From: Deltaproteobacteria bacterium
GTDB taxonomy: Bacteria; Bdellovibrionota; Bdellovibrionia; Bdellovibrionales; JAMPXM01
Assembly: GCA_017302795.1 (NCBI GenBank)
Contig: JAFLCB010000007.1
Location: 124,001 to 188,000, forward strand
Direction of reading: 5' to 3'
Length of the DNA: 64,000 nt
Position 1 is the stretch's first letter. Every line of letters starts with the position of its first letter. Positions 1-64,000 of this stretch are shown piece after piece. A program made the translations under genes and the position numbers. The notes below the pieces were generated by a model that was given only the letters and a program-made list of their open reading frames with translations, was not told where the DNA came from and made no database searches.

Positions 1-2
1 AC

Positions 3-284
3 GAGTTTGGATTGTCCGACAAAAAAGATCGGTTGCCGAGGCAGCTGTCGGGCGGCGAACAGCAAAGAGTCGCGATCGCTCGGGCGCTGGCGATGCGTCC
101 GCGGTACTTGTTTGCTGATGAGCCCACTGGATCTCTCGATACGGTGAACGGTGATATCGTTATGAGCTTGTTTGAAAAAACAAATCGAGAAGACAAGACC
201 ACGGTAATTCTTGTGACCCATGATCCCGGCTTTGCGGCTCGTGCAACGAGGCAGATCAAGCTGGTGGACGGAAAGATGGCCTAA
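3..284 (+). CDS. ABC transporter ATP-binding protein, C-terminal part (LolD/MacB-like), cut by window edge
   Basis: The reading frame is already open at the window edge, so the true start lies upstream. The visible part has the ABC signature LSGGEQQ, Walker B plus D-loop ([11 protein letters not shown]) and the switch histidine (VTHD), followed by a short tail. The ADEPTGSLD wording is typical of LolD/MacB/FtsE-like ATPases that power lipoprotein release or efflux from the inner membrane. The Walker A half and the permease are not in the window, so the substrate cannot be assigned. Confidence 0.9.
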
Positions 285-354
285 CTGGACCTCGGACCAG
301 GTGCGCCGATCGTGTCTGTTTGTTGTCTTTCAAATAGTCTGCAACGCTTTAGTT

Positions 355-708
355 ATGAAGCCTCATCCATGTCAAACTTGTGGAGCCTGTTGTGCCGCCT
401 TTCGGGTCGGCTTCTATTGGCGAGAGGCCGAGTCGGCTGAACATTCCTCAGCCGTACCGTCAGGAATGTGGAGCGAAGGAAATCAGTTTCAACGTTCAAT
501 GAAAGGTACAGAGGAAAAACATCATCCGAAGTGCGTCGCCCTAAAGGGAGTCGTAGGGAAATTTTCTGAGTGCTCGATCTACGAAAACCGTTCGTCGACT
601 TGTCGAAACTTCGAAGCGTCATACAAAGATGGCACCGCTCGCCCTCGTTGTGACGAAGCACGGGCGAAACATGGACTTCGTCCACTCACCAAACAAGATT
701 GGCGTTAG
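355..708 (+). CDS. YkgJ-type cysteine-cluster protein
   Basis: 117-aa protein. It opens with CQTCGACC (CxxCxxCC) and has further cysteines in the second half (KCVAL, CSIY, STCRNF, PRC). This arrangement is typical of the YkgJ family, thought to bind zinc or an iron-sulfur centre; the biochemical role is unknown. The frame is open farther upstream, but the ATG at 355 is preferred because the family begins directly at the first cysteine cluster. It follows the ABC gene by 70 bp on the same strand and ends convergently with the HAD gene. Confidence 0.8.
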   Translation: MKPHPCQTCGACCAAFRVGFYWREAESAEHSSAVPSGMWSEGNQFQRSMKGTEEKHHPKCVALKGVVGKFSECSIYENRSSTCRNFEASYKDGTARPRCDEARAKHGLRPLTKQDWR

Positions 709-715
709 GCAAGCG

Positions 716-1306
716 CTAGAGGTTTAACCACGAAACGAGCTCTGGATAGCGTTGAAAGCAGAAGACGGCACCGGCAGTCGGAAAATCCACGTTTGCCGGA
801 TCTGGCAGAAACAGCGCGGTTGGTGCACCGGCAGAGAGTCCAGCTTGGAGATCATAAAGATAGTCGCCGACAAAAAGTAAACTTGAAGTGGTGATAGAAA
901 AATGTTTTGCAATGAGATGCAAACCATCGGGCTTTGGTTTTGGTTCCGCATCGTTCCGTGTCAACACCAAATCACAAGTAAGGCCGTGCATTTTCAACGT
1001 CTGCATGGCTGTCGCGCGCGAGTTTCGAGTAAAAATGGAAAAAGGAATCTCTCGGTGGTTTAAGAACGAAAGTGTTTCAGGAACGCCTTCAATGATTTTC
1101 GACTTCTCTGCTCCTGCAACCTCAAACTGGTGAACAATTTCATGTCCCCAAACTCTTTTGCTCTCTGGCCAAGTGTCGATGACTTCAAGAATAGGATCTT
1201 CGGGAGCTAAGCCGAGAGTGCGTCGAAGTTCAGTGAAGTCGATTTTTGAATCAACAAGAGTTCCGTCTAGGTCGAATGCGATCGCCTGAACACTGCCTTT
1301 TGCCAT
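716..1306 (-). CDS. HAD-superfamily hydrolase (phosphoglycolate phosphatase-like)
   Basis: About 196 aa. All four HAD motifs are visible: motif I FDLDGTLVDS near residue 10 with the nucleophile and acid/base aspartates, motif II in SIFTRNS, the motif III lysine in KPKPDG, and motif IV in FVGDYLYD. The small alpha cap between motifs I and II suggests a Gph/beta-phosphoglucomutase-like phosphatase acting on a small cytoplasmic phosphoester; the substrate cannot be read. The ATG at 1306 is chosen. An in-frame TTG at 1348 would add 14 residues and run into the divergent gene. The SD-like AGAGGAAG lies rather far upstream of the ATG, so the start is not certain. Confidence 0.82.
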   Translation of the reverse strand: MAKGSVQAIAFDLDGTLVDSKIDFTELRRTLGLAPEDPILEVIDTWPESKRVWGHEIVHQFEVAGAEKSKIIEGVPETLSFLNHREIPFSIFTRNSRATAMQTLKMHGLTCDLVLTRNDAEPKPKPDGLHLIAKHFSITTSSLLFVGDYLYDLQAGLSAGAPTALFLPDPANVDFPTAGAVFCFQRYPELVSWLNL

Positions 1307-1365
1307 TGGCAGCAGTTCATACTTCCTCTTGGCAGACGTCAATGCCAACTGGCATCATTCCGAAT

Positions 1366-2451
1366 ATGAGTTTAGCTTTCACTTTGAAATGGGTACCTGC
1401 ATTCAGTCTTTTTCTCGTACTTCTGTTTGTGGCATTTAAGAAGTACACCGTGGGAATTTACCACCCGCAGGAGCAGGCGATCGCGATCGCCCTCGTCACC
1501 TTGGCTATCGTCTTTTACTTGTCGATGGGCTTGATTTGGCTTGTCCGTAAAGTCGTCCCGATCGATGGCTGGGGCCTGAACGGACTCCCGTATATAGCCG
1601 GGATTCTGACGGCGCTCATGACTCTGGTTTTACCTTCTGGATCTTTGTTCAACTTTAAGTTTGGTGACTTACTTCGTTTCCCAGCAATGACTGTCTTACT
1701 GTTGCCGGATAGAATTGTATCCAGTCCGGGAGAGCGTGGATACCGGGCGCGCCTAGTTGAGCGCAAAAGAATCGCCGAGATTTTAAGAAACGAAACCGAC
1801 GCGGTTGTTGCTGTTCTAAAAGAAAAGCCGCTGAAGTTGATCGACATGACGCCTGGAACATCAGAGATTTCTTTGGTAGCGACGGCTATAGAAAACGATA
1901 AATTGGATATTGCCAAACATTGGATCGAACGTGGCGCGAAGATCGACGACGAAAGTCACGTGCTGGCGGCTGCCGCAGCAAAGGGCGACGTTGATGTGAT
2001 TCGGTATCTACTTCAGCTCAAAGCGGGACCAGTTGTCGGGCGGCCCTACAATTATCGTACACTTCCGATTTGGCAGGCAAGCAGGGCCGGGAAGTCCGAA
2101 GCCTCAAACCTGCTGATAGAGGCATCAAAAGCGCTGGATCCCAGCTATGTCGACTACTTGTTTCTGATTTCAGTACAGTCTTGTGTGCCGAGGCTTGCAC
2201 ATGAAGCACTTAGACATGGCGCAAATCATAAGTCCGTCACCGAATTCGGACCGCACTTCTTGTACTCGGTCGCCAGATACTGCCACACCTCAGAAACGGC
2301 ACCTAGTTTTGAGGATTTTGTTCGCCTTGCCCAAAAGCTTGAGATTGATTTTAAGGCATCTGATCAATACGGCCAGACGATCTCACAGTATCTTTCCAAT
2401 TCCGATTCTTGGAAATTTGAAGTCTTTCGGAGATTAGGTCTTGCAAAGTAA
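1366..2451 (+). CDS. membrane protein with C-terminal ankyrin-like repeats
   Basis: 361 aa from the ATG at 1366; an ATG at 1342 is an alternative. The N-terminal ~110 residues hold three hydrophobic segments (around VPAFSLFLVLLFVAF, AIALVTLAIVFYL and AGILTALMTLVLP), so the protein is anchored in the inner membrane. From about residue 170 it has helix-pair repeats of ankyrin type (AIENDKLDIAKHWIERGAKID; AAAKGDVDVIRYLLQ; ASRAGKSEASNLLIEAS). Such repeats usually bind proteins. No enzymatic motif is seen and the partner is unknown. It diverges from the HAD gene and converges on the RND gene. Confidence 0.65.
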   Translation: MSLAFTLKWVPAFSLFLVLLFVAFKKYTVGIYHPQEQAIAIALVTLAIVFYLSMGLIWLVRKVVPIDGWGLNGLPYIAGILTALMTLVLPSGSLFNFKFGDLLRFPAMTVLLLPDRIVSSPGERGYRARLVERKRIAEILRNETDAVVAVLKEKPLKLIDMTPGTSEISLVATAIENDKLDIAKHWIERGAKIDDESHVLAAAAAKGDVDVIRYLLQLKAGPVVGRPYNYRTLPIWQASRAGKSEASNLLIEASKALDPSYVDYLFLISVQSCVPRLAHEALRHGANHKSVTEFGPHFLYSVARYCHTSETAPSFEDFVRLAQKLEIDFKASDQYGQTISQYLSNSDSWKFEVFRRLGLAK

Positions 2452-2475
2452 CCGCGACTTGCATGTCGCGATTAC
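2448..2475. terminator. hairpin between convergent genes
   Basis: Inverted repeat GTAAcCGCGAC ... GTCGCGaTTAC with a 6-nt loop. It overlaps the stop codon of the ankyrin-like gene and faces the end of the RND gene. No long T tract follows, so it may be a weak bidirectional terminator or a transcript-stabilising hairpin. Confidence 0.5.
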
Positions 2476-2494
2476 TTCGCTTTGGTAACTCCGT

Positions 2495-5400
2495 TTATTT
2501 GTGAAAAACTTCAGTCGTCGAAGAGGTAACGACGGCTGAGGAATCTACCGGAGCGGAAGCATTCTGCGCATCATCGGCCACGAAAATCTTTTTCATTTTT
2601 CCAAGACTCCAGACTCGGAACCTATCGATGAATGAATAGGCAGCTGGTACCACGATCAACGTCAAAAGCGTCGAACTAATCAGACCGCCAATAATTGCCC
2701 AACCCATGGAAGTTCGTTGCTTGGAAGCCTCGTTAAGGCCAATTGCCAAAGGAACTGTGCCGGCGATGAGGGCCATCGTTGTCATCAGGATCGGGCGAAG
2801 CCGCGCTTTACCAGCAGTCACCATCGCATTGGTTCGATCCATTCCTCCTTGAACCAACTGATTGGCATAATCCACTAACAGGATTGAGTTCTTACACGCG
2901 ATCCCTATCAGCATAATCATCCCGATCATCGAAAAGAGGTTCATGCTTTCTCGTCCCACAAAAAGTCCGACAAATGCGCCGGCAATTGCCAGCGGCATCG
3001 CCAACATAATGGTGAGCGGCGTGATAAACGATTCATAGAGCGAAGCGAGCACAAGAAAGATAAAGATGACCCCGGCGCCCATTGCAAAAACCATCGATTC
3101 GCCCAGCTCTTTGAAGTTCTCAGCTTGTCCGATGAATGAAAACTTCATGTCTTTTGGAAGTTTCACGTCGTCTTTCATGAGGACACTGACGTCATTTAAT
3201 ATGTCTGCTAAACCCGCGCCCGGCGCAATGTCGGCAGCGATCTGGACATATTTCATCCGGTCCATTCGCGTGATGCTCGACGGGCCAGTTGCATCAATAG
3301 GAGCCGCTACATTCGAGAGTTTGACGAGCGAGTTATTGAGGTTTGGAACATAGATTTGATTGAACGCTTGTCGGATGTCGCGTTGGTCTTCTTTCATGCG
3401 TACGCGAATATCGTATTCTATTCCGCGATCCCGAAATTTCGCCGAAACCAAGCCCTCAACTTGCGCCCGAAGTTCCGCTCCAATTGCGGTCGTCGAAACA
3501 CCAAGCATCTGTGCCCTGTTGCGATCAGGAACTACTTGAAACTCAGGCTTTCCAGTCCGGAAGTTGATGTCCGTATCAAGAAGCCCGGGATACGCTTTCA
3601 TTTTTTCTAGCGCCGCGAGACCGATCGCCTCGAGCTGCTTTTGATCGGTTCCTTGAATGATCATTGTAAAGGGACGCTGGCCGCCGCCCACGGCATCATA
3701 GTCTTTCACTTTCGGGTTCGCAAACGCATAGGCTTTGAGCTGATCTCGAAGAACCTCTTTAAACTCACTTGTGTTCATGTTTCTTTTCTTCGATGGCACT
3801 AGCTGCACGTAAAGATCAGCATAGTTTGCATCGCCTTCGCGAGATCCAACCGTGAGGGCCGAGACGAGTACTTCTTTGTTCCCTCGGATCGTTTGATCTA
3901 CTTTCAGAGCGAGCTCGTTCATCGAGTCAAGACTTGTGCCAGGCGGAAGATCGATTCCGACAGTGAATTCACCAGCATCTTGCGTAGGTAAAAATGTGGC
4001 GGGAACAAATTTAGCGAGTGCCATACAAGCAAGGAAAACCAAAAGTGAGGATAAGATTGAAACCAAAGGCCTTCGAATGACAAGCCTGACAAGCGCTTCG
4101 TATTTAACTTCTAGCCAGTCTTGGAAGTTTGAAAACCCAAGCAAGACTTGTCCAATGGTGCGATCGTAAAGCGAGTTGCCTGATCCCGGTTTCTTGTGCG
4201 TGGCGCCGCCAAGGTATGCGGACATCATTGGCGCCATTGTCAGCGCATCAAAGAGCGAAATCGCCATCGCAAAACAGACGGTCAACCCAAACTGTTTAAA
4301 AAATTGCCCGACAACTCCGCTCAAGAACCCTAGCGGTCCAAAAACCGCAATGACGGCGAGAGTTGTGCCAATGACGGCGAGTTTGACTTCTGCCGTTCCT
4401 TGGCGAGCAGCTTCCATCGGAGATTTTCCCATCTCCATATGACGAAAAATATTTTCCCGGACGACGATCGCGTCGTCGATCAAAAGTCCGACCGAGAGTG
4501 ACAGCGCAAGAAGTGTCATAATATTGATCGTGAATCCGGCCATTGCCATCAATATGAATGCCCCGATCAGCGAGTTCGGAAGTGCAAGGCCTGTGATGAT
4601 TGTTGATCGTCCATTAGCAAGAAACAAAAAGACCGTGAAGACTGCGAGGATCACCCCAATGATAATCGACTCTTGGACATCTAAGATATTTGCTCGAATC
4701 CAGACGGACCCATCGCGGACGACCGTGATCTTGGGAGAGCCGGCTTCGGTAGCAAATTCGTCATTTGTTTTTTCGACAGCTTTCAAAAGACCGTCGACGA
4801 CTTTAATAGTGTTGGCCCCTGACTGTCGGAAAGCATACAGAAAAAGTGATTTTTCACCGTTGATATAGGCGCGTGATGTTTCGTCGACAAGGGTGTCAGT
4901 GACTGTAGCCACGTCAGAAATTTTCACGGGAACGTCGTTGCCAAAAAAGTTGACCACAAGATTCTTAATGTCATCGAAAGACTTAAACTGACCGACTGTA
5001 CGAAACACCGTTTCTGTTTGCCCGTCTGACTTTTTTCCAGATGGAATATCGTTGCCAGCGCCTGCCAAGCGGCTGGAAATCAAAGTAGTCGAGAGTTCAC
5101 GGTCTTTCAGTCTGTTGCGGTCGAGTTGAACTTGAATTTCTCTTTTTCTCCCGCCTAAAATTTCGACTAGTCCAACCTGGCTGACTTGTTCGAGTCGCGG
5201 CTTGATGCGCTCATTCACCAAATCAAAAAGTTCCCCTGGGGGTAAATCTGCGTTCACGGCCATGATTAGAATTGGCTGATCGGCCGGATCAATGCGCCGG
5301 ATGACGGGTTCTCGAATGTCCGTAGGAAGCTTTCGCTTCGTCGATCCCACCCTGTCGCGAATTTGTTGCTCAGCGTACTTTACATCGGTTTCAAGTGTGA

Positions 5401-5683
5401 ATTCCGCAATGACAACCGAAAGACCTTCTCGGTTTTGCGACGAAAGTCGCTTGATACCTGAAAGTGTAGAAAGTTCGTCCTCTAGTGGCTTTGAAACCAA
5501 GGTCTCGACTTCTGCCGGTCCAGCGCCTGGATACGGTGTCGAAACAGTCACAACAGGAAAAGTAACGTCGGGAAAAAGATCGACACCCATCCTCGACATC
5601 GCGCCAAGGCCGACGACGATCGAAAGAATCACAATGCAAACTAGGAATATCGGTCGGCGTATGGAAAGTTCTGAGAGATCCAT
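2495..5683 (-). CDS. RND efflux pump inner-membrane subunit (HAE1/AcrB family)
   Basis: 1062 aa, normal length for an AcrB/MexB-type proton-driven exporter. Visible hallmarks are the N-terminal MDLSELSIRRPIF segment, the paired aspartates of TM4 (GLLIDDAIVVREN) and the TM10 lysine (ACKNSILLVDYAN) that form the proton relay, and two large periplasmic loops after TM1 and TM7. It should export drugs, detergents or other amphiphiles across the envelope. It is the last gene of a tetR - tolC-like - RND operon and starts 13 nt after the TolC-like gene stops. No periplasmic adaptor gene is present in the operon or elsewhere in the window. Confidence 0.95.
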   Translation of the reverse strand: MDLSELSIRRPIFLVCIVILSIVVGLGAMSRMGVDLFPDVTFPVVTVSTPYPGAGPAEVETLVSKPLEDELSTLSGIKRLSSQNREGLSVVIAEFTLETDVKYAEQQIRDRVGSTKRKLPTDIREPVIRRIDPADQPILIMAVNADLPPGELFDLVNERIKPRLEQVSQVGLVEILGGRKREIQVQLDRNRLKDRELSTTLISSRLAGAGNDIPSGKKSDGQTETVFRTVGQFKSFDDIKNLVVNFFGNDVPVKISDVATVTDTLVDETSRAYINGEKSLFLYAFRQSGANTIKVVDGLLKAVEKTNDEFATEAGSPKITVVRDGSVWIRANILDVQESIIIGVILAVFTVFLFLANGRSTIITGLALPNSLIGAFILMAMAGFTINIMTLLALSLSVGLLIDDAIVVRENIFRHMEMGKSPMEAARQGTAEVKLAVIGTTLAVIAVFGPLGFLSGVVGQFFKQFGLTVCFAMAISLFDALTMAPMMSAYLGGATHKKPGSGNSLYDRTIGQVLLGFSNFQDWLEVKYEALVRLVIRRPLVSILSSLLVFLACMALAKFVPATFLPTQDAGEFTVGIDLPPGTSLDSMNELALKVDQTIRGNKEVLVSALTVGSREGDANYADLYVQLVPSKKRNMNTSEFKEVLRDQLKAYAFANPKVKDYDAVGGGQRPFTMIIQGTDQKQLEAIGLAALEKMKAYPGLLDTDINFRTGKPEFQVVPDRNRAQMLGVSTTAIGAELRAQVEGLVSAKFRDRGIEYDIRVRMKEDQRDIRQAFNQIYVPNLNNSLVKLSNVAAPIDATGPSSITRMDRMKYVQIAADIAPGAGLADILNDVSVLMKDDVKLPKDMKFSFIGQAENFKELGESMVFAMGAGVIFIFLVLASLYESFITPLTIMLAMPLAIAGAFVGLFVGRESMNLFSMIGMIMLIGIACKNSILLVDYANQLVQGGMDRTNAMVTAGKARLRPILMTTMALIAGTVPLAIGLNEASKQRTSMGWAIIGGLISSTLLTLIVVPAAYSFIDRFRVWSLGKMKKIFVADDAQNASAPVDSSAVVTSSTTEVFHK

Positions 5684-5696
5684 GAGGACTCCTTCT

Positions 5697-7130
5697 TTAG
5701 TTCTTCGTAGCTGGAGCAGCGTAGAGCTTCAATTGTGAATTTAAATTTAGTAGTTCAGCCATTGCGCGAATTCTTGCGAAAGCTGTCTGATCGTAGTCGG
5801 ATTCAAAAAGAATAACTTGTGCGACAGTGGATTTGCCACTGCGTTGCCGGTTTCGTTCGTGATCAAGTTTTTCCTTTTGGGCAGTCTCGAGCTCTTCATA
5901 AAGCTTAAGTTTTTCTTTGGCCAATTCGTAGCGTGACAATGTGTCGATCCAATCGCGTTCCTGGTCAAAGGCTTTGCGCGAAGCGATCGAGCGGTTTGCT
6001 CTCGCCTCTGCTGACCAAGCTTCTTGAATTTTATCGGTCGATTCAAAGTCGAGCGGCATATTGAATCGAACGCCAACGGTTGATGAAGGGCGATTGGAGC
6101 TCCAGGAATCGTTGAAGGCATCTGCTTCAAGTCCGCGCTGAGGCGAGTTAAACGCGTAGAGGCCGTACACTTCCAAATTTGCCTTGGTGCGCTCGGAAGT
6201 CGCAAGGGCTTGTGCTTCAGCTGATTCTGCTTGAAGAATCGACGCTTTCACGTCGGGGCGACTGTTGGTTTTTTCGGGCGTCTTCCAGGTTGATGCAAAT
6301 TTAGAATTAAATGTCGTCAAGTCCTCGGTCACAAGATCGCCTTGTCGACCGCGTGCTGCGTTGAAAGCTAGTCGGGCGGATCTCGCATCGTCTTCAGCAA
6401 TGAGGTAATCAAGCTTTCTTGCTTTCAATTGCGCCGAAGCTTGTAAGTTTTCGGACCGATCGGAAAGTGAAAGTCGAACTCGACGACTGGTCCAATCAAA
6501 CATTGCCTGTGCTCGATCGACAGAAGCCTTTGAAATCCGCAATGCTTCGCGGGTAATCGCGAGGCGCCAATACGCCGCTTCGGCTTCCAGCATGATAGCT
6601 CGACCGGTCGCCTCTTGGGCGGCTGCCTTAGCGAGCGCACCTTTTTCGCCGGCCAATACCGAGTATTTAGTTTCACGGCCAAAGCCATTTCTTAAAAGAG
6701 GGAGCGATGCTTCAAGCTGTGGGCGTCCCTCAAAATATTTGGGGGCGATACCAACATAGTTGTAATCGGCAAACGCAAAACTGAATTTTGCTTGAAGTCC
6801 AAATGAGAATTGATTCTGAACACCAACATTGTAGTTCGAAGTTTCGAGCCTCTGGTACGGGAAAAAGGGACTTGGTTTCGCGTCAGATGTCATCGAGGCA
6901 CCGGCAAAAAATGAAGGCTTCAGCATCAGCCCAGGTTCAAGTGCTGAAGCCAGCGAAGCAGCTTCAATTACTTTTGCTGCCGATGCCATTTCGTTTCCCG
7001 TGGAGACCTGTTCTAGAAACTCATCGAGTTCTAATTTTACCGGACCCGATTTCTCGGCAATTGATTTTGAGTGTGCGAAGAGTGACAAGCAGACCAATGA
7101 AATCGAAAGCAGGCGTCGCGAATTCGTCAT
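5697..7130 (-). CDS. TolC-family outer membrane efflux protein
   Basis: 477 aa from the ATG at 7130. A signal peptide (LLSISLVCLSLFAHSKSIAE) is followed by the duplicated coiled-coil/beta-strand layout of outer membrane efflux proteins: long alanine- and glutamate-rich helices (EKGALAKAAAQEATGRAIML; ELAKEKLKLYEELETAQKEK) and short barrel strands. It should form the outer-membrane duct for the RND pump encoded directly downstream. The frame remains open upstream of 7130 into the tetR gene, but that extension would hide the signal peptide. It begins 8 nt after tetR ends, consistent with one transcript. Confidence 0.9.
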   Translation of the reverse strand: MTNSRRLLSISLVCLSLFAHSKSIAEKSGPVKLELDEFLEQVSTGNEMASAAKVIEAASLASALEPGLMLKPSFFAGASMTSDAKPSPFFPYQRLETSNYNVGVQNQFSFGLQAKFSFAFADYNYVGIAPKYFEGRPQLEASLPLLRNGFGRETKYSVLAGEKGALAKAAAQEATGRAIMLEAEAAYWRLAITREALRISKASVDRAQAMFDWTSRRVRLSLSDRSENLQASAQLKARKLDYLIAEDDARSARLAFNAARGRQGDLVTEDLTTFNSKFASTWKTPEKTNSRPDVKASILQAESAEAQALATSERTKANLEVYGLYAFNSPQRGLEADAFNDSWSSNRPSSTVGVRFNMPLDFESTDKIQEAWSAEARANRSIASRKAFDQERDWIDTLSRYELAKEKLKLYEELETAQKEKLDHERNRQRSGKSTVAQVILFESDYDQTAFARIRAMAELLNLNSQLKLYAAPATKN

Positions 7131-7138
7131 GAAATTTC

Positions 7139-7798
7139 CTACGGTGTTGCCGTTTGGCGGTTGCGATCCAGTCCACTGATAACAAACTGGGTCCACTGTT
7201 CGAGGGCTAAATTTCTATAGTCTTTGTTTTGGATCGACGGACGACCCAAAATTTTCCGATGCGGTTCGCTCTGAAGGATGTGCATCAATGATCCAAAGAC
7301 GAGGGAAGTTGAAACTTCGGGGTCTTTCATCTCACTTATAAGGCGATTTTCTTCCGCATGTTTCAGAAACGTAACTAGCGCCATAAAAATTTTGAAGAAC
7401 CCGCCGCGAAAGATTTCAACGATTGCCGGAGTCAGCATCTGAATGTCGCGATGAATGATGCAACAAAGCTCTGGTTCACGTAAGTGAACCTCGATCATTT
7501 CTTCACCAAACATCATTACCCGTGTCTTGAATTCATCGCGTGAATGCGCAGGCTTTAAAATTCGCACGATGGTTTGAACGCGCTCCTCGGCGAAGTCGAC
7601 AAGACATTCGCGATAAAGACCTTCTTTTCCGCCAAAGTAATAGCTAACAAGACTGACATTGACCTTTGCTGCATCCGCGAGATCTTTCACGGTGGCGCCT
7701 TCAAAACCTTTTTCGGCAAAAACTTTTTTAGCCGCTTCAAGTAAAGCCTGCCGCGAGTCTGATTTTTCTTTTGGTGCAACTGAACTGTGTTTTGACAT
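7139..7798 (-). CDS. TetR/AcrR family transcriptional repressor
   Basis: 219 aa. The N-terminal helix-turn-helix is clear: RQALLEAAKKVFAEKGFEGA, then TVKDLADAAKVNVSLVSYYF with the conserved YYF followed by GGKEGLY. The C-terminal ligand-binding half resembles the CerR/AcrR-type C-terminal domain (EMIEVHLREPELCCIIHRDI). It is the first gene of the efflux operon, so autoregulation plus local control of the pump is the natural expectation. The ligand is not predictable. An inverted repeat upstream at 7832-7847 is a candidate operator. Confidence 0.92.
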   Translation of the reverse strand: MSKHSSVAPKEKSDSRQALLEAAKKVFAEKGFEGATVKDLADAAKVNVSLVSYYFGGKEGLYRECLVDFAEERVQTIVRILKPAHSRDEFKTRVMMFGEEMIEVHLREPELCCIIHRDIQMLTPAIVEIFRGGFFKIFMALVTFLKHAEENRLISEMKDPEVSTSLVFGSLMHILQSEPHRKILGRPSIQNKDYRNLALEQWTQFVISGLDRNRQTATP

Positions 7799-7831
7799 TC
7801 GAGCCTAGTATCGGCGAGTCGTATTAGAATA

Positions 7832-7847
7832 TCAAATGGACGTTTGA
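7832..7847. promoter_or_regulatory. candidate TetR operator
   Basis: Imperfect 16-bp palindrome with arms TCAAA and TTTGA (TCAAATGGACGTTTGA), 34-49 bp upstream of the tetR start codon, where a repressor would cover the promoter. A second dyad, ATCTC-GAAGT-GAGAT, lies at 7862-7876. Assignment to the repressor is inference from position and symmetry. Confidence 0.45.
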
Positions 7848-7916
7848 ATTTATAAAATCATATCTCGAAGTGAGATTTGATTGAAATATCATGCACTTGA
7901 GTTGCCTAGACGAAAG

Positions 7917-7944
7917 TTCGGATGCGCTTTCAGGCGCATCCGAA
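7917..7944 (-). terminator. hairpin downstream of outer-membrane protein gene
   Basis: Perfect inverted repeat TTCGGATGCGC / GCGCATCCGAA with a 6-nt loop, 29 bp past the stop codon of the minus-strand barrel gene. The downstream strand continues CTTTCG, a poor T tract, so termination may be incomplete. Confidence 0.6.
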
Positions 7945-7972
7945 TGGTCAATATTATCCTGAAACTGTCAGA

Positions 7973-8635
7973 CTAAATTTCCAAAGGAAACGAAACGCTG
8001 GCGATCCATGACTTGTTTTCCAGCTGAACGCCGTTAAGCGTCGTGCCCGGATTGAATGGCCCAAGCTGTTCGAGTTTTGTTTGGTCATATTTGAGACTCT
8101 GATATTCCAAATTCAGGCTGAGCGAATAAACGTGAAACCCCGCGCCGACTCGGTACCCTTTTGCACTTTGAAAGTTCACATCAAAGTTACTTCCAGCGGG
8201 ATCAAGATCTCCGCCAAGAATTAGCGCACCCCACACGCGCAATCCCATGTTGGGCATTTGCATCCCGATGACTGGTCCCCAGTTCACCGAACTTGCGCCA
8301 GAATCGTAGTTCACTGATGAATCCGTGTACTGTGGAAATGAATAGCGAGCATCGAGCCCAAGGAAAAACGCTTCTTGGAAATGGAATCCCAATCGCGCAC
8401 CTAGTCCAAGACCTGAGGCGGTACCAGTAGAGTTAGAAAATGGTGCCGGATAGCCGATGGAAGTGTAGCCAACTTCATAGCTGATCGAGGGTTCGATCAT
8501 TAATCCTGACTTTCCTTCTTGAGCAGAGGCAATTGAACCTGCGCCAAGAAAGAGAGCGGACACAGCGATGAGTGGCATGACAAAGCTTCCGAAGCGACGA
8601 CGCTGATGTGGCTGATTTGTTTGATTTGATTTCAT
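7973..8635 (-). CDS. outer-membrane beta-barrel protein
   Basis: 220 aa with an N-terminal signal peptide: a basic region QRRRFGS, a hydrophobic core, then AGSIASAQEG with probable cleavage after SAQ or ASA. The mature part alternates strands and turns (GLGLGARLGFHFQEAFFLGL, KGYRVGAGFHVYSLSLNLEY) and ends SWIASVSFPLEI, like an eight-stranded porin-fold or OmpW/OMP_b-brl-type protein. Function unknown; structural or small-solute roles are possible. A good -24/-12 sigma-54 promoter match sits about 47-60 bp upstream of the ATG, which ties the gene to the neighbouring stress regulon. Confidence 0.8.
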   Translation of the reverse strand: MKSNQTNQPHQRRRFGSFVMPLIAVSALFLGAGSIASAQEGKSGLMIEPSISYEVGYTSIGYPAPFSNSTGTASGLGLGARLGFHFQEAFFLGLDARYSFPQYTDSSVNYDSGASSVNWGPVIGMQMPNMGLRVWGALILGGDLDPAGSNFDVNFQSAKGYRVGAGFHVYSLSLNLEYQSLKYDQTKLEQLGPFNPGTTLNGVQLENKSWIASVSFPLEI

Positions 8636-8680
8636 TTCCGAATCCTTATGTAGGGTGTTGTTTAGACTGAAACAAGATAA

Positions 8681-8697
8681 AGCAAGATGACGGCCAC
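8681..8697 (-). promoter_or_regulatory. sigma-54 (-24/-12) promoter for the outer-membrane protein gene
   Basis: Read on the minus strand the site is TGGCCG-TCATC-TTGCT, against the consensus TGGCAC-N5-TTGCW. GG and GC are separated by exactly 10 nt. The predicted transcription start is near 8670, giving a leader of about 35 nt to the ATG at 8635. Confidence 0.75.
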
Positions 8698-8843
8698 TGT
8701 GTCTGTTGAGCTCGAGTGTTTTGAATGTCGTTTTGAAATTCTAAGCGGGGAATTTCGCCCCTTCTGAAACTTCTTGAAGAGGAGAGAGTTCTCTTTACAT
8801 CTACGAAACCGAATTGAACGAATGACAAGCGCGATTGCCCAGA

Positions 8844-8859
8844 TGGATTCGGTTTTGCA
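8844..8859 (+). promoter_or_regulatory. sigma-54 (-24/-12) promoter for the small basic protein gene
   Basis: TGGATT-CGGTT-TTGCA with GG-N10-GC spacing. The predicted start is near 8870, leaving a leader of about 42 nt that contains AAAGGA before the ATG at 8912. It lies back to back with the minus-strand sigma-54 promoter at 8681-8697. Confidence 0.7.
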
Positions 8860-8911
8860 GAACTACTTTGCAGGGAAATGTTCTCAAGTAAACAGAACAA
8901 AGGAATACAAA

Positions 8912-9124
8912 ATGAGTGAAAATGAACTATTGATGTTAACTGCTAAAAAGCCTGATCGCGCTTTGTTAAAAACAACTGTTGAATGGGTGAGGCCTCGGCT
9001 CGAAATCCGCGGAATCCGAACAGAACGTCGGCATCCTGAAGAACCAGTCGAGGATCGAAACGACCGCTTAAGTCCCCGACCGAAGTATGCATTTGAACGT
9101 GAGAAGTATTTTGAGACCATATAG
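8912..9124 (+). CDS. small charged protein, putative sigma-54-dependent stress protein
   Basis: 70-aa protein without a recognised family, rich in Arg and Glu (WVRPRLEIRGIRTERRHPEE, RPKYAFEREKYFETI). There is no signal peptide or membrane segment, so it is probably cytoplasmic. The frame is open from 8774, but the ATG at 8912 is chosen: it has AAAGGA 8-9 nt upstream, and the predicted sigma-54 start falls between the two candidate starts. Position and promoter make it a likely member of the local stress regulon. No function can be assigned. Confidence 0.55.
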   Translation: MSENELLMLTAKKPDRALLKTTVEWVRPRLEIRGIRTERRHPEEPVEDRNDRLSPRPKYAFEREKYFETI

Positions 9125-9159
9125 CGATTAGGCCACATAAAGATTAGGCCAAATAAAAA

Positions 9160-9540
9160 TTAGGCTAGAGGCTCTTTGTCAGGAGCCTCATCTTTTTTAG
9201 TTGCGCCAGTTACGACTCCATCTAAAAACCGAATGAGAAGCAATTGTAAGTCGAAGTCTTTCTGCACAGGTGTTGGTGATCGGCGAAGAACCGCAACGAC
9301 GATGAAGAGGCAGATCAGGGCCAAGGCAGAAAATGTCGCGACTTCAATTTGAGGCCCGAAAACCAGCTCTTGAATTAAAGCCTGCAGAGCTTGGAATGCT
9401 TGAACACCAGAAAAAACTGTCAGCGTCGAGAATACGATTGCAACAAGCAGTCGCAGTGCCAAGTTCGACAGCTCAGTTCGAATCGGTTTTGCTAATGGGT
9501 TCATTACCGATTGGATAGCTTGTGCCAACAAATTATTCAT
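9160..9540 (-). CDS. small membrane protein (YqjE/holin-like), last gene of stress operon
   Basis: 126 aa with two hydrophobic segments (ALRLLVAIVFSTLTVFSGV, and FSALALICLFIVVAVL) separated by a short amphipathic stretch, plus a charged C-terminus (TKKDEAPDKEPLA). Size and topology recall the YqjE/phage-holin-3-like proteins that accompany DUF883 proteins in enterobacteria, but the sequence match is weak. The ATG at 9540 has AAGGAG at ideal spacing. It follows the DUF883 gene by 52 bp and probably shares its transcript. Confidence 0.6.
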   Translation of the reverse strand: MNNLLAQAIQSVMNPLAKPIRTELSNLALRLLVAIVFSTLTVFSGVQAFQALQALIQELVFGPQIEVATFSALALICLFIVVAVLRRSPTPVQKDFDLQLLLIRFLDGVVTGATKKDEAPDKEPLA

Positions 9541-9592
9541 GGTGGCTCCTTAAAGAAAGTGGAGCTACTTTTGAACAGTAGCTCCGAGGTGA

Positions 9593-9877
9593 TTAGTTGC
9601 GGCTTCGTCGCATTGCCATTGTCAAAAGACTTCCAGCAAAAACGCCGGCGATCGCTGCAGCAGCGATCACTTTACCTGGATTTTCACGAACGTATTCACG
9701 GCTAGATTTAGCGTACTCTGAAGTTGAAGCCGCGATGTCGGCTGCCATTGCGCCGATTTTTTCGCCGGCACTGTGGGTCAGTTGTTCAAGATGGTCCTCT
9801 GGATTTGCGACTTTGCTTTTAAAGTCTCTTGCTTGACCGTTAGCTTTGTTTGAGATTTCGCTTGGGGAAATTGCCAT
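9593..9877 (-). CDS. DUF883 family (ElaB/YqjD-like) membrane-anchored stress protein
   Basis: 94 aa. A soluble helical N-terminal half is followed by the conserved segment SREYVRENPGKVIAAAAIAG and a C-terminal single TM ending MAMRRSRN. This is the diagnostic layout of ElaB/YqjD/YgaM, C-tail-anchored inner-membrane proteins induced in stationary phase or stress; the E. coli versions associate with ribosomes. The start has AAGGAG 8 nt upstream. It lies between the CsbD and YqjE-like genes in one minus-strand operon. Confidence 0.88.
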   Translation of the reverse strand: MAISPSEISNKANGQARDFKSKVANPEDHLEQLTHSAGEKIGAMAADIAASTSEYAKSSREYVRENPGKVIAAAAIAGVFAGSLLTMAMRRSRN

Positions 9878-9914
9878 TGTGTTCTCCTTTTTGCGTTTTC
9901 ACGCTGGTTTAAAA

Positions 9915-10184
9915 CTAGATGCCTTTTATTGTTGTCCGAGCGGCGTCGACTGCTTTATCTCTTTGGTTCGCAGCACCATCAGCATATTTCTTGAAAACGG
10001 CTGAAACCTTATCTTCATAGTTTTCTTTTGCGTCGCCGTACCGTTGACGAACAAGACCGCTGATGGATTTCAAGTCACCTTTTGTCTTTTCCAATTCATC
10101 ATCGGTCAGCTTGCCCCACGTTTTTTGGAGATCGCCCTTAATTTCAAGCCATTTGCCTTTGATTGTATCCTCATTAATATTCAC
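9915..10184 (-). CDS. CsbD family stress-response protein
   Basis: 89 aa, highly charged. It carries the CsbD core IKGKWLEIKGDLQKTWGKLTDDE near the N-terminus and a second amphipathic half (YGDAKENYEDKVSAVFKKYA). CsbD proteins are abundant cytoplasmic proteins of general stress or sigma-B-like regulons with unknown mechanism. The start codon is GTG at 10184 with GAGGAAA just upstream. Second gene of the operon that begins at 10428. Confidence 0.9.
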   Translation of the reverse strand: MNINEDTIKGKWLEIKGDLQKTWGKLTDDELEKTKGDLKSISGLVRQRYGDAKENYEDKVSAVFKKYADGAANQRDKAVDAARTTIKGI

Positions 10185-10245
10185 TGTTTCCTCGTTCGTT
10201 AGTTGTTGGTGAAGCGTATTGTCTGTTGTTTCAAAGATCTCGAGA

Positions 10246-10428
10246 TCATGGTAATCGCGGTGGGCGGCGGCCTGATATCATTGCATAAAGCAACGAGATC
10301 CCACCGATAGCGAGAAAGCCGAACAGGAATAGTTTGGCAATATCCATTGAAGCACCGGCAAAACCAGTTGCGCCCAGCAAGAGCGCAATCAATGCAAGAA
10401 CGAAAAACGTGTAAGCCATTTGAATCAT
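10246..10428 (-). CDS. DUF1328 family small membrane protein (YtjA-like)
   Basis: 60 aa with two TM helices (TFFVLALIALLLGATGFAGA and AKLFLFGFLAIGGISLLYAM) and a basic tail (SGRRPPRLP). The GATGFAGASMDIAKLFL stretch is the DUF1328 signature. The function of this family is unknown, but its members are commonly stress-induced. The ATG at 10428 follows AGGAGAG by 5 nt. First gene of the DUF1328-CsbD-DUF883-YqjE-like operon, downstream of a sigma-54 promoter match. Confidence 0.9.
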   Translation of the reverse strand: MIQMAYTFFVLALIALLLGATGFAGASMDIAKLFLFGFLAIGGISLLYAMISGRRPPRLP

Positions 10429-10514
10429 AAAACTCTCCTATGTAAAAATAATTAAAGGACGTTCGCGTCAAATCTCTGTGGAGTTGTCGCTTGATCCACT
10501 CCGTTGTGATCGCA

Positions 10515-10532
10515 TTGCATTTCAAGAGCCAA
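10515..10532 (-). promoter_or_regulatory. sigma-54 (-24/-12) promoter of the DUF1328-CsbD-DUF883 operon
   Basis: Minus-strand sequence TTGGCTC-TTGAA-ATGCAA with GG-N10-GC spacing. The predicted start is near 10506, a leader of about 78 nt. It lies in the divergent region shared with the sigma-54 activator gene. Dyads GTTC-N4-GAAC (near 10590) and GAAC-N16-GTTC (near 10630) lie between promoter and activator gene and are possible activator sites. Confidence 0.72.
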
Positions 10533-10707
10533 AAAAAATCTAAAAAGGGCGTTTTAGATCCTCGGTGCGAGTCCTGACGACATATTTTACCATGTGGGGT
10601 TCTTTCGAACACAAACACTGGGGAAAGTTTGAACTTTGTGGTACACCGTAGTTCTTCTCCCCAAACTACAAGTAATCGTCTCAATGATCGAGACGGAAAG
10701 TGATGAT

Positions 10708-12180
10708 ATGAAATCAGCTACTGATACTGCTCTTTTCAGATCGAGCGCTACTGTTTCTGATCCTGCCGTTACCAAAGTGATTGTCGTGATCGTGGAAGAT
10801 CAAGATATTCAGGATTTAGTTCGCGCCTACTTTAGACCACGCAATTTCGAAGTTATCAGTTTCAAAACGGCAAGCGAGGCACTTTCCGAGTGTGGAAAGA
10901 GCGGAGTTGAGTGGGACGTTTTGGTATCAGATTTTCTTTTCCATGAAATGACAAGTGTCGAGTTCACACTGAACTTAAAGAAAACCTTGCCGGACCTACC
11001 AATTATTTTCCTGGCACCACCAGAGCTTGCCGAAAAAGCTGTCGAAGTCATTAAACAAGGTGCTTATGATCTCATAGTTAAACCGCTCCAACTGCCTCAA
11101 CTGATGGTAGCTGTCGAGCGAGCCCTTCACCTGACCGGATTAAAAGGGGATTTAACTGAGCTTCGCGAGCGAGTGAAGCTGCCTACTGGAAATCGCAAAG
11201 GCATGATCGGAAAAAGTCCCGCGTTTCTGCAGGCTCTTGATGTCGCAAAGCGCGTGGCATCGAGTACAGCAAATATTTTGATATCTGGTGAAAGCGGAAC
11301 TGGGAAAGAAGTGTTCGCTCGTTTCGTCCACAAAGAAAGTGGCAGAAGCGAAGGACCATTTGTTGCGATCAACTGCTCTGCGATTCCTGAAGGACTGCTT
11401 GAGTCCGAACTCTTTGGACACGCAAAGGGATCATTCACTGGTGCGCAATCGGTAAAGGTTGGACTTTTCGAAGAAGCGCATGACGGCACACTTTTTCTGG
11501 ATGAAATTGGTGATCTCAGTTTACTTTTGCAAGCAAAGCTTTTGCGAGTATTACAGGATAAGACGATTCGTCGTGTGGGCGAAAATCACTTTCGAACGGT
11601 CAATTGTCGAATCATTTCAGCGACCCACAAAGACCTGTCTCGCGAAGTCGCTGACGGTCATTTTCGGGAAGATCTTTTTTTTCGACTCAATGTTATTCCG
11701 CTCAACATTCCGCCGTTGCGCGATCGCCCAGAAGATCTCATTCCTCTGGCCGAATCGTTTCTTCGGAAGTTTGCTTTAGAAAATAATTCGCCCGCCAAAC
11801 AGCTTTCAAAAGAAGCGGCAAAGTTCATTCTTGCTAACACTTGGCGTGGAAATGTTCGCGAGCTAGAAAATTCGATAGAACGCGCAGTGGTATTAAGTGA
11901 TTCGCCAGAAATAGGAATCGATGATGTCATGCCTGTCGTGCCGATGTGGGCAAGCGCTAGGGAAGCGACGATGACAGAAGCCATCGGCCAGAACGGCACG
12001 GGTGAGCATCAGTTTGCTATTCACTACGGCGAAACGCTTCCGACGCTTGATCAAGTTATGCAAAGCTTTATCGAGTTCGCAGTTCAGCGCAACGATGGCG
12101 CTCGGGACAAAACGGCCAAAGAAATTGGTATCGACCGAAAGACACTCTATAAGCGTATGAAGACAGAACTGAAGGTCTAG
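10708..12180 (+). CDS. sigma-54-dependent response regulator (NtrC family activator)
   Basis: About 490 aa. Receiver domain at residues ~20-140 (VIVEDQD acidic pocket, phospho-acceptor Asp in LVSDFLF, Lys in IVKP). AAA+ domain at ~170-400 with Walker A GESGTGKE, the sigma-54 contact loop GSFTGA (GAFTGA variant), Walker B GTLFLDEIG and arginine-finger region FREDLFFRLN. C-terminal Fis-type helix-turn-helix (KTAKEIGIDRKTLYKRM). The switch Thr/Ser of the receiver appears replaced by Ala (IIFLAPPE). It should hydrolyse ATP to open sigma-54 promoters; five candidates flank it. No sensor kinase is adjacent. The start at 10708 has GGAAAG upstream; 10684 is an alternative. Confidence 0.93.
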   Translation: MKSATDTALFRSSATVSDPAVTKVIVVIVEDQDIQDLVRAYFRPRNFEVISFKTASEALSECGKSGVEWDVLVSDFLFHEMTSVEFTLNLKKTLPDLPIIFLAPPELAEKAVEVIKQGAYDLIVKPLQLPQLMVAVERALHLTGLKGDLTELRERVKLPTGNRKGMIGKSPAFLQALDVAKRVASSTANILISGESGTGKEVFARFVHKESGRSEGPFVAINCSAIPEGLLESELFGHAKGSFTGAQSVKVGLFEEAHDGTLFLDEIGDLSLLLQAKLLRVLQDKTIRRVGENHFRTVNCRIISATHKDLSREVADGHFREDLFFRLNVIPLNIPPLRDRPEDLIPLAESFLRKFALENNSPAKQLSKEAAKFILANTWRGNVRELENSIERAVVLSDSPEIGIDDVMPVVPMWASAREATMTEAIGQNGTGEHQFAIHYGETLPTLDQVMQSFIEFAVQRNDGARDKTAKEIGIDRKTLYKRMKTELKV

Positions 12181-12659
12181 GCCAGGGTGCTTTTTAGTTT
12201 CCAAATAATTTTCTGATGCTGCTCAATTCTTTTGGTGAGCAAATCAGCTGTTGGGAAATCATTTGCGCGAACCGCCTTTGGTAGAAGATCACTTGCCGTT
12301 GTGATGATCGCCTCTTGTCCCTTAATTAAAAGGTAGAGCATCTGTTCGGCTTCTGGGACCCCAAGAACTTCTTTGAAAGATGCTAGCTCCGTAAATTCCG
12401 CGAACGTCGCAGGAGCTGGTTCGCCAAGCGCACGAATGCGTTCAGCAATTACATCCACCGCTTTCGCGAGTTCCTTGTATTGTTCCTCGAACATTTCATG
12501 CAGCGGCTGAAACATTGGTCCCGTGACATTCCAGTGAAAATTGCTGGTGCGCAAATAGAGAGTATAAGTATCCGCTAGCAGACCTGCGAGATCTTTGGCG
12601 ATCATCTTTCGGTCGCCGTTCGAGATTTCCAGCTTTGATTTTACTACTTGATCTAGCAC
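12177..12659 (-). CDS. dps: Dps family DNA-binding ferritin-like protein
   Basis: 160 aa. The ferroxidase-site helix is clear (SNFHWNVTGPMFQPLHEMFE, then EEQYKELAKAVDVIAERIRA, with LG following). This is the full Dps four-helix unit, which assembles into a dodecamer, oxidises Fe(II) with peroxide and protects DNA during starvation or oxidative stress. The GTG at 12659 has AAGGAG 6 nt upstream. Its end overlaps the end of the activator gene by 4 nt. A sigma-54 promoter match lies about 37-52 bp upstream, joining it to the local regulon. Confidence 0.93.
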   Translation of the reverse strand: MLDQVVKSKLEISNGDRKMIAKDLAGLLADTYTLYLRTSNFHWNVTGPMFQPLHEMFEEQYKELAKAVDVIAERIRALGEPAPATFAEFTELASFKEVLGVPEAEQMLYLLIKGQEAIITTASDLLPKAVRANDFPTADLLTKRIEQHQKIIWKLKSTLA

Positions 12660-12695
12660 CTAGTTCTCCTTTTGCTCGGATGTTTCCTCTCCCTC

Positions 12696-12711
12696 TGCAA
12701 CGACGATGCCC
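12696..12711 (-). promoter_or_regulatory. sigma-54 (-24/-12) promoter of dps
   Basis: Minus-strand GGGCAT-CGTCG-TTGCA with GG-N10-GC spacing. The predicted start is near 12685, giving a 26-nt leader that contains the AAGGAG ribosome site. Confidence 0.7.
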
Positions 12712-12853
12712 CGGTGTATCAAGCATGCTGGAACTAACAACACGTTTCGAATTCTTTATGGGTATTTTCCGACCGTTCGAGGCGAAATTGAACAGGATAT
12801 CAGATTTTCATGTCCCAGTTTTATTTCAATTCGAGCTGAGGCGCGTTCGTTGG

Positions 12854-12869
12854 TGGCGAGATCGTTGCA
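12854..12869 (+). promoter_or_regulatory. sigma-54 (-24/-12) promoter of the OmpA-like lipoprotein gene
   Basis: TGGCGA-GATCG-TTGCA with GG-N10-GC spacing. The predicted start is near 12880, about 20 nt before the ATG at 12900, with AAAGAGGTG as ribosome site. Confidence 0.7.
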
Positions 12870-12899
12870 AACTCACGGCTTAAGAAAGAGGTGAAATCA

Positions 12900-13463
12900 A
12901 TGATGAGAATCAGCTTACAGACGTATTTGTCGATTCCTGTTCTTACAATGCTCGCTAGCTGTGCATCGGGTGAACATCGGGCCGGAACGGCTCAAGGCAA
13001 TTCGAACCCTGTCGCGCAAGTGGTCGCACAAGATTCAGAAGTGCAAGATTTTGTTGAAATCGAGTTTGGCCTAGGAAGCGCGGCATTGTCGGACGCGGCC
13101 AAAGCTTCATTAAACAAAGTGGTCAGCCAAGCGAAACTTGCTGGCAAGGTTGATGAAGTGATCGTGCTTTCTTGGTCAGATCTCGAATATCCATCTAAGA
13201 ACGCGACGACTCTTCCGCGCGACCAACGAAATTTGGCTGGCGAAAGAAATCGAGTAATCAAGTCCTACCTTCAGTCGGCCCGAGATGTGGACGTCGATAC
13301 CTACAACATGGCCGAAAAGCCAAACGCACTATCAAAGTGGTTTGATACAAGTGACAATCAGTTGAAACGCGCATTTTTGAAAGCGGGACTTCCTACGACC
13401 CAGGACTCTCCGAAGTTTGATGGTAAGGCTTCGCGGTCGGTGATTCTCGTCAAAATAGAATAG
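12900..13463 (+). CDS. lipoprotein with OmpA-like domain
   Basis: 187 aa. The signal peptide ends in the lipobox LASC (residues ~17-20). The mature part has an OmpA C-terminal-like fold: a first strand VEIEFGLGSAALSDAAKASL, then a VDEVIVLSWSDLE strand and the helix RNLAGERNRVIKSYL, which matches the NxxLSxxRAxxVxxYL pattern of OmpA/Pal in degenerate form. It is probably an outer-membrane-tethered periplasmic protein; peptidoglycan binding is uncertain because the usual D...R pair is not obvious. The ATG at 12900 is preferred over the GTG at 12891, which is part of the ribosome site. It has its own sigma-54 promoter and a strong terminator. Confidence 0.72.
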   Translation: MMRISLQTYLSIPVLTMLASCASGEHRAGTAQGNSNPVAQVVAQDSEVQDFVEIEFGLGSAALSDAAKASLNKVVSQAKLAGKVDEVIVLSWSDLEYPSKNATTLPRDQRNLAGERNRVIKSYLQSARDVDVDTYNMAEKPNALSKWFDTSDNQLKRAFLKAGLPTTQDSPKFDGKASRSVILVKIE

Positions 13464-13513
13464 TTTTTGATTGAATAGTATTTGATAAAGGCACCCCGTC
13501 AGGGGCACTTTTC

Positions 13514-13556
13514 AAAAGGCCAAAGCAAAACGGATTAGCTTTGGCCTTTTGTTTTT
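13514..13556 (+). terminator. rho-independent terminator
   Basis: Long perfect stem AAAAGGCCAAAGC / GCTTTGGCCTTTT with an 11-nt loop followed by GTTTTT. It lies 50 bp after the OmpA-like lipoprotein gene. A smaller CCCC-GTCA-GGGG hairpin precedes it near 13493. Confidence 0.9.
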
Positions 13557-13655
13557 CCCAGCTCTTGGTCCTATTGTAATGTCTCAACTTGATACCAGAT
13601 TTAGCTTTTTTAGCGTCATGCGCTGAAACTGCCGACAAGCTTCTGAGGCAGTCTT

Positions 13656-15641
13656 TTGATTAACAAGCTCGACGAAATCATTCGCAAAGTTGCCATTAGG
13701 CTTGCGGCTAATAATCGCAACGTCAGGCCGGGCTTCAGTCCCACCACTGCCGCCATCGGTTTGCCAGCGGTTTTGGCGTTTTTCATGCTTTTAATTTCCG
13801 TGGTTCCCCAGTTCGTGCGCGAAGCAAGTCACGTTAATTCGCGACCGTTCGAACAAAATATTCACGCTGAAGACTGGTACGTCTCCTACGAGGATCGGGA
13901 AGAATCGCTTTGGAAAAACAAAATCGTTCGCGACATGTATGCGCACTCGCAAGAGCTCGACCGCAGACCAGGTGAGGTATATTGGATCGGAATACAAATT
14001 CCGGCCGCTTACGCCGAGAAGGCAAGACGTGCAGGAGCAGACCACCTGTTTGTCGGTTACCTTATAGGCGAGTCCGAGATTTACATCGATTCAAAGCTCG
14101 TGAAGAGTGGTCCTGGCAATGGGTACCGACGCGCGACGGTCGTTGTTGTGCCGGAAAAATCCTTTCAAGATCCATCCGGCTTTCGTGTCGCCATCCGCAT
14201 TCGGAACGATGCGCGAGAAATGTATCCCGACACACTTTTCTATACGGGCCTTGCGACTTCGGCGCAGGTTGAAACCCACGTTCGCTGGCAAGAGTTCAGG
14301 TCGATGATTTCAAATTCAATCGCTTTTGGACTAAATCTCGCGCTTGGCTTTTTCTTTTTTGCACTTTGGCTTTGCGGTGTCAAAAAACAGGAGCTTTCAG
14401 CGTTTGCTGCCTTCGGACTGATGAACGCAGTTACTCAATCTCTGACGATGCCCATGATTCTTGACTATCTTGGCCCGATGTCCTCGTACCGATTGAACTT
14501 CATCATCAAAGTTTACGAAGTACTCTTTGTCCTTTGGTTAGGCGCTTCGCTTGCTCGGATCCGGCCGCCCTGGGTACTTCGGTTGCTAACCGCTGGTTTG
14601 GTGCTCCCCTGGTTGATTTTCGAAACGAACTGGAGCCCGAACGAGATTTTTCACGGGACCTACTTCATGTCGATGTGGGTGTGCCCTTATGTATATTTCG
14701 TCGCAGCGTTTTTGTGTCTTGCGCAGGCGCGCCTCGTGTCGACAAGTCACATGCGTGATCTAGTTGATCCAGCTCGCCTGTTAAAGCTTCATTTCTCATG
14801 GATGGCGTTGGTCTTGATGGGCGCGGTTCAAATTTATGGAGTTCAAAATTATTTTGATGCTCGAATTTTGAATGCAGTGCTGCTAATGGGATTGGCGGCC
14901 GCTGTCGTACACGACTATCGACGGCAGGAACTTTTTGTTCGCCGTGCGCCACTTTCCAAATACCATCAGCTTGCGGTTCTTCCAGAGCGAGTTCCGTGTG
15001 TATTGGCGACAATTGATCTAAAGCGAAGCGAATCGCTTTATCGCCTTGGGTCTGCGCAAGGAGTTGGCGGCGCTTATGTCGTGGACATTATCTCGCAATT
15101 TTATCGATTGATCACAGAAAGTGGGGGGGAAGTCATTCAAACCGAGGGAGACTCCATTACATTTTTCTTTGACCAAGCAGAGGCCAAAGGGTCAGATGTC
15201 TCGGCGATGCTTAAAGCTCTAATTTCCATTCGTGGACTTGATCAAAAGCTTCGTGATCATCTTTCAACTCAAAGTGAATCGGGTCATCTTCCTAAGGACA
15301 TTCGTCTGCGCGCCGCCTTAGACGTTGGAGCGATTCGACCGGTATGGCAGCGGTTTGAGGGGCGCGATGTGCCCAGCTGGGAACAGGCCGCCGAATCAAA
15401 CGTTTTCGTGGATGTCGCTCGGTTATTAGAAGCAGAAGCAAAGGTCGGTGATAAAGCAGAGTCATCGTTGATTTTCAAAGGCGAGCGAGCAGAAGAAATT
15501 TCAGCTCAGATGGAGAAACGCTTCCCCGGAGTGCGGTACGCATCGTTTGCAGCCGTTGAAATCAAGCATGGCAGAAAACTTGATGTTACCATTTCGTCTT
15601 TGAATGGTTTTGGCTTTCAAATCGCATCCGAGGCAAGTTAG
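13656..15641 (+). CDS. membrane signalling protein with class III cyclase-like domain
   Basis: 661 aa from a TTG start with GAGG 9 nt upstream. Layout: a TM segment at ~30-50, a periplasmic beta-rich domain to ~210, about seven TM helices at ~215-420 (7TMR-DISM-like), then a C-terminal adenylate/guanylate cyclase fold (~440-640). The second metal aspartate is in the conserved QTEGDSITFFF strand and the first may be in LATIDLKRSE. The GxxVNxAARLE segment is degenerate (VFVDVARLLEAEA), so catalytic activity is uncertain and the domain may only bind nucleotide. It directly precedes azlC with no gap, forming an operon. Confidence 0.8.
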   Translation: MINKLDEIIRKVAIRLAANNRNVRPGFSPTTAAIGLPAVLAFFMLLISVVPQFVREASHVNSRPFEQNIHAEDWYVSYEDREESLWKNKIVRDMYAHSQELDRRPGEVYWIGIQIPAAYAEKARRAGADHLFVGYLIGESEIYIDSKLVKSGPGNGYRRATVVVVPEKSFQDPSGFRVAIRIRNDAREMYPDTLFYTGLATSAQVETHVRWQEFRSMISNSIAFGLNLALGFFFFALWLCGVKKQELSAFAAFGLMNAVTQSLTMPMILDYLGPMSSYRLNFIIKVYEVLFVLWLGASLARIRPPWVLRLLTAGLVLPWLIFETNWSPNEIFHGTYFMSMWVCPYVYFVAAFLCLAQARLVSTSHMRDLVDPARLLKLHFSWMALVLMGAVQIYGVQNYFDARILNAVLLMGLAAAVVHDYRRQELFVRRAPLSKYHQLAVLPERVPCVLATIDLKRSESLYRLGSAQGVGGAYVVDIISQFYRLITESGGEVIQTEGDSITFFFDQAEAKGSDVSAMLKALISIRGLDQKLRDHLSTQSESGHLPKDIRLRAALDVGAIRPVWQRFEGRDVPSWEQAAESNVFVDVARLLEAEAKVGDKAESSLIFKGERAEEISAQMEKRFPGVRYASFAAVEIKHGRKLDVTISSLNGFGFQIASEAS

Positions 15642-16340
15642 ATGAAGAAAAATTTCTTTCGCTTTGGCTTTATCAAAATATTGCCAATTATGTCGGGCGT
15701 TGTTCCGTTCGGGGCGGTCGTCGGGTCTGCGGCATCTGAGGCTGGTCTCTCGGTCACCCAGACCATGCTGTTCAATGTATTCGTATTCGCCGGTGCCTCA
15801 CAATTAGCCGCTATTGATTTAATGACAAAGGGCGGGACGATTGTGGTTGTCGTCCTCACAGGACTCGTCATCAATCTTCGGTTTCTTCTCTATAGCGCGG
15901 CGATCTCTCCGGTTTTAAGCGGTGCAAGCTTTTGGGCAAAGCTTTCTGGCGCTTATTTTTTGACCGATCAAAGTTATGCGGTGATGACGGCTCACGAAAT
16001 GCATTTCAAGAAAACTGCCGATGCAGTCCAGTTCTACTTTGGTTCGTGCGTCTGTATGGCGATTACCTGGCACCTCGCTGTTCTTGCTGGAGCATTGTTC
16101 GGAAACTTTGCTCCACAAGACTGGGCTTTGGATTACGCCGTACCACTTAGTTTCATAGTATTAGTGATTCCTACTCTTAAAAATCGAAAGTATATTTTAG
16201 TCGCCATTTCTTCAGCGGTCAGCGGAATACTGTTGTACCGACTGCCACTAAATTTGGGTCTCATCGCATCCGCAATAGTCGCGATCAGCCTAGCGGTTCT
16301 CTTAACTAGAAAGTCAGCAGTTGCGCGGGTGAGCGAATGA
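15642..16340 (+). CDS. azlC: AzlC family branched-chain amino acid exporter, large subunit
   Basis: 232 aa, highly hydrophobic. The AzlC landmarks are FGAVVGSAASEAGLSVTQTM, VFAGASQLAAIDLM, INLRFLLYSAAISP and YFLTDQSYAVM. The protein is the large inner-membrane subunit that, with AzlD, exports branched-chain amino acids or analogues such as azaleucine. The ATG begins one base after the stop of the cyclase-like gene, and its own stop overlaps the azlD start (ATGA). Confidence 0.92.
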   Translation: MKKNFFRFGFIKILPIMSGVVPFGAVVGSAASEAGLSVTQTMLFNVFVFAGASQLAAIDLMTKGGTIVVVVLTGLVINLRFLLYSAAISPVLSGASFWAKLSGAYFLTDQSYAVMTAHEMHFKKTADAVQFYFGSCVCMAITWHLAVLAGALFGNFAPQDWALDYAVPLSFIVLVIPTLKNRKYILVAISSAVSGILLYRLPLNLGLIASAIVAISLAVLLTRKSAVARVSE

Positions 16341-16669
16341 TCGAACCCGCGTATTTTTGGACCGTAGTTGCCCTTTTGGCCTTAGGCACGCTCGCCATTC
16401 GGGGGTCGATCATTGCGATTTCTAGCGCTGGGAAGTTCGTCATTAGTGATCGCATGCGGGAGCTTTTCTCATTCATACCGGCGGCAATAATTCCGGCAAT
16501 TGTGGCACCGATGGTGTTTTTCCATAGCGGTAAGGTAGAATGGCTAGGACATCGTGAGCGCCTTTGGGTTCTTTTGCTTGCCATATTTGTCTGCTATTTC
16601 ACTCGCCACATGGTTGCCACGGTTGGTTTTGGACTTTTTGCGCTCTACCTTGTTACTCAAATTGGTTAA
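16337..16669 (+). CDS. azlD: AzlD family branched-chain amino acid exporter, small subunit
   Basis: 110 aa with three or four TM helices. The family pattern is visible in ALGTLAIRGSIIA, LFSFIPAAIIPAIVAPMVF and FVCYFTRHMVATVGFGLFAL. It overlaps azlC by 4 nt, indicating translational coupling of the two subunits. Confidence 0.9.
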   Translation: MIEPAYFWTVVALLALGTLAIRGSIIAISSAGKFVISDRMRELFSFIPAAIIPAIVAPMVFFHSGKVEWLGHRERLWVLLLAIFVCYFTRHMVATVGFGLFALYLVTQIG

Positions 16670-16687
16670 AAGGAATTGAGTCGATCT

Positions 16688-17626
16688 GTGGATTTAAAAC
16701 TCATCATCATTTGTATCGCAGCGCAAATGCAGATTTCGTTGGCTAGCTCAGAGACGGTCGGAACTTTACGCACGCCTCGCGGAGAAAACTTTTCGGGCGA
16801 AACACATCTTGTTTCTCGGCTAGAAAGCCTCGGGTTCAAGTGCGAGAACGCCTCAAAACGTCGGCAAATGTGCAGAGGAAAAGTTGAGTCTTATCCTCTG
16901 CCGGTTCGAATTTATGTACCAACTGATCAGCGACCTGGCCCCGGTATTGCGTTTCACTTTCATGGCAACAATATTGGTCCCGGCGGTCCGCAAGATTCAT
17001 CAATTCATTTTAAAAATGGTGCAGGCGACTTCGGCGCATGGTTGGATGAGGCGGATTCGAGGGACATTTTAGTCGTTCCCGAGAGCCGAGGGAAAACCAC
17101 TACCTATGATTCGATTTTCCGGCGTGATTCATTGAAAGAGACTGCAAAAAACTTTTCCCTTTTGTTGAGAGATCTTGAAAATTTAGCGGGTCAGTCGTTT
17201 TCCAAAATTGCGATATCTGGTCACAGCGCCGGATACCGTGCGATCGGCGCACTTGGATTGGCCCGCGCTGCAGATCCAAGTTCCGAGCTTAATCGAGTTT
17301 CTACGATCGGACTTTTTGACGCAGTCTATGGAAGAACTGCAGAACTTGTTTCTTGGATTCCTCATTTAAAAAGCCGTTCCGGAGTCTTTTATTGCGTCTA
17401 TGCAGAACATGGTGGGACCGTCAATCAAGGGCCTGGTGATCAGAGAGCAATGAACGAATGGCTAGAGAAAAACGAGGGGCTAATTCCTGTTTCACACGCA
17501 AAAGGCAAAACCACTTCGGGGTTGTCGGTAACGACGACGACCGCAGAGCACATGGATGTTTTAAAAGACGGCCGGTTTTCAGACTATTTGCGAGTACAAA
17601 AGTCCGATACGCGTCAGAAGAAGTAA
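16688..17626 (+). CDS. secreted alpha/beta-hydrolase-fold protein
   Basis: About 312 aa. The N-terminal LKLIIICIAAQMQISLASSE resembles a signal peptide. The core has AFHFHGNN (oxyanion-loop strand), the nucleophile elbow ISGHSAGYRAIG (GxSxG, Ser as nucleophile), an Asp after GLFDAVYG, and a late histidine in TAEHMDV, giving a plausible Ser-Asp-His triad. An esterase or lipase acting in the periplasm or outside the cell is the likely role. The GTG at 16688 is used because the TTG at 16676 leaves only 1 nt after AAAGGA; both are possible. It lies 18 nt after azlD. Confidence 0.7.
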   Translation: MDLKLIIICIAAQMQISLASSETVGTLRTPRGENFSGETHLVSRLESLGFKCENASKRRQMCRGKVESYPLPVRIYVPTDQRPGPGIAFHFHGNNIGPGGPQDSSIHFKNGAGDFGAWLDEADSRDILVVPESRGKTTTYDSIFRRDSLKETAKNFSLLLRDLENLAGQSFSKIAISGHSAGYRAIGALGLARAADPSSELNRVSTIGLFDAVYGRTAELVSWIPHLKSRSGVFYCVYAEHGGTVNQGPGDQRAMNEWLEKNEGLIPVSHAKGKTTSGLSVTTTTAEHMDVLKDGRFSDYLRVQKSDTRQKK

Positions 17627-17640
17627 AGGCGATTTCAAAG

Positions 17641-18336
17641 ATGTTTGCACCAAAGATTCCCAAAAAGTTTCGTCCGCGAGGTTACGACGTACTTTACGAA
17701 GACCGAGATATGATTGTAGGCAACAAAGCGCCTGGTTTTTTAACGGTGGCGGCGATGTGGGAAAAAGAAAACACGATCCACGCTATCCTCAATAATTATA
17801 TTCGTAAGGGTAGCGTTCAATCGCGAAAATCTGCCTACGTGGTTCATCGACTTGATCAGGCGACGTCCGGTGTTCTTGTATTTGCAAAAACTCCTGAGGC
17901 TCAAGATTTCTTAAAAGAGAACTGGAAATCAACCGAGAAAATTTATTTTGCGATCGTACGAGGTCAGCTGAAAAAGAAGAAGGACTTAATCACGAGTTAC
18001 CTCCAGGAAGATGATGACTATGTAGTGCATTCCTCCAGCGATCCCGAAAAAGGAAAGCTTGCGCAAACAGAGTACGAGGTCGTCAAAGAGGCTTCGCAAA
18101 TGAGCCTTGTACGAATCAACCTCTTAACTGGAAAAAAAAATCAAATCCGCGTTCACATGGCAGACTTGGGTCACCCTTTGGTGGGTGACGTGAAGTACGG
18201 AAAAGAAAAATCGCCGAAAGCACAGCTGATGCTACATGCCCATTCAATCGAGTTCACACATCCGTTTAGCCGAAAGCGGATCAAAGTTGAGGCTCCAGTA
18301 CCAGAATACTTTTATCGTCTCATCGGTGATTTTTGA
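17641..18336 (+). CDS. RluA family RNA pseudouridine synthase
   Basis: 231 aa from the ATG at 17641. The catalytic motif HRLDQATSGVLVFAKT carries the active-site aspartate; RINLLTGKKNQIRVHMADLG and HPLVGDVKYG are the other RluA landmarks. No S4 domain is present, so this is a short form acting on rRNA or tRNA uridines. It begins 14 nt after the hydrolase gene on the same strand; the upstream-open frame inside that gene is rejected. It converges on the second RND gene. Confidence 0.93.
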   Translation: MFAPKIPKKFRPRGYDVLYEDRDMIVGNKAPGFLTVAAMWEKENTIHAILNNYIRKGSVQSRKSAYVVHRLDQATSGVLVFAKTPEAQDFLKENWKSTEKIYFAIVRGQLKKKKDLITSYLQEDDDYVVHSSSDPEKGKLAQTEYEVVKEASQMSLVRINLLTGKKNQIRVHMADLGHPLVGDVKYGKEKSPKAQLMLHAHSIEFTHPFSRKRIKVEAPVPEYFYRLIGDF

Positions 18337-18354
18337 ATCTTGGCAAGGCCAAAA

Positions 18355-21300
18355 TTAAATGACTGTTTCGTCGTGGCCAAAGAATTTTCGATATTTCGTC
18401 AAGAACCAGTTCTGAAATCGATCAATATAAATATGTGAAGCGGGAATCACGACCAGAGTCAGAAGGGTAGAGCTAATCGTTCCACCGATGACAACAATTC
18501 CAAGACTGGTGCGCGATTTGGAGGCTTCGTTCAAGCCGATCGCAACCGGGATCATACCTGCGATCAATGCGAGGCTCGTCATTAAGATCGGGCGCAAGCG
18601 TGTTTCGCCCGCTTCAATCAATGCAGCGATTCGTGTTGCCGTCGGGTCGGATCCTTCTGGAGCTAGTTTCTGTTTTTTAACTGTATAGTCGATTAAGAGG
18701 ATCGAGTTTTTAGTAGCAAGGCCCATTAACATCACACAGCCGATCATCGAGAATAAGTCGAAGCTAGAGCGGGTAATCGCCAGAGCGATGAACGCCCCGC
18801 TCGCAGCGAGCGGGATAACGAGCATAATTGTGAACGGCGTAAAGAAAGAACCAAAGAGACTAGCAAGCACCAGGAAAATGAACATCGCCCCTAGGCCAAG
18901 GGAAACGAGAATGTTTGTCATGAGTTCGGAAAAGCGTTCGGCCTCTCCGACAAAGGCGTAACTCACACCTGGTGGTGGCTTGAGTTCAGTCTTGAAGAGC
19001 TCGTTCAGTTCTTTTATGGCGCCGCCGATGCCACCGCCACCAGGGGTGATATCAGCCGTAATCTGAATGTAGCGAGATCGGTTCTCGCGAAGGACAGTGG
19101 TCGGGCCTTTGATTTCATTTAAAGTCGCGACTGAAGTTAAAGGGACCAATCGATTGGAGAGATTCGGTACGTGAAGCGAGCTGAATTGCTTTTTTAAATC
19201 TCTTTGATCGTCCTCTAGTCTCACGCGAATATTGTAGTCGATGCCTTTTTCGCGAAAGGTCGCTGGCGTACGACCTTCGATCATTGCGCGAAGTTCCTCG
19301 CCAATTGATCCCATCGTGACGCCAGTAAATGCCGCAGGTTCTGGTTTCAGCACAACTTGAAACTCGGGCTTGCCGCTTCGATAAGTGCTGTCCGCTTGTT
19401 TAAGAGCGCTCATTTTTGAGAGTCGCTCGACGACTTTTTCAGAGAAGGGGACGATTGCGTCTAAGTCTTGCCCGATGATGTTCAGGTTAAAGGCGCGGCC
19501 GCCTTGAGACGATTGATCTGTCACGATCGGCTTGTAAACAAGAAAAGGTTTAACTGCTTCTGTGACAAGGTTCTTCATTTGTGTGGTGTTTTCTTTTCGT
19601 TGCTTTGACTTTACCAACCGCACAAAGAGGCTCGACTTATTGCTTTCGCTTTGTCCGCTTCCGACCGTCGTCAAGATATCTTCCACTTGCGGAAACCCGC
19701 GCAGCACGGCCTCAACTTTGGCAGCCACTTCGTCGGTGGCGTTTAGGCTGGAGCCTGCCGGAAGTTCGAGATGGACAAAAAACTCGCCGTTGTCTTGTGG
19801 AGGCATAAACGTAAACGGAACTGTCGTTGCGATCCCGATCGAAGCGAAAAATACGCCGAGGGATGCGAGCATGGTTTTGATCGGATGCTTTAGGCACCAT
19901 CCTAATAGCCGCGCGTACCTTTTTTCTAAATCCGACTGAAAGCGGTCGAAAGCTTTCAAGACTTTTTTATTTCCTCGCGTAATGAAATTCTTCGGCTCGC
20001 TGTTGTGCAGACCACCGCCGCCCGCGTAAGCAGAAAGAGCTGGAGCGACAAACAGGCCGTCGAAGAGGCTCACAAGCATCGCAAAGCAAACCGTCAGACC
20101 AAATTCGGTGAAGAACTGGCCGACGATGCCGTCTAAATTTCCGATCGGACCAAAAACGGCAAGAATCGTTGCGGTTGTCGCGATAACAGCAAGAGTCACT
20201 TCCTCGGTACCGAGCACGGCTGCTTTTTTCGGCGACAGGCCCTGTTCGAGTTTTCGAAAAATGTTTTCACGAACTACGATGGCATCATCGACCAAAAGAC
20301 CAATCACAAGACTCAGCGCCAAGAGGCTCATTATGTTTAGTGAAAATCCAAAGAGAGACATGAAAATGAATGCGCCCAAAATCGAATTCGGAAGTGCGAA
20401 GCCCGTGATTAAGGTCGACTTCATGCTGCCAAGAAAAAAGTAGACGACAATGATAGTCAGGATCGTACCAAACGCGATTGATTCATAGACGTCATACACA
20501 TTGGCGCGAATTCGGCGACTTGCATCGTTCACCAGCTTCAGATTGGCTTTGATACCTTGGGCTTTGAGATCAGCGTTTATCTTATCAATTTTCGCAATAA
20601 CATCATCCGCGACTTTCACGGTGTTAGCGCCGGACTGTCGAAAAACATTGAAGAGGAGTGCTTTTTTGCCGTTAAACCGCGATCTTGAAGTTTCATCCTG
20701 AAGCGCGTTGGTGATTGTAGACAGCCGGCCGACGGTGATGGGGTAGGACATATCTGTTGCTCGGATAACCGTGTTCGAGATTTCCTCGACCGTCTTAAAC
20801 TCAGCTAGTGTTCTGTAGGACTGTTCAATTGCCCCCGCGGTAGTTTTTCCAATGGGAACATTTCGACCGTTGGTCGCAAGAGCAGAAACCACGCTGCGTG
20901 CAGGAATATCGGCTGCGACCAGTTTTCGATGATCAAGCTGAACATGGATTTCACGCTTTCGTCCGCCGATGATATCGACTTGGCCCACTTGATCGACTTG
21001 TTCAAACTGCGGCGCAATTCGTTCCTTTGCGAGATCATAAATCTCGGCATCTGACATTTCCGCTTGAAGTGCGATCCCAAGAATTGGTGCGTCCGATGGA
21101 CTTACTTTTCTTGTGATGGGCATATCGACATCGTCGGGCAAAAATCCAACAGCGTTGGTAACCTTGGCCCGCACTTGTTGCTCTACATAATCCAGGTTCG
21201 ACTCGAGCGCAAATTCGGCAATGACGAGACTGAAACCTTCTTGATTGCGGGAGGAGATTTTTTTTACTCCAGAAATCGTCGCGATTTGTTCCTCGAGTAT

Positions 21301-21495
21301 TCTTGAGACTGCACTTTCAACTTCTTGTGGGCCGGCCCCTGGATAAGTTGTGACGACGATAATCGTTGGGAAGTTGACATCCGGGTACAAATCAATCGGT
21401 AGCTTTTTGAGCGCCAGAAGTCCGAGTGCTGTAAGTAAAATAACAATGCTAGCGATAAAGATTGGATGCCGAACGGAGAGTTTAGCAGGCGTCAT
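18355..21495 (-). CDS. RND efflux transporter (HAE1 family), stand-alone
   Basis: 1046 aa, a paralogue of the pump at 2495-5683. It has the TM4 aspartates (IGLLVDDAIVVRENIFR), the TM10 lysine (GLATKNSILLIDYT) and the conserved CFAML.SLFD and NSILGAFIFMS segments. A proton-driven exporter in the inner membrane. Neither an adaptor nor a TolC-like gene is adjacent, so partners must be encoded elsewhere, perhaps including the TolC-like protein at 5697-7130. The ATG at 21495 gives MTPAKLSVRHPIF, matching the family start. Confidence 0.95.
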   Translation of the reverse strand: MTPAKLSVRHPIFIASIVILLTALGLLALKKLPIDLYPDVNFPTIIVVTTYPGAGPQEVESAVSRILEEQIATISGVKKISSRNQEGFSLVIAEFALESNLDYVEQQVRAKVTNAVGFLPDDVDMPITRKVSPSDAPILGIALQAEMSDAEIYDLAKERIAPQFEQVDQVGQVDIIGGRKREIHVQLDHRKLVAADIPARSVVSALATNGRNVPIGKTTAGAIEQSYRTLAEFKTVEEISNTVIRATDMSYPITVGRLSTITNALQDETSRSRFNGKKALLFNVFRQSGANTVKVADDVIAKIDKINADLKAQGIKANLKLVNDASRRIRANVYDVYESIAFGTILTIIVVYFFLGSMKSTLITGFALPNSILGAFIFMSLFGFSLNIMSLLALSLVIGLLVDDAIVVRENIFRKLEQGLSPKKAAVLGTEEVTLAVIATTATILAVFGPIGNLDGIVGQFFTEFGLTVCFAMLVSLFDGLFVAPALSAYAGGGGLHNSEPKNFITRGNKKVLKAFDRFQSDLEKRYARLLGWCLKHPIKTMLASLGVFFASIGIATTVPFTFMPPQDNGEFFVHLELPAGSSLNATDEVAAKVEAVLRGFPQVEDILTTVGSGQSESNKSSLFVRLVKSKQRKENTTQMKNLVTEAVKPFLVYKPIVTDQSSQGGRAFNLNIIGQDLDAIVPFSEKVVERLSKMSALKQADSTYRSGKPEFQVVLKPEPAAFTGVTMGSIGEELRAMIEGRTPATFREKGIDYNIRVRLEDDQRDLKKQFSSLHVPNLSNRLVPLTSVATLNEIKGPTTVLRENRSRYIQITADITPGGGGIGGAIKELNELFKTELKPPPGVSYAFVGEAERFSELMTNILVSLGLGAMFIFLVLASLFGSFFTPFTIMLVIPLAASGAFIALAITRSSFDLFSMIGCVMLMGLATKNSILLIDYTVKKQKLAPEGSDPTATRIAALIEAGETRLRPILMTSLALIAGMIPVAIGLNEASKSRTSLGIVVIGGTISSTLLTLVVIPASHIYIDRFQNWFLTKYRKFFGHDETVI

Positions 21496-21540
21496 CCCGG
21501 GACTTTAATCGCGGAACAACTGGTTTGGGCAAGTCATATT

Positions 21541-22251
21541 CTATGTGATATCAAACAGAATAAACTCGCAAGCCTCCAAGGCTAAAATGGAGATAACAAG
21601 ATCGCTAGCAACTGTGTTTTCAACGGAAATAGCATCGCCTGTTTGGGCCTCATTTCCGTTGACGTTGATGCGACCGCGGATCAATTGAATCCACGCACCG
21701 CGTTTTTGCCGTAAAGGGAAGTTGACCGTCTGGTTCTGTGGCAAGCGCGAGATATGCATGTCGACGTCCTGCTTGATGCTGATTGAGCCATCCCGACCAT
21801 TAGAGGAAATCACAAGTACGAGGTCCTGTTGACTGATTTGTGACTCGAACGACCGTTGGCCATATCCAGGGGTCCCACCGTGTTCCTTCGGTTGAATCCA
21901 GATTTGAAAAAAATGAGTTTCGCCTTCGGGATTGACGTTGTATTCAGAGTGAACGACTCCGCTTCCAGCGCTCATTCGTTGAACCTCGCCCGGTCTAATG
22001 ATCGCTTTTGTCCCCATTGAATCCTTGTGCTCGAGTGCACCGGTGACGACATACGAGATGATTTCCATATCGCGATGTGGGTGAGAACCAAATCCTGTTC
22101 CGCTGGCAATTCGGTCTTCATTGATAACTCGAAGCGAACGAAATCCCATGTGTTTTGGGTCATGGTAATCGGCGAATGAAAAAGTGTGACGAGACTTTAG
22201 CCACCCATGATTTGCTAGACCTCGTTCGTCGGATTTCCTTAGTTGAAACAT
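21541..22251 (-). CDS. pirin family protein (YhhW-like bicupin)
   Basis: 236 aa from the ATG at 22251 (GGCGGAG upstream). The N-terminal cupin has the pirin signature: FSFADYHDP, then GFGSHPHRDMEIISYVVTGA with two metal histidines, and later SAGSGVVHSEYN with the third histidine and glutamate. The E. coli homologue YhhW binds a divalent metal and has quercetinase activity; the physiological role is unclear. The frame is open six codons further to 22269, but the ribosome site favours 22251. Confidence 0.92.
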   Translation of the reverse strand: MFQLRKSDERGLANHGWLKSRHTFSFADYHDPKHMGFRSLRVINEDRIASGTGFGSHPHRDMEIISYVVTGALEHKDSMGTKAIIRPGEVQRMSAGSGVVHSEYNVNPEGETHFFQIWIQPKEHGGTPGYGQRSFESQISQQDLVLVISSNGRDGSISIKQDVDMHISRLPQNQTVNFPLRQKRGAWIQLIRGRINVNGNEAQTGDAISVENTVASDLVISILALEACEFILFDIT

Positions 22252-22495
22252 AATTTCTCCGCCTTCCATCTGGACATGAAACGCTTCACATTGGGGATCA
22301 ACGTTATAATGTATCGCATAGTTATGTCCATTGCTCGACTCAATAGAATAGCAGTTTGAACGAGGTCAGAAACGATGAATAGGCTTCGGTGGTCGTTTTT
22401 CTTTCGGGAAATAGGTCCAAGATCGACCCTGCTTGGCATCTGCTCTTTGATTGGAGCCAGGCTACTGTCAAATGGTAGGCTGAAACGGGTTTGGC

Positions 22496-23710
22496 TTAAT
22501 CGACGTTTTCGAATGCTCTGAGGTAGGACTCGGGTAGGCGCTTTTTCAGCTCTGGGTGTTTGCGCAAATCTGCTGCGACGTCTTTTCTGAAATCGCCAAA
22601 GATCTTGTCGATGTCTCTGAACAGCAACTCAAGGTCGGATCTTGGTGCAAAGATTTGTTGGAAAAATGGCAGTTGATCGTGAAGCCAATCAACAATGCTC
22701 GAGAATGGAATGCGCTGATGGTCTTCCGAAAACTTTTCTTTCAGAGACAAATCAACATGAAACGGCACGAGTTCAGCAGCGCTGAATTGGCCCTCGGGCA
22801 ACCGGCCATATTTCCACGCAGTTAGAATTTCAAGCGTCGACTTTTTTATCGCTTCCAGAGGTATCGCAAAAACCGGGTCGTTTTCATTTTCGTCAACTCG
22901 AAGATATTGATCTCCGCGCGTCCGCCAGCGATCTCCACGCGAGTTCTGTACCTTGAGGCCGAATTCCTTTTGGCTACCGAACATTTGTCCATCATTTTCA
23001 TGAAGGAGAATTGCAAGAATATCGGCTCTGGTTTCTTTAAAGGGACCTGATAATTCTGCCTTTGCCCATCTTTTTATTTGTGTTCGTGGCAAACGAACGT
23101 GGCCGGCGGCAAATCCGTCGGAGAGATAGTGATCGGCGAAAGCATTGGTAATCAGTGCTTGACGAAGATACTTGGCACTCGCAGAAGCACTTTGATGACG
23201 CATCTCGTAGGACTGTTTTGCAAGCTGAAGTGCTTTAGCATGCAGACGAACATAGGCTTTCATATTCTGCCAACCGAAGTGATCGTAGTTTTGCGATACG
23301 ATTTCTAAAAATCCTGACACAAAGAAAACTCCGTACAGGGTACAGTCGATATACTTGGGTTCATGGGGCTGATGGGTTGGGTGACTATGGCGCAACCGCT
23401 TTGCGCACGTGATCACCTGCTTGATTCCTTGGTCTGTATCTTTGTAAAGCGCGTCAGGGTCCGCATAGTAATCAGCGGACGCAATCAGCTCACCGTAGGT
23501 AAATTTCAACTTGCGGTCTTGACGATATATTTTGTTGGTTGGACAGTCGCTTGGGGGAAGTCCGATCTCTTGGCAGGCCTTTTGTGCGCCGATCTCGCCG
23601 AGTTCTAAGTGCTCGCCTTCCGACCATTTTGAGTCGATGTCGCTGCGGGCGTGAAGAGGAAAAAAATGGAAGATGCTAAAAGCGAAAGTAAGAACAGATT
23701 TACTATTCAT
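22496..23710 (-). CDS. secreted zinc-dependent phospholipase C / S1-P1 nuclease-like protein
   Basis: 404 aa with a signal peptide (SVLTFAFSIFHFFPLHA, cleavage near ARS). The centre carries ALITNAFADHYLSDGFAAGH, an HxxxD....H arrangement like the zinc-binding helix pair of bacterial phospholipase C and S1/P1 nucleases. Earlier histidines (AKRLRHSHPTHQPHEP) could supply other ligands. This suggests an exported metal-dependent phosphoesterase, inferred from motif spacing rather than full similarity. Function unproven. Confidence 0.6.
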   Translation of the reverse strand: MNSKSVLTFAFSIFHFFPLHARSDIDSKWSEGEHLELGEIGAQKACQEIGLPPSDCPTNKIYRQDRKLKFTYGELIASADYYADPDALYKDTDQGIKQVITCAKRLRHSHPTHQPHEPKYIDCTLYGVFFVSGFLEIVSQNYDHFGWQNMKAYVRLHAKALQLAKQSYEMRHQSASASAKYLRQALITNAFADHYLSDGFAAGHVRLPRTQIKRWAKAELSGPFKETRADILAILLHENDGQMFGSQKEFGLKVQNSRGDRWRTRGDQYLRVDENENDPVFAIPLEAIKKSTLEILTAWKYGRLPEGQFSAAELVPFHVDLSLKEKFSEDHQRIPFSSIVDWLHDQLPFFQQIFAPRSDLELLFRDIDKIFGDFRKDVAADLRKHPELKKRLPESYLRAFENVD

Positions 23711-23801
23711 TAAAATCTGTTTCGGAAGAATTTAAGCATTTTTAGAGTTGCGCCGGAGGTCTAGTGGCATAAACTCGACTTTCAATTTGGAGGGAACTCA
23801 G

Positions 23802-24848
23802 ATGATTCAAGCAAAAGGTCTCGCCGCAATGTCTGCATCGACGGAACTTGTTCCGTTTTCTTTTGATCGCCGTGAACCCCGAGAGCACGATGTCTTGATC
23901 GATATAAAGTTTAGCGGAATTTGCCATTCCGACATCCATCAGGCTCGCAACGAGTGGGGTGGTTCGATGTATCCTATGGTTCCGGGGCACGAGATCGCCG
24001 GAGTGGTTAAAGCTGTTGGTACCAAAGTGACGAAGCACAAGGTCGGGGATCACGTGGGCATCGGTTGTTTCGTGGATTCTTGCCGGACCTGTGCACACTG
24101 CGAACAGTCACTTGATCAATATTGCCTAGAAGGAAACACACAGACCTATAACTCGAAAGAGCGCGATGGAAAGTCCATCACTATGGGTGGATATTCGAAT
24201 GTGATCGTTGCCGATGAAAACTATGTTCTAAGGATTCCAAAATCAATTCCTCTGGATAAAGCAGCACCTCTTCTTTGCGCCGGCATCACGCTTTATTCGC
24301 CATTGACACATTGGAAAGCTGGGCCCGGAAAGAAAGTTGGAATCATGGGGCTTGGAGGTTTGGGCCACATGGGCGTGAAGATCGCGAAAGCACTTGGCGC
24401 GAACGTCACTGTGTTAAGTCACTCGGACCGAAAACGCGAAGATGCAATGAAGATGGGTGCGCACCACTTTGTTTCGACAAATGACAAGGCGGCGCTGAAC
24501 AAACTTGCGTGTTCTTTTGATTTAATTATCAACACCGTTTCGTCGGCAGATATCAATATGCACGAATTCTTCGCGCTCTTAAAATTGGACGCAACACTGG
24601 TGGCTGTCGGCGCACCTGATCGACCGCTGGCGATTTCGCCATTTCCATTGATCATGATGCGCCGAAATTACGCGGGCTCAGTCATTGGATCGATCAAAGA
24701 GACTCAAGAAATGTTAGATTTCTGCGCGAAACACGAAATCGTGCCGGAGATCGAAGTAATTTCCCCGGCGCAAGTAAACGAAGCTTACGAGCGAGTGCTT
24801 AAGAGCGACGTTCGTTATCGCTTTGTTATGGATATGGGGAACCTGTAG
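23802..24848 (+). CDS. zinc-dependent alcohol dehydrogenase (YahK/cinnamyl-alcohol type)
   Basis: 348 aa from the ATG at 23802 with GGAGG 8 nt upstream. The catalytic zinc site is CHSDIH and GHEIAG. The structural zinc cysteines are in DSCRTCAHCEQSLDQYC. The NAD(P) Rossmann motif GLGGLGHMGVKIAKALGA follows, with SHSDRKRE suggesting NADPH preference as in YahK. A medium-chain dehydrogenase that reduces aldehydes in the cytoplasm. It ends convergently with the cyclase gene. Confidence 0.95.
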   Translation: MIQAKGLAAMSASTELVPFSFDRREPREHDVLIDIKFSGICHSDIHQARNEWGGSMYPMVPGHEIAGVVKAVGTKVTKHKVGDHVGIGCFVDSCRTCAHCEQSLDQYCLEGNTQTYNSKERDGKSITMGGYSNVIVADENYVLRIPKSIPLDKAAPLLCAGITLYSPLTHWKAGPGKKVGIMGLGGLGHMGVKIAKALGANVTVLSHSDRKREDAMKMGAHHFVSTNDKAALNKLACSFDLIINTVSSADINMHEFFALLKLDATLVAVGAPDRPLAISPFPLIMMRRNYAGSVIGSIKETQEMLDFCAKHEIVPEIEVISPAQVNEAYERVLKSDVRYRFVMDMGNL

Positions 24849-24897
24849 ACTGAAAGCCTAATCATCGGCAATGTTTGCTCATTGCTGGGATATCTGC

Positions 24898-25548
24898 TTA
24901 GGACATTCGCGGTGCACGATGCTTCGCCGCGAGGTCCGCTTCCGAAACTTCAAAGATCTCAATTCCATCATCGATTCCGCGCATCCGATATTTGCCATGA
25001 TGGGTCCATGTCAAATTTTTTCCTTCGAAATCTGTGATGAGATGTTTGGACTTCTCATAGACGTTGCTACTTATATAGATTTGTTCGCCTTCTGCTAGTG
25101 CTTCCACACGGGAAGCTCGATTGACGACCTTGCCGAAAATGTCCAGCTGACCTTGAATATGCTCAACGCCGACTTCACCCACGTGGATCCCTACGCGGAC
25201 TTTGACGTCATCAAGAATTCCCTCAGGTTTGTTTGCATTGAATTTTCTCAACTCCTTTTGGATTTTGAGTGCAGCCAAAACAGCGTTGTGAGGATCAGAA
25301 AAGACAGCCATAACCGAATCGCCGCAGTGTTTGACGACTTTGCCGTTATAAAGCTGTTCGACTGGTGAGTCGATCAGGGCATCGTGAAGCCGTCGCAAAT
25401 TTGCCGAGTAATGGTCGCCACGGTTTTCTGTGATCTCTGTGAAGCCCTGAATATCAGTGAACATAACTGTAAGGATCGACGATTGATGGGTCGTTCGATA
25501 CTCATCAATAGTTTTGATCTCCAGATCATTGAGTGCTGATACGGCCAC
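24898..25548 (-). CDS. adenylate/guanylate cyclase domain protein (class III)
   Basis: 216 aa, essentially a single cyclase catalytic domain. First metal aspartate in TVMFTDIQGFTEI, second in KHCGDSVMAVF, then RVGIHVGEVGVEHIQGQLDIFGKVVNRASRVEALAEG with the transition-state Asn/Arg pair (VNRASR). All catalytic residues look present, so it should make cAMP or cGMP as a soluble homodimer. No sensory domain is fused; the partner or input is unknown. Confidence 0.9.
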   Translation of the reverse strand: MAVSALNDLEIKTIDEYRTTHQSSILTVMFTDIQGFTEITENRGDHYSANLRRLHDALIDSPVEQLYNGKVVKHCGDSVMAVFSDPHNAVLAALKIQKELRKFNANKPEGILDDVKVRVGIHVGEVGVEHIQGQLDIFGKVVNRASRVEALAEGEQIYISSNVYEKSKHLITDFEGKNLTWTHHGKYRMRGIDDGIEIFEVSEADLAAKHRAPRMS

Positions 25549-25935
25549 TTTTTGCCCCTCGTTTACAAATCAAGATCTGTTTAAAGTACCATATTTGTTT
25601 GACCGCTCTTTCCTTTAGTCGGCGCATTCAGTCCGACTGTTTCAATTTGAAACATTGCAAGTCATTCATTGCTCTAGCCCTCACAATCTTATCCCGAAAA
25701 TGCGCATTGCCCCCTGTTAGGGATTTCGACAATCTAAGCAGTTGAAACGACTTCCTAAATGAGAGCACCCCTGGGGGGTGTCAGGAATGTCCGCAATCTA
25801 ATTGCTTCGAAACTGCGCCGGCGACCTCGGCGCAGTTTTTCTTTAAAATAAGTGAAATTGATAAGTTACATCGTATTTGTAGACGATGCTTCCGGCCGGC
25901 TCGACTCTTGGACTATAGATCGAACCGGAGGAACT
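25549..25935. other. intergenic region with terminator and possible small transcript
   Basis: 387 bp between the divergent cyclase gene and the next plus-strand gene. It contains a GC-rich hairpin CACCCC-TG-GGGGTG near 25767-25780 and a strong plus-strand terminator at 25811-25843, although no plus-strand gene precedes it. It could hold a small RNA or a regulatory leader that terminates before the 25936 gene. I could not identify a promoter or known riboswitch motif. Confidence 0.4.
25811..25843 (+). terminator. rho-independent terminator without an upstream plus-strand gene
   Basis: AACTGCGCC - 9-nt loop - GGCGCAGTT followed by TTTCTTT. A perfect 9-bp stem and T tract 93 bp upstream of the start codon at 25936. 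It may terminate a leader or a small RNA. Confidence 0.8.
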
Positions 25936-26959
25936 ATGAAACTCACGAAACAAACAGCATTTAAGGTCGCGCTTTTGCTGGTCCTTGCATTAAACGTTTC
26001 GTGGCAGAAGCTCGAAGTCGGTTCTCGCGAACTCGCTTCTGAAGCAGTCGCTACCACACCCGGAGCGCCAAACTCGGTGACTGGAGATGGTAATGTAAGC
26101 ACAGCTCCGGCTGCGCTTACTGTAGCGAGAAACGGTGCACCTCCCGCGGCAATTAAAACCGCTGCTCCGGCTGCGGACAAGACAACACGAGCAACAGTGG
26201 AACTCGTAGATGCTTGCCAGCGCTACGAGCGTGGTAGCGCATCGTTCAATGCAATCTACGCAAATTACGTAGACGAATTTGTTAAGGACGCTACTAAAAT
26301 TTCCGGACCAGGGATTGATTACGAGGAAAATATTTATTATGCCGATCCCAAACAAGTATTCGCCCTGCTTCGAAGCGAAGCTTGACCCGAGGGATGTCGC
26401 CGCTGCTATTTTAGCTCAGCAGAAGGTTCTCGGCGCGACAAGCTTCTCTGACCAATCCTTCCTGCCGGAATTGCAGGAACTGCAAGCCAAAGTTCTAACA
26501 TCCGATCACTGCACCAAGCAGGATCGAGAGATCTTCCATTTCAAAGATTTAAACCGTCTGAGCAAGGGATGTCGCGATGGCGTGTATCCGTTCATCTCAG
26601 AGTTAAAAAGGGTAAATTTCGAAAGATTCAATAAGATTAATCAGGAAATTGCCAGTTCGATTCCTGGACTCAAATGGGACACTAGAGGTGAGTTCCATCT
26701 TAGAACGAAGTCGGGCCTGCTGGTTTTTGATCCTTATTTAGGTTTGTCGGAGGATCTTTCCCGTTTCAGTTTAAAATTGGAATCGAGGTTTGATTCAAGA
26801 AGTTTTGATGAATTTCGTTTCGATAGTCACATCGATCAGAAGTCCGGCCTTCCGGTACACATTTATAATCGCCCCACCTACGATACGCTTGAAACGTTCC
26901 TAGCAAAAAAATATGGCTTCCCGGTCGGATTCGATGTCGGCCGATGCGGAAAGCAGTGA
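25936..26959 (+). pseudogene. secreted protein of unknown function, split by a frameshift
   Basis: The ATG at 25936 follows GGAGGAACT and gives a signal-anchor (TAFKVALLLVLALNVSW), an Ala/Pro/Thr-rich linker, and then VELVDACQRYERGSASFNAI. This frame stops at 26385 (TGA). Just before the stop, the +1 frame takes over and continues with coherent protein sequence (KLDPRDVAAAILAQQK ... FPVGFDVGRCGKQ) to 26959. The second frame lacks a convincing start of its own; an ATG at 26339 has no ribosome site. The simplest reading is one ~340-aa gene broken at about 26380 by an indel, a sequencing error, or a +1 recoding site at GCT-TGA-C. Family unknown. Confidence 0.6.
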
Positions 26960-26968
26960 GCGCTATAC

Positions 26969-28489
26969 TTATTTGCTGCGAAGTTCGCGAAGAATGTCAG
27001 AGCCAAATTTTTCTATCTTCGCAGGGCCGAAACCGTAGACTTGGTTTAAATCCTCAAGAGATTCAGGATTTTTTGCGATCAAATCTCGGAGAGCCTTATC
27101 GCTGAATATCACAAACGCAGGCTGATCGAGTTCCTTGGCGGTTCGCAAGCGCCATTCCTTTAGTCGTTCAAGGAGCTCGCGATTGTCACCAGTCAAGACG
27201 TCAGTATTTCCGGTCGAGCCACGTTTTCGCTTTCTCACCAGAACGCTTACCGACACTTTGGATTTTGGAATCCGACGTTCAGATTCCGGTGCACAGCGAT
27301 CACAATGACCGCACTTGGTAAGTCGCTGCTTATCTTTGTAGTAAGCCAAAATTTCTGAGTGCCGACACTCTCCGCCCTCGGCGTAGGCGACAAGGGCTTC
27401 CAGATTCTGCCAACGAAGTCGAATAACCGCTTTAGGTGCGTCGGCATTTGTAATGAAATAGCTTTGTAAGCCCTTATCTGCTTTTGAATAAAGAAGGAGG
27501 CAAGTAGAGGGCTTTCCATCACGACCCGCTCGACCCATTTCTTGGTAGAGAGAATCGATGTTTGCCGGCAACTGGAAGTGAATGACTAAACGGACGTCGG
27601 CCTGATCGATTCCCATTCCGAACGCATTAGTCGCAACTAAAATTCGGAAACGGCCCTCGATATAGGCTTTCTGAGTTTCTGTGCGAATATCCGTGCTGAG
27701 ACCAGCGTGATAATGTCCGACCGCCTCAAACTCTCGAGATAAGAATTTCGAGAGCTCTTCGGTCTGCTTTCTGGTTCCGCAGTAAATTAAGACACGGCCA
27801 TCCGGGGTCCTTCGCAACGCTTCGATGACAAACCGGTGCTTCTCGTTTTCGTCGCTACAGACTTCCACTTGGTAGAAAAGATTTGGTCGGTAAAACCCGT
27901 GCACTTGGCGTTCCGGTTTTACGAGCGCCAGACTTCGTTCTATGTCATCAAGAACAATCGGCGTCGCGGAAGCGGTGAGTGCCAAAACCGGGACATCGGG
28001 TCGCAAACTTTTTAGTTCCGATAAGAGCCCGTATTCTTCCCGAAAGTCGTGGCCCCACTGCGATACACAGTGGGCTTCATCAATCGCAAACAGCGCAATA
28101 TTTTGTTTTTGAATCCAGGTCTTAAAACCCGGCTTGTGCGCGCGTTCGGGAGATAGGTAGAGAACAAAAGGGCCACCTTTGGTGATTTCGCGGAAAACAT
28201 CTCGCTTTTCGTCGTCCGATTGGCCCGAATGTAGCGAGCCCGTAGGCACTCCAAGTTTCTTAAGTGCGAGAACCTGATCGCGCATTAAAGCGATCAACGG
28301 CGAAATCACAATGACCAGCTTCTGCTCGTTGACCGCGACAAGCTGGTAGCAAAGTGATTTACCGCCTCCGGTCGGAAGCACAGCCATCACATCGCGTTTG
28401 GCCAGCACTGCATCGATGATTTCGCGTTGGCCTTTTCTGAAGTCAGACAACTGAAATGTCGAGCGCAATATGCTTTGTGGTGTGTTCAT
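26969..28489 (-). CDS. recQ: RecQ family ATP-dependent DNA helicase
   Basis: 506 aa. Helicase motifs: 0/I FRKGQREIIDAVL and LPTGGGKS, II IDEAHCVSQWGHDFR (with the RecQ aromatic-rich loop), III LTASAT, V ATNAFGMGIDQADVR, VI QEMGRAGRDGKPS. The zinc-binding cysteines follow (GECRHS, KCGHCDRC) and an HRDC-like domain closes the protein (DQPAFVIFSDKALRDLIAK, VYGFGPAKIEKFG). It is about 100 aa shorter than E. coli RecQ; the winged-helix region between the zinc site and HRDC looks reduced to a basic linker. Acts in recombination and fork repair. Confidence 0.93.
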   Translation of the reverse strand: MNTPQSILRSTFQLSDFRKGQREIIDAVLAKRDVMAVLPTGGGKSLCYQLVAVNEQKLVIVISPLIALMRDQVLALKKLGVPTGSLHSGQSDDEKRDVFREITKGGPFVLYLSPERAHKPGFKTWIQKQNIALFAIDEAHCVSQWGHDFREEYGLLSELKSLRPDVPVLALTASATPIVLDDIERSLALVKPERQVHGFYRPNLFYQVEVCSDENEKHRFVIEALRRTPDGRVLIYCGTRKQTEELSKFLSREFEAVGHYHAGLSTDIRTETQKAYIEGRFRILVATNAFGMGIDQADVRLVIHFQLPANIDSLYQEMGRAGRDGKPSTCLLLYSKADKGLQSYFITNADAPKAVIRLRWQNLEALVAYAEGGECRHSEILAYYKDKQRLTKCGHCDRCAPESERRIPKSKVSVSVLVRKRKRGSTGNTDVLTGDNRELLERLKEWRLRTAKELDQPAFVIFSDKALRDLIAKNPESLEDLNQVYGFGPAKIEKFGSDILRELRSK

Positions 28490-28538
28490 TCCCGCTTAGG
28501 CCTTGTTAAGTTGAGGGCAATTGGTAAACTTGTCTCGT

Positions 28539-28671
28539 ATGAGATATCATATCGCGGCATTTAGTGTCGTCATTTTGTTCGCTAACGCGAACGCTACAAG
28601 ACTGGACCGAGGCGCGGACAGGAAACTACGCCGGTGTTTTTCTCGAAAGTGATTTGAAGGATCGCATTTAA
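28539..28671 (+). pseudogene. remnant of a small secreted protein
   Basis: The ATG at 28539 encodes a clean signal peptide (MRYHIAAFSVVILFANANA) that runs out of frame after about 21 codons. One base shift around 28598 restores a plausible C-terminus (DWTEARTGNYAGVFLESDLK) ending at 28671. It may be a ~43-residue exported peptide with one indel, or the eroded end of a longer gene. Its 3' end overlaps the end of the minus-strand barrel gene by 4 nt. Low certainty. Confidence 0.3.
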
Positions 28672-29609
28672 AAAAAGACCGTCGCCCCGAACGAGACCTC
28701 GCGCATTAGGTAATAGTTGTAGAAGGCGCCTAGCATCAAGTTATTGCCCATAATAAATTGGGCGCCAAAAAATGTTTCTTGTTTGTTTTCCTGTACTTTT
28801 AATTCTTGAGTTTCGAAATCAAACGCCGGCCGATCGGACTTCTCTGTTCGAAACGAGACAGTGAGCAAGCTTCGCTTTAATAGCAATGTGCCAGTAACGA
28901 CGGTGATGATGGCAGGTTGATCGGTGATTACTTCTTTCAGAGACGAATAATCGATCGCAATCGAATTGAAGAAAGCGCCAATCGAGTAAGTTTCTACATG
29001 TGCATCTACCGTTTGTTTTAAGTCTAAGGCGTAAGGCGCGTAGTCGAGAAGTGTTTGATCTTTGTACGCCGAGTAGCCAAAAGTGAAGGGACCAAGGACT
29101 CCGCTGAGTCCACCTCCAGGTAAAACACTTTTGGTAATCGTGTTGTACTTTCCCATAATACCGAGATTGAGTTCAGCCCGCTTTAAGCCGGATCGCTTGT
29201 TCGTGATCAGGCCAACCGCCGTTGCGAGAGTATATTTCTGGGCAGGAAGTTTGTGTTTGCCAACTTTTCTCTCTAAAAAGGCATCGGTGATTTCGATGGC
29301 TGGCGGACCAAAAAAAGTTTCTTCACTGTTGGAGGGGGAAATCGCTGCGCCGACGCGACCGAGACCTTGAACAAGTGCGAAGTCGAGCGACTGATCGAAG
29401 TAAATAAATTCTAGGCCAAGGCCTTTTTCTAAGGGAACGGCGGAAGGATTGATTCGGATCTTACTTCCGCGCGTCGGTGCCCCGCCGGCACTGGACGTTG
29501 CGCCGCTAGAGAGACCGCAGTATTTCTTGGTATGATCGCAGAGTTCCGCCAGCGCTAGGTCAGGGCCCATAAACACCGCTAGCACTAAAAAAGTAAATGC
29601 ACGTTTCAT
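28668..29609 (-). CDS. secreted protein, probable outer-membrane beta-barrel
   Basis: 313 aa with signal peptide (FTFLVLAVFMGPDLALAE). The mature part starts with two cysteines (CDHTKKYC), then alternates amphipathic strands (LGLEFIYFDQSLDFALVQGL, RSLLTVSFRTEKSD, ETFFGAQFIMGNNLMLGAFY) and ends in REVSFGATVFF with the terminal Phe typical of BAM substrates. Function unknown. Its ATG overlaps the stop of the GNAT gene (ATGA), so the two are translationally coupled. Confidence 0.68.
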   Translation of the reverse strand: MKRAFTFLVLAVFMGPDLALAELCDHTKKYCGLSSGATSSAGGAPTRGSKIRINPSAVPLEKGLGLEFIYFDQSLDFALVQGLGRVGAAISPSNSEETFFGPPAIEITDAFLERKVGKHKLPAQKYTLATAVGLITNKRSGLKRAELNLGIMGKYNTITKSVLPGGGLSGVLGPFTFGYSAYKDQTLLDYAPYALDLKQTVDAHVETYSIGAFFNSIAIDYSSLKEVITDQPAIITVVTGTLLLKRSLLTVSFRTEKSDRPAFDFETQELKVQENKQETFFGAQFIMGNNLMLGAFYNYYLMREVSFGATVFF

Positions 29610-30436
29610 TTCGCTTCAGGCGTGTGGGTGCGGTCCCACCAATAAACGCCGTATTCCAATTGCTGTTTTTCGAAACCAACAGATTCGTAGATCTTGATGG
29701 CGTGGTAGTCCGGGTCGGCACACATTACAAACGTTTCTATTTCAAACGATTTCCGCGCTTGAAGTGCGGACTGATACACAAGTGTGCCGCAAAGGCCCTG
29801 GCGTTGAAAGTCAGGATCTGTGCAGACGATTTGGTAGCGCGCGAGGCGATCTTTATGAAAGATTCCTAGTCCGGTGACGAGTCGTCCACCTAGAAAACCA
29901 CCGTACCAAGCACCAAGCTTCGCAGCTGTCATCGCTCGATACCTAAGACTTTGCGATCGATAGAACTTTTCCCATTCAAGTTTTGGCAAGCTATCGCCTG
30001 CTGCGCGAACTTGAAGCTCGATTATTTTTTCCCACTCTTCTTCGCTAATCAGCGGTCGCACCTCGAGGTCGCTATTGTACTTTGCTGGAGGTCGCAAAGT
30101 GCTAGCCGCTAGAACGGCTTTCGCCTCAAGCTCATAACCGCGCTCTAAGAACTCAGTCACATTGCCGATCGCTCCGTCGTTCGAATCCCAGGCCAGCGTC
30201 ACATGATAAATGCGTGGATCTGTAAATTCTTTTTTAAAAAGCTTTATCCATTCCCCGCAGTCGCCAAGTTTTGGTGGGCGATCGAAAACCAGCAGATTTC
30301 CCCAGAAAAAGTTTGGATTCGTCAAAGTTCTTAGGACGGTGTAACTGCCGCGATCATCGACCTTTCCGTCAAAAGACGTAAAAATCAGTTCAGATCTATA
30401 GCCAAGTGATTTTAGTTTTGTCATTGTAACTGCCAA
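29606..30436 (-). CDS. GNAT family N-acetyltransferase
   Basis: About 276 aa. The C-terminal half shows the acetyl-CoA binding motif in degenerate form (VCTDPDFQRQGLCGTLVYQS, where V-x-P-x-[FY]-[RQ]-[RK]-x-G-L is motif A) followed by KIYESVGFEKQQ, the typical motif B. The N-terminal half (~140 aa) is less conserved and may be a second, degenerate GNAT unit. The TTG at 30436 has GGAG 7 nt upstream; an ATG at 30424 is also possible. Substrate unknown. First gene of a two-gene operon with the barrel protein. Confidence 0.75.
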   Translation of the reverse strand: MAVTMTKLKSLGYRSELIFTSFDGKVDDRGSYTVLRTLTNPNFFWGNLLVFDRPPKLGDCGEWIKLFKKEFTDPRIYHVTLAWDSNDGAIGNVTEFLERGYELEAKAVLAASTLRPPAKYNSDLEVRPLISEEEWEKIIELQVRAAGDSLPKLEWEKFYRSQSLRYRAMTAAKLGAWYGGFLGGRLVTGLGIFHKDRLARYQIVCTDPDFQRQGLCGTLVYQSALQARKSFEIETFVMCADPDYHAIKIYESVGFEKQQLEYGVYWWDRTHTPEAK

Positions 30437-30465
30437 GATAGTTCTCCAACCGAAGTTCAATTGAT

Positions 30466-30990
30466 TTGATTAACGCGTACTTTTCTGCTGTTGCAAAGCT
30501 GCTTTTAACGGAAATCCGAGCGCCTTTCTTGCTCATCTTTGCCACGAACATAGCTATGATGTTTTCCGCCACGGTGTGCGCCGGCTTGATGGACGTACTG
30601 GCGGCTCAAGCGATGATTCCTGATCTAAACCAAGTGGTTGAGTCAGAGTGCGGTGCTGCGAAAGAGACTAGCTCTCGCGCGGGCGGAATGTCGATCGTTC
30701 AGATCTGCCAGGCAGTTTAAATGGTCGGTACTCCAACTGTTGCAGATGTGGCAAGTGTCGGTGGGGTCGATGTCACAACGACACGTCGTGGGACTTAGAA
30801 CGAAAAAGTTAAACTTCTTGAAATGGGCACGGTTGATTCTTACGGAATCTACCAACCGAAGCTTTCGGCTGCCGATATGTCCGACAAACTTTCTGTCTTG
30901 TCGAAGAATGGCGAAACCCAAACCATCCGCGGCGAAATTGATGGTGTCAAAGTTCGCGCTAGCAAGTTTGAGTGGATTTTCACGCCCTAG
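30466..30990 (+). pseudogene. secreted protein gene with two in-frame stop codons
   Basis: One reading frame runs from ~30466 to TAG at 30988-30990. It is interrupted only by TAA at 30718 and TAG after RRGT near 30796. Conceptual translation: a hydrophobic export-like start (FLLIFATNIAMMFSATVCAG), MIPDLNQVVESECGAAKE, then after the stops KLLEMGTVDSYGIYQPKLSA and DGVKVRASKFEWIFTP. Frame preservation across both stops indicates a recently inactivated gene of ~175 codons; stop-codon readthrough is an unlikely alternative. Family unknown. The start codon is unclear (TTG at 30466, or ATG near 30556). Confidence 0.55.
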
Positions 30991-31022
30991 ATTCTTTAAA
31001 ATGTAATTTCCTTGGATTTACG

Positions 31023-31058
31023 AAAAAAGCCGGCCCCGTACGTAGGGTCGGCTTTTTA
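31023..31058. terminator. bidirectional terminator
   Basis: AAAAAAGCCGGCCC - loop - GGGTCGGCTTTTT between the stop-interrupted plus-strand gene and a minus-strand gene. A and T tracts on both sides allow it to act in both directions. Confidence 0.88.
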
Positions 31059-31089
31059 CTTGGCGGTGAGTTTGCTCTGTTCTTTTGCT

Positions 31090-31602
31090 CTAGTATCTAA
31101 ATGTTGAATCGCAAGTAAGTGGCAGGTGAAGAACGCCAGTTGTAGGGCGACCGGTTGGGTAGCTACTGATCAGAACAAGATCAATATCAGCTTTGTAGGT
31201 GCCTGGCGGAATCGGTCCCGCGGTCAAAACATGAGTTTCCGTGTGGTGAGTGATTACGTAGGGTATTTCAATTTCATTCGACGAATCGGGTTCCCATTCC
31301 AACATGGATCCGGTTTTGGACCTGCTCAGAGAATAAGTTTCAGTTTTATTGACGACGCGGTTTGGTGTCGCTCCATATCCTTCTTCAAATACATCTACAT
31401 TGATCGACATGCTTGCGCTTGATTGACTCATCTTCACTTCGACCGAATTGATTGTTTGAACTTGAGCGAGGCCAGCATAAAATGGCTTCGAAAGTTGAGC
31501 AACGGGGCGACATACAGAAACCACCAAGAATTGGCTGGCCGATTGAGCCGAGGCAACGGTTCCAGTAATTGAAAGTGCCAAAAATATAGCGAACTTTAGC
31601 AT
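31090..31602 (-). CDS. secreted protein of unknown function
   Basis: 170 aa with a signal peptide (FAIFLALSITGTVASAQS, cleavage after ASA or SAQ). The mature part is beta-rich with two cysteines (SVCRPVAQ near the N-terminus and LTCDSTFRY at the C-terminus) that could form a disulfide. No membrane segment or known motif. The shared terminator at 31023-31058 lies downstream. I do not recognise the family. Confidence 0.65.
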   Translation of the reverse strand: MLKFAIFLALSITGTVASAQSASQFLVVSVCRPVAQLSKPFYAGLAQVQTINSVEVKMSQSSASMSINVDVFEEGYGATPNRVVNKTETYSLSRSKTGSMLEWEPDSSNEIEIPYVITHHTETHVLTAGPIPPGTYKADIDLVLISSYPTGRPTTGVLHLPLTCDSTFRY

Positions 31603-31823
31603 TGAAGGACTCCTTTAAAATTGGACCAAACGTCTGCGGCTAAGTCTTACTGACCGCGAAGATCGTGGTGCAAGGCAAAATCAACAGTGTAAGATATCGA
31701 GCGACGGATCGCTAGCGCGATTGTAGAATTCTCTACAGGCGAAAAATTTAAAGAATTGGCTTATGTTATCAAAGCCAATTTAAACCCAACATCGTTGCCA
31801 CGGTATAAAGTCAGAGGTCGATT

Positions 31824-32843
31824 TTGCAGAGAAGGACCCCTCAGTTCAAATTTCTGATCGGATTGTTTTCGATTCTAATTGCCCTAGAAAGTGTAGCTAA
31901 TGCATTCGATTACTCGGACGCATTTATCAGCATAGGCACCAGTCTTCAGCGTTCGCGAGACGATTTTGCACGGGTTAAGCGCGCTGCGGAACTCTTAGGT
32001 ATTAGCAAGCTTAGTGATGAAAAGGAATTCGCAGTTCTAAATGCACACAAAGTCGGGAATGACGAAACCGGCCGCAATGGTTTCCCCGCTCGACCTAGCA
32101 ACTATTCATTTCGGCAGATTCTTGCTAAAGTTCGAATTTTGAAAGCAGCTGATTTTGACAACACACAGATCCGCGTGTTGATGCAGAACGAAATTGTCGG
32201 CGGTGTGGGTGATGTTGCAATTAATGCCGCGATTTTGGCAGAAGCGCGACCGCCGACTGAAACCGTGTTCGTGCGCGAATCGGGCGAACTGAATCAATAC
32301 GCGGCGCTGGATTCAGAGCACTACTATGGCCGGCGGATAAATGTACATTTTGTTCTCGACCGGCACAATCCGGGAGGAAGGGCAGATACTTACCCTGTGC
32401 CGCAACTTGTGCTGACAAAAGATTACCTTGAATCGGCTGCCCAGGAGGCAATTGAGACAATTAAAGAACAGTCGACCTTCAATGGCGGACAGTTTCGCGA
32501 AGTCGGAGTCTGGGTTATCTACACTGATCGTGGGTACTACCTATCAAAAACGTTTACTTCCAATGACCCCCTAGCTTTGCGAAATGACCAGTTCTTCAAC
32601 GGATTTGAAGAGGCCTATAGCAAATCAATTCAGGCGGAGGGGATCGGTGTCGCGTTACGCGAAGCTAACTTTTATCACACCCACTTCGAAGTGGGCGAAG
32701 CATTTTCATTTGGCGATTTAGATGCACAGACAAGTTTTTTCAACCGCCGCATTCGAAAAGTTCTTTCCCCTGGGGGGAATTTTGCCGCCTATGCCGTCCC
32801 TATTAAGGGCCGAGCGATCTTTCGGAACAATCTCACGAAATAG
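31824..32843 (+). CDS. secreted protein with JAMM (JAB1/MPN) metalloprotease signature
   Basis: 339 aa from a TTG start with AGAGG upstream. Signal peptide FLIGLFSILIALESVANAFD. A helical region follows (~30-130). The C-terminal ~200 residues have the zinc signature HTHFEVGEAFSFGDLD, which fits H-x-H-x7-S-x2-D of JAMM proteases. A Glu in QFREVGVWVIYTD about 70 residues earlier could be the catalytic glutamate. JAMM enzymes cleave isopeptide or peptide bonds and are normally cytosolic; export would place this one in the periplasm or outside. Assignment rests on the motif and strand context; a barrel or unrelated fold is possible. Confidence 0.55.
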   Translation: MQRRTPQFKFLIGLFSILIALESVANAFDYSDAFISIGTSLQRSRDDFARVKRAAELLGISKLSDEKEFAVLNAHKVGNDETGRNGFPARPSNYSFRQILAKVRILKAADFDNTQIRVLMQNEIVGGVGDVAINAAILAEARPPTETVFVRESGELNQYAALDSEHYYGRRINVHFVLDRHNPGGRADTYPVPQLVLTKDYLESAAQEAIETIKEQSTFNGGQFREVGVWVIYTDRGYYLSKTFTSNDPLALRNDQFFNGFEEAYSKSIQAEGIGVALREANFYHTHFEVGEAFSFGDLDAQTSFFNRRIRKVLSPGGNFAAYAVPIKGRAIFRNNLTK

Positions 32844-32918
32844 CGAGCCCCCGAGATTAGACACTGCCTCGTTTATTCAAAGGCCAGATGTTTAGCGTAT
32901 ATGCGTAAGCAAGCTTAA

Positions 32919-33077
32919 AAAACAGCGATTTGCCCCGACGATAAAGAACTTTTAACCTGGAGCGGATTCAATGTGATCGCGAACGTAAACGCGAGCATTG
33001 GAAACGAAGTACTGCGACAGTTTGATGTGCTCTTCGACTATCAGAATAAGCTCGTCTATTTCAGACCAAACAAATTT
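32919..33077 (+). pseudogene. 3' fragment of an aspartyl-protease-like (retropepsin-fold) gene
   Basis: In-frame translation includes NVIANVNASIGNEVLRQFDV and FDYQNKLVYFRPNKFY. This resembles the C-terminal end of bacterial retropepsin-like aspartyl proteases (iGxdvLrrfdvxfDYxnxxlyfxPN). The catalytic DTG part and an upstream start are absent, so this is a truncated relic. After the homology ends the frame runs on into unrelated sequence to 33233. Confidence 0.45.
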
Positions 33078-33217
33078 TATGGTGGGAGCACACGATTTGT
33101 ACCGGTGGATCATAGCGCTTGTCATCGCGCTTTCAGCGGCGAGCATTTTTCGAAAACTTCGGTTTGGCTCTGGCTTTGCCAATTGCATGGATTTATTTTA
33201 ACTGGAATGATTCATCC

Positions 33218-33436
33218 ATGTGGACACGGATAAGTTTATTTTTTGTGTTGGTTTCTCTTGTCAGCTGTTCAGGATTAAAGGAGCGTCCCGGCACGGGTTG
33301 CTCTGATTACGAACCATCCTGCGAATTTTTAGGCGCAACGAAAGCGTGCGCCATCAATTCAAATGGCTGCCAATCCTGTACCTGTATGCCGAATCCGGGA
33401 ACAAAGCTCTATGAGCAACAACAGCGACGCCCGTGA
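33218..33436 (+). CDS. small cysteine-rich lipoprotein
   Basis: 72 aa. The signal peptide ISLFFVLVSLVSCSGL has the lipobox LVSC. The mature part has eight further cysteines in close spacing (CSDYEPSCEF, KACAINSNGCQSCTCMP), recalling small disulfide-rich inhibitor domains of antistasin or Kazal-like type. The ATG at 33218 is chosen because it puts the signal peptide at the N-terminus; the frame is open from 33119. Function unknown. Confidence 0.55.
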   Translation: MWTRISLFFVLVSLVSCSGLKERPGTGCSDYEPSCEFLGATKACAINSNGCQSCTCMPNPGTKLYEQQQRRP

Positions 33437-33694
33437 TGCCCGCAGCGGTCGCCGCCGCTCATGTCACCACTCGAAAGTGGTTCTTGGCTACTTAGTCAGA
33501 TTCCCATGTTATTTAATGATCTCAAATTGAACAAAAACCAATTGAATAGCTCTGCTAATTGTTTGGCAAGGTTAATGATTGTTAAGATAGCCAATCAAAC
33601 GAAGAAAATGAATGTCGCTTCTGACAAAACCTCGTTGTTGATCGGTTCTGCGACTCTCGTCTCAATTCAAAATAACGCTGACGTCGCCGTTCAG

Positions 33695-34582
33695 TTACTG
33701 CCCTACTTTTTTAGGTTTGGTAAACGGTTTTTTGTCTAAATCGGCTAAATCGGTCAGATTGTGCTTGTAGAAGTAATCCATATTCAACCTTTTAACGTTA
33801 AAATTGATCGTTGCATCGAATTGCTTTAGCATCTCCGCAACTTTCAGCTTTCCAAGGGGACGTGCACAGTCGTCTCGCTGCTCCATCGCACGTTCAAAAA
33901 GTCCCTTATTCTTCGGAGAAATTTTTCCAGCGGCCCAACTTCTAACCGAGTCGCCAACACCAGTCGGTGCCTCTGCTGCAAATTGTTTTTTTTCGTCCTT
34001 TAGAGCTGCGCTTCGGGTTTCATAGAGTTTTTCTAGGCCGGCAATTGCACCCTGGCATGCCTGGGCCGCAGCAGCGTCCATGCCCTTAAACGCATTCTCG
34101 GCGCCGTCACAAAATTCCTTATCGTATTTGACTGAGGAAATATCTGATGCTGCGTCGCTCTCTGAGATTTGATCGACCGTACATTCCGTGCCGTCCGACG
34201 TCATACGGTACTCAACCCGCCGCTTCGCCGAGCTGCTTTCCTGGGTGAACATTGTAAGAGTTGAATTACCACGGTTTCCTTTGGCGATTTGAACGGAAGT
34301 GACTTTCGGCTTTGGCAGATCATTGCTGTATAACTCCTTCGGAATTTCTACAGACGAAAACGAACCTAGATTGGTCACCGAAAGTTTTTGAAAACCGGCG
34401 CCACCCTTGCCCGGAAGAGAGATGAGTTTTCCATCCGCAACGCCAAGCGAGCAGCGGTCGCCCGCGCAAACTCCACGCTCCCAAAGTGCATCGTCCATCC
34501 GTCCATCACAGGCTCCAGAGTAAGATGTCGATACAAAACCATTCAGAATAAAAAATGTGAAAATCACTATTCCAGAACGCAC
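33695..34582 (-). CDS. secreted protein of unknown function
   Basis: 295 aa with a signal peptide (SGIVIFTFFILNGFVSTSYSG). The first ~130 mature residues are beta-rich with several cysteines (GACDGRMDD, GVCAGDRCSL, DGTECTVDQ). The remainder is helical and charged (GAENAFKGMDAAAAQACQGA, KLKVAEMLKQFDATINF). No recognised catalytic motif. The gene ends facing a 258-bp stretch (33437-33694) in which I see nothing convincing. Confidence 0.6.
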   Translation of the reverse strand: MRSGIVIFTFFILNGFVSTSYSGACDGRMDDALWERGVCAGDRCSLGVADGKLISLPGKGGAGFQKLSVTNLGSFSSVEIPKELYSNDLPKPKVTSVQIAKGNRGNSTLTMFTQESSSAKRRVEYRMTSDGTECTVDQISESDAASDISSVKYDKEFCDGAENAFKGMDAAAAQACQGAIAGLEKLYETRSAALKDEKKQFAAEAPTGVGDSVRSWAAGKISPKNKGLFERAMEQRDDCARPLGKLKVAEMLKQFDATINFNVKRLNMDYFYKHNLTDLADLDKKPFTKPKKVGQ

Positions 34583-34753
34583 CTAGTCCGCCTTTTCTAG
34601 TTCGCAACCTTTGCGATTTTTGTCCAAGGATTTTGCTACGAAGCAAGAGTTCCCTCAGGGTATCACATAGAAAAAAGCTTTCACATTTCTAGGGCGTGTC
34701 CTCGTTTTAGATCCTAAATTTCAGGACCTTGGTCTGCTGCCTAGCGCATCACT

Positions 34754-35392
34754 TTAGAGGCAAACTTGGGGACCTGCGCCGGGCATCGTGGCAATGAAGC
34801 AGCTCTTTTTTTCAAGTCCATTTTGGTCAGTTAGCTCGATCGAATTTTTTGACACTTTCATTGGCCCCGCCAATTCGTAAGAACCAGAAGGTTTTGCGAA
34901 TCTTAACTCAAAATCAAAAAAGTACCGAATGTAATACACTTTTGAGACAGCTTGATTCAGGCGACCTCCTGGCGGCAAGACCGTGATAGTTTGGGGAAGC
35001 AGGCGAATCGTCAGCCGACACTTTTGTAGATCTGCTTGTGTCGATGAGGTGCCGCAATCCAGACTTTGAGCAGTAAATTGCGAAACAGCACCAAGGCGTG
35101 GCTTGTAACCACCATCGACAAAAAGAGGACCAAACAAAAAATTCGCGACAGATTTGCTAGAGCTAAATATTTTTCTTTCAAAATCATCAATTTTCGTCAG
35201 CTCATCGGTATCCATTGCGCTTAAGTTTTCGTCCAAGATAAAGGCGGTTTCGAGTGTCATTACAGATCTAAAACGAGTGTTCACGCCAAGCTCGGTCTCC
35301 GCAACTGCTAATTGGGATAATTGGGAAACGAAAAAAATGAACGCCGCAATTAAGGAAAATTGCATAAGTACTCCTATATTTTTTTTCTGCAT
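34754..35392 (-). CDS. secreted protein of unknown function
   Basis: 212 aa. The N-terminal export signal (FSLIAAFIFFVSQLSQLAVAE) is followed by a beta-rich domain with cysteines in DCGTSSTQADLQKC and in the C-terminal KSCFIATMPGAGPQVCL. It runs in the same direction as the preceding minus-strand gene with a 171-bp gap. I do not recognise the family. Confidence 0.6.
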   Translation of the reverse strand: MQKKNIGVLMQFSLIAAFIFFVSQLSQLAVAETELGVNTRFRSVMTLETAFILDENLSAMDTDELTKIDDFERKIFSSSKSVANFLFGPLFVDGGYKPRLGAVSQFTAQSLDCGTSSTQADLQKCRLTIRLLPQTITVLPPGGRLNQAVSKVYYIRYFFDFELRFAKPSGSYELAGPMKVSKNSIELTDQNGLEKKSCFIATMPGAGPQVCL

Positions 35393-35639
35393 CGTTCAGT
35401 TCCGTTCCAATATTCTGGGATCTGCACCATTGCATTCCCGGCGTGAACGGACCTTTACGGTCGCTGGAGAGTGCAGGTCCGGGTCCGGGCTATTCTCCGT
35501 TTAAAATAGAAATGATGTGCCCTTCAAAGCGCTGTCGTTTCTTAGGCGCGATCTGTGCGCGTAAAACCCGTGTTTTAAAACATGAGGTAGTGTTCTTCGC
35601 AAGAGAGGGCGGATGGCCTTACTTACGTCGGAGGATCTA

Positions 35640-36082
35640 TGAACCTAAAGTCTTTGTCGAATCTCGAATTGCTAAATGGTGTGCCATCGACTGGTTGGTG
35701 AAAGATCTAGGTTACAGCGAGTCTGTTGTTTATTGGCGGCGTATCGACGGGTGATGGCTGCGCGCGCGATTCGTGCGGTACCTGAGGTGGCAAAAAAATT
35801 GAAGGCGGAAGATTGAATTTAGTAACACTTGCGAAAGTTCAGTCTGCGATTCGCAGTGAAGAGAAACGAACCGGCGAAAGCGTTTCGCTTGAGACTCGGT
35901 CGACGATCATCGCGCAAACCGAAAACAAAACTTTGCGCGAACCAGTGCGCATTGCCGCCGAGCATTTCCCAGAAGCGATGCAGGCCTTGGGCTCGCAGAT
36001 TTTTTCGACGCAGATTGTTTTAGCCGAGGAGCAGCCGGAACGAAGCCGCCGTCGCAATTCTGAAACAGCGCGATCATCATAG
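35640..36082 (+). pseudogene. decayed HNH endonuclease gene (Bdellovibrio-type multi-copy family)
   Basis: Pieces in three frames line up with one protein. MNLKSLSNLELL at 35640 is the family start. DWLVKDLGYSESVVYWRRID lies at ~35690-35753, and AARAIRAVPEVAKKLKAED at 35757. LNLVTLAKVQSAIRSEEKRT follows from 35813 on to TENKTLRE and HFPEAMQALG, ending near VLAEEQPERS. At least three indels or a deletion separate them, and the catalytic HNH domain is missing. The identification comes from recollection of the family wording (YRRI.AMRAARAIPEV...LNLVTL). Intact homologues are thought to be mobile-type or selfish nucleases. Confidence 0.6.
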
Positions 36083-36119
36083 CCGCGGCTATAAATATCG
36101 ATATCTTTTCTCTTTTCAT
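35907..36119 (-). pseudogene. lipoprotein start truncated against the HNH relic
   Basis: The ATG at 36119 gives MKREKISIFIAAAMMIALFQ, then NCDGGFV: a lipoprotein signal with the FQNC-type lipobox also seen in the next gene. After ~28 codons the frame runs antisense through the HNH relic and becomes Lys/Ser/Arg-rich low-quality sequence to 35907. The junction lies near 36040. Probably a lipoprotein gene whose 3' part was lost in a rearrangement. Confidence 0.4.
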
Positions 36120-36167
36120 TTGTTCCCCCACTTGTACAAAGGAAACAAGATGAGGGCCGAGAAAGTT

Positions 36168-37994
36168 TCAAAATGTTGTCGGGACTTTAGAATCCCAGTG
36201 GTAACAATTGGGCGTGGCTTGTTGTTGTAGCCACGGGTTTTTGCCAACTGCGTTTTGCGGAGTCGTTTTAAGATCACAGACCCAATAAATCTTTGTTTTC
36301 CTATAGTCAGAGAAAAACCCTGCCACGCGATGCGCGCAAGAAGAACCGACGGCATACCATCCTGCTTTTTTAGTAATCGGATCTGCAGCGGTGCAATTGC
36401 ACATATATTCGTTTGCTTCGTTTGTTTGTGAATTGATAAATGCCCCACTCGTACATTGATGCTGCAAAGTCACGTCCCTTACGCAAGTGCTACCTTCGGA
36501 ATGAAAACCGGTAGAGCAGCTAATCACACAAGCTCCGTATGCATTGCCTTGTGAGGTGCAGGTTCGCTGTGCGAGACCATTTGCGGGTTGCGTACAGCCA
36601 GTGGTTGTCGCGCTATTTGCGGTGCAGACTGCTGCGGGTACGGGTGTAGGGGCGGGTGCGGGATCGATCAAGTTGACTTGGGAAGTAGTCGGAAAGGCCG
36701 CAAAAACATCATCGCAGGTGTTTAAAGGAACATACGGGTCAGCGGCGGCCTTGAGGTTGAGATCAGCGATTTGAACTACAAGCTTTGTCGTACCCTTGTG
36801 AAGATCTGGCATTCGCGCTTTGATGTCGTCGCGGACATCATGGTTGACATAACGTGGGTCGCTGCTTGAATAGAAATAGAGAGAGGATTGAGTCGCTTCA
36901 TCAAATGCGACAGCCTGGCTTTCAAAACCCAAGTACATCGATCCCACGCGCCACTTCGACAAGTTTTTAACGTACATGCCCCCATTGTAGTCATAGAAGT
37001 TCTTCTTTTCTTGAGCAAGACCATCGGTCCGATTGAAATCGCCCTTCAGGGTAACGCAGAGAAGCTTGTTTAAGTTAATCGTTATCTTTTCAAGCGGAGC
37101 GGTCTTCGATGAGGCCGCGAATTTGAAGTCAGACAAATTTCCAGTGAGTTCATTTACGGGAATTGTTGCCACGATTTCCATGGATTTTCCATGAGGGTAA
37201 AAGCCCCGGTAGCTGAAAAGTTGACTTGGATTGTTGATTCGCGTGTCTGCTATTTCATATTGAATATAGAGCGACGTGAGATGATCTGGATTTCCATCAT
37301 CAAACGTGATCGGAAATCCGCCAACAAAGAAACCTGTCACGGCCCCAGCAAGCAGCTGAGCTTCTTGAGCTTTGTACTGAGGCTTAACCACAGCCGTTTT
37401 TTCCAAAACTTTAGTGTTAAAGTTTAGAACTATCTCGCGATCAAAGCTTGCCAATTCTGGTTTCTGTACATCTGAGGCTATCAGAATGTTTGAACCGCCA
37501 ACAGATGTGCTGTAGCCCTGATTGGTTTCAATTTCGTAAATAACTTGGTTGTTTGCGCCCAACAGCGCCCGCACCGAGGATTCGGTGTTTGTCGACTTCG
37601 CAACCTCAAACAATCGTCCATTGGTGTCCAATTTCAAATCGGTGGATGGTCGCAGCGGAGAGATCTTCTTCCATTGAGCGATGTACCAAGATGATCGTGG
37701 TTGGTCCGCAAACAAATATTCCTCCACCAGGGGACGGCCGTCTGCGGTGCCTCCACCCATATGAAATCCGAAATTAATTAGATCAGCTCCAGAATATGAG
37801 TTAGCAGATAGCAAAGGTGCGGAAGAGCCCTTTGGCGCAAGGCTGATAGAATTTATTGAGCTGACAATCTCAACGTAGGCTTTCGAATCTGGGTCGACAG
37901 CGGAAAACTTTGAACAGTTTTGAAATGCAGCGGCCGTGGTCAAGCCACTTAACAACAGTAGAAGCGAGCTTACGAATTTCTTTTTTGATTTCAA
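36168..37994 (-). CDS. large lipoprotein with cysteine-rich C-terminus
   Basis: 608 aa from a TTG start with GGGG upstream. The signal peptide ends AAAFQNCSKF, with the cysteine as lipid anchor. Residues ~30-440 form a large beta-rich domain without a recognised motif. A Pro/Ala linker (DPAPAPTPVPAAVC) leads to a C-terminal region with ~16 cysteines (TTTGCTQPANGLAQRTCTSQ, GACVISCSTGFHSEGSTC), similar to repeats in Bdellovibrio surface proteins. Probably exposed on the outer membrane; adhesion or prey/surface binding is speculation. Confidence 0.65.
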   Translation of the reverse strand: MKSKKKFVSSLLLLLSGLTTAAAFQNCSKFSAVDPDSKAYVEIVSSINSISLAPKGSSAPLLSANSYSGADLINFGFHMGGGTADGRPLVEEYLFADQPRSSWYIAQWKKISPLRPSTDLKLDTNGRLFEVAKSTNTESSVRALLGANNQVIYEIETNQGYSTSVGGSNILIASDVQKPELASFDREIVLNFNTKVLEKTAVVKPQYKAQEAQLLAGAVTGFFVGGFPITFDDGNPDHLTSLYIQYEIADTRINNPSQLFSYRGFYPHGKSMEIVATIPVNELTGNLSDFKFAASSKTAPLEKITINLNKLLCVTLKGDFNRTDGLAQEKKNFYDYNGGMYVKNLSKWRVGSMYLGFESQAVAFDEATQSSLYFYSSSDPRYVNHDVRDDIKARMPDLHKGTTKLVVQIADLNLKAAADPYVPLNTCDDVFAAFPTTSQVNLIDPAPAPTPVPAAVCTANSATTTGCTQPANGLAQRTCTSQGNAYGACVISCSTGFHSEGSTCVRDVTLQHQCTSGAFINSQTNEANEYMCNCTAADPITKKAGWYAVGSSCAHRVAGFFSDYRKTKIYWVCDLKTTPQNAVGKNPWLQQQATPNCYHWDSKVPTTF

Positions 37995-38321
37995 AACGAT
38001 CCCCCCGGATGTTCTCAGTTTGGGGCATTTTTTTAAAAATCACAGGAAAGCTTTTTTCGGTCTCAAATCGAGGCATCACAAACTGTTGAATCTACTTCAA
38101 AATATACAGCTGTCTAAAATGTCGACGGCGAGTTCGCATATTGATTGGTGGATGAGAGGACTGTCTGCGCCGCATTCTTCGTTCCGCCCGAGTGATAAAG
38201 TTTTTTCGAAAAGTTTCCCATTTATTGTTTGTGAATGCCCCTGAACGGTTTTGACAACATTCCTGGCCTTTCCTTAGAATTTTATTTGAAGCAGGACGTA
38301 AATGTGTCTAAGGCTTCAGCC

Positions 38322-39449
38322 ATGAGAGCTTTAGTTTTTTTCCTACTTTTTCTCACAGCCGGTATTGCGCAAGCCAAGACGTCGTCGTCGCTCACGCTTT
38401 ATGTGTATCCGCCTTATCGTCCATTGAATTGGGAATCACCGCAAACGGTGCTGCACGATTTTTTAGGGATCGAGATCGGTCGCCAGCTGACGATGGACGA
38501 TGCGGTGAAGTTTCAGTCGGGCTCCGGTGATCGAGGCACTCTATCGAGTACATACAAGTCGACCATGGGGCACACTCTGAGCCATGTGCAGTGCCGTCTC
38601 TCAAATGGTGAACTGTTTGATAGATGGACGAGTTTCTCGGGCCAAAACTACGTCGAAATCGACAAGAAGAATCTTTTGAAAGAACAACTCGGGCTTGGAG
38701 TGCTTTTCTATAACTACCCCGATGGTCACATTGTAGAGGGCGAAGAGAATATTAAGCGCATTACTCACTACGCCGGCAACAGCCCTCGCTATTTGGAAGT
38801 CGAAATTGATGCCGTCGCATGTGATGGCCTCAAAGAAATGATCACTTTCTTCGAGGGATTTCATTTCAAGAGTGGCACGCCGTTGAAAGAGTTGTTAAAG
38901 CGTCCTGCGACTGAAACGCTGTACTTTAATTCCACTCTGGATCCGTACGATGCATACCTAAATCGGCTTAGCGACCCCTCGGCCATCGTAGGCGGTGGAT
39001 GCGCTCCTTACGGTGCGGCGCTGCTGAAGATGGCTCGGCGCTATAGTGATGAGTTTGATGAATCTTGGAAGCTTCGGGTCGCTATTTCCGAGAGGCTGAT
39101 TGGCGGACCCACTCGTCGAGTGAGTATTTCCGCTTTGTTGTTCGGAAGTTTGGGTACGCAATGGCAGTACGCTGGTTATTCCAATCGAGTGATGACAGTG
39201 TTTGACCCCGCAAAAATTTGGAATTTTCTGGGCGAGGCGCGTGACTGTTTAAAGAACCGCGTTGGTTGTTCTTCTTCTGGTGCGAATTGGGCAGGCAGAC
39301 AACAAGTGGCCCAAGGGCCTACCCAGCTTTTCACCGATCAGATCTTAAAGACGGTCACCTTCCATCATCCGAAGCTGGGTCTTCAGAGTAAAAAAGTTCA
39401 GGTAAAAGTGAAGCAGCCCGTGGATGGCTTGATTTGGCGTTTGCGATAG
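38322..39449 (+). CDS. secreted protein of unknown function
   Basis: 375 aa from the ATG at 38322 (AAGG 8 nt upstream); a GTG at 38304 is also well placed. Signal peptide RALVFFLLFLTAGIAQAK. The mature protein has several single cysteines (HVQCRLSNG, AVACDGLKE, GGCAPYGAALLKMA, RDCLKNRVGCSSS) and conserved-looking segments such as GHTLSHVQC and RVSISALLFGSLGTQW. GGGCAPYGAAL could be a catalytic cysteine site but no pairing histidine is convincing. It is divergent from the lipoprotein gene across 327 bp that otherwise look empty. Confidence 0.6.
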   Translation: MRALVFFLLFLTAGIAQAKTSSSLTLYVYPPYRPLNWESPQTVLHDFLGIEIGRQLTMDDAVKFQSGSGDRGTLSSTYKSTMGHTLSHVQCRLSNGELFDRWTSFSGQNYVEIDKKNLLKEQLGLGVLFYNYPDGHIVEGEENIKRITHYAGNSPRYLEVEIDAVACDGLKEMITFFEGFHFKSGTPLKELLKRPATETLYFNSTLDPYDAYLNRLSDPSAIVGGGCAPYGAALLKMARRYSDEFDESWKLRVAISERLIGGPTRRVSISALLFGSLGTQWQYAGYSNRVMTVFDPAKIWNFLGEARDCLKNRVGCSSSGANWAGRQQVAQGPTQLFTDQILKTVTFHHPKLGLQSKKVQVKVKQPVDGLIWRLR

Positions 39450-39466
39450 ATCGACGCTGATCGCAG

Positions 39467-41200
39467 CTAGAGTTCTTCTGAAAAAATCTTTTCGGTGATC
39501 TTCCAGAATTTTTCCTGTTTTCTGGCAATGACAAAAGCCGGCGCACGGTAAAGGGCTTGATATTTTATGGCCTGGCTCGGCGATGTAAGTTCGATCGCCA
39601 TCTCAGGACGCCTGAGGTGTGATCGAAGAAAGTTAATGTTGAACTTCTTTATCGCCGTCGGATTGTTAAAAAAATACATCTCACTTAAATACTTTGAATC
39701 GAAATCGTAATATCGAATTTCTAAATAGGGATTCGAGTTTTTGTCTTTTCGTTCTTCCAGCGTAATTCGTTCCGGCGCCATCACGTGGGCGAACTTCGAA
39801 AGCTTCGCCTGTTTGAGCTTTGTATCGGCATCGACAAGTTCGATTTTACAATTTTTGCAGGTGCGAGCAGCGACATCATTCTCTGCTCCGCACTTATGAC
39901 AAATTTTCGACCTAAAGCGATAGGTGCAAGCTTTTAGTTCAAATGTATGAGCGTCACGCATTAGGCCCCTGCATCGACGACCAAAATGTTCAATGACTTC
40001 GCCATCTATGGCATAGCCCCAAAAGTCATTTTCAAAATCACAAACGGGGCATTGCACACGCACCGGCACGGTGTCTTTCGCTGGGCGCTTTTCATCTATC
40101 TCTGGTGAGTAAAGATCGTGATCAACGCCGGCGTAATCGAGAATGAAGCAGTCTTTTTTACCTTCGTTCAAGCGAAGCCCGCGCCCTACGATTTGTTGGT
40201 AGAGACTGTTGGATTCTGTCGGTCTTAAAATGGCGATCACGTCAACGTGTGGGGCATCAAATCCAGTTGTTAGGACGGAAACGTTCACGAGGTATTTGAA
40301 TTTCCGTGCTTTGAAGTCTTTTAGAATTCCGTCGCGCTCGGATTGGCCAGTTTCGCCAATCACGAGTCTCGCGTCTCCCTCTGGCAAATACTCTAAAATT
40401 TCCTTCGCGTGACTGATGCTTGAACTGAAAATCATCACGCCCTTCCGGTCGAATCGATCAGAAATGTCCACAATATTTTTAATAATCAGCGGCGTGAGGC
40501 GTTTTTGTTTTTTTAAGATACTTTCAATTTCGTCGTCGGAGTGGGGGCGATCGCTATTGGTGAGTTCGGAAAAATTGTAACACGTGACGGGAATTTCGAC
40601 TTTGACGGGTGCTGTGAGGAAGCCATTTTTAATCATGTAGGAAAGAGGTAGTTCAAAGACGCACTTCTTAAAAAATCGTTTTGTCTGAGATTTTACTTCG
40701 CCTGCGAATGACTGCTCGTAGATCCAACCAAGCCCCAGTCGATAGGGTGTGGCCGTCAAACCTAGAATACAGATTTCGGGATTGTGGTGGCGAATTTTAG
40801 CGATCACTTCTTGGTACTGGGTTGATCCTTCGTCGGCTACCCGATGACATTCGTCGATGATCAGAAGCGAGAAGTTTTGAAAGAAGCTTTCGTTAGCGTG
40901 TGCGACAGATTGGATGCTGCCGAAGATGACTTTCTGATCTCGATCTTTCAGCCCGAGACCGGCGGAAAATATTCCGCCTTCGAGACCGTAGCTTCGGTAC
41001 TTCGCATGATTCTGTTCGACGAGTTCCTTCACATGAGCGAGGACCAGAACGCGACCCTTTGCGATGCGCCCGAGTTCAGCGATCACAAGGCTTTTGCCAG
41101 CGCCTGTCGGCAGCACAATAACGGCTGGCGCACGGTCCGTTTTAAAAAACTGGACGGTGTTTTTGACCGCCTGCTTTTGATAGTCTCTAAGCTGGTACAC
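39467..41200 (-). CDS. radD: RadD/YejH-like superfamily 2 DNA helicase
   Basis: 577 aa, nearly the length of E. coli RadD. Motifs: I VLPTGAGKS, II IIDECHRVAD, III GLTATPYRLG, IV/V LVNVSVLTTGFDAPHVD, VI YQQIVGRGLRLN. A C-terminal zinc region (CPVCDFEND, then CHKCGAENDVAARTCKNC) follows, as in RadD. The E. coli protein assists RecA-dependent double-strand-break repair and binds SSB. Here it follows a 2OG-Fe(II) oxygenase gene on the same strand with a 54-bp gap. Confidence 0.9.
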   Translation of the reverse strand: MYQLRDYQKQAVKNTVQFFKTDRAPAVIVLPTGAGKSLVIAELGRIAKGRVLVLAHVKELVEQNHAKYRSYGLEGGIFSAGLGLKDRDQKVIFGSIQSVAHANESFFQNFSLLIIDECHRVADEGSTQYQEVIAKIRHHNPEICILGLTATPYRLGLGWIYEQSFAGEVKSQTKRFFKKCVFELPLSYMIKNGFLTAPVKVEIPVTCYNFSELTNSDRPHSDDEIESILKKQKRLTPLIIKNIVDISDRFDRKGVMIFSSSISHAKEILEYLPEGDARLVIGETGQSERDGILKDFKARKFKYLVNVSVLTTGFDAPHVDVIAILRPTESNSLYQQIVGRGLRLNEGKKDCFILDYAGVDHDLYSPEIDEKRPAKDTVPVRVQCPVCDFENDFWGYAIDGEVIEHFGRRCRGLMRDAHTFELKACTYRFRSKICHKCGAENDVAARTCKNCKIELVDADTKLKQAKLSKFAHVMAPERITLEERKDKNSNPYLEIRYYDFDSKYLSEMYFFNNPTAIKKFNINFLRSHLRRPEMAIELTSPSQAIKYQALYRAPAFVIARKQEKFWKITEKIFSEEL

Positions 41201-41254
41201 GTGATTGAACCTTACAACAAAAGTGCCTTTTTGGGAATGATCTCAGGTTCAGAC

Positions 41255-41872
41255 CTATTTGCCGCTTCGTCCGTACCAACCGGCAAAACTCAATCGCTGC
41301 GCCGTGCACGGTAGCACTTCATGCTCGGCTTCACGACTCATGAAGCAGACGAGCGTTCCGCTAGTAGGTTGCACGTCAGTGAACGAATCTTCGCTGTAGA
41401 GGCGCAATTGACCACCGTCGATCGGTCGCCAGTTTTCGTTCAAGTACAGCACGACCGACACAACTCTCGTCTTTTTTTCTACATCACTATCGTCAAATGA
41501 ATCTCTATGCCTTTGATAGAATCCACCTTGTTGGTAAACTGCATAATGACCTTCAAATTGGTCAAGACCCAAGAAAAGTGCTCGGTTGAACATCGTCTTA
41601 AGATCATCTAACCTGGCCCAAAGTGAAGCTTGGGTGGCATTAGAACTTTGGCGGTCTATCCAGTGAGTTTCGTCTCGACGAATGGAATCCAGAATTTCAT
41701 ATTTCGAACCGTGGCCAACACCTGCGCGGCAAAATTGTCCTGAAGTAGAAAGTGCCAAGAGATCGTTGCGTAAAGTCTCCGCCTCCGATGGCGAAACGAA
41801 ATCGTGGCAGATGGAATAACCAGTACTGCCAAGCTTATCCGTGATCTCCGACGAATGTTCACTTTTAATCAT
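41255..41872 (-). CDS. 2-oxoglutarate/Fe(II)-dependent oxygenase (SM-20/prolyl-4-hydroxylase-like)
   Basis: 205 aa. The iron ligands are visible as H-x-D in FYQRHRDSFDD and the distal His in EAEHEVLPC. The 2OG-binding arginine follows in TAQRLSFAGWYGR. The strand VVSVVLYLNENWRPIDGGQL between them is typical of the SM-20/P4H group. It hydroxylates a protein or small substrate in the cytoplasm; the target is unknown. Probably co-transcribed with radD. Confidence 0.9.
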   Translation of the reverse strand: MIKSEHSSEITDKLGSTGYSICHDFVSPSEAETLRNDLLALSTSGQFCRAGVGHGSKYEILDSIRRDETHWIDRQSSNATQASLWARLDDLKTMFNRALFLGLDQFEGHYAVYQQGGFYQRHRDSFDDSDVEKKTRVVSVVLYLNENWRPIDGGQLRLYSEDSFTDVQPTSGTLVCFMSREAEHEVLPCTAQRLSFAGWYGRSGK

Positions 41873-41966
41873 TATTCAGACCTCGTAAAGCGACACTAGC
41901 ACGTGCCACCGCCGAAACCTTGGGCAAAATTTGAAATAGCGCTCTGTCATTCTTGCTGCTATTGTC

Positions 41967-42398
41967 ATGACCGTGAGACTACATCTACTTTTATTACTAT
42001 TCCTATCTGCGCCAGCGTTCTCTTCGGACGTTGCGCCTTCGGCCAAGAATTCTGGCAAAGTGAGCGGTGAAGTGAGCGGCGAAGTCCGCGGCGAAGTTAC
42101 ATTGGCAAAAGGTGTTCAGTTGAAGCCGGGAGGAGTTCTTTTTATTTTTGCAAAAAAGTCTGGAAACCCGATGCCTGCTGCTGTTCTTCGAATACCTGAT
42201 CCGAAGCTTCCGCTCGAGTTCTCGCTGAGTGGCAAGAATGCGATGGTTCCCGGAGCCCCGTTTGACGGTCCATTTACCATTACGGCCCGCTATTCTCCAG
42301 GCGGAGATGTCATGGACAAGTCGGGACCAGAGGGTGTTCATGCAAAGCCGATCGCCGTGGGAACTACCGGTATTAAACTTGAACTTAAGTCCAAGTAG
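41967..42398 (+). CDS. secreted protein resembling the C-terminal domain of CcmI/CycH
   Basis: 143 aa with a signal peptide (LHLLLLLFLSAPAFSSD). After a short repetitive linker (GKVSGEVSGEVRGEV) the body reads TLAKGVQLKPGGVLFIFAKK, MPAAVLRIPDPKLPLEFSLS and MVPGAPFDGPFTITARYSPG. This closely follows the periplasmic C-terminal domain of the cytochrome c maturation protein CcmI/CycH, which presents apocytochrome. Here it is free-standing, without the TPR and membrane parts. No other cytochrome-maturation gene is in the window, so the role is open. Confidence 0.7.
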   Translation: MTVRLHLLLLLFLSAPAFSSDVAPSAKNSGKVSGEVSGEVRGEVTLAKGVQLKPGGVLFIFAKKSGNPMPAAVLRIPDPKLPLEFSLSGKNAMVPGAPFDGPFTITARYSPGGDVMDKSGPEGVHAKPIAVGTTGIKLELKSK

Positions 42399-42475
42399 TA
42401 CTTTTTAGAACGAAGTGATCGTCTGTCTTGATTGATTGGTCCACGTCCCAAACAAGTCGCAGTCACTTTTTCAAT

Positions 42476-44059
42476 TCAATGTTGATTCGCTAAAAGGTTC
42501 TTAATATTTGCTACAAGTTCTTTCGGATCAAGAGGCTTTGTTAAATGAGCGGCAAAGCCTGCAAATTCGGTTTTAATGCGGTCTTCGGCCATCGCGTGTG
42601 CCGTCAGCGCGATAATTGGTGCCTTGTACCCTTTTTCGAGAAGAGCTGCCGTCGCCCCGTAACCGTCTAGTACCGGCATTTGAATGTCCATGAGAACCGC
42701 GTCGTAGGTCCCAGCGAGCGCCATCTTCACAGCAAACTCGCCATTTGCCGCCGTATCGACTGTTGCGCCGTTTCTAATTAACATACGAGTGACCAGGAAG
42801 AGATTATCCGCCGAATCGTCAGCCACAAGAATTCGCAAGTCTTGTAAGGCAAGTCTCGAATTTTTCACAGTCTCTTGCCTAAGCTCGGTAATCTTCTGTT
42901 TCGCTTTCGGAATAGTAGCTAGGAACACGACACGAAATGTACATCCCTGACCGACGCCGCATTCTGAAATTTCAACGCTTCCGCCGAGAGCATGTGAGAG
43001 TTTCCGCGAGAGCGCTAACCCTAAGCCAGTCCCGCCGAACTTTCGGGTCGTCGTATTGTCTGCTTGCGCGAATGGCTGGAAAAGTTTTGCCCGCTGTTCT
43101 TCTGATAGACCAATTCCAGAATCTTTCACGTCAATATTGACGCGAAGTATTCCTTCTGAATTGAGTGTTGAGCCGACGGTGACCCGAACTCCGCCCTCAC
43201 TTGTAAACTTAATGGCGTTCCCGATGAGGTTAATTAGAATCTGTCTGATACGGGTTGGGTCAGAACAAATTCTTGTAGGAACATCTTTTCCGATTTCCAG
43301 TAGCAAGAAAATGCCTTTTAGCTTCGCCTTGTCTTTGAAAATATCTGTCGCCTCGATCATAAAGTCGTAGAACGAAAAAGGAATGTGCTCGATATCGACT
43401 TGCCCGGCTTCGACTTTTGCGAGATCTAAAATGTCATCAATGATCTTAGTGAGTGCGTTTCCATTGCGAAGAATAGTGTCGACGTATTGGTCACGCTCGG
43501 CTTGCCCAATGCCTGATTCCTTTAGCATCGCGCTGAAACCTAAAATGACTCCGAGAGGTGTCCGGATCTCATGACTCATGTTTGCGAGAAAATTTGGTTT
43601 CGCCACGTTGGCCGATTCGGCGTCCGTTTTTGACTGAAGCAACTGCGCGGTTCTAATTTTAGTAAATGCGGCTGCCGCATTTCTGATCCCGATCGTAATA
43701 GTCTCAAGAATGATGTCAGTTTCTTTTGCATCAACTTCTTCACACTCTCGAGCAACATCAAAAATCACTTGCCGGAGAAGTTGATATTCTTCGATCACGT
43801 GATTCAGGCTATAGCCTCTAAAGCGGCTGCGCTGTTCGCCGTGACTTTTACCGAGAGCCTTTTCAACTTTGTGTAGGTAAGCCTTTGGCTCTGGCGCCGT
43901 CAGAGTTTGAATCATCTGATCATATAAATCGGGAATGGAGTTATCGAGCTCAGGTTCGCCGAGTGGCCGAGAAGGCGGAAGGGCCTCTTTCACGCGATCT
44001 TCCCATGTTTCAATGACTCGATCTTTATTCTTCTCAAGCCAAAGGCCGATTTTACTCAC
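42476..44059 (-). CDS. hybrid histidine kinase with C-terminal receiver
   Basis: 527 aa, no TM segment, so cytoplasmic. N-terminal ~130 residues are helical and resemble the RsbRD-type N-terminal domain (WLEKNKDRVIETWEDRVKEA, GYSLNHVIEEYQLLRQVIFD). Then HisKA with the phospho-His in FLANMSHEIRTPLG, HATPase with N-box NLIGNAIKFTSEGG and G-boxes DSGIGLS and GGTGLGLALS, and a C-terminal receiver (LVADDSADN, LMDIQMPVLDG, TKPLDP). All catalytic residues look intact. Input signal and output partner are unknown. Confidence 0.93.
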   Translation of the reverse strand: MSKIGLWLEKNKDRVIETWEDRVKEALPPSRPLGEPELDNSIPDLYDQMIQTLTAPEPKAYLHKVEKALGKSHGEQRSRFRGYSLNHVIEEYQLLRQVIFDVARECEEVDAKETDIILETITIGIRNAAAAFTKIRTAQLLQSKTDAESANVAKPNFLANMSHEIRTPLGVILGFSAMLKESGIGQAERDQYVDTILRNGNALTKIIDDILDLAKVEAGQVDIEHIPFSFYDFMIEATDIFKDKAKLKGIFLLLEIGKDVPTRICSDPTRIRQILINLIGNAIKFTSEGGVRVTVGSTLNSEGILRVNIDVKDSGIGLSEEQRAKLFQPFAQADNTTTRKFGGTGLGLALSRKLSHALGGSVEISECGVGQGCTFRVVFLATIPKAKQKITELRQETVKNSRLALQDLRILVADDSADNLFLVTRMLIRNGATVDTAANGEFAVKMALAGTYDAVLMDIQMPVLDGYGATAALLEKGYKAPIIALTAHAMAEDRIKTEFAGFAAHLTKPLDPKELVANIKNLLANQH

Positions 44060-44369
44060 AGCGCCTCACTCTCGAGGCGACCGTACTCGCTACTGGGGTC
44101 TAGTCATTATCTATTCCTGATAAACGGAAGATCACCTCAGTTAACTAACGTTATTCAGTTCATGGCGACTGTAGACGTTGCTGTGAAAGAGCCTAACGCA
44201 CGAGTATATTTCAATCCTGAAAGACCCGCTTAAAGAGGGCGCTCAAGCACTGACATTCGCAACTCATCGGAACTTGATAGAGAAATGGCTCAACCGGGGT
44301 CAGCATTTCTTTGTAGGTCGACCATTCTCGATAGAATCGAACTGCCCAATTTGATACTCTTTAGCACCT
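44060..44369. other. divergent intergenic region, nothing identified
   Basis: 310 bp between the histidine kinase and pyruvate kinase genes, which are transcribed away from each other. It presumably holds both promoters. I see no clear -35/-10, sigma-54 site, strong hairpin or conserved small frame. Confidence 0.5.
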
Positions 44370-45842
44370 ATGAAACCTGCGAACACAATGATCAACGATC
44401 TTCGATTCTTGGACCGACACCTCACGCATTTAGAAGACCAGATTCTTCTTTATGAAAAAAAGCACGCACGGAAACTCGTCTCGCTCGATCCAAACCATGC
44501 GACTGGTGGCAGAAACCTTTTGCATTACATTGCCTTACGCAAAGAGGATCTTAAGGAACTCCAATTCCGTCTCACATACCTAGGCCTTTCATCAATGGGC
44601 CATAGCGAATCCTTCGTTCTTCACAGCGTTCGCGAAATTCGGCGCCGGGTCCGTGAATCCTTGAATGCTCACAAAAATGGAAATACCAAAGCGACATCTC
44701 TGCCACCCTTGGGATCAACCTGGCTTGAGGCTGAGAAATTGCTGCACGAACACACCCGAGATTTATTTGGTCCCCGTCCCGAATCTCGACATGTCTACAT
44801 TATGGTGACGGCTCCCGACCAATTTGAGGTCAACGACACCTGGGCCAAACAGATTTTGCACGCAGGCGCAAACCTTATTCGTGTCAATTGTGCCCATGAA
44901 ACAAAAAAGGAGTGGAAGGCTACGATTGAAGTCATACGAAAAGCGGCTCACGACCTTCAGCGCCCCGTTCGAATTTTGATGGATTTAGGCGGACCAAAGA
45001 TCCGTATTGCCGCGCCCAAAAAAGTGCCGGTTGAAACCGGAAATGTCATAAGAATTACCGCGAAGAAATCGAAAGGTCATGATTGGATCCAGTGCACTCT
45101 TCCGCAAGCTCTGAAGTTCGCAGAACCCGGCCACCGCGTTATATTTGACGATGGTAAATGCTGGGGCCGAGTCATCAAGAAGAGCAAAAACGGACTTGAG
45201 GTCAAAATTGAATACGTCACTGGAGAAAAGGTAAATTTGAAACTAGGCAAAGGCATGAACTTTCCTGACAGTCGGCTTGAGATTGATGAAATCACTAAAG
45301 AAGATTTCAAGAATCTACGGTTCGTTGCAGATCACGCCGATATGGTGGGCCTATCTTTTGTGCAGACGACGGGTGCTATCGCAAAGGTAAGCCGAGAGTT
45401 AAAGAGACGAAGCCGGAATCAACTTGGCATCATTTTGAAAATTGAAACTCAGCTCGGCTTTTCAAACCTCCCGCATTTGTTGCTAGAAGCGATGAAAAAC
45501 TACCCCGTCGGAATTATGATAGCCCGAGGTGATCTTGCTGTGGAGGCCGGGTTTGAACGGCTCGTCGAACTTCAAGAAGAGATATTGTGGCTGTGCGAGG
45601 CCGCACATATTCCTGCGATTTGGGCCACTCAGGTCTTAGAGTCTTTGGCAAAGACAGGACAACCCTCGAGAGCCGAGGTGAGTGACGCTGGTCTGTCTGT
45701 ACGCGCCGAGTGCGTCATGTTAAACAAAGGTCCCTACATTGGTAAAACCGTCAGCACCCTTGATGACATCCTCAAGAGAATGGAAAAGCACACCTATAAA
45801 AAACGAAACGTCCATCGTCCACTCAATGTCGCCCGGCTTTAG
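44370..45842 (+). CDS. atypical pyruvate kinase-like protein
   Basis: 490 aa. The ~130-residue N-terminal extension is helical. The barrel shows pyruvate kinase landmarks: LIRVNCAHE (Arg and Asn of RxNxSH), ILMDLGGPKIRI (usual DTKGPEIR), GIILKIETQLG with the catalytic Lys and metal Glu, IMIARGDLAVEAG with the metal Asp, and WATQVLESL with PSRAEVSD. The usual Lys of the KGP motif is Gly. The C-terminal regulatory domain is absent; the protein stops ~25 residues after the barrel. It may be an alternative pyruvate kinase or a relative with changed substrate. Confidence 0.75.
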   Translation: MKPANTMINDLRFLDRHLTHLEDQILLYEKKHARKLVSLDPNHATGGRNLLHYIALRKEDLKELQFRLTYLGLSSMGHSESFVLHSVREIRRRVRESLNAHKNGNTKATSLPPLGSTWLEAEKLLHEHTRDLFGPRPESRHVYIMVTAPDQFEVNDTWAKQILHAGANLIRVNCAHETKKEWKATIEVIRKAAHDLQRPVRILMDLGGPKIRIAAPKKVPVETGNVIRITAKKSKGHDWIQCTLPQALKFAEPGHRVIFDDGKCWGRVIKKSKNGLEVKIEYVTGEKVNLKLGKGMNFPDSRLEIDEITKEDFKNLRFVADHADMVGLSFVQTTGAIAKVSRELKRRSRNQLGIILKIETQLGFSNLPHLLLEAMKNYPVGIMIARGDLAVEAGFERLVELQEEILWLCEAAHIPAIWATQVLESLAKTGQPSRAEVSDAGLSVRAECVMLNKGPYIGKTVSTLDDILKRMEKHTYKKRNVHRPLNVARL

Positions 45843-46505
45843 CAATGCTTGGTTATTTTTGTCGCCGAAATGGTAGTCGCCCCGCGGCTAAACCAAACAC
45901 GATTGAAAGTGAAATCAGCGCTGCTTTTAGAATTGATGGCAAAGTCAGATTCTCAGCCGCGCCATAACCAAAACTTTGAATTCTCTGCCCGCGACTCGAG
46001 CTCTCATGCTTCTGACGATCGTGACAAAATATTGAAATCGAACTCGGTGTCGCATGAATTGTCGTATCAAAGCCTGACCGATGACCCGCCGCCGACAGCT
46101 GAGCTTCGAGTCTCGTAACGGGCCCCCCGCACGCCAGAAATTCCACTCCAAACAAGATAGCTGCTTCCATAAACACTTCAACCGGTGCGCGCGCTTTTAT
46201 CACCGCATAGGAATCGACATCAAAACTTTCAGATACCAGTTCAATCATTGGACTCTGGTTTCGTGTCAGGACATTGTTCCGAAGGCTTCAATAACCAGGC
46301 CTGGCGCTGGACGACTGAAGTAAAAAGTGGTCCGAATAGTCAGGTAAGCTCATGGTCACGGTTGAACAGAGTCTGGGGTTATGAGGTTGTGAAGGGGATT
46401 ATCGGTAGGCTCGCCCAATAATGACTACCTTCGTCGAGCTCTGGTTAAAAATATTGACGACCCCAATGCCTTGATTAACGATACATCGAATTACGAGGTA
46501 TTGAA
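45843..46505. other. 663-bp stretch without a convincing gene
   Basis: Two overlapping open frames exist. The minus-strand frame 45853-46248 (131 codons) has a possible C-terminal hydrophobic segment (ILKAALISLSIVFGLAAG). The plus-strand frame ending at 46421 finishes with NQAWRWTTEVKSGPNSQVSS, then WGYEVVKGIIGRLAQ. Neither has a good ribosome site or a recognisable family. They may be relics; I do not call either as a gene. Confidence 0.3.
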
Positions 46506-46841
46506 ATGGCGGTAGATAAGGAACTTCTTAAAGGTACAACTTCGACGCTGGTGCTGCAGCTTCTGGCGAGAAAGAAAATGTACGGTTATGAAATCATAAA
46601 GGACCTGGAAATTCTCTCAGGCGGTCTTTTTGAGTTTAAGGAAGGGACGCTCTACCCGCTGCTGCATAATTTGGAAGAGAGTGGGTTTGTAAGCTCGGAA
46701 TGGGTAGGCGAAGCAGGCACTCGTCAGAGGAAATACTACTTCATTACAAAAGATGGTCGCGCTCAGTTGAGAGAAAAAAAGGAAGCCTGGCTAGAGTTTA
46801 GTCGGACGGTTGAAAAAATATTTTTAGGCAAGGAGGCGTAA
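46506..46841 (+). CDS. PadR family transcriptional regulator
   Basis: 111 aa. Classic PadR winged helix: LVLQLLARKKMYGYEIIKDL, FKEGTLYPLLHNLEESGFVS, and the wing EAGTRQRKYYFITKDGRAQL. It represses or activates the adjoining operon. The next gene starts 1 nt after its stop. Its pairing with a permease-prefix membrane protein is a common arrangement in Firmicutes, suggesting the pair was acquired together. Confidence 0.93.
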   Translation: MAVDKELLKGTTSTLVLQLLARKKMYGYEIIKDLEILSGGLFEFKEGTLYPLLHNLEESGFVSSEWVGEAGTRQRKYYFITKDGRAQLREKKEAWLEFSRTVEKIFLGKEA

Positions 46842-46842
46842 A

Positions 46843-48009
46843 ATGAAAAACCATAAGGATCATCAACTAGGTGAGTATTTAAAAACTGTAACGGATGAAA
46901 TGACATTCAGTGAAGCGCGAGAAGGGGCTCGAAGAGAACTTCGTTCTCATATTGAAGAGCATGTTGAGACTGCTTTGTCTTACGGGGTTCCTGAAAACGA
47001 AGCAACGAAAGAGGCTTTGAGAAGAATGGGAAACGCGAGGGATTTGGGTATTTCACTTAATAAAATTCATCAACCAAAGTTTGATTTTATTTTGCCTCTA
47101 CTTGCAATTTTGCTATCGGCTGTTGGTATCTGGAATTTATCAGGCTCGCGTTGGGTTGGTTTGCAGACAATTTGGATCGCGATCGGCGCAATCATGGTGG
47201 GCGTAATTTATTTTTTACCTGTTAAGAGCTTTAAGAATTTAACAGCATCGTTGTATGGCGTGGCAATTCTTGGATTGGTCTTGTCCTATTTCTCTGGTGT
47301 TGCTGAAGATGGGCAGCCCTATTTGTCTATTGCAGGTTTGAATATTAAAATGGTGGATCTTGCCGGTGCTTTGTTCGCACTGGGGTTTCCGGTTCTCGAT
47401 TCGAGAATTAAGTTATCGCAGACTTTTTCGAAGAACTGGCTGAGCGTTTGGCGGCTCGGATTATTTTTTATGCCGATGATTTATTTTTCGTACAACGGGT
47501 TTGTCTGGCCGGGACTCTTGTTTTTAGTTTCGGGGCTTTGCTATTTGGGAATGTCGGGAATTTCAACATTAAGTTTTATCGGCGCAGGTGTTGTCGGGAG
47601 TGGAATGTTAGCAACGCGTCTGGCAGAGAGCGTTGTGTCGATCCAAGATTTAAATCGTGCCATCGTTGCAAACTCCCACACCGATTTTGCTCTGAGGTCT
47701 ATGCAAGAGGCGATGTATGCTGAATCGGTTGCGGCTTCGTTACTAGTTGTAATGGTGATGTATGGGATCAGAGTCTCGTTCTCGATTAAAGATTTTAACT
47801 TACGTGCACTCGCATTGGTTGGAATCAGTTTGACGACTGTACAGATTTTTACGAGCGTTCTTGCGAATCTCGGCCTGTTACCAATGATTTCCCCGGGTAT
47901 CAATATTCCTTTCATCAGCTATGGCGGATCTGGAGTTATCGCGAATTTTTTGATTGTTGGAGTTTTGGTTGGTTGCTTGAAACGCAAATCTTTAAGTGCA
48001 GTCGTCTAG
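46843..48009 (+). CDS. membrane protein: permease-prefix domain fused to a FtsW/RodA-like region
   Basis: 388 aa. N-terminal ~70 residues form a helical HAAS/permease-prefix-like domain (REGARRELRSHIEEHVETAL, ENEATKEALRRMGNARDLG). About ten TM helices follow. The C-terminus carries the SEDS signature LGLLPMISPGINIPFISYGG then SGVIANFLIVGVLVG, as in FtsW/RodA/SpoVE. The extracellular loop of true SEDS glycosyltransferases is short here, so peptidoglycan polymerase activity is uncertain. Co-transcribed with the padR gene. Its AT-richer wording differs from the upstream genes, consistent with transfer. Confidence 0.8.
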   Translation: MKNHKDHQLGEYLKTVTDEMTFSEAREGARRELRSHIEEHVETALSYGVPENEATKEALRRMGNARDLGISLNKIHQPKFDFILPLLAILLSAVGIWNLSGSRWVGLQTIWIAIGAIMVGVIYFLPVKSFKNLTASLYGVAILGLVLSYFSGVAEDGQPYLSIAGLNIKMVDLAGALFALGFPVLDSRIKLSQTFSKNWLSVWRLGLFFMPMIYFSYNGFVWPGLLFLVSGLCYLGMSGISTLSFIGAGVVGSGMLATRLAESVVSIQDLNRAIVANSHTDFALRSMQEAMYAESVAASLLVVMVMYGIRVSFSIKDFNLRALALVGISLTTVQIFTSVLANLGLLPMISPGINIPFISYGGSGVIANFLIVGVLVGCLKRKSLSAVV

Positions 48010-48188
48010 AAAAATACTGGGAAACTTAGTTATCTAATGAACTGGTGGAAACCCGCCTCCCCCGAAATTATTCAGGATTTTTCTCTTTTCCAAACTCATA
48101 ACATCCGAGCCTCGGTATCTTCATGAAATCATTAAGACTATCGGCCTTCCTAAGGGCAGATTTTCTAAAAATTGAAAGTTTGAACAAA

Positions 48189-48268
48189 TATCGGCCACTT
48201 TATAAATGGCCGATAAATGGCCGATAATATAATGGCCATCTTTACTTTGGCCGATAAATGGCCGATAA
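48189..48268. promoter_or_regulatory. array of TGGCCGATAA repeats upstream of the fic gene
   Basis: Four direct copies of TGGCCGATAA at 48207-48216, 48218-48227, 48248-48257 and 48259-48268, arranged as two pairs with 11-bp period. An inverted copy (TATCGGCCA) lies at 48189-48197 and a partial copy (TGGCCAT) at 48233-48239. The last copy ends 6 bp before the fic ATG, so a bound protein would cover promoter and ribosome site. The Fic protein's C-terminal winged helix is the obvious candidate binder (inference). Confidence 0.75.
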
Positions 48269-48274
48269 TGGGAT

Positions 48275-49315
48275 ATGGCAAAATATCCGCACCTTACAAA
48301 ACATCAAATCCCCTCGGAAATTAAATATTCCGACAGGCTTGTAAATCTGCTGATGAGAATTGCTCAAACAAAGCCTTACATTGAAGAGTACTTAGGAAAA
48401 CCGCTTGAGGTTCAGCTCTTACGGCAAGCCAAAATTCTAGCTATCACGTACTCAAATCAAATTGAGGGGAATAGACTTGAAGAGCGTGGAGTAACAGAGG
48501 CTTTGGAGGGAAGTAAATCTAAGACCAGCGATAGAGATATCATCGAAGTTCGCAACTATAGTGATGCGCTTGAATACGTTGAAACCTTAGCTGGCGACAA
48601 AAGAAAGCTGAAAATTCGTGATATGTGCGACATCCAAAAATTGGTTACAAAAGATCTTTTGGAAGAAAAGAAACAGTGGGGTGATATTCGCACGATCAAA
48701 GTTGGTATTGTGGATGCGCATTCCGGGAAGAAGATTGACGATGTTCCAGAGCCTCATTTTTTAAAAGAGCTATTAGGAGATTTGTGGAATTGGCTTGATG
48801 ATCATCAGGACATCGACCCATTTGTGAGGTCTTTTGCTTTTCATTATCTAGCCGTCGCAATTCATCCATTTGCAGATGGAAACGGTAGAACGATGCGACT
48901 GATGCAGCATCTGTTGCTTCTTAAAAGAGGAGAAGAGATCGCGCGATTTGTTCCCAGTGAAACGGCGATCATGGCGACGAGGGGTCGATACTACTCTTCC
49001 ATTCGTCAGTGTAAGGCCTTGGGAAGTCTCAATCCTATATTGGAATATTTGGCGGAGTGTTTTGCTATAGCGGCCGAAAATGTCATTCAAGATAGCAAGA
49101 GGCTTGTTAAGCAAAGTTTGGATAGAAAACCAGAGGCCCGGCGAGAGAAGATTATAACTTTAAGTCGACAGAAAAAGGAGTTTGGTATTCAGGATGTGGT
49201 CAATGTATTGCCGGAGGTTCCGTTGCGAACTTTACGGCGCGATCTAGATTCTTTGGTTACTGAAAAAAAGCTGAAGGTAAATGGTGCTAATAAGAACCGA
49301 ACTTATTCTAAGTAA
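48275..49315 (+). CDS. Fic family protein (AMPylase-type) with C-terminal winged helix
   Basis: 346 aa. Complete Fic motif HPFADGNGRTMR at ~residue 200 with catalytic His. The N-terminal inhibitory helix is TYSNQIEGNRL (S/T-x-x-x-E-G-N type), which normally blocks ATP until relieved. The flap region is around DIRTIKVGIVDAHSG. C-terminal ~60 residues form a helix-turn-helix (KEFGIQDVVNVLPEVPLRTL, RRDLDSLVTEKKLK). The enzyme should transfer AMP to a hydroxyl side chain of a target protein, and the HTH likely autoregulates through the upstream repeat array. Confidence 0.93.
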   Translation: MAKYPHLTKHQIPSEIKYSDRLVNLLMRIAQTKPYIEEYLGKPLEVQLLRQAKILAITYSNQIEGNRLEERGVTEALEGSKSKTSDRDIIEVRNYSDALEYVETLAGDKRKLKIRDMCDIQKLVTKDLLEEKKQWGDIRTIKVGIVDAHSGKKIDDVPEPHFLKELLGDLWNWLDDHQDIDPFVRSFAFHYLAVAIHPFADGNGRTMRLMQHLLLLKRGEEIARFVPSETAIMATRGRYYSSIRQCKALGSLNPILEYLAECFAIAAENVIQDSKRLVKQSLDRKPEARREKIITLSRQKKEFGIQDVVNVLPEVPLRTLRRDLDSLVTEKKLKVNGANKNRTYSK

Positions 49316-49355
49316 TCCAAAATGAAGCAGGATTCACCCAGAGCTGAGCCTCGAG

Positions 49356-50370
49356 CTACCGTTTCCGTAGCTCAAACACGTTATCAAGCCTCTCCTCAAG
49401 CACTGGAACTGCTATATTGAGGCTCTCAGTCGCACCTTCAACATCCTTTCCCGAAAGCCGCAAATAGCCTTGGGTGGTCTTTAAAAACGAGTGGCCCACA
49501 ATGGCCATCACTTTAGAAAGTGGAACTCCGTTATTGAGCATTTGCGTAATGAACGTAGCTCGGAGGTCGTGGAGCTTTACTGGTGTAATGCCGATTTCCT
49601 CGCAGAAGTTCTTTAAAATCTTCGCCTGATCTCCTTGGTTCCACTCCCACAACCTGGGGAGCACGAACTCCGAGTCCTTCGAATATTTCAATTTCAACTC
49701 CTCAAGAAACTTTCGACATTCAGTTGATACGGGATAAATCCGATTCTTCGCGGTCTTTGTTGGCCCTTGACCGTTGTACCTTGTCCAGGCTTTGCTGATA
49801 TTGATCTTTCCTGTGACGAGATCAACATCGGTCCACCTGAGACTATACAGTTCGCCTGAACGCATTCCGGTGAGTAGTGCGAGCGTCCAATGGGGAAAGA
49901 ATCTGTGATCAGTTTTCTTGGCCTGTAGAAGCAGAATCCCAATTTCATTTCTATTGAGAACTCCTTGATTGGCTTCGGCACATCTCACTCTAATTCCAAC
50001 CGCCGGATTGCGGACGATCAGACCTTCTTCGATTGCGATGTTAAAGACGCGTTTTACGATCTTTAATAGTCCGCGCTTGGTGTAGCTCGAAGTCTCTTCG
50101 GCAGTTTCAAACACGGCCGCGTGAACATCGCTCAGCTTAATATCATCCACAAACTTGTCATTCCAGATGGGATTTAACCAATTGTTCAAGCAGTGCTTGT
50201 AATTGAAGTAGGTCGAAGTTCTGTATTCGACCCGGTACTTTTCAAGTACGTGGCCAATCCATTGCTTCCAGGTCACTTTTGATTTGTGGCCTTCGAGCTC
50301 CATCATGAGTTCGAACTCGGCCTTCTTTGCTTCGCGTTCGCTATTAAACCAACGCTTGCGCTGTTCCCAG
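49356..50370 (-). pseudogene. 5'-truncated tyrosine recombinase (phage-type integrase)
   Basis: From the SEREAKKA motif onward the protein is closely similar to the intact integrase at 62858-63952, including TGMRSGELYSLRW (first catalytic Arg), HDLRATFITQMLNNGVPLSK (His-x-x-Arg), VGHSFLKTTQGYL (His and nucleophile Tyr). The N-terminal ~40 residues are missing. In their place is sequence from another gene read out of frame, giving an open frame back to 50498 whose ATG sits 1 nt after AGGAGG. It is therefore unlikely to be expressed as a full integrase. Confidence 0.75.
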
Positions 50371-50491
50371 CGTAAGTTGCAGCGGCACCGGTTAATGCGC
50401 CGCTCAATGCGCCAAGTCTGACCGATTGATCGAGTGTCGAACACGACACTGACAAAACCACTATGGGGCGCAATAAAAGTATGCGTTTCAT
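50303..50491 (-). pseudogene. lipoprotein 5' end fused to the integrase fragment
   Basis: The ATG at 50491 has AGGAGG at ideal 8-nt spacing. It encodes MKRILLLRPIVVLSVSCSTL (lipobox LSVSC) followed by a glycine-zipper-like RLGALSGALTGAAATYAG. After ~45 codons the frame enters integrase-derived DNA and stops at 50303. This is the genuine start of a small lipoprotein whose 3' end was replaced by the integrase; a 62-residue product could still be made. Confidence 0.6.
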
Positions 50492-50546
50492 TTCGCATTC
50501 CTCCTGTGTTTTGAATTTAGTGGAGGAGTGGATTTAGTGGGCGGGG

Positions 50547-51110
50547 TTAAGTAGAAATTTTAGGTTTCTTATCATTCGTTTGGATACCCTTCCAAGGATC
50601 GCCCGGAAGCAGAGTCAGTGTTCGCTGTTTGAGGAGTTCGCCCGCAGCCTGAATGTCAAACTTCGCGGTGCCTGGTCTGAGCAGCGGCTGAATATCTTCG
50701 AGAAAGGCGTTGTCGCCTAGCTTTGCGTGTAGGTTGGCTTCGTATTCTGCGCGCGAAACGGTGCTGCCGCCGTGTTCCATATATTTCTGGAAGCAGGCGA
50801 TCATCTTTTGGTCGTCCAAGTCCTTAAAGTGTTGATAGGCCATGCTCATGTCATAGGGGTCGCGTCCCTTTTTTCTCTGGTAAAGTGCGCGAAGCTTCGT
50901 TCCCAGAATTTCTTCAATCTCAAAAGTCAGGATGTCGCAGCTTCCAGTAAACCAGGTGCTTTGCATCTCAAATTCAGTCTTTTTGTGTCTGAGCACGGTG
51001 AAGTGCTCTCCATTGTTGATCTCGATCTTTAGTCGCATCGGAACTTGTGGTGGTTCTTCGCTTTGAAATCGGTATTTCAGTGCGATCGTCGAACTTAGTG
51101 GGTATACAGC
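50547..51110 (-). pseudogene. 5'-truncated AbiEii-type nucleotidyltransferase toxin
   Basis: The C-terminal part of the AbiEii/MenT-like family is recognisable: RLKIEINNGEHFTVL, FTGSCDILTFEIEEILGTKL, RALYQRKKGRDPYDMSMAYQ and VSRAEYEANLHAKLG. The N-terminal nucleotidyltransferase core (GGTALR...SEDIDL) is absent. The open frame continues to 51185, but upstream of about 51085-51110 it is antisense to an outer-membrane protein fragment. No AbiEi antitoxin gene is present. Inactive relic. Confidence 0.7.
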
Positions 51111-51420
51111 AGACCGAAGTACATCTGAGCCAGGACTGACGGGTACTAAACTCCTAGGTAAGGTCATGTATAACTTTGCGGGCACAGTGCCTGTTATTCG
51201 CTATAGTTATGCAGGGGTGGGGCTAGGTCCCGTGTATGATAACGAAGGCAGTCCTCAAAGGTGGAATCTAGAGCTTGCGTCACAAGTTGGATTTGAAACT
51301 CCGCTTAGCGACGAAGCAGCTTCAAATTTTTCGCTCGTTGCTAATGTGGCCGTTTTGCTCGTGAAAGGTGGAAGTCCAAGTTCGGCATCGGCGAACGGTG
51401 TTGCGAAGTATTGGTTCTAG
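51085..51420 (+). pseudogene. 3' fragment of an outer-membrane beta-barrel gene
   Basis: In-frame translation IVELSGYTADRSTSEPGLTG, then LGKVMYNFAGTVPVIRYSYA, VGFETPLSDEA and a terminal aromatic (VAKYWF) has barrel-strand character with a C-terminal Phe. The 5' part and signal peptide are lost where it meets the AbiEii relic head to head. An internal ATG at 51166 has no ribosome site. It is followed by a terminator, as expected of a real gene end. Confidence 0.5.
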
Positions 51421-51432
51421 GTGCATCGCAAT

Positions 51433-51466
51433 CACTCGGTCGGCATTTCGACCGAGTGGTTCCTTT
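51433..51466 (+). terminator. rho-independent terminator
   Basis: Perfect stem CACTCGGTCG / CGACCGAGTG with a 6-nt loop followed by GTTCCTTTC, 13 bp after the outer-membrane protein fragment. Confidence 0.75.
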
Positions 51467-51562
51467 CGTGCGCTCAGGCAGCGTCGTGCGTGAGCCAAGC
51501 TATGGCAGCGTGCTCGGCGATTTATTCTTGTGCACTTGGACTTTATTTGGTTTCTTAAAGAG

Positions 51563-52204
51563 ATGTTCAATTTTGCTGTGGCCGGATCTCTCGAGCGGTA
51601 TCAACCCATTCAGCGTGAGCCTTCGGTTCGCCCTGTCGATCAGGTAAGCCCCGCGGACCAAACCGGTAGTATATGGGCTGGTACTGAAGGCGAAAAATTT
51701 GAACTTCCAGAGCAGGGCCGTCAGGCCTCAACCACGAGGTTTGTACCGGCGAGGGGTTACAGCTCGGATGCATCCGCAAGGAAGCCCCTTCAGAGAAAAC
51801 GTGCCTGGATCGTTGCGGACCTAATGACGAAGTCTGTCCAGACCTTGCGTGGGGACGATACTGTTTCAATGGCAAAGAGCTTTCTCGAGGGAACCGGCTT
51901 TCGACATATTCCCATCGTAAATGTGTTCAAGCGAATCGACGGATTGATCTCGGACCGGGATCTTTTGCGCACAAGCAAAGATCAAATAGATGAGCGCTCT
52001 GTGCCGATCTCCGCCATCATGACAAAGCGAATGCTAACGTGCTTTCCGGAAACCCCGCTTCGCTTAGCCGCGCACACAATGCTTGAAGAAGGTTTTTCGT
52101 CTCTGCCAGTGGTAGATCTCGATGGTTTCCTGCTTGGAATCCTTACTACCGGTGATATCTTGAAAGCCATAGTCAATGAGGCACCTTTAGAAATCTGGGC
52201 CTAG
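51563..52204 (+). CDS. CBS-domain protein
   Basis: About 213 aa from the ATG at 51563; a GTG at 51530 is an alternative. The N-terminal ~75 residues are polar and probably disordered. Two CBS motifs follow: VADLMTKSVQTLRGDDTVSM with GFRHIPIV and GLISDRDLL, then ISAIMTKRMLTCFPETPLRL with FSSLPVVDLDGFLLGILTTG. Such tandems bind adenine nucleotides and regulate partners. It lies 17 nt upstream of the ppk2 gene, suggesting a link to polyphosphate or nucleotide metabolism. Confidence 0.85.
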   Translation: MFNFAVAGSLERYQPIQREPSVRPVDQVSPADQTGSIWAGTEGEKFELPEQGRQASTTRFVPARGYSSDASARKPLQRKRAWIVADLMTKSVQTLRGDDTVSMAKSFLEGTGFRHIPIVNVFKRIDGLISDRDLLRTSKDQIDERSVPISAIMTKRMLTCFPETPLRLAAHTMLEEGFSSLPVVDLDGFLLGILTTGDILKAIVNEAPLEIWA

Positions 52205-52221
52205 CTGGAAGGAAGTGTTAA

Positions 52222-53304
52222 ATGGTTGAAGCTAAACGGCGTACTGCAAAAAAACGAACACAAAAATTTAAAGCGACAGACATCATCTCAATCAAGGATG
52301 CACCACAAATGGGTGAGGCTTCTTTGAAAAAGTTTGCAGTTCATGAAGCCGTAGAGTCGGCCGAAGGCAAGGAATCATCTTTTATGGATTCCTATTTTAC
52401 TCAGTATCAGACGCGCGATCTTCAGCGGTTGTTTAAGCGTGTTATCAAAATGCGAGAAGATCGTGAACAGCTTCAGGGTTTTGATCCTGATGCAGAGCTT
52501 GCGGAAAATTGGCGTAAGGGTGGATACCCTTATAAAAACCGAATGCAGCGTCGAACTTATGAGAAACAGAAGTTTTTGTTGCAGGTTGAAATGTTAAAGC
52601 TGCAGGCATGGGTGAAAGAGACAGGCCAAAGAGTTGTGATTTTATTTGAGGGACGCGATGCCGCCGGTAAAGGGGGTACGATTAAGCGTCTTATGGAGCA
52701 TCTCAATCCGCGCGGTGCGCGAGTTGTCGCCCTCGAGAAACCCACGCAGCAAGAGCGTGGCCAGTGGTATTTTCAACGGTATGTCGAGCACCTGCCTACG
52801 AATGGTGAAATCGTGATGTTCGACCGCTCTTGGTACAATCGTTCCGGCGTCGAACATGTTATGGGTTTTTGTGATGAAAACGAATATCAGTTGTTTTTGA
52901 AGCAGGCCCCTGAGTTTGAACGAATGCTGATCAGCAACGGGGTTCATCTCATTAAGTTTTGGTTTTCCGTGAGTCGGGACGAACAGAAGCGACGTTTCAA
53001 GGAGCGGGAACAGCACCCGCTGAAGCAATGGAAACTGAGCCCTGTGGATATGGCCTCACTTGATAAGTGGGATGATTACACTCAGGCCAAAGAAAAGATG
53101 TTTTTTCATACCGACACCGCGGAGTCTCCGTGGATTGTGATTAAGTCAGATTGTAAAAAGCGTGCTCGCCTGAGCGCTATGAAATGTGTTTTAGAGCGAT
53201 TCAATTACTCGAATCGTGAAGATAAAAGTATCAGCTCGCTCGACCGCTTGATTGTCGGCCGAGCCCACACGATCTATGAAAAAGGCGAAAATCCAGGAAT
53301 TTAG
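52222..53304 (+). CDS. ppk2: polyphosphate kinase 2 (PPK2)
   Basis: 360 aa. Walker A ILFEGRDAAGKGGTIKRLME, then PRGARVVALEKPTQQERGQW, lid/Walker B EIVMFDRSWYNRSGVEHVMG, and KFWFSVSRDEQKRRF all match PPK2. The enzyme uses polyphosphate to phosphorylate nucleoside mono- or diphosphates (or the reverse). The ~95-residue N-terminal extension before the kinase core is basic (KRRTAKKRTQKF). It is in an apparent operon with the CBS gene and is followed after 22 nt by a small gene disrupted by an IS. Confidence 0.95.
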   Translation: MVEAKRRTAKKRTQKFKATDIISIKDAPQMGEASLKKFAVHEAVESAEGKESSFMDSYFTQYQTRDLQRLFKRVIKMREDREQLQGFDPDAELAENWRKGGYPYKNRMQRRTYEKQKFLLQVEMLKLQAWVKETGQRVVILFEGRDAAGKGGTIKRLMEHLNPRGARVVALEKPTQQERGQWYFQRYVEHLPTNGEIVMFDRSWYNRSGVEHVMGFCDENEYQLFLKQAPEFERMLISNGVHLIKFWFSVSRDEQKRRFKEREQHPLKQWKLSPVDMASLDKWDDYTQAKEKMFFHTDTAESPWIVIKSDCKKRARLSAMKCVLERFNYSNREDKSISSLDRLIVGRAHTIYEKGENPGI

Positions 53305-53437
53305 ATTTGAAGATTAGTCGCGGGTGATGCAAGATGGTTTTCAGTGCTTGCAAAGGGGTTCCTATCTGCTTCGCTATTGAGGTAACCCCCGAATTTATGC
53401 CATTCGGGACTTGAATCTTCCGCTTCCGCTTCCGCTT

Positions 53438-54226
53438 TTAATTGTTAAATTCATCTTCGAAAGCCTTTGGTGTTTTCATTCCGACCGATGAGTGCGGCGG
53501 TTCTTCGTTGTAAGACCGTCGCCACTTCTCGATCTTCTTTGCATCGTTCAAGCACTCGTCCCGGAAGCGCGAATTGAAGGATTCAATGAACGCATTCTGA
53601 ATCGGTTTGCCCGGCTGAATATATTCTATCGCAATACTATTTTTGTAAGCCCAGTCCATTAATTCTCGCGACGACATTTCTGGGCCATTGTCACATCGAA
53701 CTTTTCTGGAAAGATTCTCGAGCGATTGGAAAAACGAAATCATATCACCGCTCGTAATCGAGTACGCGGCAAGCAGACCCGGACTTTTCTTCGTGCAATC
53801 GTCGACGATCGTAAGGCACTTCAAATGCCGATCGTTTTCAAATCGGTCGGATACAAAGTCGAACGCCTAAATTTCGTTCGGCGTCGTCGCCTTGTTGTGC
53901 GGAACCCTTTTCACAGCCATCTGCTTCACGCGCCTTCGGTTTTTAATCTGCAAGCAGAGCTTTTGGTAGACTCGCTCGGTTCGATGTATACTCACAACGA
54001 GACCTTCGCGGCGAAGTAAAAAATGGAGGCGCGGCAAACCGAAACGTCGGTGCTTCGTTGAGAGTTCTTTTATTCGCCGCTCAAGATCCTCGTCTCGAGA
54101 TTTGTGCGGCTTGTACGTCATCGTTGATCGATTCAGGCCCAAGACATTCACAATGTGGCGAACGCTCGCCGAATATTTGGCTTTCAAACACACAGCGGAA
54201 CTTTTCTGGGAGTTGAGCCCTACCAC
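53438..54226 (-). pseudogene. IS3 transposase OrfB, broken by an in-frame stop
   Basis: The HTH_21-like N-terminal part (KHRRFGLPRLHFLLRREGL) and rve integrase core lie in the same frame, separated by TAG at 53867-53869. The family normally has Trp there (NERWSFDFVSD; here NEI-stop-AFDFVSD). The DDE residues remain: TIVDDCTK, RCDNGPEM and NAFIESFNSRFRDE. A short deletion follows ECLND compared with the usual C-terminal segment. Confidence 0.8.
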
Positions 54227-54306
54227 TTTTTGAATTCACATCCTTCAGCATCACGATGTCGAGCGCTTGTTCTGCAACGATTCGTTTTAGTTTGCCGTTT
54301 TCGGAT

Positions 54307-54480
54307 TCAAGCTCCCGAAGCCGTTTCGTTCACCGTCATGTTGGAAAATTTCTTTTTTTTCCACGTGTAGATCGTGGCGGGAGTGATGCCGAATTCTCGG
54401 CCGAGGTCTAAAACCTTCTCGCCGTTTTTCTGTCTGCTCAAAAGTCTGATGATCTGTTCTTCCGTGGACTTTTTCTTCAT
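54307..54480 (-). pseudogene. IS3 transposase OrfA, frameshifted
   Basis: The ATG at 54480 gives STEEQIIRLLSRQKNGEKVL, then LGREFGITPATIYTWKKK, the OrfA helix-turn-helix. The frame is lost at TVNETASGA; the continuation (RLRELESENGKLKRIVAEQA) lies in another frame and a further one-base loss follows near NSKK. At least two indels. Confidence 0.75.
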
Positions 54481-54710
54481 TTGATCCCTCGTGGTCCAGT
54501 CGGTCACATCGAGAATCAAGTTACAAGTGGTCTAAATTTTCGGGGCAACCTCACTATGCTGTGAATCACTACTTCTCTGGAGAATCTCGGCCTAAATCCT
54601 ATATGCCAAGAATTGGTTATGCGCTGGCCTGTATGGCGCTATTTGGAGTATGGACGATGGCGGGAGCGCGTGGAGCCTTCTTGCCGGCCGTGCAAGCTAT
54701 TCAGCGTTGA

Positions 54711-55164
54711 TGCATTGAGCATCAAATTGCCTGGGGAATTTCCGCGTTTTGCTTCGCACTTTCGGCTTTGATTGTCTTGTTCTGTGCAAAAACGAGCTCA
54801 TGTGAGCGCTGCTGATGTTTTTTCTTAGCGCACGTGTCACGTAAACTTTCTTTGTTAGAAAAGCGACACTGTACTTAATTGAGTTATATAGCGAGTGAGA
54901 TTGCTTTAACTGCACGGTGTTGCAGCTGATCTGGATAGACTTTTTGAGTAGAAATTGTTACGTGTACATTATAGCTCTTATAAGATTTCGCGGGTGTGCA
55001 CTGCGTTCGTGCATAGTTCAGGGGAAATAGGGTCGTTTCTCAAGGCGGACCTATGTGGAATATCAAAATTTGCTTTAAATGCAAGCCTCATCAAAATTCA
55101 GTTCACTCTTTTGAATCCATTCATACAGGCAATCTTTTCGCTAGAGAAAGTCTAGGCTGAATGT
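54711..55164. other. 454-bp stretch without a gene
   Basis: Between the IS-interrupted gene and the P-type ATPase gene. A GCTCA-TG-TGAGC hairpin near 54798 followed by a T-rich stretch near 54814-54821 could be a weak terminator. The region before 55165 presumably holds the ATPase promoter. I see no supported coding frame. Confidence 0.4.
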
Positions 55165-57888
55165 ATGGCAAGAGTGATAAGTGAGAAAAGATGGCATAGC
55201 ACGGAGATCAAAGAAGTACTTTCAGTTCTCGATTCGAGCGCGAGCGGTCTGTCCCTGGCGGAGGCCGAAGCGCGACTTCAAAAGCATGGACGCAATCAGT
55301 TACCTGAAGCAAAACGACGTTCCTATTTAAGTATTTTTTTCGGACAATTTTTAAGCCCACTCATTTATCTCTTGTTGCTAGCAGCCTTGGTCGCATTTGT
55401 TGTTGGTGAGGGTAAAGACTCTGTCGTCATTTTGGTCGTCGTTATAATCAACGCTTTAATTGGGACTTTTCAAGAAGGACGAGCAGAGCAGTCTCTAGAA
55501 GCGTTGCGAAAACTCGCAAAATTGCAGTCGAGAGTCATTCGCAACAGCATTGAGCAGCTCATCGAAGCCAGTGAGATTGTTCCAGGTGATATCGTTTCCC
55601 TTCAAGCTGGGGATGCAGTACCGGCAGATGGACGTATCATTGAATCAACACAGCTAACCACGGCGGAAGCTGCTTTAACTGGCGAATCGCTCCCAGTTGA
55701 AAAGTTAGTTCAGACCCTGTTGCCGGATACCCCTTTGGCGGATCGCCGAAATATGATCTATGCAGGAACTTATGTCCACTCTGGTCGGTGTGTTGCGATC
55801 GTAACAGCAACTGGTTTTGAAAATGAAATTGGCAAAATTGCTAAGCTCGCATCCACGGCCATTCAGCCCAAAACCCAACTGGAATTAAGGATTCGAAAGT
55901 TTGGTCATTATCTAATTTATGCAGCAGTTGTTTTGTGTCTGCTTGTTGTCTTTCTGGGACAGCTGCGCGGAATCCCGATCGCTGAAATTTTCATGGTGGC
56001 CATTAGCCAAATGGTCTCGCTTGTTCCCGAAGGATTGCCTGTGGCCATGACAATTGCTCTGGCTGTAGGTGTGCAGCGAATGGCCAAACGAAACACTGTC
56101 GTCAGAAGGCTATCGGCGGTAGAGTCGTTGGGTTCAACGACTGTTATCTGTACAGACAAGACTGGAACGCTGACCCGAAATGAAATGACGGTGACAAATG
56201 TTTACCTGCCATTTCAACAAAGAAATGTTTCTGTCAGCGGTGTGGGCTATGCACCAAATGGTTCGTTTATTCAAAATGAAAAGGTACATCATTTAGAGGG
56301 CGACGCTGTATTGTCTCGATTGATTCAAGCCTGTGTACTTTGTAACGACGCCCAGTTGTTGCCGCCTTCTTCGCAGATTGCGGAATGGAAAATTCTTGGG
56401 GATCCAACAGAAGGGGCCCTTTTAACTCTTGCAAGTAAGGCTGGGCTAGATTTGCTAGCGACTCGCAAAAAGTATCCGCGTTTGGCAGAAATCCCTTTTG
56501 ACTCAAATATTAAAATGATGGCGACACAGAATCAACTCGAGGATGAAAGCATCGTTTTCATCAAAGGTGCACCTGAACTGCTTGTTGATTATTGTAAGTC
56601 CATTTATACCGACAATGGTGAAGCAGAATTAACAGATGAAGTCCGTCAACAAACACGGGCGGCTGCAGATCGAATGGCAGATTCAGCTTTGCGGGTGTTG
56701 GCCTTTGCCTGTGTTCGAAAGATCCCGCTTGATACACAGTCGGGCATTGAATCATTTTATAAAGAAGCCATTTTAATTGGGCTTGTGGGACAAATTGATC
56801 CACCTCGAACTGAAGTTTCGCAGGCTGTGCGTGAAAGCCAAAGTGCGGGCATTAAAACAGTCATGGTTACTGGGGATCACAAGGTCACCGGGATGGCGAT
56901 AGCAAGAGCTTTAGGGATTAGCAAAGACGGCGATCTGGCGCTGGATGGTAAAGAAATAGAAGCTCTTTCGGATTCAGCCCTTGAGAGCATGATTGAGCGA
57001 GTGACTGTTTTTGCTCGAGTTCATCCGGCTCAAAAACTTAGAATTGTAGAGACCTTTCAGCGAAAAGGTCATGTGGTCGCAATGACGGGAGATGGGGTCA
57101 ACGATGCTCCAGCATTGGTAAAGGCTGATGTCGGTGTTTCTATGGGAATCACTGGAACGGAAGTAGCGAAAGAGGCATCAAAAATTGTTCTTACTGACGA
57201 TAATTTTGCAACAATAGTAGCAGCAGTTGCTGAAGGTCGATTAGTTTATCAGAACATTAAGAAGTTAGTGCTTTATCTTTTTAGCACGTCGATTTCAGAA
57301 GTCATCATTCTGGTACTTGCACTGATAGGCGGATTCCCGCCACCACTTGCTGCTGTTCAGATTCTTTGGATTAACCTTGTGACTGAGGGGACGTTAACCG
57401 TGAATCTAGTTATGGAACCCGCCGAGGGAAACGAAATGAGGTCGGCACCGATTCCGTCAAGCCAGCCGCTTTTAGATCGATCGATTCTGTCACGTATGCC
57501 GTTGATGGTCATTTCGATAACTGCTTCAACATTTGGCTGGTTTTGGTTTCGTACTGCACAGGGTGCAGATGCCTCAATTATCCAATCAGAAACGCTTTCC
57601 GTTCTGGCTGTGTGTTGTTGGTTTAATGTACTCAATTGTCGATCTGCAACGCGCTCCGCTTTTTCGTGGGACCTCATTAGGAATCCATGGCTCATTGGCG
57701 GACTAATACTGGGTAACGTGCTTCACATTGCCGTCATCTATTGGGAACCTCTGAGTAGATTATTCCATACGGTACCAATAGCGCCGACACAGTTTTTCGC
57801 AATTGGCGCTGTTGCAAGTCTCGTTCTTTGGGCTGAAGAAATTCGAAAATTAATTTTAAAACAAAAACAGAAGGAGATTAAATTATGA
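55165..57888 (+). CDS. cation-transporting P-type ATPase (type II, Ca2+/SERCA-like)
   Basis: 907 aa. N-terminal cation ATPase domain (GLSLAEAEARLQKHGRNQLP), actuator motif TGES in AALTGESLPVEK, M4 motif VPEGLPVAM, phosphorylation site CTDKTGTLTRNEMTV, nucleotide site FIKGAPELL, hinge MTGDGVNDAPALVKADVGVS, M6 NLVTEGTLTVNL. The PEGLP motif and layout fit type IIA/IIB Ca2+ or Mn2+ pumps. M6 has Glu where SERCA has Asp, so the ion is uncertain. Its TGA overlaps an ATG (ATGA) of a following gene that is disrupted by IS sequence. Confidence 0.92.
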   Translation: MARVISEKRWHSTEIKEVLSVLDSSASGLSLAEAEARLQKHGRNQLPEAKRRSYLSIFFGQFLSPLIYLLLLAALVAFVVGEGKDSVVILVVVIINALIGTFQEGRAEQSLEALRKLAKLQSRVIRNSIEQLIEASEIVPGDIVSLQAGDAVPADGRIIESTQLTTAEAALTGESLPVEKLVQTLLPDTPLADRRNMIYAGTYVHSGRCVAIVTATGFENEIGKIAKLASTAIQPKTQLELRIRKFGHYLIYAAVVLCLLVVFLGQLRGIPIAEIFMVAISQMVSLVPEGLPVAMTIALAVGVQRMAKRNTVVRRLSAVESLGSTTVICTDKTGTLTRNEMTVTNVYLPFQQRNVSVSGVGYAPNGSFIQNEKVHHLEGDAVLSRLIQACVLCNDAQLLPPSSQIAEWKILGDPTEGALLTLASKAGLDLLATRKKYPRLAEIPFDSNIKMMATQNQLEDESIVFIKGAPELLVDYCKSIYTDNGEAELTDEVRQQTRAAADRMADSALRVLAFACVRKIPLDTQSGIESFYKEAILIGLVGQIDPPRTEVSQAVRESQSAGIKTVMVTGDHKVTGMAIARALGISKDGDLALDGKEIEALSDSALESMIERVTVFARVHPAQKLRIVETFQRKGHVVAMTGDGVNDAPALVKADVGVSMGITGTEVAKEASKIVLTDDNFATIVAAVAEGRLVYQNIKKLVLYLFSTSISEVIILVLALIGGFPPPLAAVQILWINLVTEGTLTVNLVMEPAEGNEMRSAPIPSSQPLLDRSILSRMPLMVISITASTFGWFWFRTAQGADASIIQSETLSVLAVCCWFNVLNCRSATRSAFSWDLIRNPWLIGGLILGNVLHIAVIYWEPLSRLFHTVPIAPTQFFAIGAVASLVLWAEEIRKLILKQKQKEIKL

Positions 57889-57941
57889 AAGCACTATGGT
57901 CCTATTGGCCTAGCCGGGTAAACTTGGTCCAGAGGTTGTGA
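57885..57941 (+). pseudogene. start of a gene coupled to the P-type ATPase, cut by IS sequence
   Basis: The ATG overlaps the ATPase stop codon and KEGGAG-like AAGGAGATTAAATT lies upstream. After MKALWSYWPSRV the frame ends at 57941, inside the 5' region of an IS3-type orfA. The arrangement suggests that a co-translated downstream gene lost all but its first few codons when the element arrived. The short frame itself is unlikely to be functional. Confidence 0.35.
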
Positions 57942-57971
57942 TACAATCTGGGCCTGAAACGGAGAAGGTCC

Positions 57972-58402
57972 ATGCCCAAGAAACGGTACACGACAGAAGA
58001 AATCATTCAGCATTTGCGCACAGCGGAGATCGAGCAATCCAAAGGCTTGAGCCAAGAAGAAGTTGCGAGAAAAGTCGGCGTGACAAAAGTGACTCTCGCT
58101 CGCTGGAAGAACGAATACGGCAGCTTGAAGATCGATCAAGCCAGACGTTTGAAGGATCTCGAAGCCGAAAACAACCGTCTCAAAAAAATCGTCGCCGACC
58201 TATCAATTGATAACTCGATTCTGAAAGAAGTAGCCAAGGGAAACTTCTAAGCCCTGCACGAATGCGTGAAGCGGTCGTTCATGCGATTAAGACGCTTCAG
58301 GTAAGCGAGCGCAGGGCTTGCAAAGTCACATCGGTCAACTGCGGTCAACGAACCGCCCAACCAGGAGCGCGATGCAGAGAGTATCGACTATGGGGTCCTT
58401 AG
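57972..58402 (+). mobile_element. second IS3-family remnant: intact orfA, truncated orfB
   Basis: OrfA (57972-58250, 92 aa) has the HTH YTTEEIIQHLRTAEIEQSKG, EEVARKVGVTKVTLARWKNE and the leucine zipper LKDLEAENNRLKKIVADLSI. OrfB continues in the overlapping frame from 58250 (SPARMREAVVHAIKTLQVSE, RRACKVTSV), a typical IS3 OrfB start, but degenerates and stops at 58402; the integrase core is missing. The 3' end was lost against the lipoprotein gene. Not closely similar to the element at 53378-54553. Confidence 0.75.
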
Positions 58403-58419
58403 ATGTTAGAAAAAGCGTT

Positions 58420-59466
58420 ATGCAATACTTTCATCTAAGAATATTGATTTTAATCTTTATCGCATTGTTTGGTGCAACTGGTTGTTCAAGTCTGGCATCA
58501 AAATCTTCTCAAGTTAACAAAGGCGACATGAAATCAGAAACAAGCTATCGGGTCATAAATTTGGGACTGGATTTCGATGCCTTCTGGAATCTCGCGAAGG
58601 ATAAAGAATTCGAAGAACAAGTCAAAGTTTGGAATGACAAGATTGAGAAGCCTCATCAAGTATTCTATGACGGTTTGGTTTGGCAAAAGATGAGCAATCC
58701 AAAATGGGAAGAACGTAAAATTCGGCGGTTGAAAGAGTTTTTCCCCAAGTATCAGAGTCTTTATCCAAGTATGCAGTCTGAATTTCGCCATTTTGATGGC
58801 ACGTTAGAAAAGCAAATCAAACGATTTACTCAGTTTTTTCCTGATGCTCATTTCAACTTACCGATCTATGCGGTTCCTTCGACGACATTCAACGGCAAGG
58901 GCGGCGAAGGCGGCGATTCCGGTGATCCGGAAGGAAAAACTGTTCTCGCATTTGGTATCGATATGATCGTAGATCGTCATGACAACCCAGATGTTTTGTA
59001 TTCGCATGAGCTCTTTCACATTTATCATGTGAGTGCAATTGGGATGAACGAAGAAGTTTTCGTAAACGAGGGGCGATTGACTCTTCCTCTTTGGCTCGAA
59101 GGATTGGCCACCTATATCAGTCAGCAGATAAATCCCGAGGCTCCCGTCGCAGATGTTCTAATGGATAAGGATTTGTCAAATGTGACGAAAAAACAAATTC
59201 GTATACTAGCAAAGAAATTTATTTCTGAAGCCAGTGAAAAAGCATTCGATCCCAAAAAACCAGAAATTTACAAAAAGTGGTTCGCAATAGATCCTCAATT
59301 CAAACTTGGCCGCGGATTTCCTCAGCGCTGCGGATATTTACTTGGATTAAAAGTTTCGGAATATCTCGCTAAAAAAAATTCGCTTGAGACGATGGTACAT
59401 TGGAAAGTTGCGGAAGCTCATCAGCAAGTTCTTTTGACCTTAAAAGAAATCGCCTCTGAGCATTAA
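58420..59466 (+). CDS. lipoprotein with zincin (HExxH) metallopeptidase motif
   Basis: 348 aa from the ATG at 58420. Signal peptide ILILIFIALFGATGCSSL with lipobox ATGC. Around residue ~195 it has YSHELFHIYH (HExxH with Glu as base) and 27 residues later LPLWLEGLATYIS, whose Glu fits the third zinc ligand of gluzincins. This is similar in style to DUF2268/peptidase M1-M61-like enzymes. A membrane-anchored periplasmic or surface protease is likely; substrate unknown. The frame is open from 58318 into IS sequence, which is rejected as start because it would bury the signal peptide. Confidence 0.72.
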   Translation: MQYFHLRILILIFIALFGATGCSSLASKSSQVNKGDMKSETSYRVINLGLDFDAFWNLAKDKEFEEQVKVWNDKIEKPHQVFYDGLVWQKMSNPKWEERKIRRLKEFFPKYQSLYPSMQSEFRHFDGTLEKQIKRFTQFFPDAHFNLPIYAVPSTTFNGKGGEGGDSGDPEGKTVLAFGIDMIVDRHDNPDVLYSHELFHIYHVSAIGMNEEVFVNEGRLTLPLWLEGLATYISQQINPEAPVADVLMDKDLSNVTKKQIRILAKKFISEASEKAFDPKKPEIYKKWFAIDPQFKLGRGFPQRCGYLLGLKVSEYLAKKNSLETMVHWKVAEAHQQVLLTLKEIASEH

Positions 59467-59557
59467 GCTTTTGTCAGAATTTCTTTGGGAAATTAATTGG
59501 ATGGAATTCTTCCGTCCGTGTAAGTGCCTGAAACCATTGGGCTCCCCAAGTTCGGGC

Positions 59558-59600
59558 TACCAAAAGTTACCAAGCTGAAATGCTTAGAAATGCGGAGAAA
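59558..59600. repeat. left att-like direct repeat block
   Basis: Contains TACCAAAAGTTACCA (59558-59572), repeated exactly at 62841-62855. It is followed by TGAAATGCT / GAAAT / GAAA (59576-59600), which recurs with the same spacing at 62666-62690 (18 of 25 positions). The blocks bracket the HigBA and 587-aa genes and the right copy abuts the integrase gene. Candidate recombination sites (inference). Confidence 0.45.
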
Positions 59601-59624
59601 GGTAGAATCAGGCCTTGAGCGATG

Positions 59625-59640
59625 TTAGCGTATATGCTAA
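59625..59640. promoter_or_regulatory. candidate autoregulatory operator of the toxin-antitoxin operon
   Basis: TTAGCGTATATGCTAA: 5-bp arms TTAGC/GCTAA around a TATAT core, immediately followed by ATAT and ending 15 bp before the toxin ATG. It overlaps a probable -10 region, as expected for repression by the antitoxin's helix-turn-helix. Confidence 0.55.
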
Positions 59641-59655
59641 TATCGTCTTAGGTTT

Positions 59656-59946
59656 ATGAAGAAAACTAAGCAGGTCTATCAGGGCGAATTCTTTAGCATC
59701 GAGTTTTTCATCGCGAGCGATGGCTCTGCGCCAGCTGAGGAGTGGCTCGATTCTCAACCTATGAAAATGCAGCAGAAGCTCGCGGCGCTTTTCAAAATGT
59801 TGGGCGATGTCGGCAAAATGTATAACGAGCAGAAGTTCAAGCATTTGACCGGAACGGACCAGCTTTTCGAATTCAAAGCGGATCAGGGTCGTGTTCTTTG
59901 TTTCTTCTTCGTTGGAAAGCGCGTGATTTTAACTCACGGTTTTTAA
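59656..59946 (+). CDS. HigB/RelE-superfamily toxin (phage-derived Gp49-like)
   Basis: 96 aa. Matches the Gp49/HigB pattern: FFIASDGSAPAEEWLDSQPM, KLAALFKMLGDVGKMYNEQK, FKHLTGTDQLFEFKADQGRV with the LxEx(R/K) strand, and LCFFFVGKRVILTHGF. These are ribosome-dependent mRNA endonucleases. Toxin-first order and the following Xre antitoxin are typical of HigBA. The ATG at 59656 is the only sensible start. Confidence 0.85.
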   Translation: MKKTKQVYQGEFFSIEFFIASDGSAPAEEWLDSQPMKMQQKLAALFKMLGDVGKMYNEQKFKHLTGTDQLFEFKADQGRVLCFFFVGKRVILTHGF

Positions 59947-60025
59947 AGAAGGGCGACAAGACCCCAAAAGGCGAAATTGAACGACCTGAAAAGATGAAAA
60001 CTGAATTTGTATCGAGGAGTAAGTA

Positions 60026-60337
60026 ATGAAGAAACAATCGAAAACTAAAAGCTGGCTCGATGAGAAGCTCAAAGATCCTAAGTTTAAAAAGGGATTCGAA
60101 AACGAATTCGAGAAGCTCTCGATTGGTGAACAGCTTGTTCGGCTTCGCCTGAAGGCTGACATGACCCAAGCTCAAGTTGCGAAACGCATTGGAACCACGG
60201 CGTCAGCGATCAGTCGTTATGAAAATGCTGAGTACGATCGTTATGAAATTCAAACTTTACGGAAGATAGTCGAAGCTTGCGGTGGTCATTTGAAACTTGT
60301 GATGGAAGGTCCGGATGATAAGGGGCGAGTGGCCTGA
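60026..60337 (+). CDS. HigA-type Xre family antitoxin
   Basis: 103 aa. N-terminal helical region (KDPKFKKGFENEFEKLSIGE) that typically binds the toxin, then an Xre helix-turn-helix (LRLKADMTQAQVAKRIGTTA, SAISRYENAEYDRYEIQTL). It starts 79 nt after the toxin stop with GAGGAGTAAGT upstream of the ATG. Neutralises the toxin and should repress the operon through the operator at 59625-59640. Confidence 0.9.
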   Translation: MKKQSKTKSWLDEKLKDPKFKKGFENEFEKLSIGEQLVRLRLKADMTQAQVAKRIGTTASAISRYENAEYDRYEIQTLRKIVEACGGHLKLVMEGPDDKGRVA

Positions 60338-60537
60338 TTGTGCCGACCGCTCATTTGAGCAGACTTCAGTGATCTAAAATAACTTTAGATTTCTTAACTT
60401 TCACTCAGTCGCTAGGTCTTGGTTTCGATACTTTCAAGTTTTAGACGAAATTTAGGTTCATATTCCGTATTTTATCTTTTGCGCGAGCATATAGAAGCCG
60501 AAAGGTTCAGATATGGATCGCAACGGATTGGAATTAA

Positions 60538-62301
60538 ATGCTGAAACAACTTCGAACCTCAAGAAGCGCAACATTCTACAAAACCGGCACGCTCTTACCG
60601 AAGGCATTTGTTGAGTCCACCTTCAGGCAGATTTCTCAGAAGGGTGAAGGCCGTCCCGTTATTCGAATTGTGAAGCAGAAGCACAAATCGCCGATGAAAT
60701 GCGAAATTTCATTCATCGTTTTCAAATTCCATGATGAGCCAAGTTTCTTCGATAATTCAGGTTTGAAGGAAGTTAAGTTTGCTTTTCTATTGATGGTGCA
60801 AACATCGCAGAATCTCATTGTTATAAAAAAGCATATCGATGGATTTGATCAGATCATTCAGAAAAGAGCTCAGCGCCACGAGTACGAAACGATTCAGTTT
60901 CTCTTTAGCTCTGAAGATCCCTCGTACGAGAAGATGGCACTTTCCTCTATGGGAATATCTAAAGCTGCGATTTTGAGGAAGACGCTTGAGTCTGACGATT
61001 TGAAAGGCCAGCTTTCCGCGCAGAGCGTCCGGCGCTCTATCCCGACGTCAACAACAGTTAGAACACGTGATCATCGTCACGTTCTTCGGCCCACGAGCTC
61101 CAGTATTTCCAAAACGGACAGTAAATCTAATTTCACGGGTCTGATGAAATGGATCAATGACATATGCGGAGAGCTCGCGAAAGCTCCAGGGCCGAATGCT
61201 TTTTTGAGCGGTTTTGCACAACCGGTAAAATTCGATCTCGTTCACGATAGGCCGCTGCGTCCAACGGCGGTTCTTCTAAACCTTTCGGAATTGAAGAGTG
61301 AGCTTTCATCCGATGCCAGTCTTTTTTGGGACGGGCGAGAACTGAAAGGAGCTCGAGCACACAGTTTTTTAAATCGACTTGAGAGTAATTTCGATGTCGG
61401 CGTAGAAGAACGAGAAAATCTTTTTCGAATTCAGGTTGGAGATGAGGAAAGTCGAGCGGATGTGGGGTTTCTCAAACTGAACAACAGTTCCTTTAGTCTT
61501 CGGTCTAAGTGGCTCAAAAAGATTTCGATTAAAACGCAGTCTTATGAGGAAATCGATTTGGAGAGATACCTAAATAAAGAACAGCACTTCACCATCACAT
61601 TCGATACTCCAGAATATGTTTATCTAGCGCGTAAAATATTTCGCGACCAGGGCATCATCAAGCACTGCGACGAGATCGTAGCGGCCATGGAAACTCTAAA
61701 TTTTTCGGGGATAAATGACGAAAAAGGCCCTCCAAAAAAGAGCGATCGGCGGTTTCCTAAAAACTCCGTGTTCAATCTCGTTGAAAAAAAGCTCTCCAAC
61801 AAAAACAGTGCTCTCCTTTGTGATGACTTGGGGGACGAATGGGCAGATTACGTCAAGCTGTCGAGGAGCCCGCTTGGCATTGCTTTGATTCACTGCAAGT
61901 TCGGTAAGCCGTCGACGAGTGCCAGTCAGTTGCACGAGGTAGTCGGACAGGCTCTGAAAAATATAGGCCGAACATCTCTTTCGCCTGAAGACATCGATCG
62001 TAAGCTTCTCAGCTGGGCAACCAACTACACCTCCACCAAAATTAAGCGCGTTCGATCTAAACATTCTTCGCAGCAGTTGCGGCGTCTTTGCGGGGACCTG
62101 ATTACAAGCCCCGTGGTTGCTAAGGAAATAAATCTAGTTGTTCCTTTTCTGTCGAAAGGCGAACTGGTAGCCCAGTTTAAGTTAATGGGCGCTTCTGCTA
62201 CCGTAAAACCGCATCTCCCCCAACTTGTTTGGCTCTTGTCGACATTCGTCGCCGCCTGTAAGGAAACAGGCGCTAAGCCTGTTATAATCTGTAGCAAGTA
62301 G
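60538..62301 (+). CDS. large protein of unknown function with restriction-nuclease-like core
   Basis: 587 aa, soluble. N-terminal ~150 residues contain beta strands (PMKCEISFIVFKFHDEP, KFAFLLMVQTSQNLIVI). A Ser/Thr/Arg-rich linker at ~160-195 leads to the central part. Around residue 425 there is LLCDDLGDEWADYVKL, a short strand, and GIALIHCKFGKPSTSASQLH then EVVGQALKNIG. The D...(E)xAD-x(n)-HCK arrangement recalls PD-(D/E)XK nucleases of Mrr type, with His in place of Gln/Glu before the catalytic Lys. I recall similar wording in uncharacterised restriction-linked proteins. It lies beside HigBA and an integrase, so a defence role is plausible but unproven. Confidence 0.6.
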   Translation: MLKQLRTSRSATFYKTGTLLPKAFVESTFRQISQKGEGRPVIRIVKQKHKSPMKCEISFIVFKFHDEPSFFDNSGLKEVKFAFLLMVQTSQNLIVIKKHIDGFDQIIQKRAQRHEYETIQFLFSSEDPSYEKMALSSMGISKAAILRKTLESDDLKGQLSAQSVRRSIPTSTTVRTRDHRHVLRPTSSSISKTDSKSNFTGLMKWINDICGELAKAPGPNAFLSGFAQPVKFDLVHDRPLRPTAVLLNLSELKSELSSDASLFWDGRELKGARAHSFLNRLESNFDVGVEERENLFRIQVGDEESRADVGFLKLNNSSFSLRSKWLKKISIKTQSYEEIDLERYLNKEQHFTITFDTPEYVYLARKIFRDQGIIKHCDEIVAAMETLNFSGINDEKGPPKKSDRRFPKNSVFNLVEKKLSNKNSALLCDDLGDEWADYVKLSRSPLGIALIHCKFGKPSTSASQLHEVVGQALKNIGRTSLSPEDIDRKLLSWATNYTSTKIKRVRSKHSSQQLRRLCGDLITSPVVAKEINLVVPFLSKGELVAQFKLMGASATVKPHLPQLVWLLSTFVAACKETGAKPVIICSK

Positions 62302-62630
62302 GCAAGGCGCGCCGAACCAGTGCTGGGCGAGTGATTGAGACATTGCTTTGTTAGGGCAGAGCAGGCGGTCCGGAGAAAGATGGATGGGCATCCCCAATCG
62401 GCTTCCGCCCCTGCGAGAGCCTCGCGCCGTACGTTCGAGATTTGATTCCACAGCAATGTCCTTTGGCCGGTTGCGTATGTGATAGCGACGATTGTCGAAA
62501 TCGCAATGACGAGGTCTTTCAGAATCGTGAGCATTGATCGATCCAAAGAAAAAGCTGACCGAACGACGGTCAGCCGGGATTCGAAATCAAAAATGTGGGT
62601 TTCGACGCTAGGGGCGGATGGAAACTGGAG

Positions 62631-62690
62631 GTTACCACGGGGTTACCATTCAGTTACCAAACCGATGAAATGCTCCGAAATATCCTGAAA
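62631..62690. repeat. phased GTTACCA heptamers plus right att-like block
   Basis: GTTACCA at 62631-62637, 62642-62648 and 62653-62659, exactly 11 bp apart (one helical turn). TGAAATGCT / GAAAT / GAAA follows at 62666-62690, matching the left block at 59576-59600. Phased short repeats near an integrase gene resemble arm-type recombinase or excisionase sites. Confidence 0.5.
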
Positions 62691-62838
62691 TACTACCGAC
62701 GTTCCGGTTCTCAGTTCGAATTAAACAAGTATCTGATTTTATTTTTCTTTTTTCGGATTCCAATTTCGCCAAGGAAAATTGGATGGGTAACTCTGCAACG
62801 AGCTAACCCATCGTAATCAATGGAAAATCAAAACCCAT

Positions 62839-62855
62839 GTTACCAAAAGTTACCA
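62839..62855. repeat. paired GTTACCA heptamers at the integrase 3' end
   Basis: GTTACCA at 62839-62845 and 62849-62855 (10-bp period). The 15-mer TACCAAAAGTTACCA is identical to 59558-59572. It ends 2 bp before the integrase stop codon. Confidence 0.5.
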
Positions 62856-62857
62856 GC

Positions 62858-63952
62858 CTAGCTCTTTCGACGCAACTGCACGACGTTGTCTGATTTCGCA
62901 GCGACATCCGGTACCTGGATGTTGAGCTCCTCTGTTGCTCCTTCGATGTCTTTCCCTGACAGCCGTAAATAGCCTTGTGTTGTCTTGAGGGAAGAGTGAC
63001 CGACGATCGCCATCACTTTAGATAGCGGAACGCCGTTGTTGAGCATCTGCGTAATAAACGTCGCTCGAAGGTCGTGAAATTTGACTGGTGTAATGCCGAT
63101 TTCGAGGCAGAAACTTTTAAGGACCTTGGCTTGGTCTCCTTGGTCCCACTCCCACAGGCGTGGAAGTACGAACTCGGAGTCCTTGCTAAAGTCTGTTTTC
63201 AGCTCGCCTAGAAACCGTCGGCATTCTTTTGAGATCGGACAAATCCGGGACTTCGCGGTCTTGGTCGCTCCTTCGCCGTTAAGCTTCGTCCACGCTTTGC
63301 TGATGCTGATCTTGCCGGTGACGAGATCAACATCAGACCACCGTAGACTGTAAAGCTCACCGGACCGCATTCCCGTGAGGAGTGCAAAAGCCCAGTGCGG
63401 AAAGAATCGGTGCTCGGCTTTGCGCGCCTCGATCAATAGGATCTCAACCTCGTTTCGGTTGAGGACTCCTTGATTGGCGTCGGCGCAGCGAACTCGAATT
63501 CCGACGGCGGGATTCCTTACGATCACGCCCTCTTCAATCGCGAGATTGAAAACGCGTTTCACGATCTTTAGTAATCCTCGCTGCGTGTAGCTGGAAGTTT
63601 CTTTGCAGCCTTCGAAGATCGCATGGTGCACATCGCTTGGCTTGATCTCACTCAAAAACTTCTCATCCCAAACCGGGTTGAACCACTTGTTCAAACAATG
63701 TTTGTAGTTGTGAAATGTCGAATGGCGATACTCGACTCGATATCTTTCAAGGATATGTTCGACCCAAGCCTTCCATGTCACGTTTGTTTTGTGACCCTCA
63801 AGATTCATTTTCATCTCGAGCTCGGCTTTTTTAGCTTCACGCTCGGATGAAAATCTTTTTCGGCTCGCAACCTGTTTCCCGGATTTGTCTCTAACTTTAA
63901 TGAAGACTTCGAACGCAAGTTTTCCGTCGATCATCTTTTTCGTAATTGTCAT
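62858..63952 (-). CDS. tyrosine recombinase (phage-type integrase)
   Basis: 364 aa, complete. N-terminal SAM-like/core-binding domain (EHILERYRVEYRHSTFHNYK). Catalytic domain with Arg in TGMRSGELYSLRW, Lys in the beta-hairpin region (SKAWTKLNGEGATKTAKSR), HDLRATFITQ, and VGHSSLKTTQGYL with the nucleophilic Tyr. AGGAGTAACTC precedes the ATG at 63952. It is closely related to the truncated copy at 49356-50370, so the two mark separate or duplicated integrative elements. Confidence 0.95.
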   Translation of the reverse strand: MTITKKMIDGKLAFEVFIKVRDKSGKQVASRKRFSSEREAKKAELEMKMNLEGHKTNVTWKAWVEHILERYRVEYRHSTFHNYKHCLNKWFNPVWDEKFLSEIKPSDVHHAIFEGCKETSSYTQRGLLKIVKRVFNLAIEEGVIVRNPAVGIRVRCADANQGVLNRNEVEILLIEARKAEHRFFPHWAFALLTGMRSGELYSLRWSDVDLVTGKISISKAWTKLNGEGATKTAKSRICPISKECRRFLGELKTDFSKDSEFVLPRLWEWDQGDQAKVLKSFCLEIGITPVKFHDLRATFITQMLNNGVPLSKVMAIVGHSSLKTTQGYLRLSGKDIEGATEELNIQVPDVAAKSDNVVQLRRKS

Positions 63953-64000
63953 GAGTTACTCCTGCTTCTCTCCACGCGATTCGCGCGGAATGGACCGGAG

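Follow-up and report, generated by a model that had tools for sequence, protein, structure and literature searches.

The gene at positions 60538-62301 (+ strand) of the window, the whole 64,000-nt stretch of DNA that was analysed, encodes a 587-aa protein of the PDC-S71 family, which is probably a single-polypeptide nuclease effector directed against phage or mobile DNA and itself carried by mobile DNA. The protein comprises an N-terminal region, a middle region and a C-terminal domain resembling PD-(D/E)XK nucleases. Relatives of the gene were found beside several defence systems, including at the end of CBASS operons, and a defence role of the window protein is moderately probable.

A catalogued family with a patchy distribution

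The ORF proposed in the initial annotation was confirmed. It runs through 587 codons without interruption, and its start lines up with the starts of many relatives in the family alignment. The PADLOC model PDC-S71 (PDLC05077 of PADLOC-DB v2.0.0, a single-gene phage defence candidate) matched residues 2-586 of the protein over profile positions 4-588 of 589, with an E-value of 3e-155. This full-length match, together with relatives in several phyla, indicates that the ORF is a real gene and not a chance reading frame. The protein had no significant profile match in Pfam, NCBIfam or PHROGs, and sequence searches of PDB chains returned nothing credible (best E 0.03 for an mL100 chain and 0.87 for a carbamoyltransferase). 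Neither phage-challenge or biochemical experiments on PDC-S71 nor a description of its fold or active site was found in the literature, and most PDCs of the core defensome are described as still awaiting validation (PMC12988326). The protein had been put forward as an undescribed effector. This has to be corrected insofar as the family has an entry in PADLOC-DB as an anti-phage candidate, and it holds insofar as neither Pfam nor NCBIfam has a model for it and no experiment was found.

A pattern scan of 84,980 species genomes, built from three proteins, detected 37 related loci, mostly in Pseudomonadota and also in Planctomycetota, Acidobacteriota, Bacillota and Bacteroidota. Single-sequence pattern scans yielded no relatives in genome contigs or viral contigs; the alignment-derived pattern succeeded in genomes only, and no copy was found by pattern scans, the alignment-derived one included, of viral contigs and phage records. 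When plasmid records were searched by tblastn, a stand-alone copy was found in Acinetobacter, a copy in Thioclava, and further matches in the C-terminal half of DEAD/DEAH helicases. The Thioclava copy (L004:7620-9624) is truncated at its C-terminus, immediately ahead of an IS3 family transposase gene. In the phylum of the window, the gene was present in 1 of 291 genomes, namely the window's own, and among 60 close relatives no further genome carried it. This near-absence indicates that the gene was most likely acquired horizontally. In the family tree, the window copy lies on a long branch, with a best identity of 32%, to a Planctomycetaceae protein.

Predicted fold of the C-terminal domain

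The whole protein was modelled by AlphaFold2 with 36 sequences at a pLDDT of 86, while residues 371-587 alone reached a pLDDT of 92 and a pTM of 0.89. The predicted nuclease core covers residues 391-587 (61708-62298, + strand) and is supported by the model, structural matches and conservation. It contains a helix (411-419), three strands (424-428, 438-443 and 446-453) and a second helix (463-479), which is followed by further helices and by strands 528-539 and 580-586. The alpha-beta-beta-beta-alpha-beta order of the PD-(D/E)XK superfamily core is thus present in the predicted model.

Comparison of this domain by VIA-align gave PD-(D/E)XK nucleases in all of rows 1-29, according to our own classification of the listed entries, and the first other protein ranked 30th with a Z of 4.3. 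Among these nucleases were CdiA-CT, FokI, BspD6I, EndoMS, Cdn1, McrC, BstEII, a Hachiman chain, SfsA, Shedu, EcoT38I, Card1, MspJI, LmuA, HerA-DUF4297, BsoBI and Hjc. The best match was CdiA-CT (4g6u, Z 7.9 over 150 residues), and FokI (Z 7.2 over 130 residues) and the small subunit of R.BspD6I (Z 7.2 over 114 residues at 2.7 A) scored close to it; all Z values were below 8, a range that according to the tool can reflect a common arrangement. Foldseek of the domain against the PDB gave no significant match (best E about 0.08), with the whole model Foldseek produced nothing but long misalignments below significance, and a viral structure library contained no significant match to the domain. The fold assignment follows from the consistency of the matches, the topology and the placement of the motifs taken together, and not from a single high score. 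On this basis, the C-terminal domain is very probably a PD-(D/E)XK nuclease.

An invariant His-x-Lys motif in the putative active site

Conservation was concentrated in the predicted core, with 18 of the 27 invariant columns falling in residues 391-480. E395, C428, D429, D430, E434, D437, H452, K454, Q471, K474 and N475 were kept in all 36 aligned sequences. The segment CDDLGDEWAD (residues 428-437; 61819-61848, + strand) carries E434 (61837-61839) and D437 (61846-61848), and the model places D437 where core strand 2 begins. Core strand 3 ends with H452-C453-K454 (61891-61899, + strand), and the helix that follows bears the QxxK element Q471-A-L-K474-N475 (61948-61962, + strand). Upstream lies E395-K396-G397 (61720-61728, + strand), of which E395 is also retained in the helicase-fused relatives described below. 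C453 was variable (S in 20 sequences, A in 15 and C in 1), as expected for the x of an HxK motif. The residue two before the lysine was His in 36/36 sequences, in contrast to the E, D or Q of the PD-(D/E)XK superfamily, and the acid at the active site may instead come from the invariant E434 or E395.

One of the two search patterns contained CDDLGDE, so that the conservation of this segment partly reflects the search itself, while HxK and Q471 were absent from both patterns. One protein found by the second pattern alone (L021) has I at position 433, yet keeps E434, D437, H452 and K454. Moreover, the helicase fusions, which were found by tblastn independently of the patterns, retain C428, D430, E434, D437, K454 and Q471. 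H452 is kept in the fusions of Mycobacterium, Sulfitobacter and R. leguminosarum and replaced in the other rhizobial branch, where the motif reads V-A-K or A-G-K. Conservation across the fused and stand-alone forms indicates that D/E...K...Q is the deeper invariant and that the His is nearly invariant in the stand-alone form.

The segments quoted in the initial annotation were all present, as CDDLGDEWADY (428-438), GIALIHCKFG (447-456) and QLHEVVGQALKN (464-475), and its His-Cys-Lys was read correctly, as an instance of the family trait HxK. The confident model, the structural matches and the invariant D437, H452, K454 and Q471 all support its reading of a PD-(D/E)XK domain in which His replaces E/Q. 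Structure prediction could have shown a fold lacking a nuclease core, and the core was predicted; D437, H452 and K454, which could have varied among relatives, were conserved in 36/36 sequences, C453 being the exception.

N-terminal regions and helicase-fused relatives

The model placed an alpha/beta domain at residues 1-215 (60538-61182, + strand) and a middle region with few conserved residues at 216-390 (61183-61707, + strand). Residues 1-215 weakly resembled the RdgC, CENP-L and Iml3 folds, with Z of 6.5-7.0, which is background level. RdgC and CENP-L/Iml3 are DNA-associated proteins. An RdgC/CENP-L-like identity was kept as a lead only, since unrelated SAM decarboxylases scored equally.

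In its entirety, the S71 protein is equivalent to the last ~600 residues of DEAD/DEAH helicases encoded on plasmids; hhalign aligned the whole family with helicase residues 426-1023 at an E-value of 1.3e-33. The part in front of the S71 module is an SF2 helicase with ResIII and DEAD domains. Fusions with S71 as the C-terminal half were located at L006:5820-8888, L005:6666-8876, L051:842-3916, L052:2366-5377, L053:1976-5323 and L054:1850-5320, and 6 of the 9 plasmid records with helicase-fused relatives were predicted to be conjugative. Because the alignment covers the whole family, the N-terminal and middle regions are not specific to the window protein and travel with the nuclease, alone or behind an SF2 helicase. 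The PADLOC PDC-S71 model also matches the fusions, and the two forms may be merged in that entry. AbiV (L051) and a SIR2-family protein (L054) are encoded among the neighbours of the fusions.

Surroundings of the gene in the window

The recognised neighbours in the window are a HigBA-like pair, a Fic gene and mobile-element genes. Upstream lies the toxin-antitoxin pair of a Gp49/HigB-like and an HTH/HigA-like gene (59656-60337), just in front of which an inverted repeat, GCGATGTTAGCGTATATGCTAATATCGT, was noticed that could be an operator (pair and repeat, 59619-60337). The pair was rejected as a component of the system, with a gap of 200 bp and no such recurring pair seen among the neighbours of relatives. 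Downstream is a tyrosine recombinase (62858-63952, - strand), a diverged copy of the one at 49356-50498 (300 nt at 75%), from which it lies about 13.5 kb away. Beyond the window, the contig continues (C7, L050) with T4SS genes having TraC/VirB4-, TraG- and TrbI-type domains. The recombinases and T4SS genes together probably represent an integrative conjugative element or its remnant; long direct repeats flanking it were not seen.

Some further features were noted in the window. An ORF beside the recombinase (50547-51185, - strand) resembles by eye the C-terminal part of an AbiEii-type nucleotidyltransferase and is possibly a broken gene. Two tandem 41-nt copies of a TGGCCGATAAATGGCCGATAAT-type repeat (48188-48269, 78% identical) lie directly upstream of the Fic gene at 48275 and are a possible autoregulatory operator. 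Transposase fragments were recognised by eye at 53438-54226 (- strand) and 57972-58250 (+ strand), around PPK2-like and P-type ATPase-like genes.

A classical Type II RM system was rejected, the flanking genes scanned being toxin-antitoxin, HTH and integrase genes with no methyltransferase seen, and so was a prophage gene, there being no phage matches. The neighbours had been taken as a sign of defence in the initial annotation. This could not be upheld, since the immediate neighbours point to mobile DNA and not to a known defence island; it is relatives in other genomes that provide the defence context.

Defence neighbourhoods and a two-gene cassette among relatives

PADLOC scans of the neighbours of relatives identified Gabija at L034 and HEC-06/Orf5 at L039, and Type I RM subunits adjoin L007 and L043 according to the neighbour sequences and Specificity_I models. 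Six loci (L012, L016, L024, L026, L027 and L029) have a DUF2235 ORF (T6SS_Tle1-like_cat, PF09994) that shares 4 bp with the beginning of the S71 gene. Upstream of this pair, L024 carries a type III-like CBASS of HORMA, HORMA, TRIP13, cyclase and NucC, with the pair 9 bp from the NucC ORF, and L012 likewise has TRIP13, cyclase and NucC. A CBASS with cyclase, E2 and HNH-SAVED precedes the pair in L029 and L016.

Comparison of L024 with L029 by blastn gave a single homologous block (6820-9821), which begins with the DUF2235 start, ends with the S71 stop and is 81% identical, with no homology outside it. Judged from these sequences, the DUF2235/Tle1-like hydrolase and S71 form, in alphaproteobacteria, a sharp-ended 3.0-kb two-gene cassette placed behind two CBASS types. 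Most S71 genes, the window copy included, have neither a CBASS nor a DUF2235 neighbour; no CD-NTase was seen among the genes around the window copy, and a cyclase occurred only near some alphaproteobacterial relatives.

Proposed function and alternatives

We propose that residues of about 391-587 would act as a metal-dependent nuclease of the PD-(D/E)XK fold. D437, the invariant E434 and the H452-x-K454 motif would most likely make up its active site, together with Q471 from the next helix, and E395 may contribute. Residues 1-390 would have a sensing or DNA-gripping role and hold the nuclease inactive as long as no foreign nucleic acid or phage cue is present; once activated, the nuclease might cut phage DNA or, in abortive infection, the host's own. 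The relatives beside CBASS, Gabija, HEC-06 and Type I RM subunits were counted in favour of a defence effector, and the patchy presence and the adjacent integrase and T4SS genes are as expected of acquired DNA. Counted against it were the lack of a significant Foldseek match, Z values below 8, His in place of E/D/Q, the long branch, and window neighbours that are not defence systems apart from the toxin-antitoxin pair.

The same domain might instead serve the mobile element, against competing plasmids and phages or in recombination or transfer, and not phage defence of the cell. The window gene adjoins integrases and a T4SS cluster, and the helicase-fused relatives are plasmid-borne, mostly on predicted conjugative plasmids (6/9 records). 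Nevertheless, relatives also adjoin several defence systems unrelated to one another, and conjugation genes are not evident next to most loci, so that we regard this explanation as unlikely; the two roles are not mutually exclusive. Less probable still is that S71 is an accessory or second effector of CBASS signalling and the window copy an orphan responding to a signal or partner that another part of the genome supplies. The 4-bp overlap with DUF2235, the position of the pair behind CBASS genes in L012, L016, L024 and L029, and the shared 81% identical DNA bounded by the DUF2235 start and the S71 stop would fit such a role. However, both CBASS operons already carry their own effector, most S71 genes, including that of the window, lack a CBASS or DUF2235 neighbour, and a search of the window genome yielded no DUF2235 gene, control genomes being equally silent.

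A domain that has the fold but is catalytically dead, serving as a DNA-binding or structural module, would agree with the non-canonical His at the E/Q position and with its replacement in rhizobial fusions, which have V-A-K or A-G-K. In such a domain, loss of the putative catalytic residues would be expected, but E434, D437, K454 and Q471 do not vary, the fusions included, and H452 is kept in 36/36 stand-alone proteins, which makes this the most improbable of the explanations considered. Returning to the nuclease effector, we tentatively suggest that PDC-S71 might be a transferable execution module, composed of a DNA-gripping N-terminal part and an obligate His-x-Lys nuclease, that is used alone, behind an SF2 helicase, or with a DUF2235/Tle1-like hydrolase as a cassette at the end of unrelated CBASS operons.

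Comparison with known systems

The PD-(D/E)XK effectors of known defence systems (LmuA, HerA-DUF4297, Cap4, Card1, Shedu, Hachiman and McrC) share with S71 the core fold, the D that starts strand 2 and the x-K in strand 3, and gave VIA-align Z values of 4.6-6.2 for most and 3.5 for Cap4. They differ in having E/D/QxK where S71 has HxK and in their N-terminal and middle regions, and no match was found at the sequence level. If the HxK site is active, an invariant His can hold the acidic PD-(D/E)XK position across a whole defence family, and motif searches that demand E, D or Q would miss such families. The nuclease domains of FokI, BspD6I, EndoMS and CdiA-CT are the closest structural matches to the C-terminal domain (Z 6.4-7.9), although sequence similarity to S71 is not detectable and their partner domains are unrelated.

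The plasmid-borne DEAD/DEAH (ResIII-type) helicases of Bradyrhizobium, Rhizobium, Sinorhizobium, Mycobacterium and Sulfitobacter have an S71-equivalent C-terminus with conserved E, D, K and Q. They differ from the window protein by the SF2 helicase in front, which it lacks, and by loss of the His in one rhizobial branch. With the PDC-S71 catalogue entry, the window protein agrees over its full length as a stand-alone gene, of which it is a divergent member (best identity 32%), whereas the entry gives no fold, active site or mechanism. New for PDC-S71 are the probable active site, the fold, the helicase-fused relatives and the link to CBASS operons. The predicted active site (D437, H452 and K454), the fold, the fusions and the bounded cassette turn a bare catalogue entry into a directly testable system.
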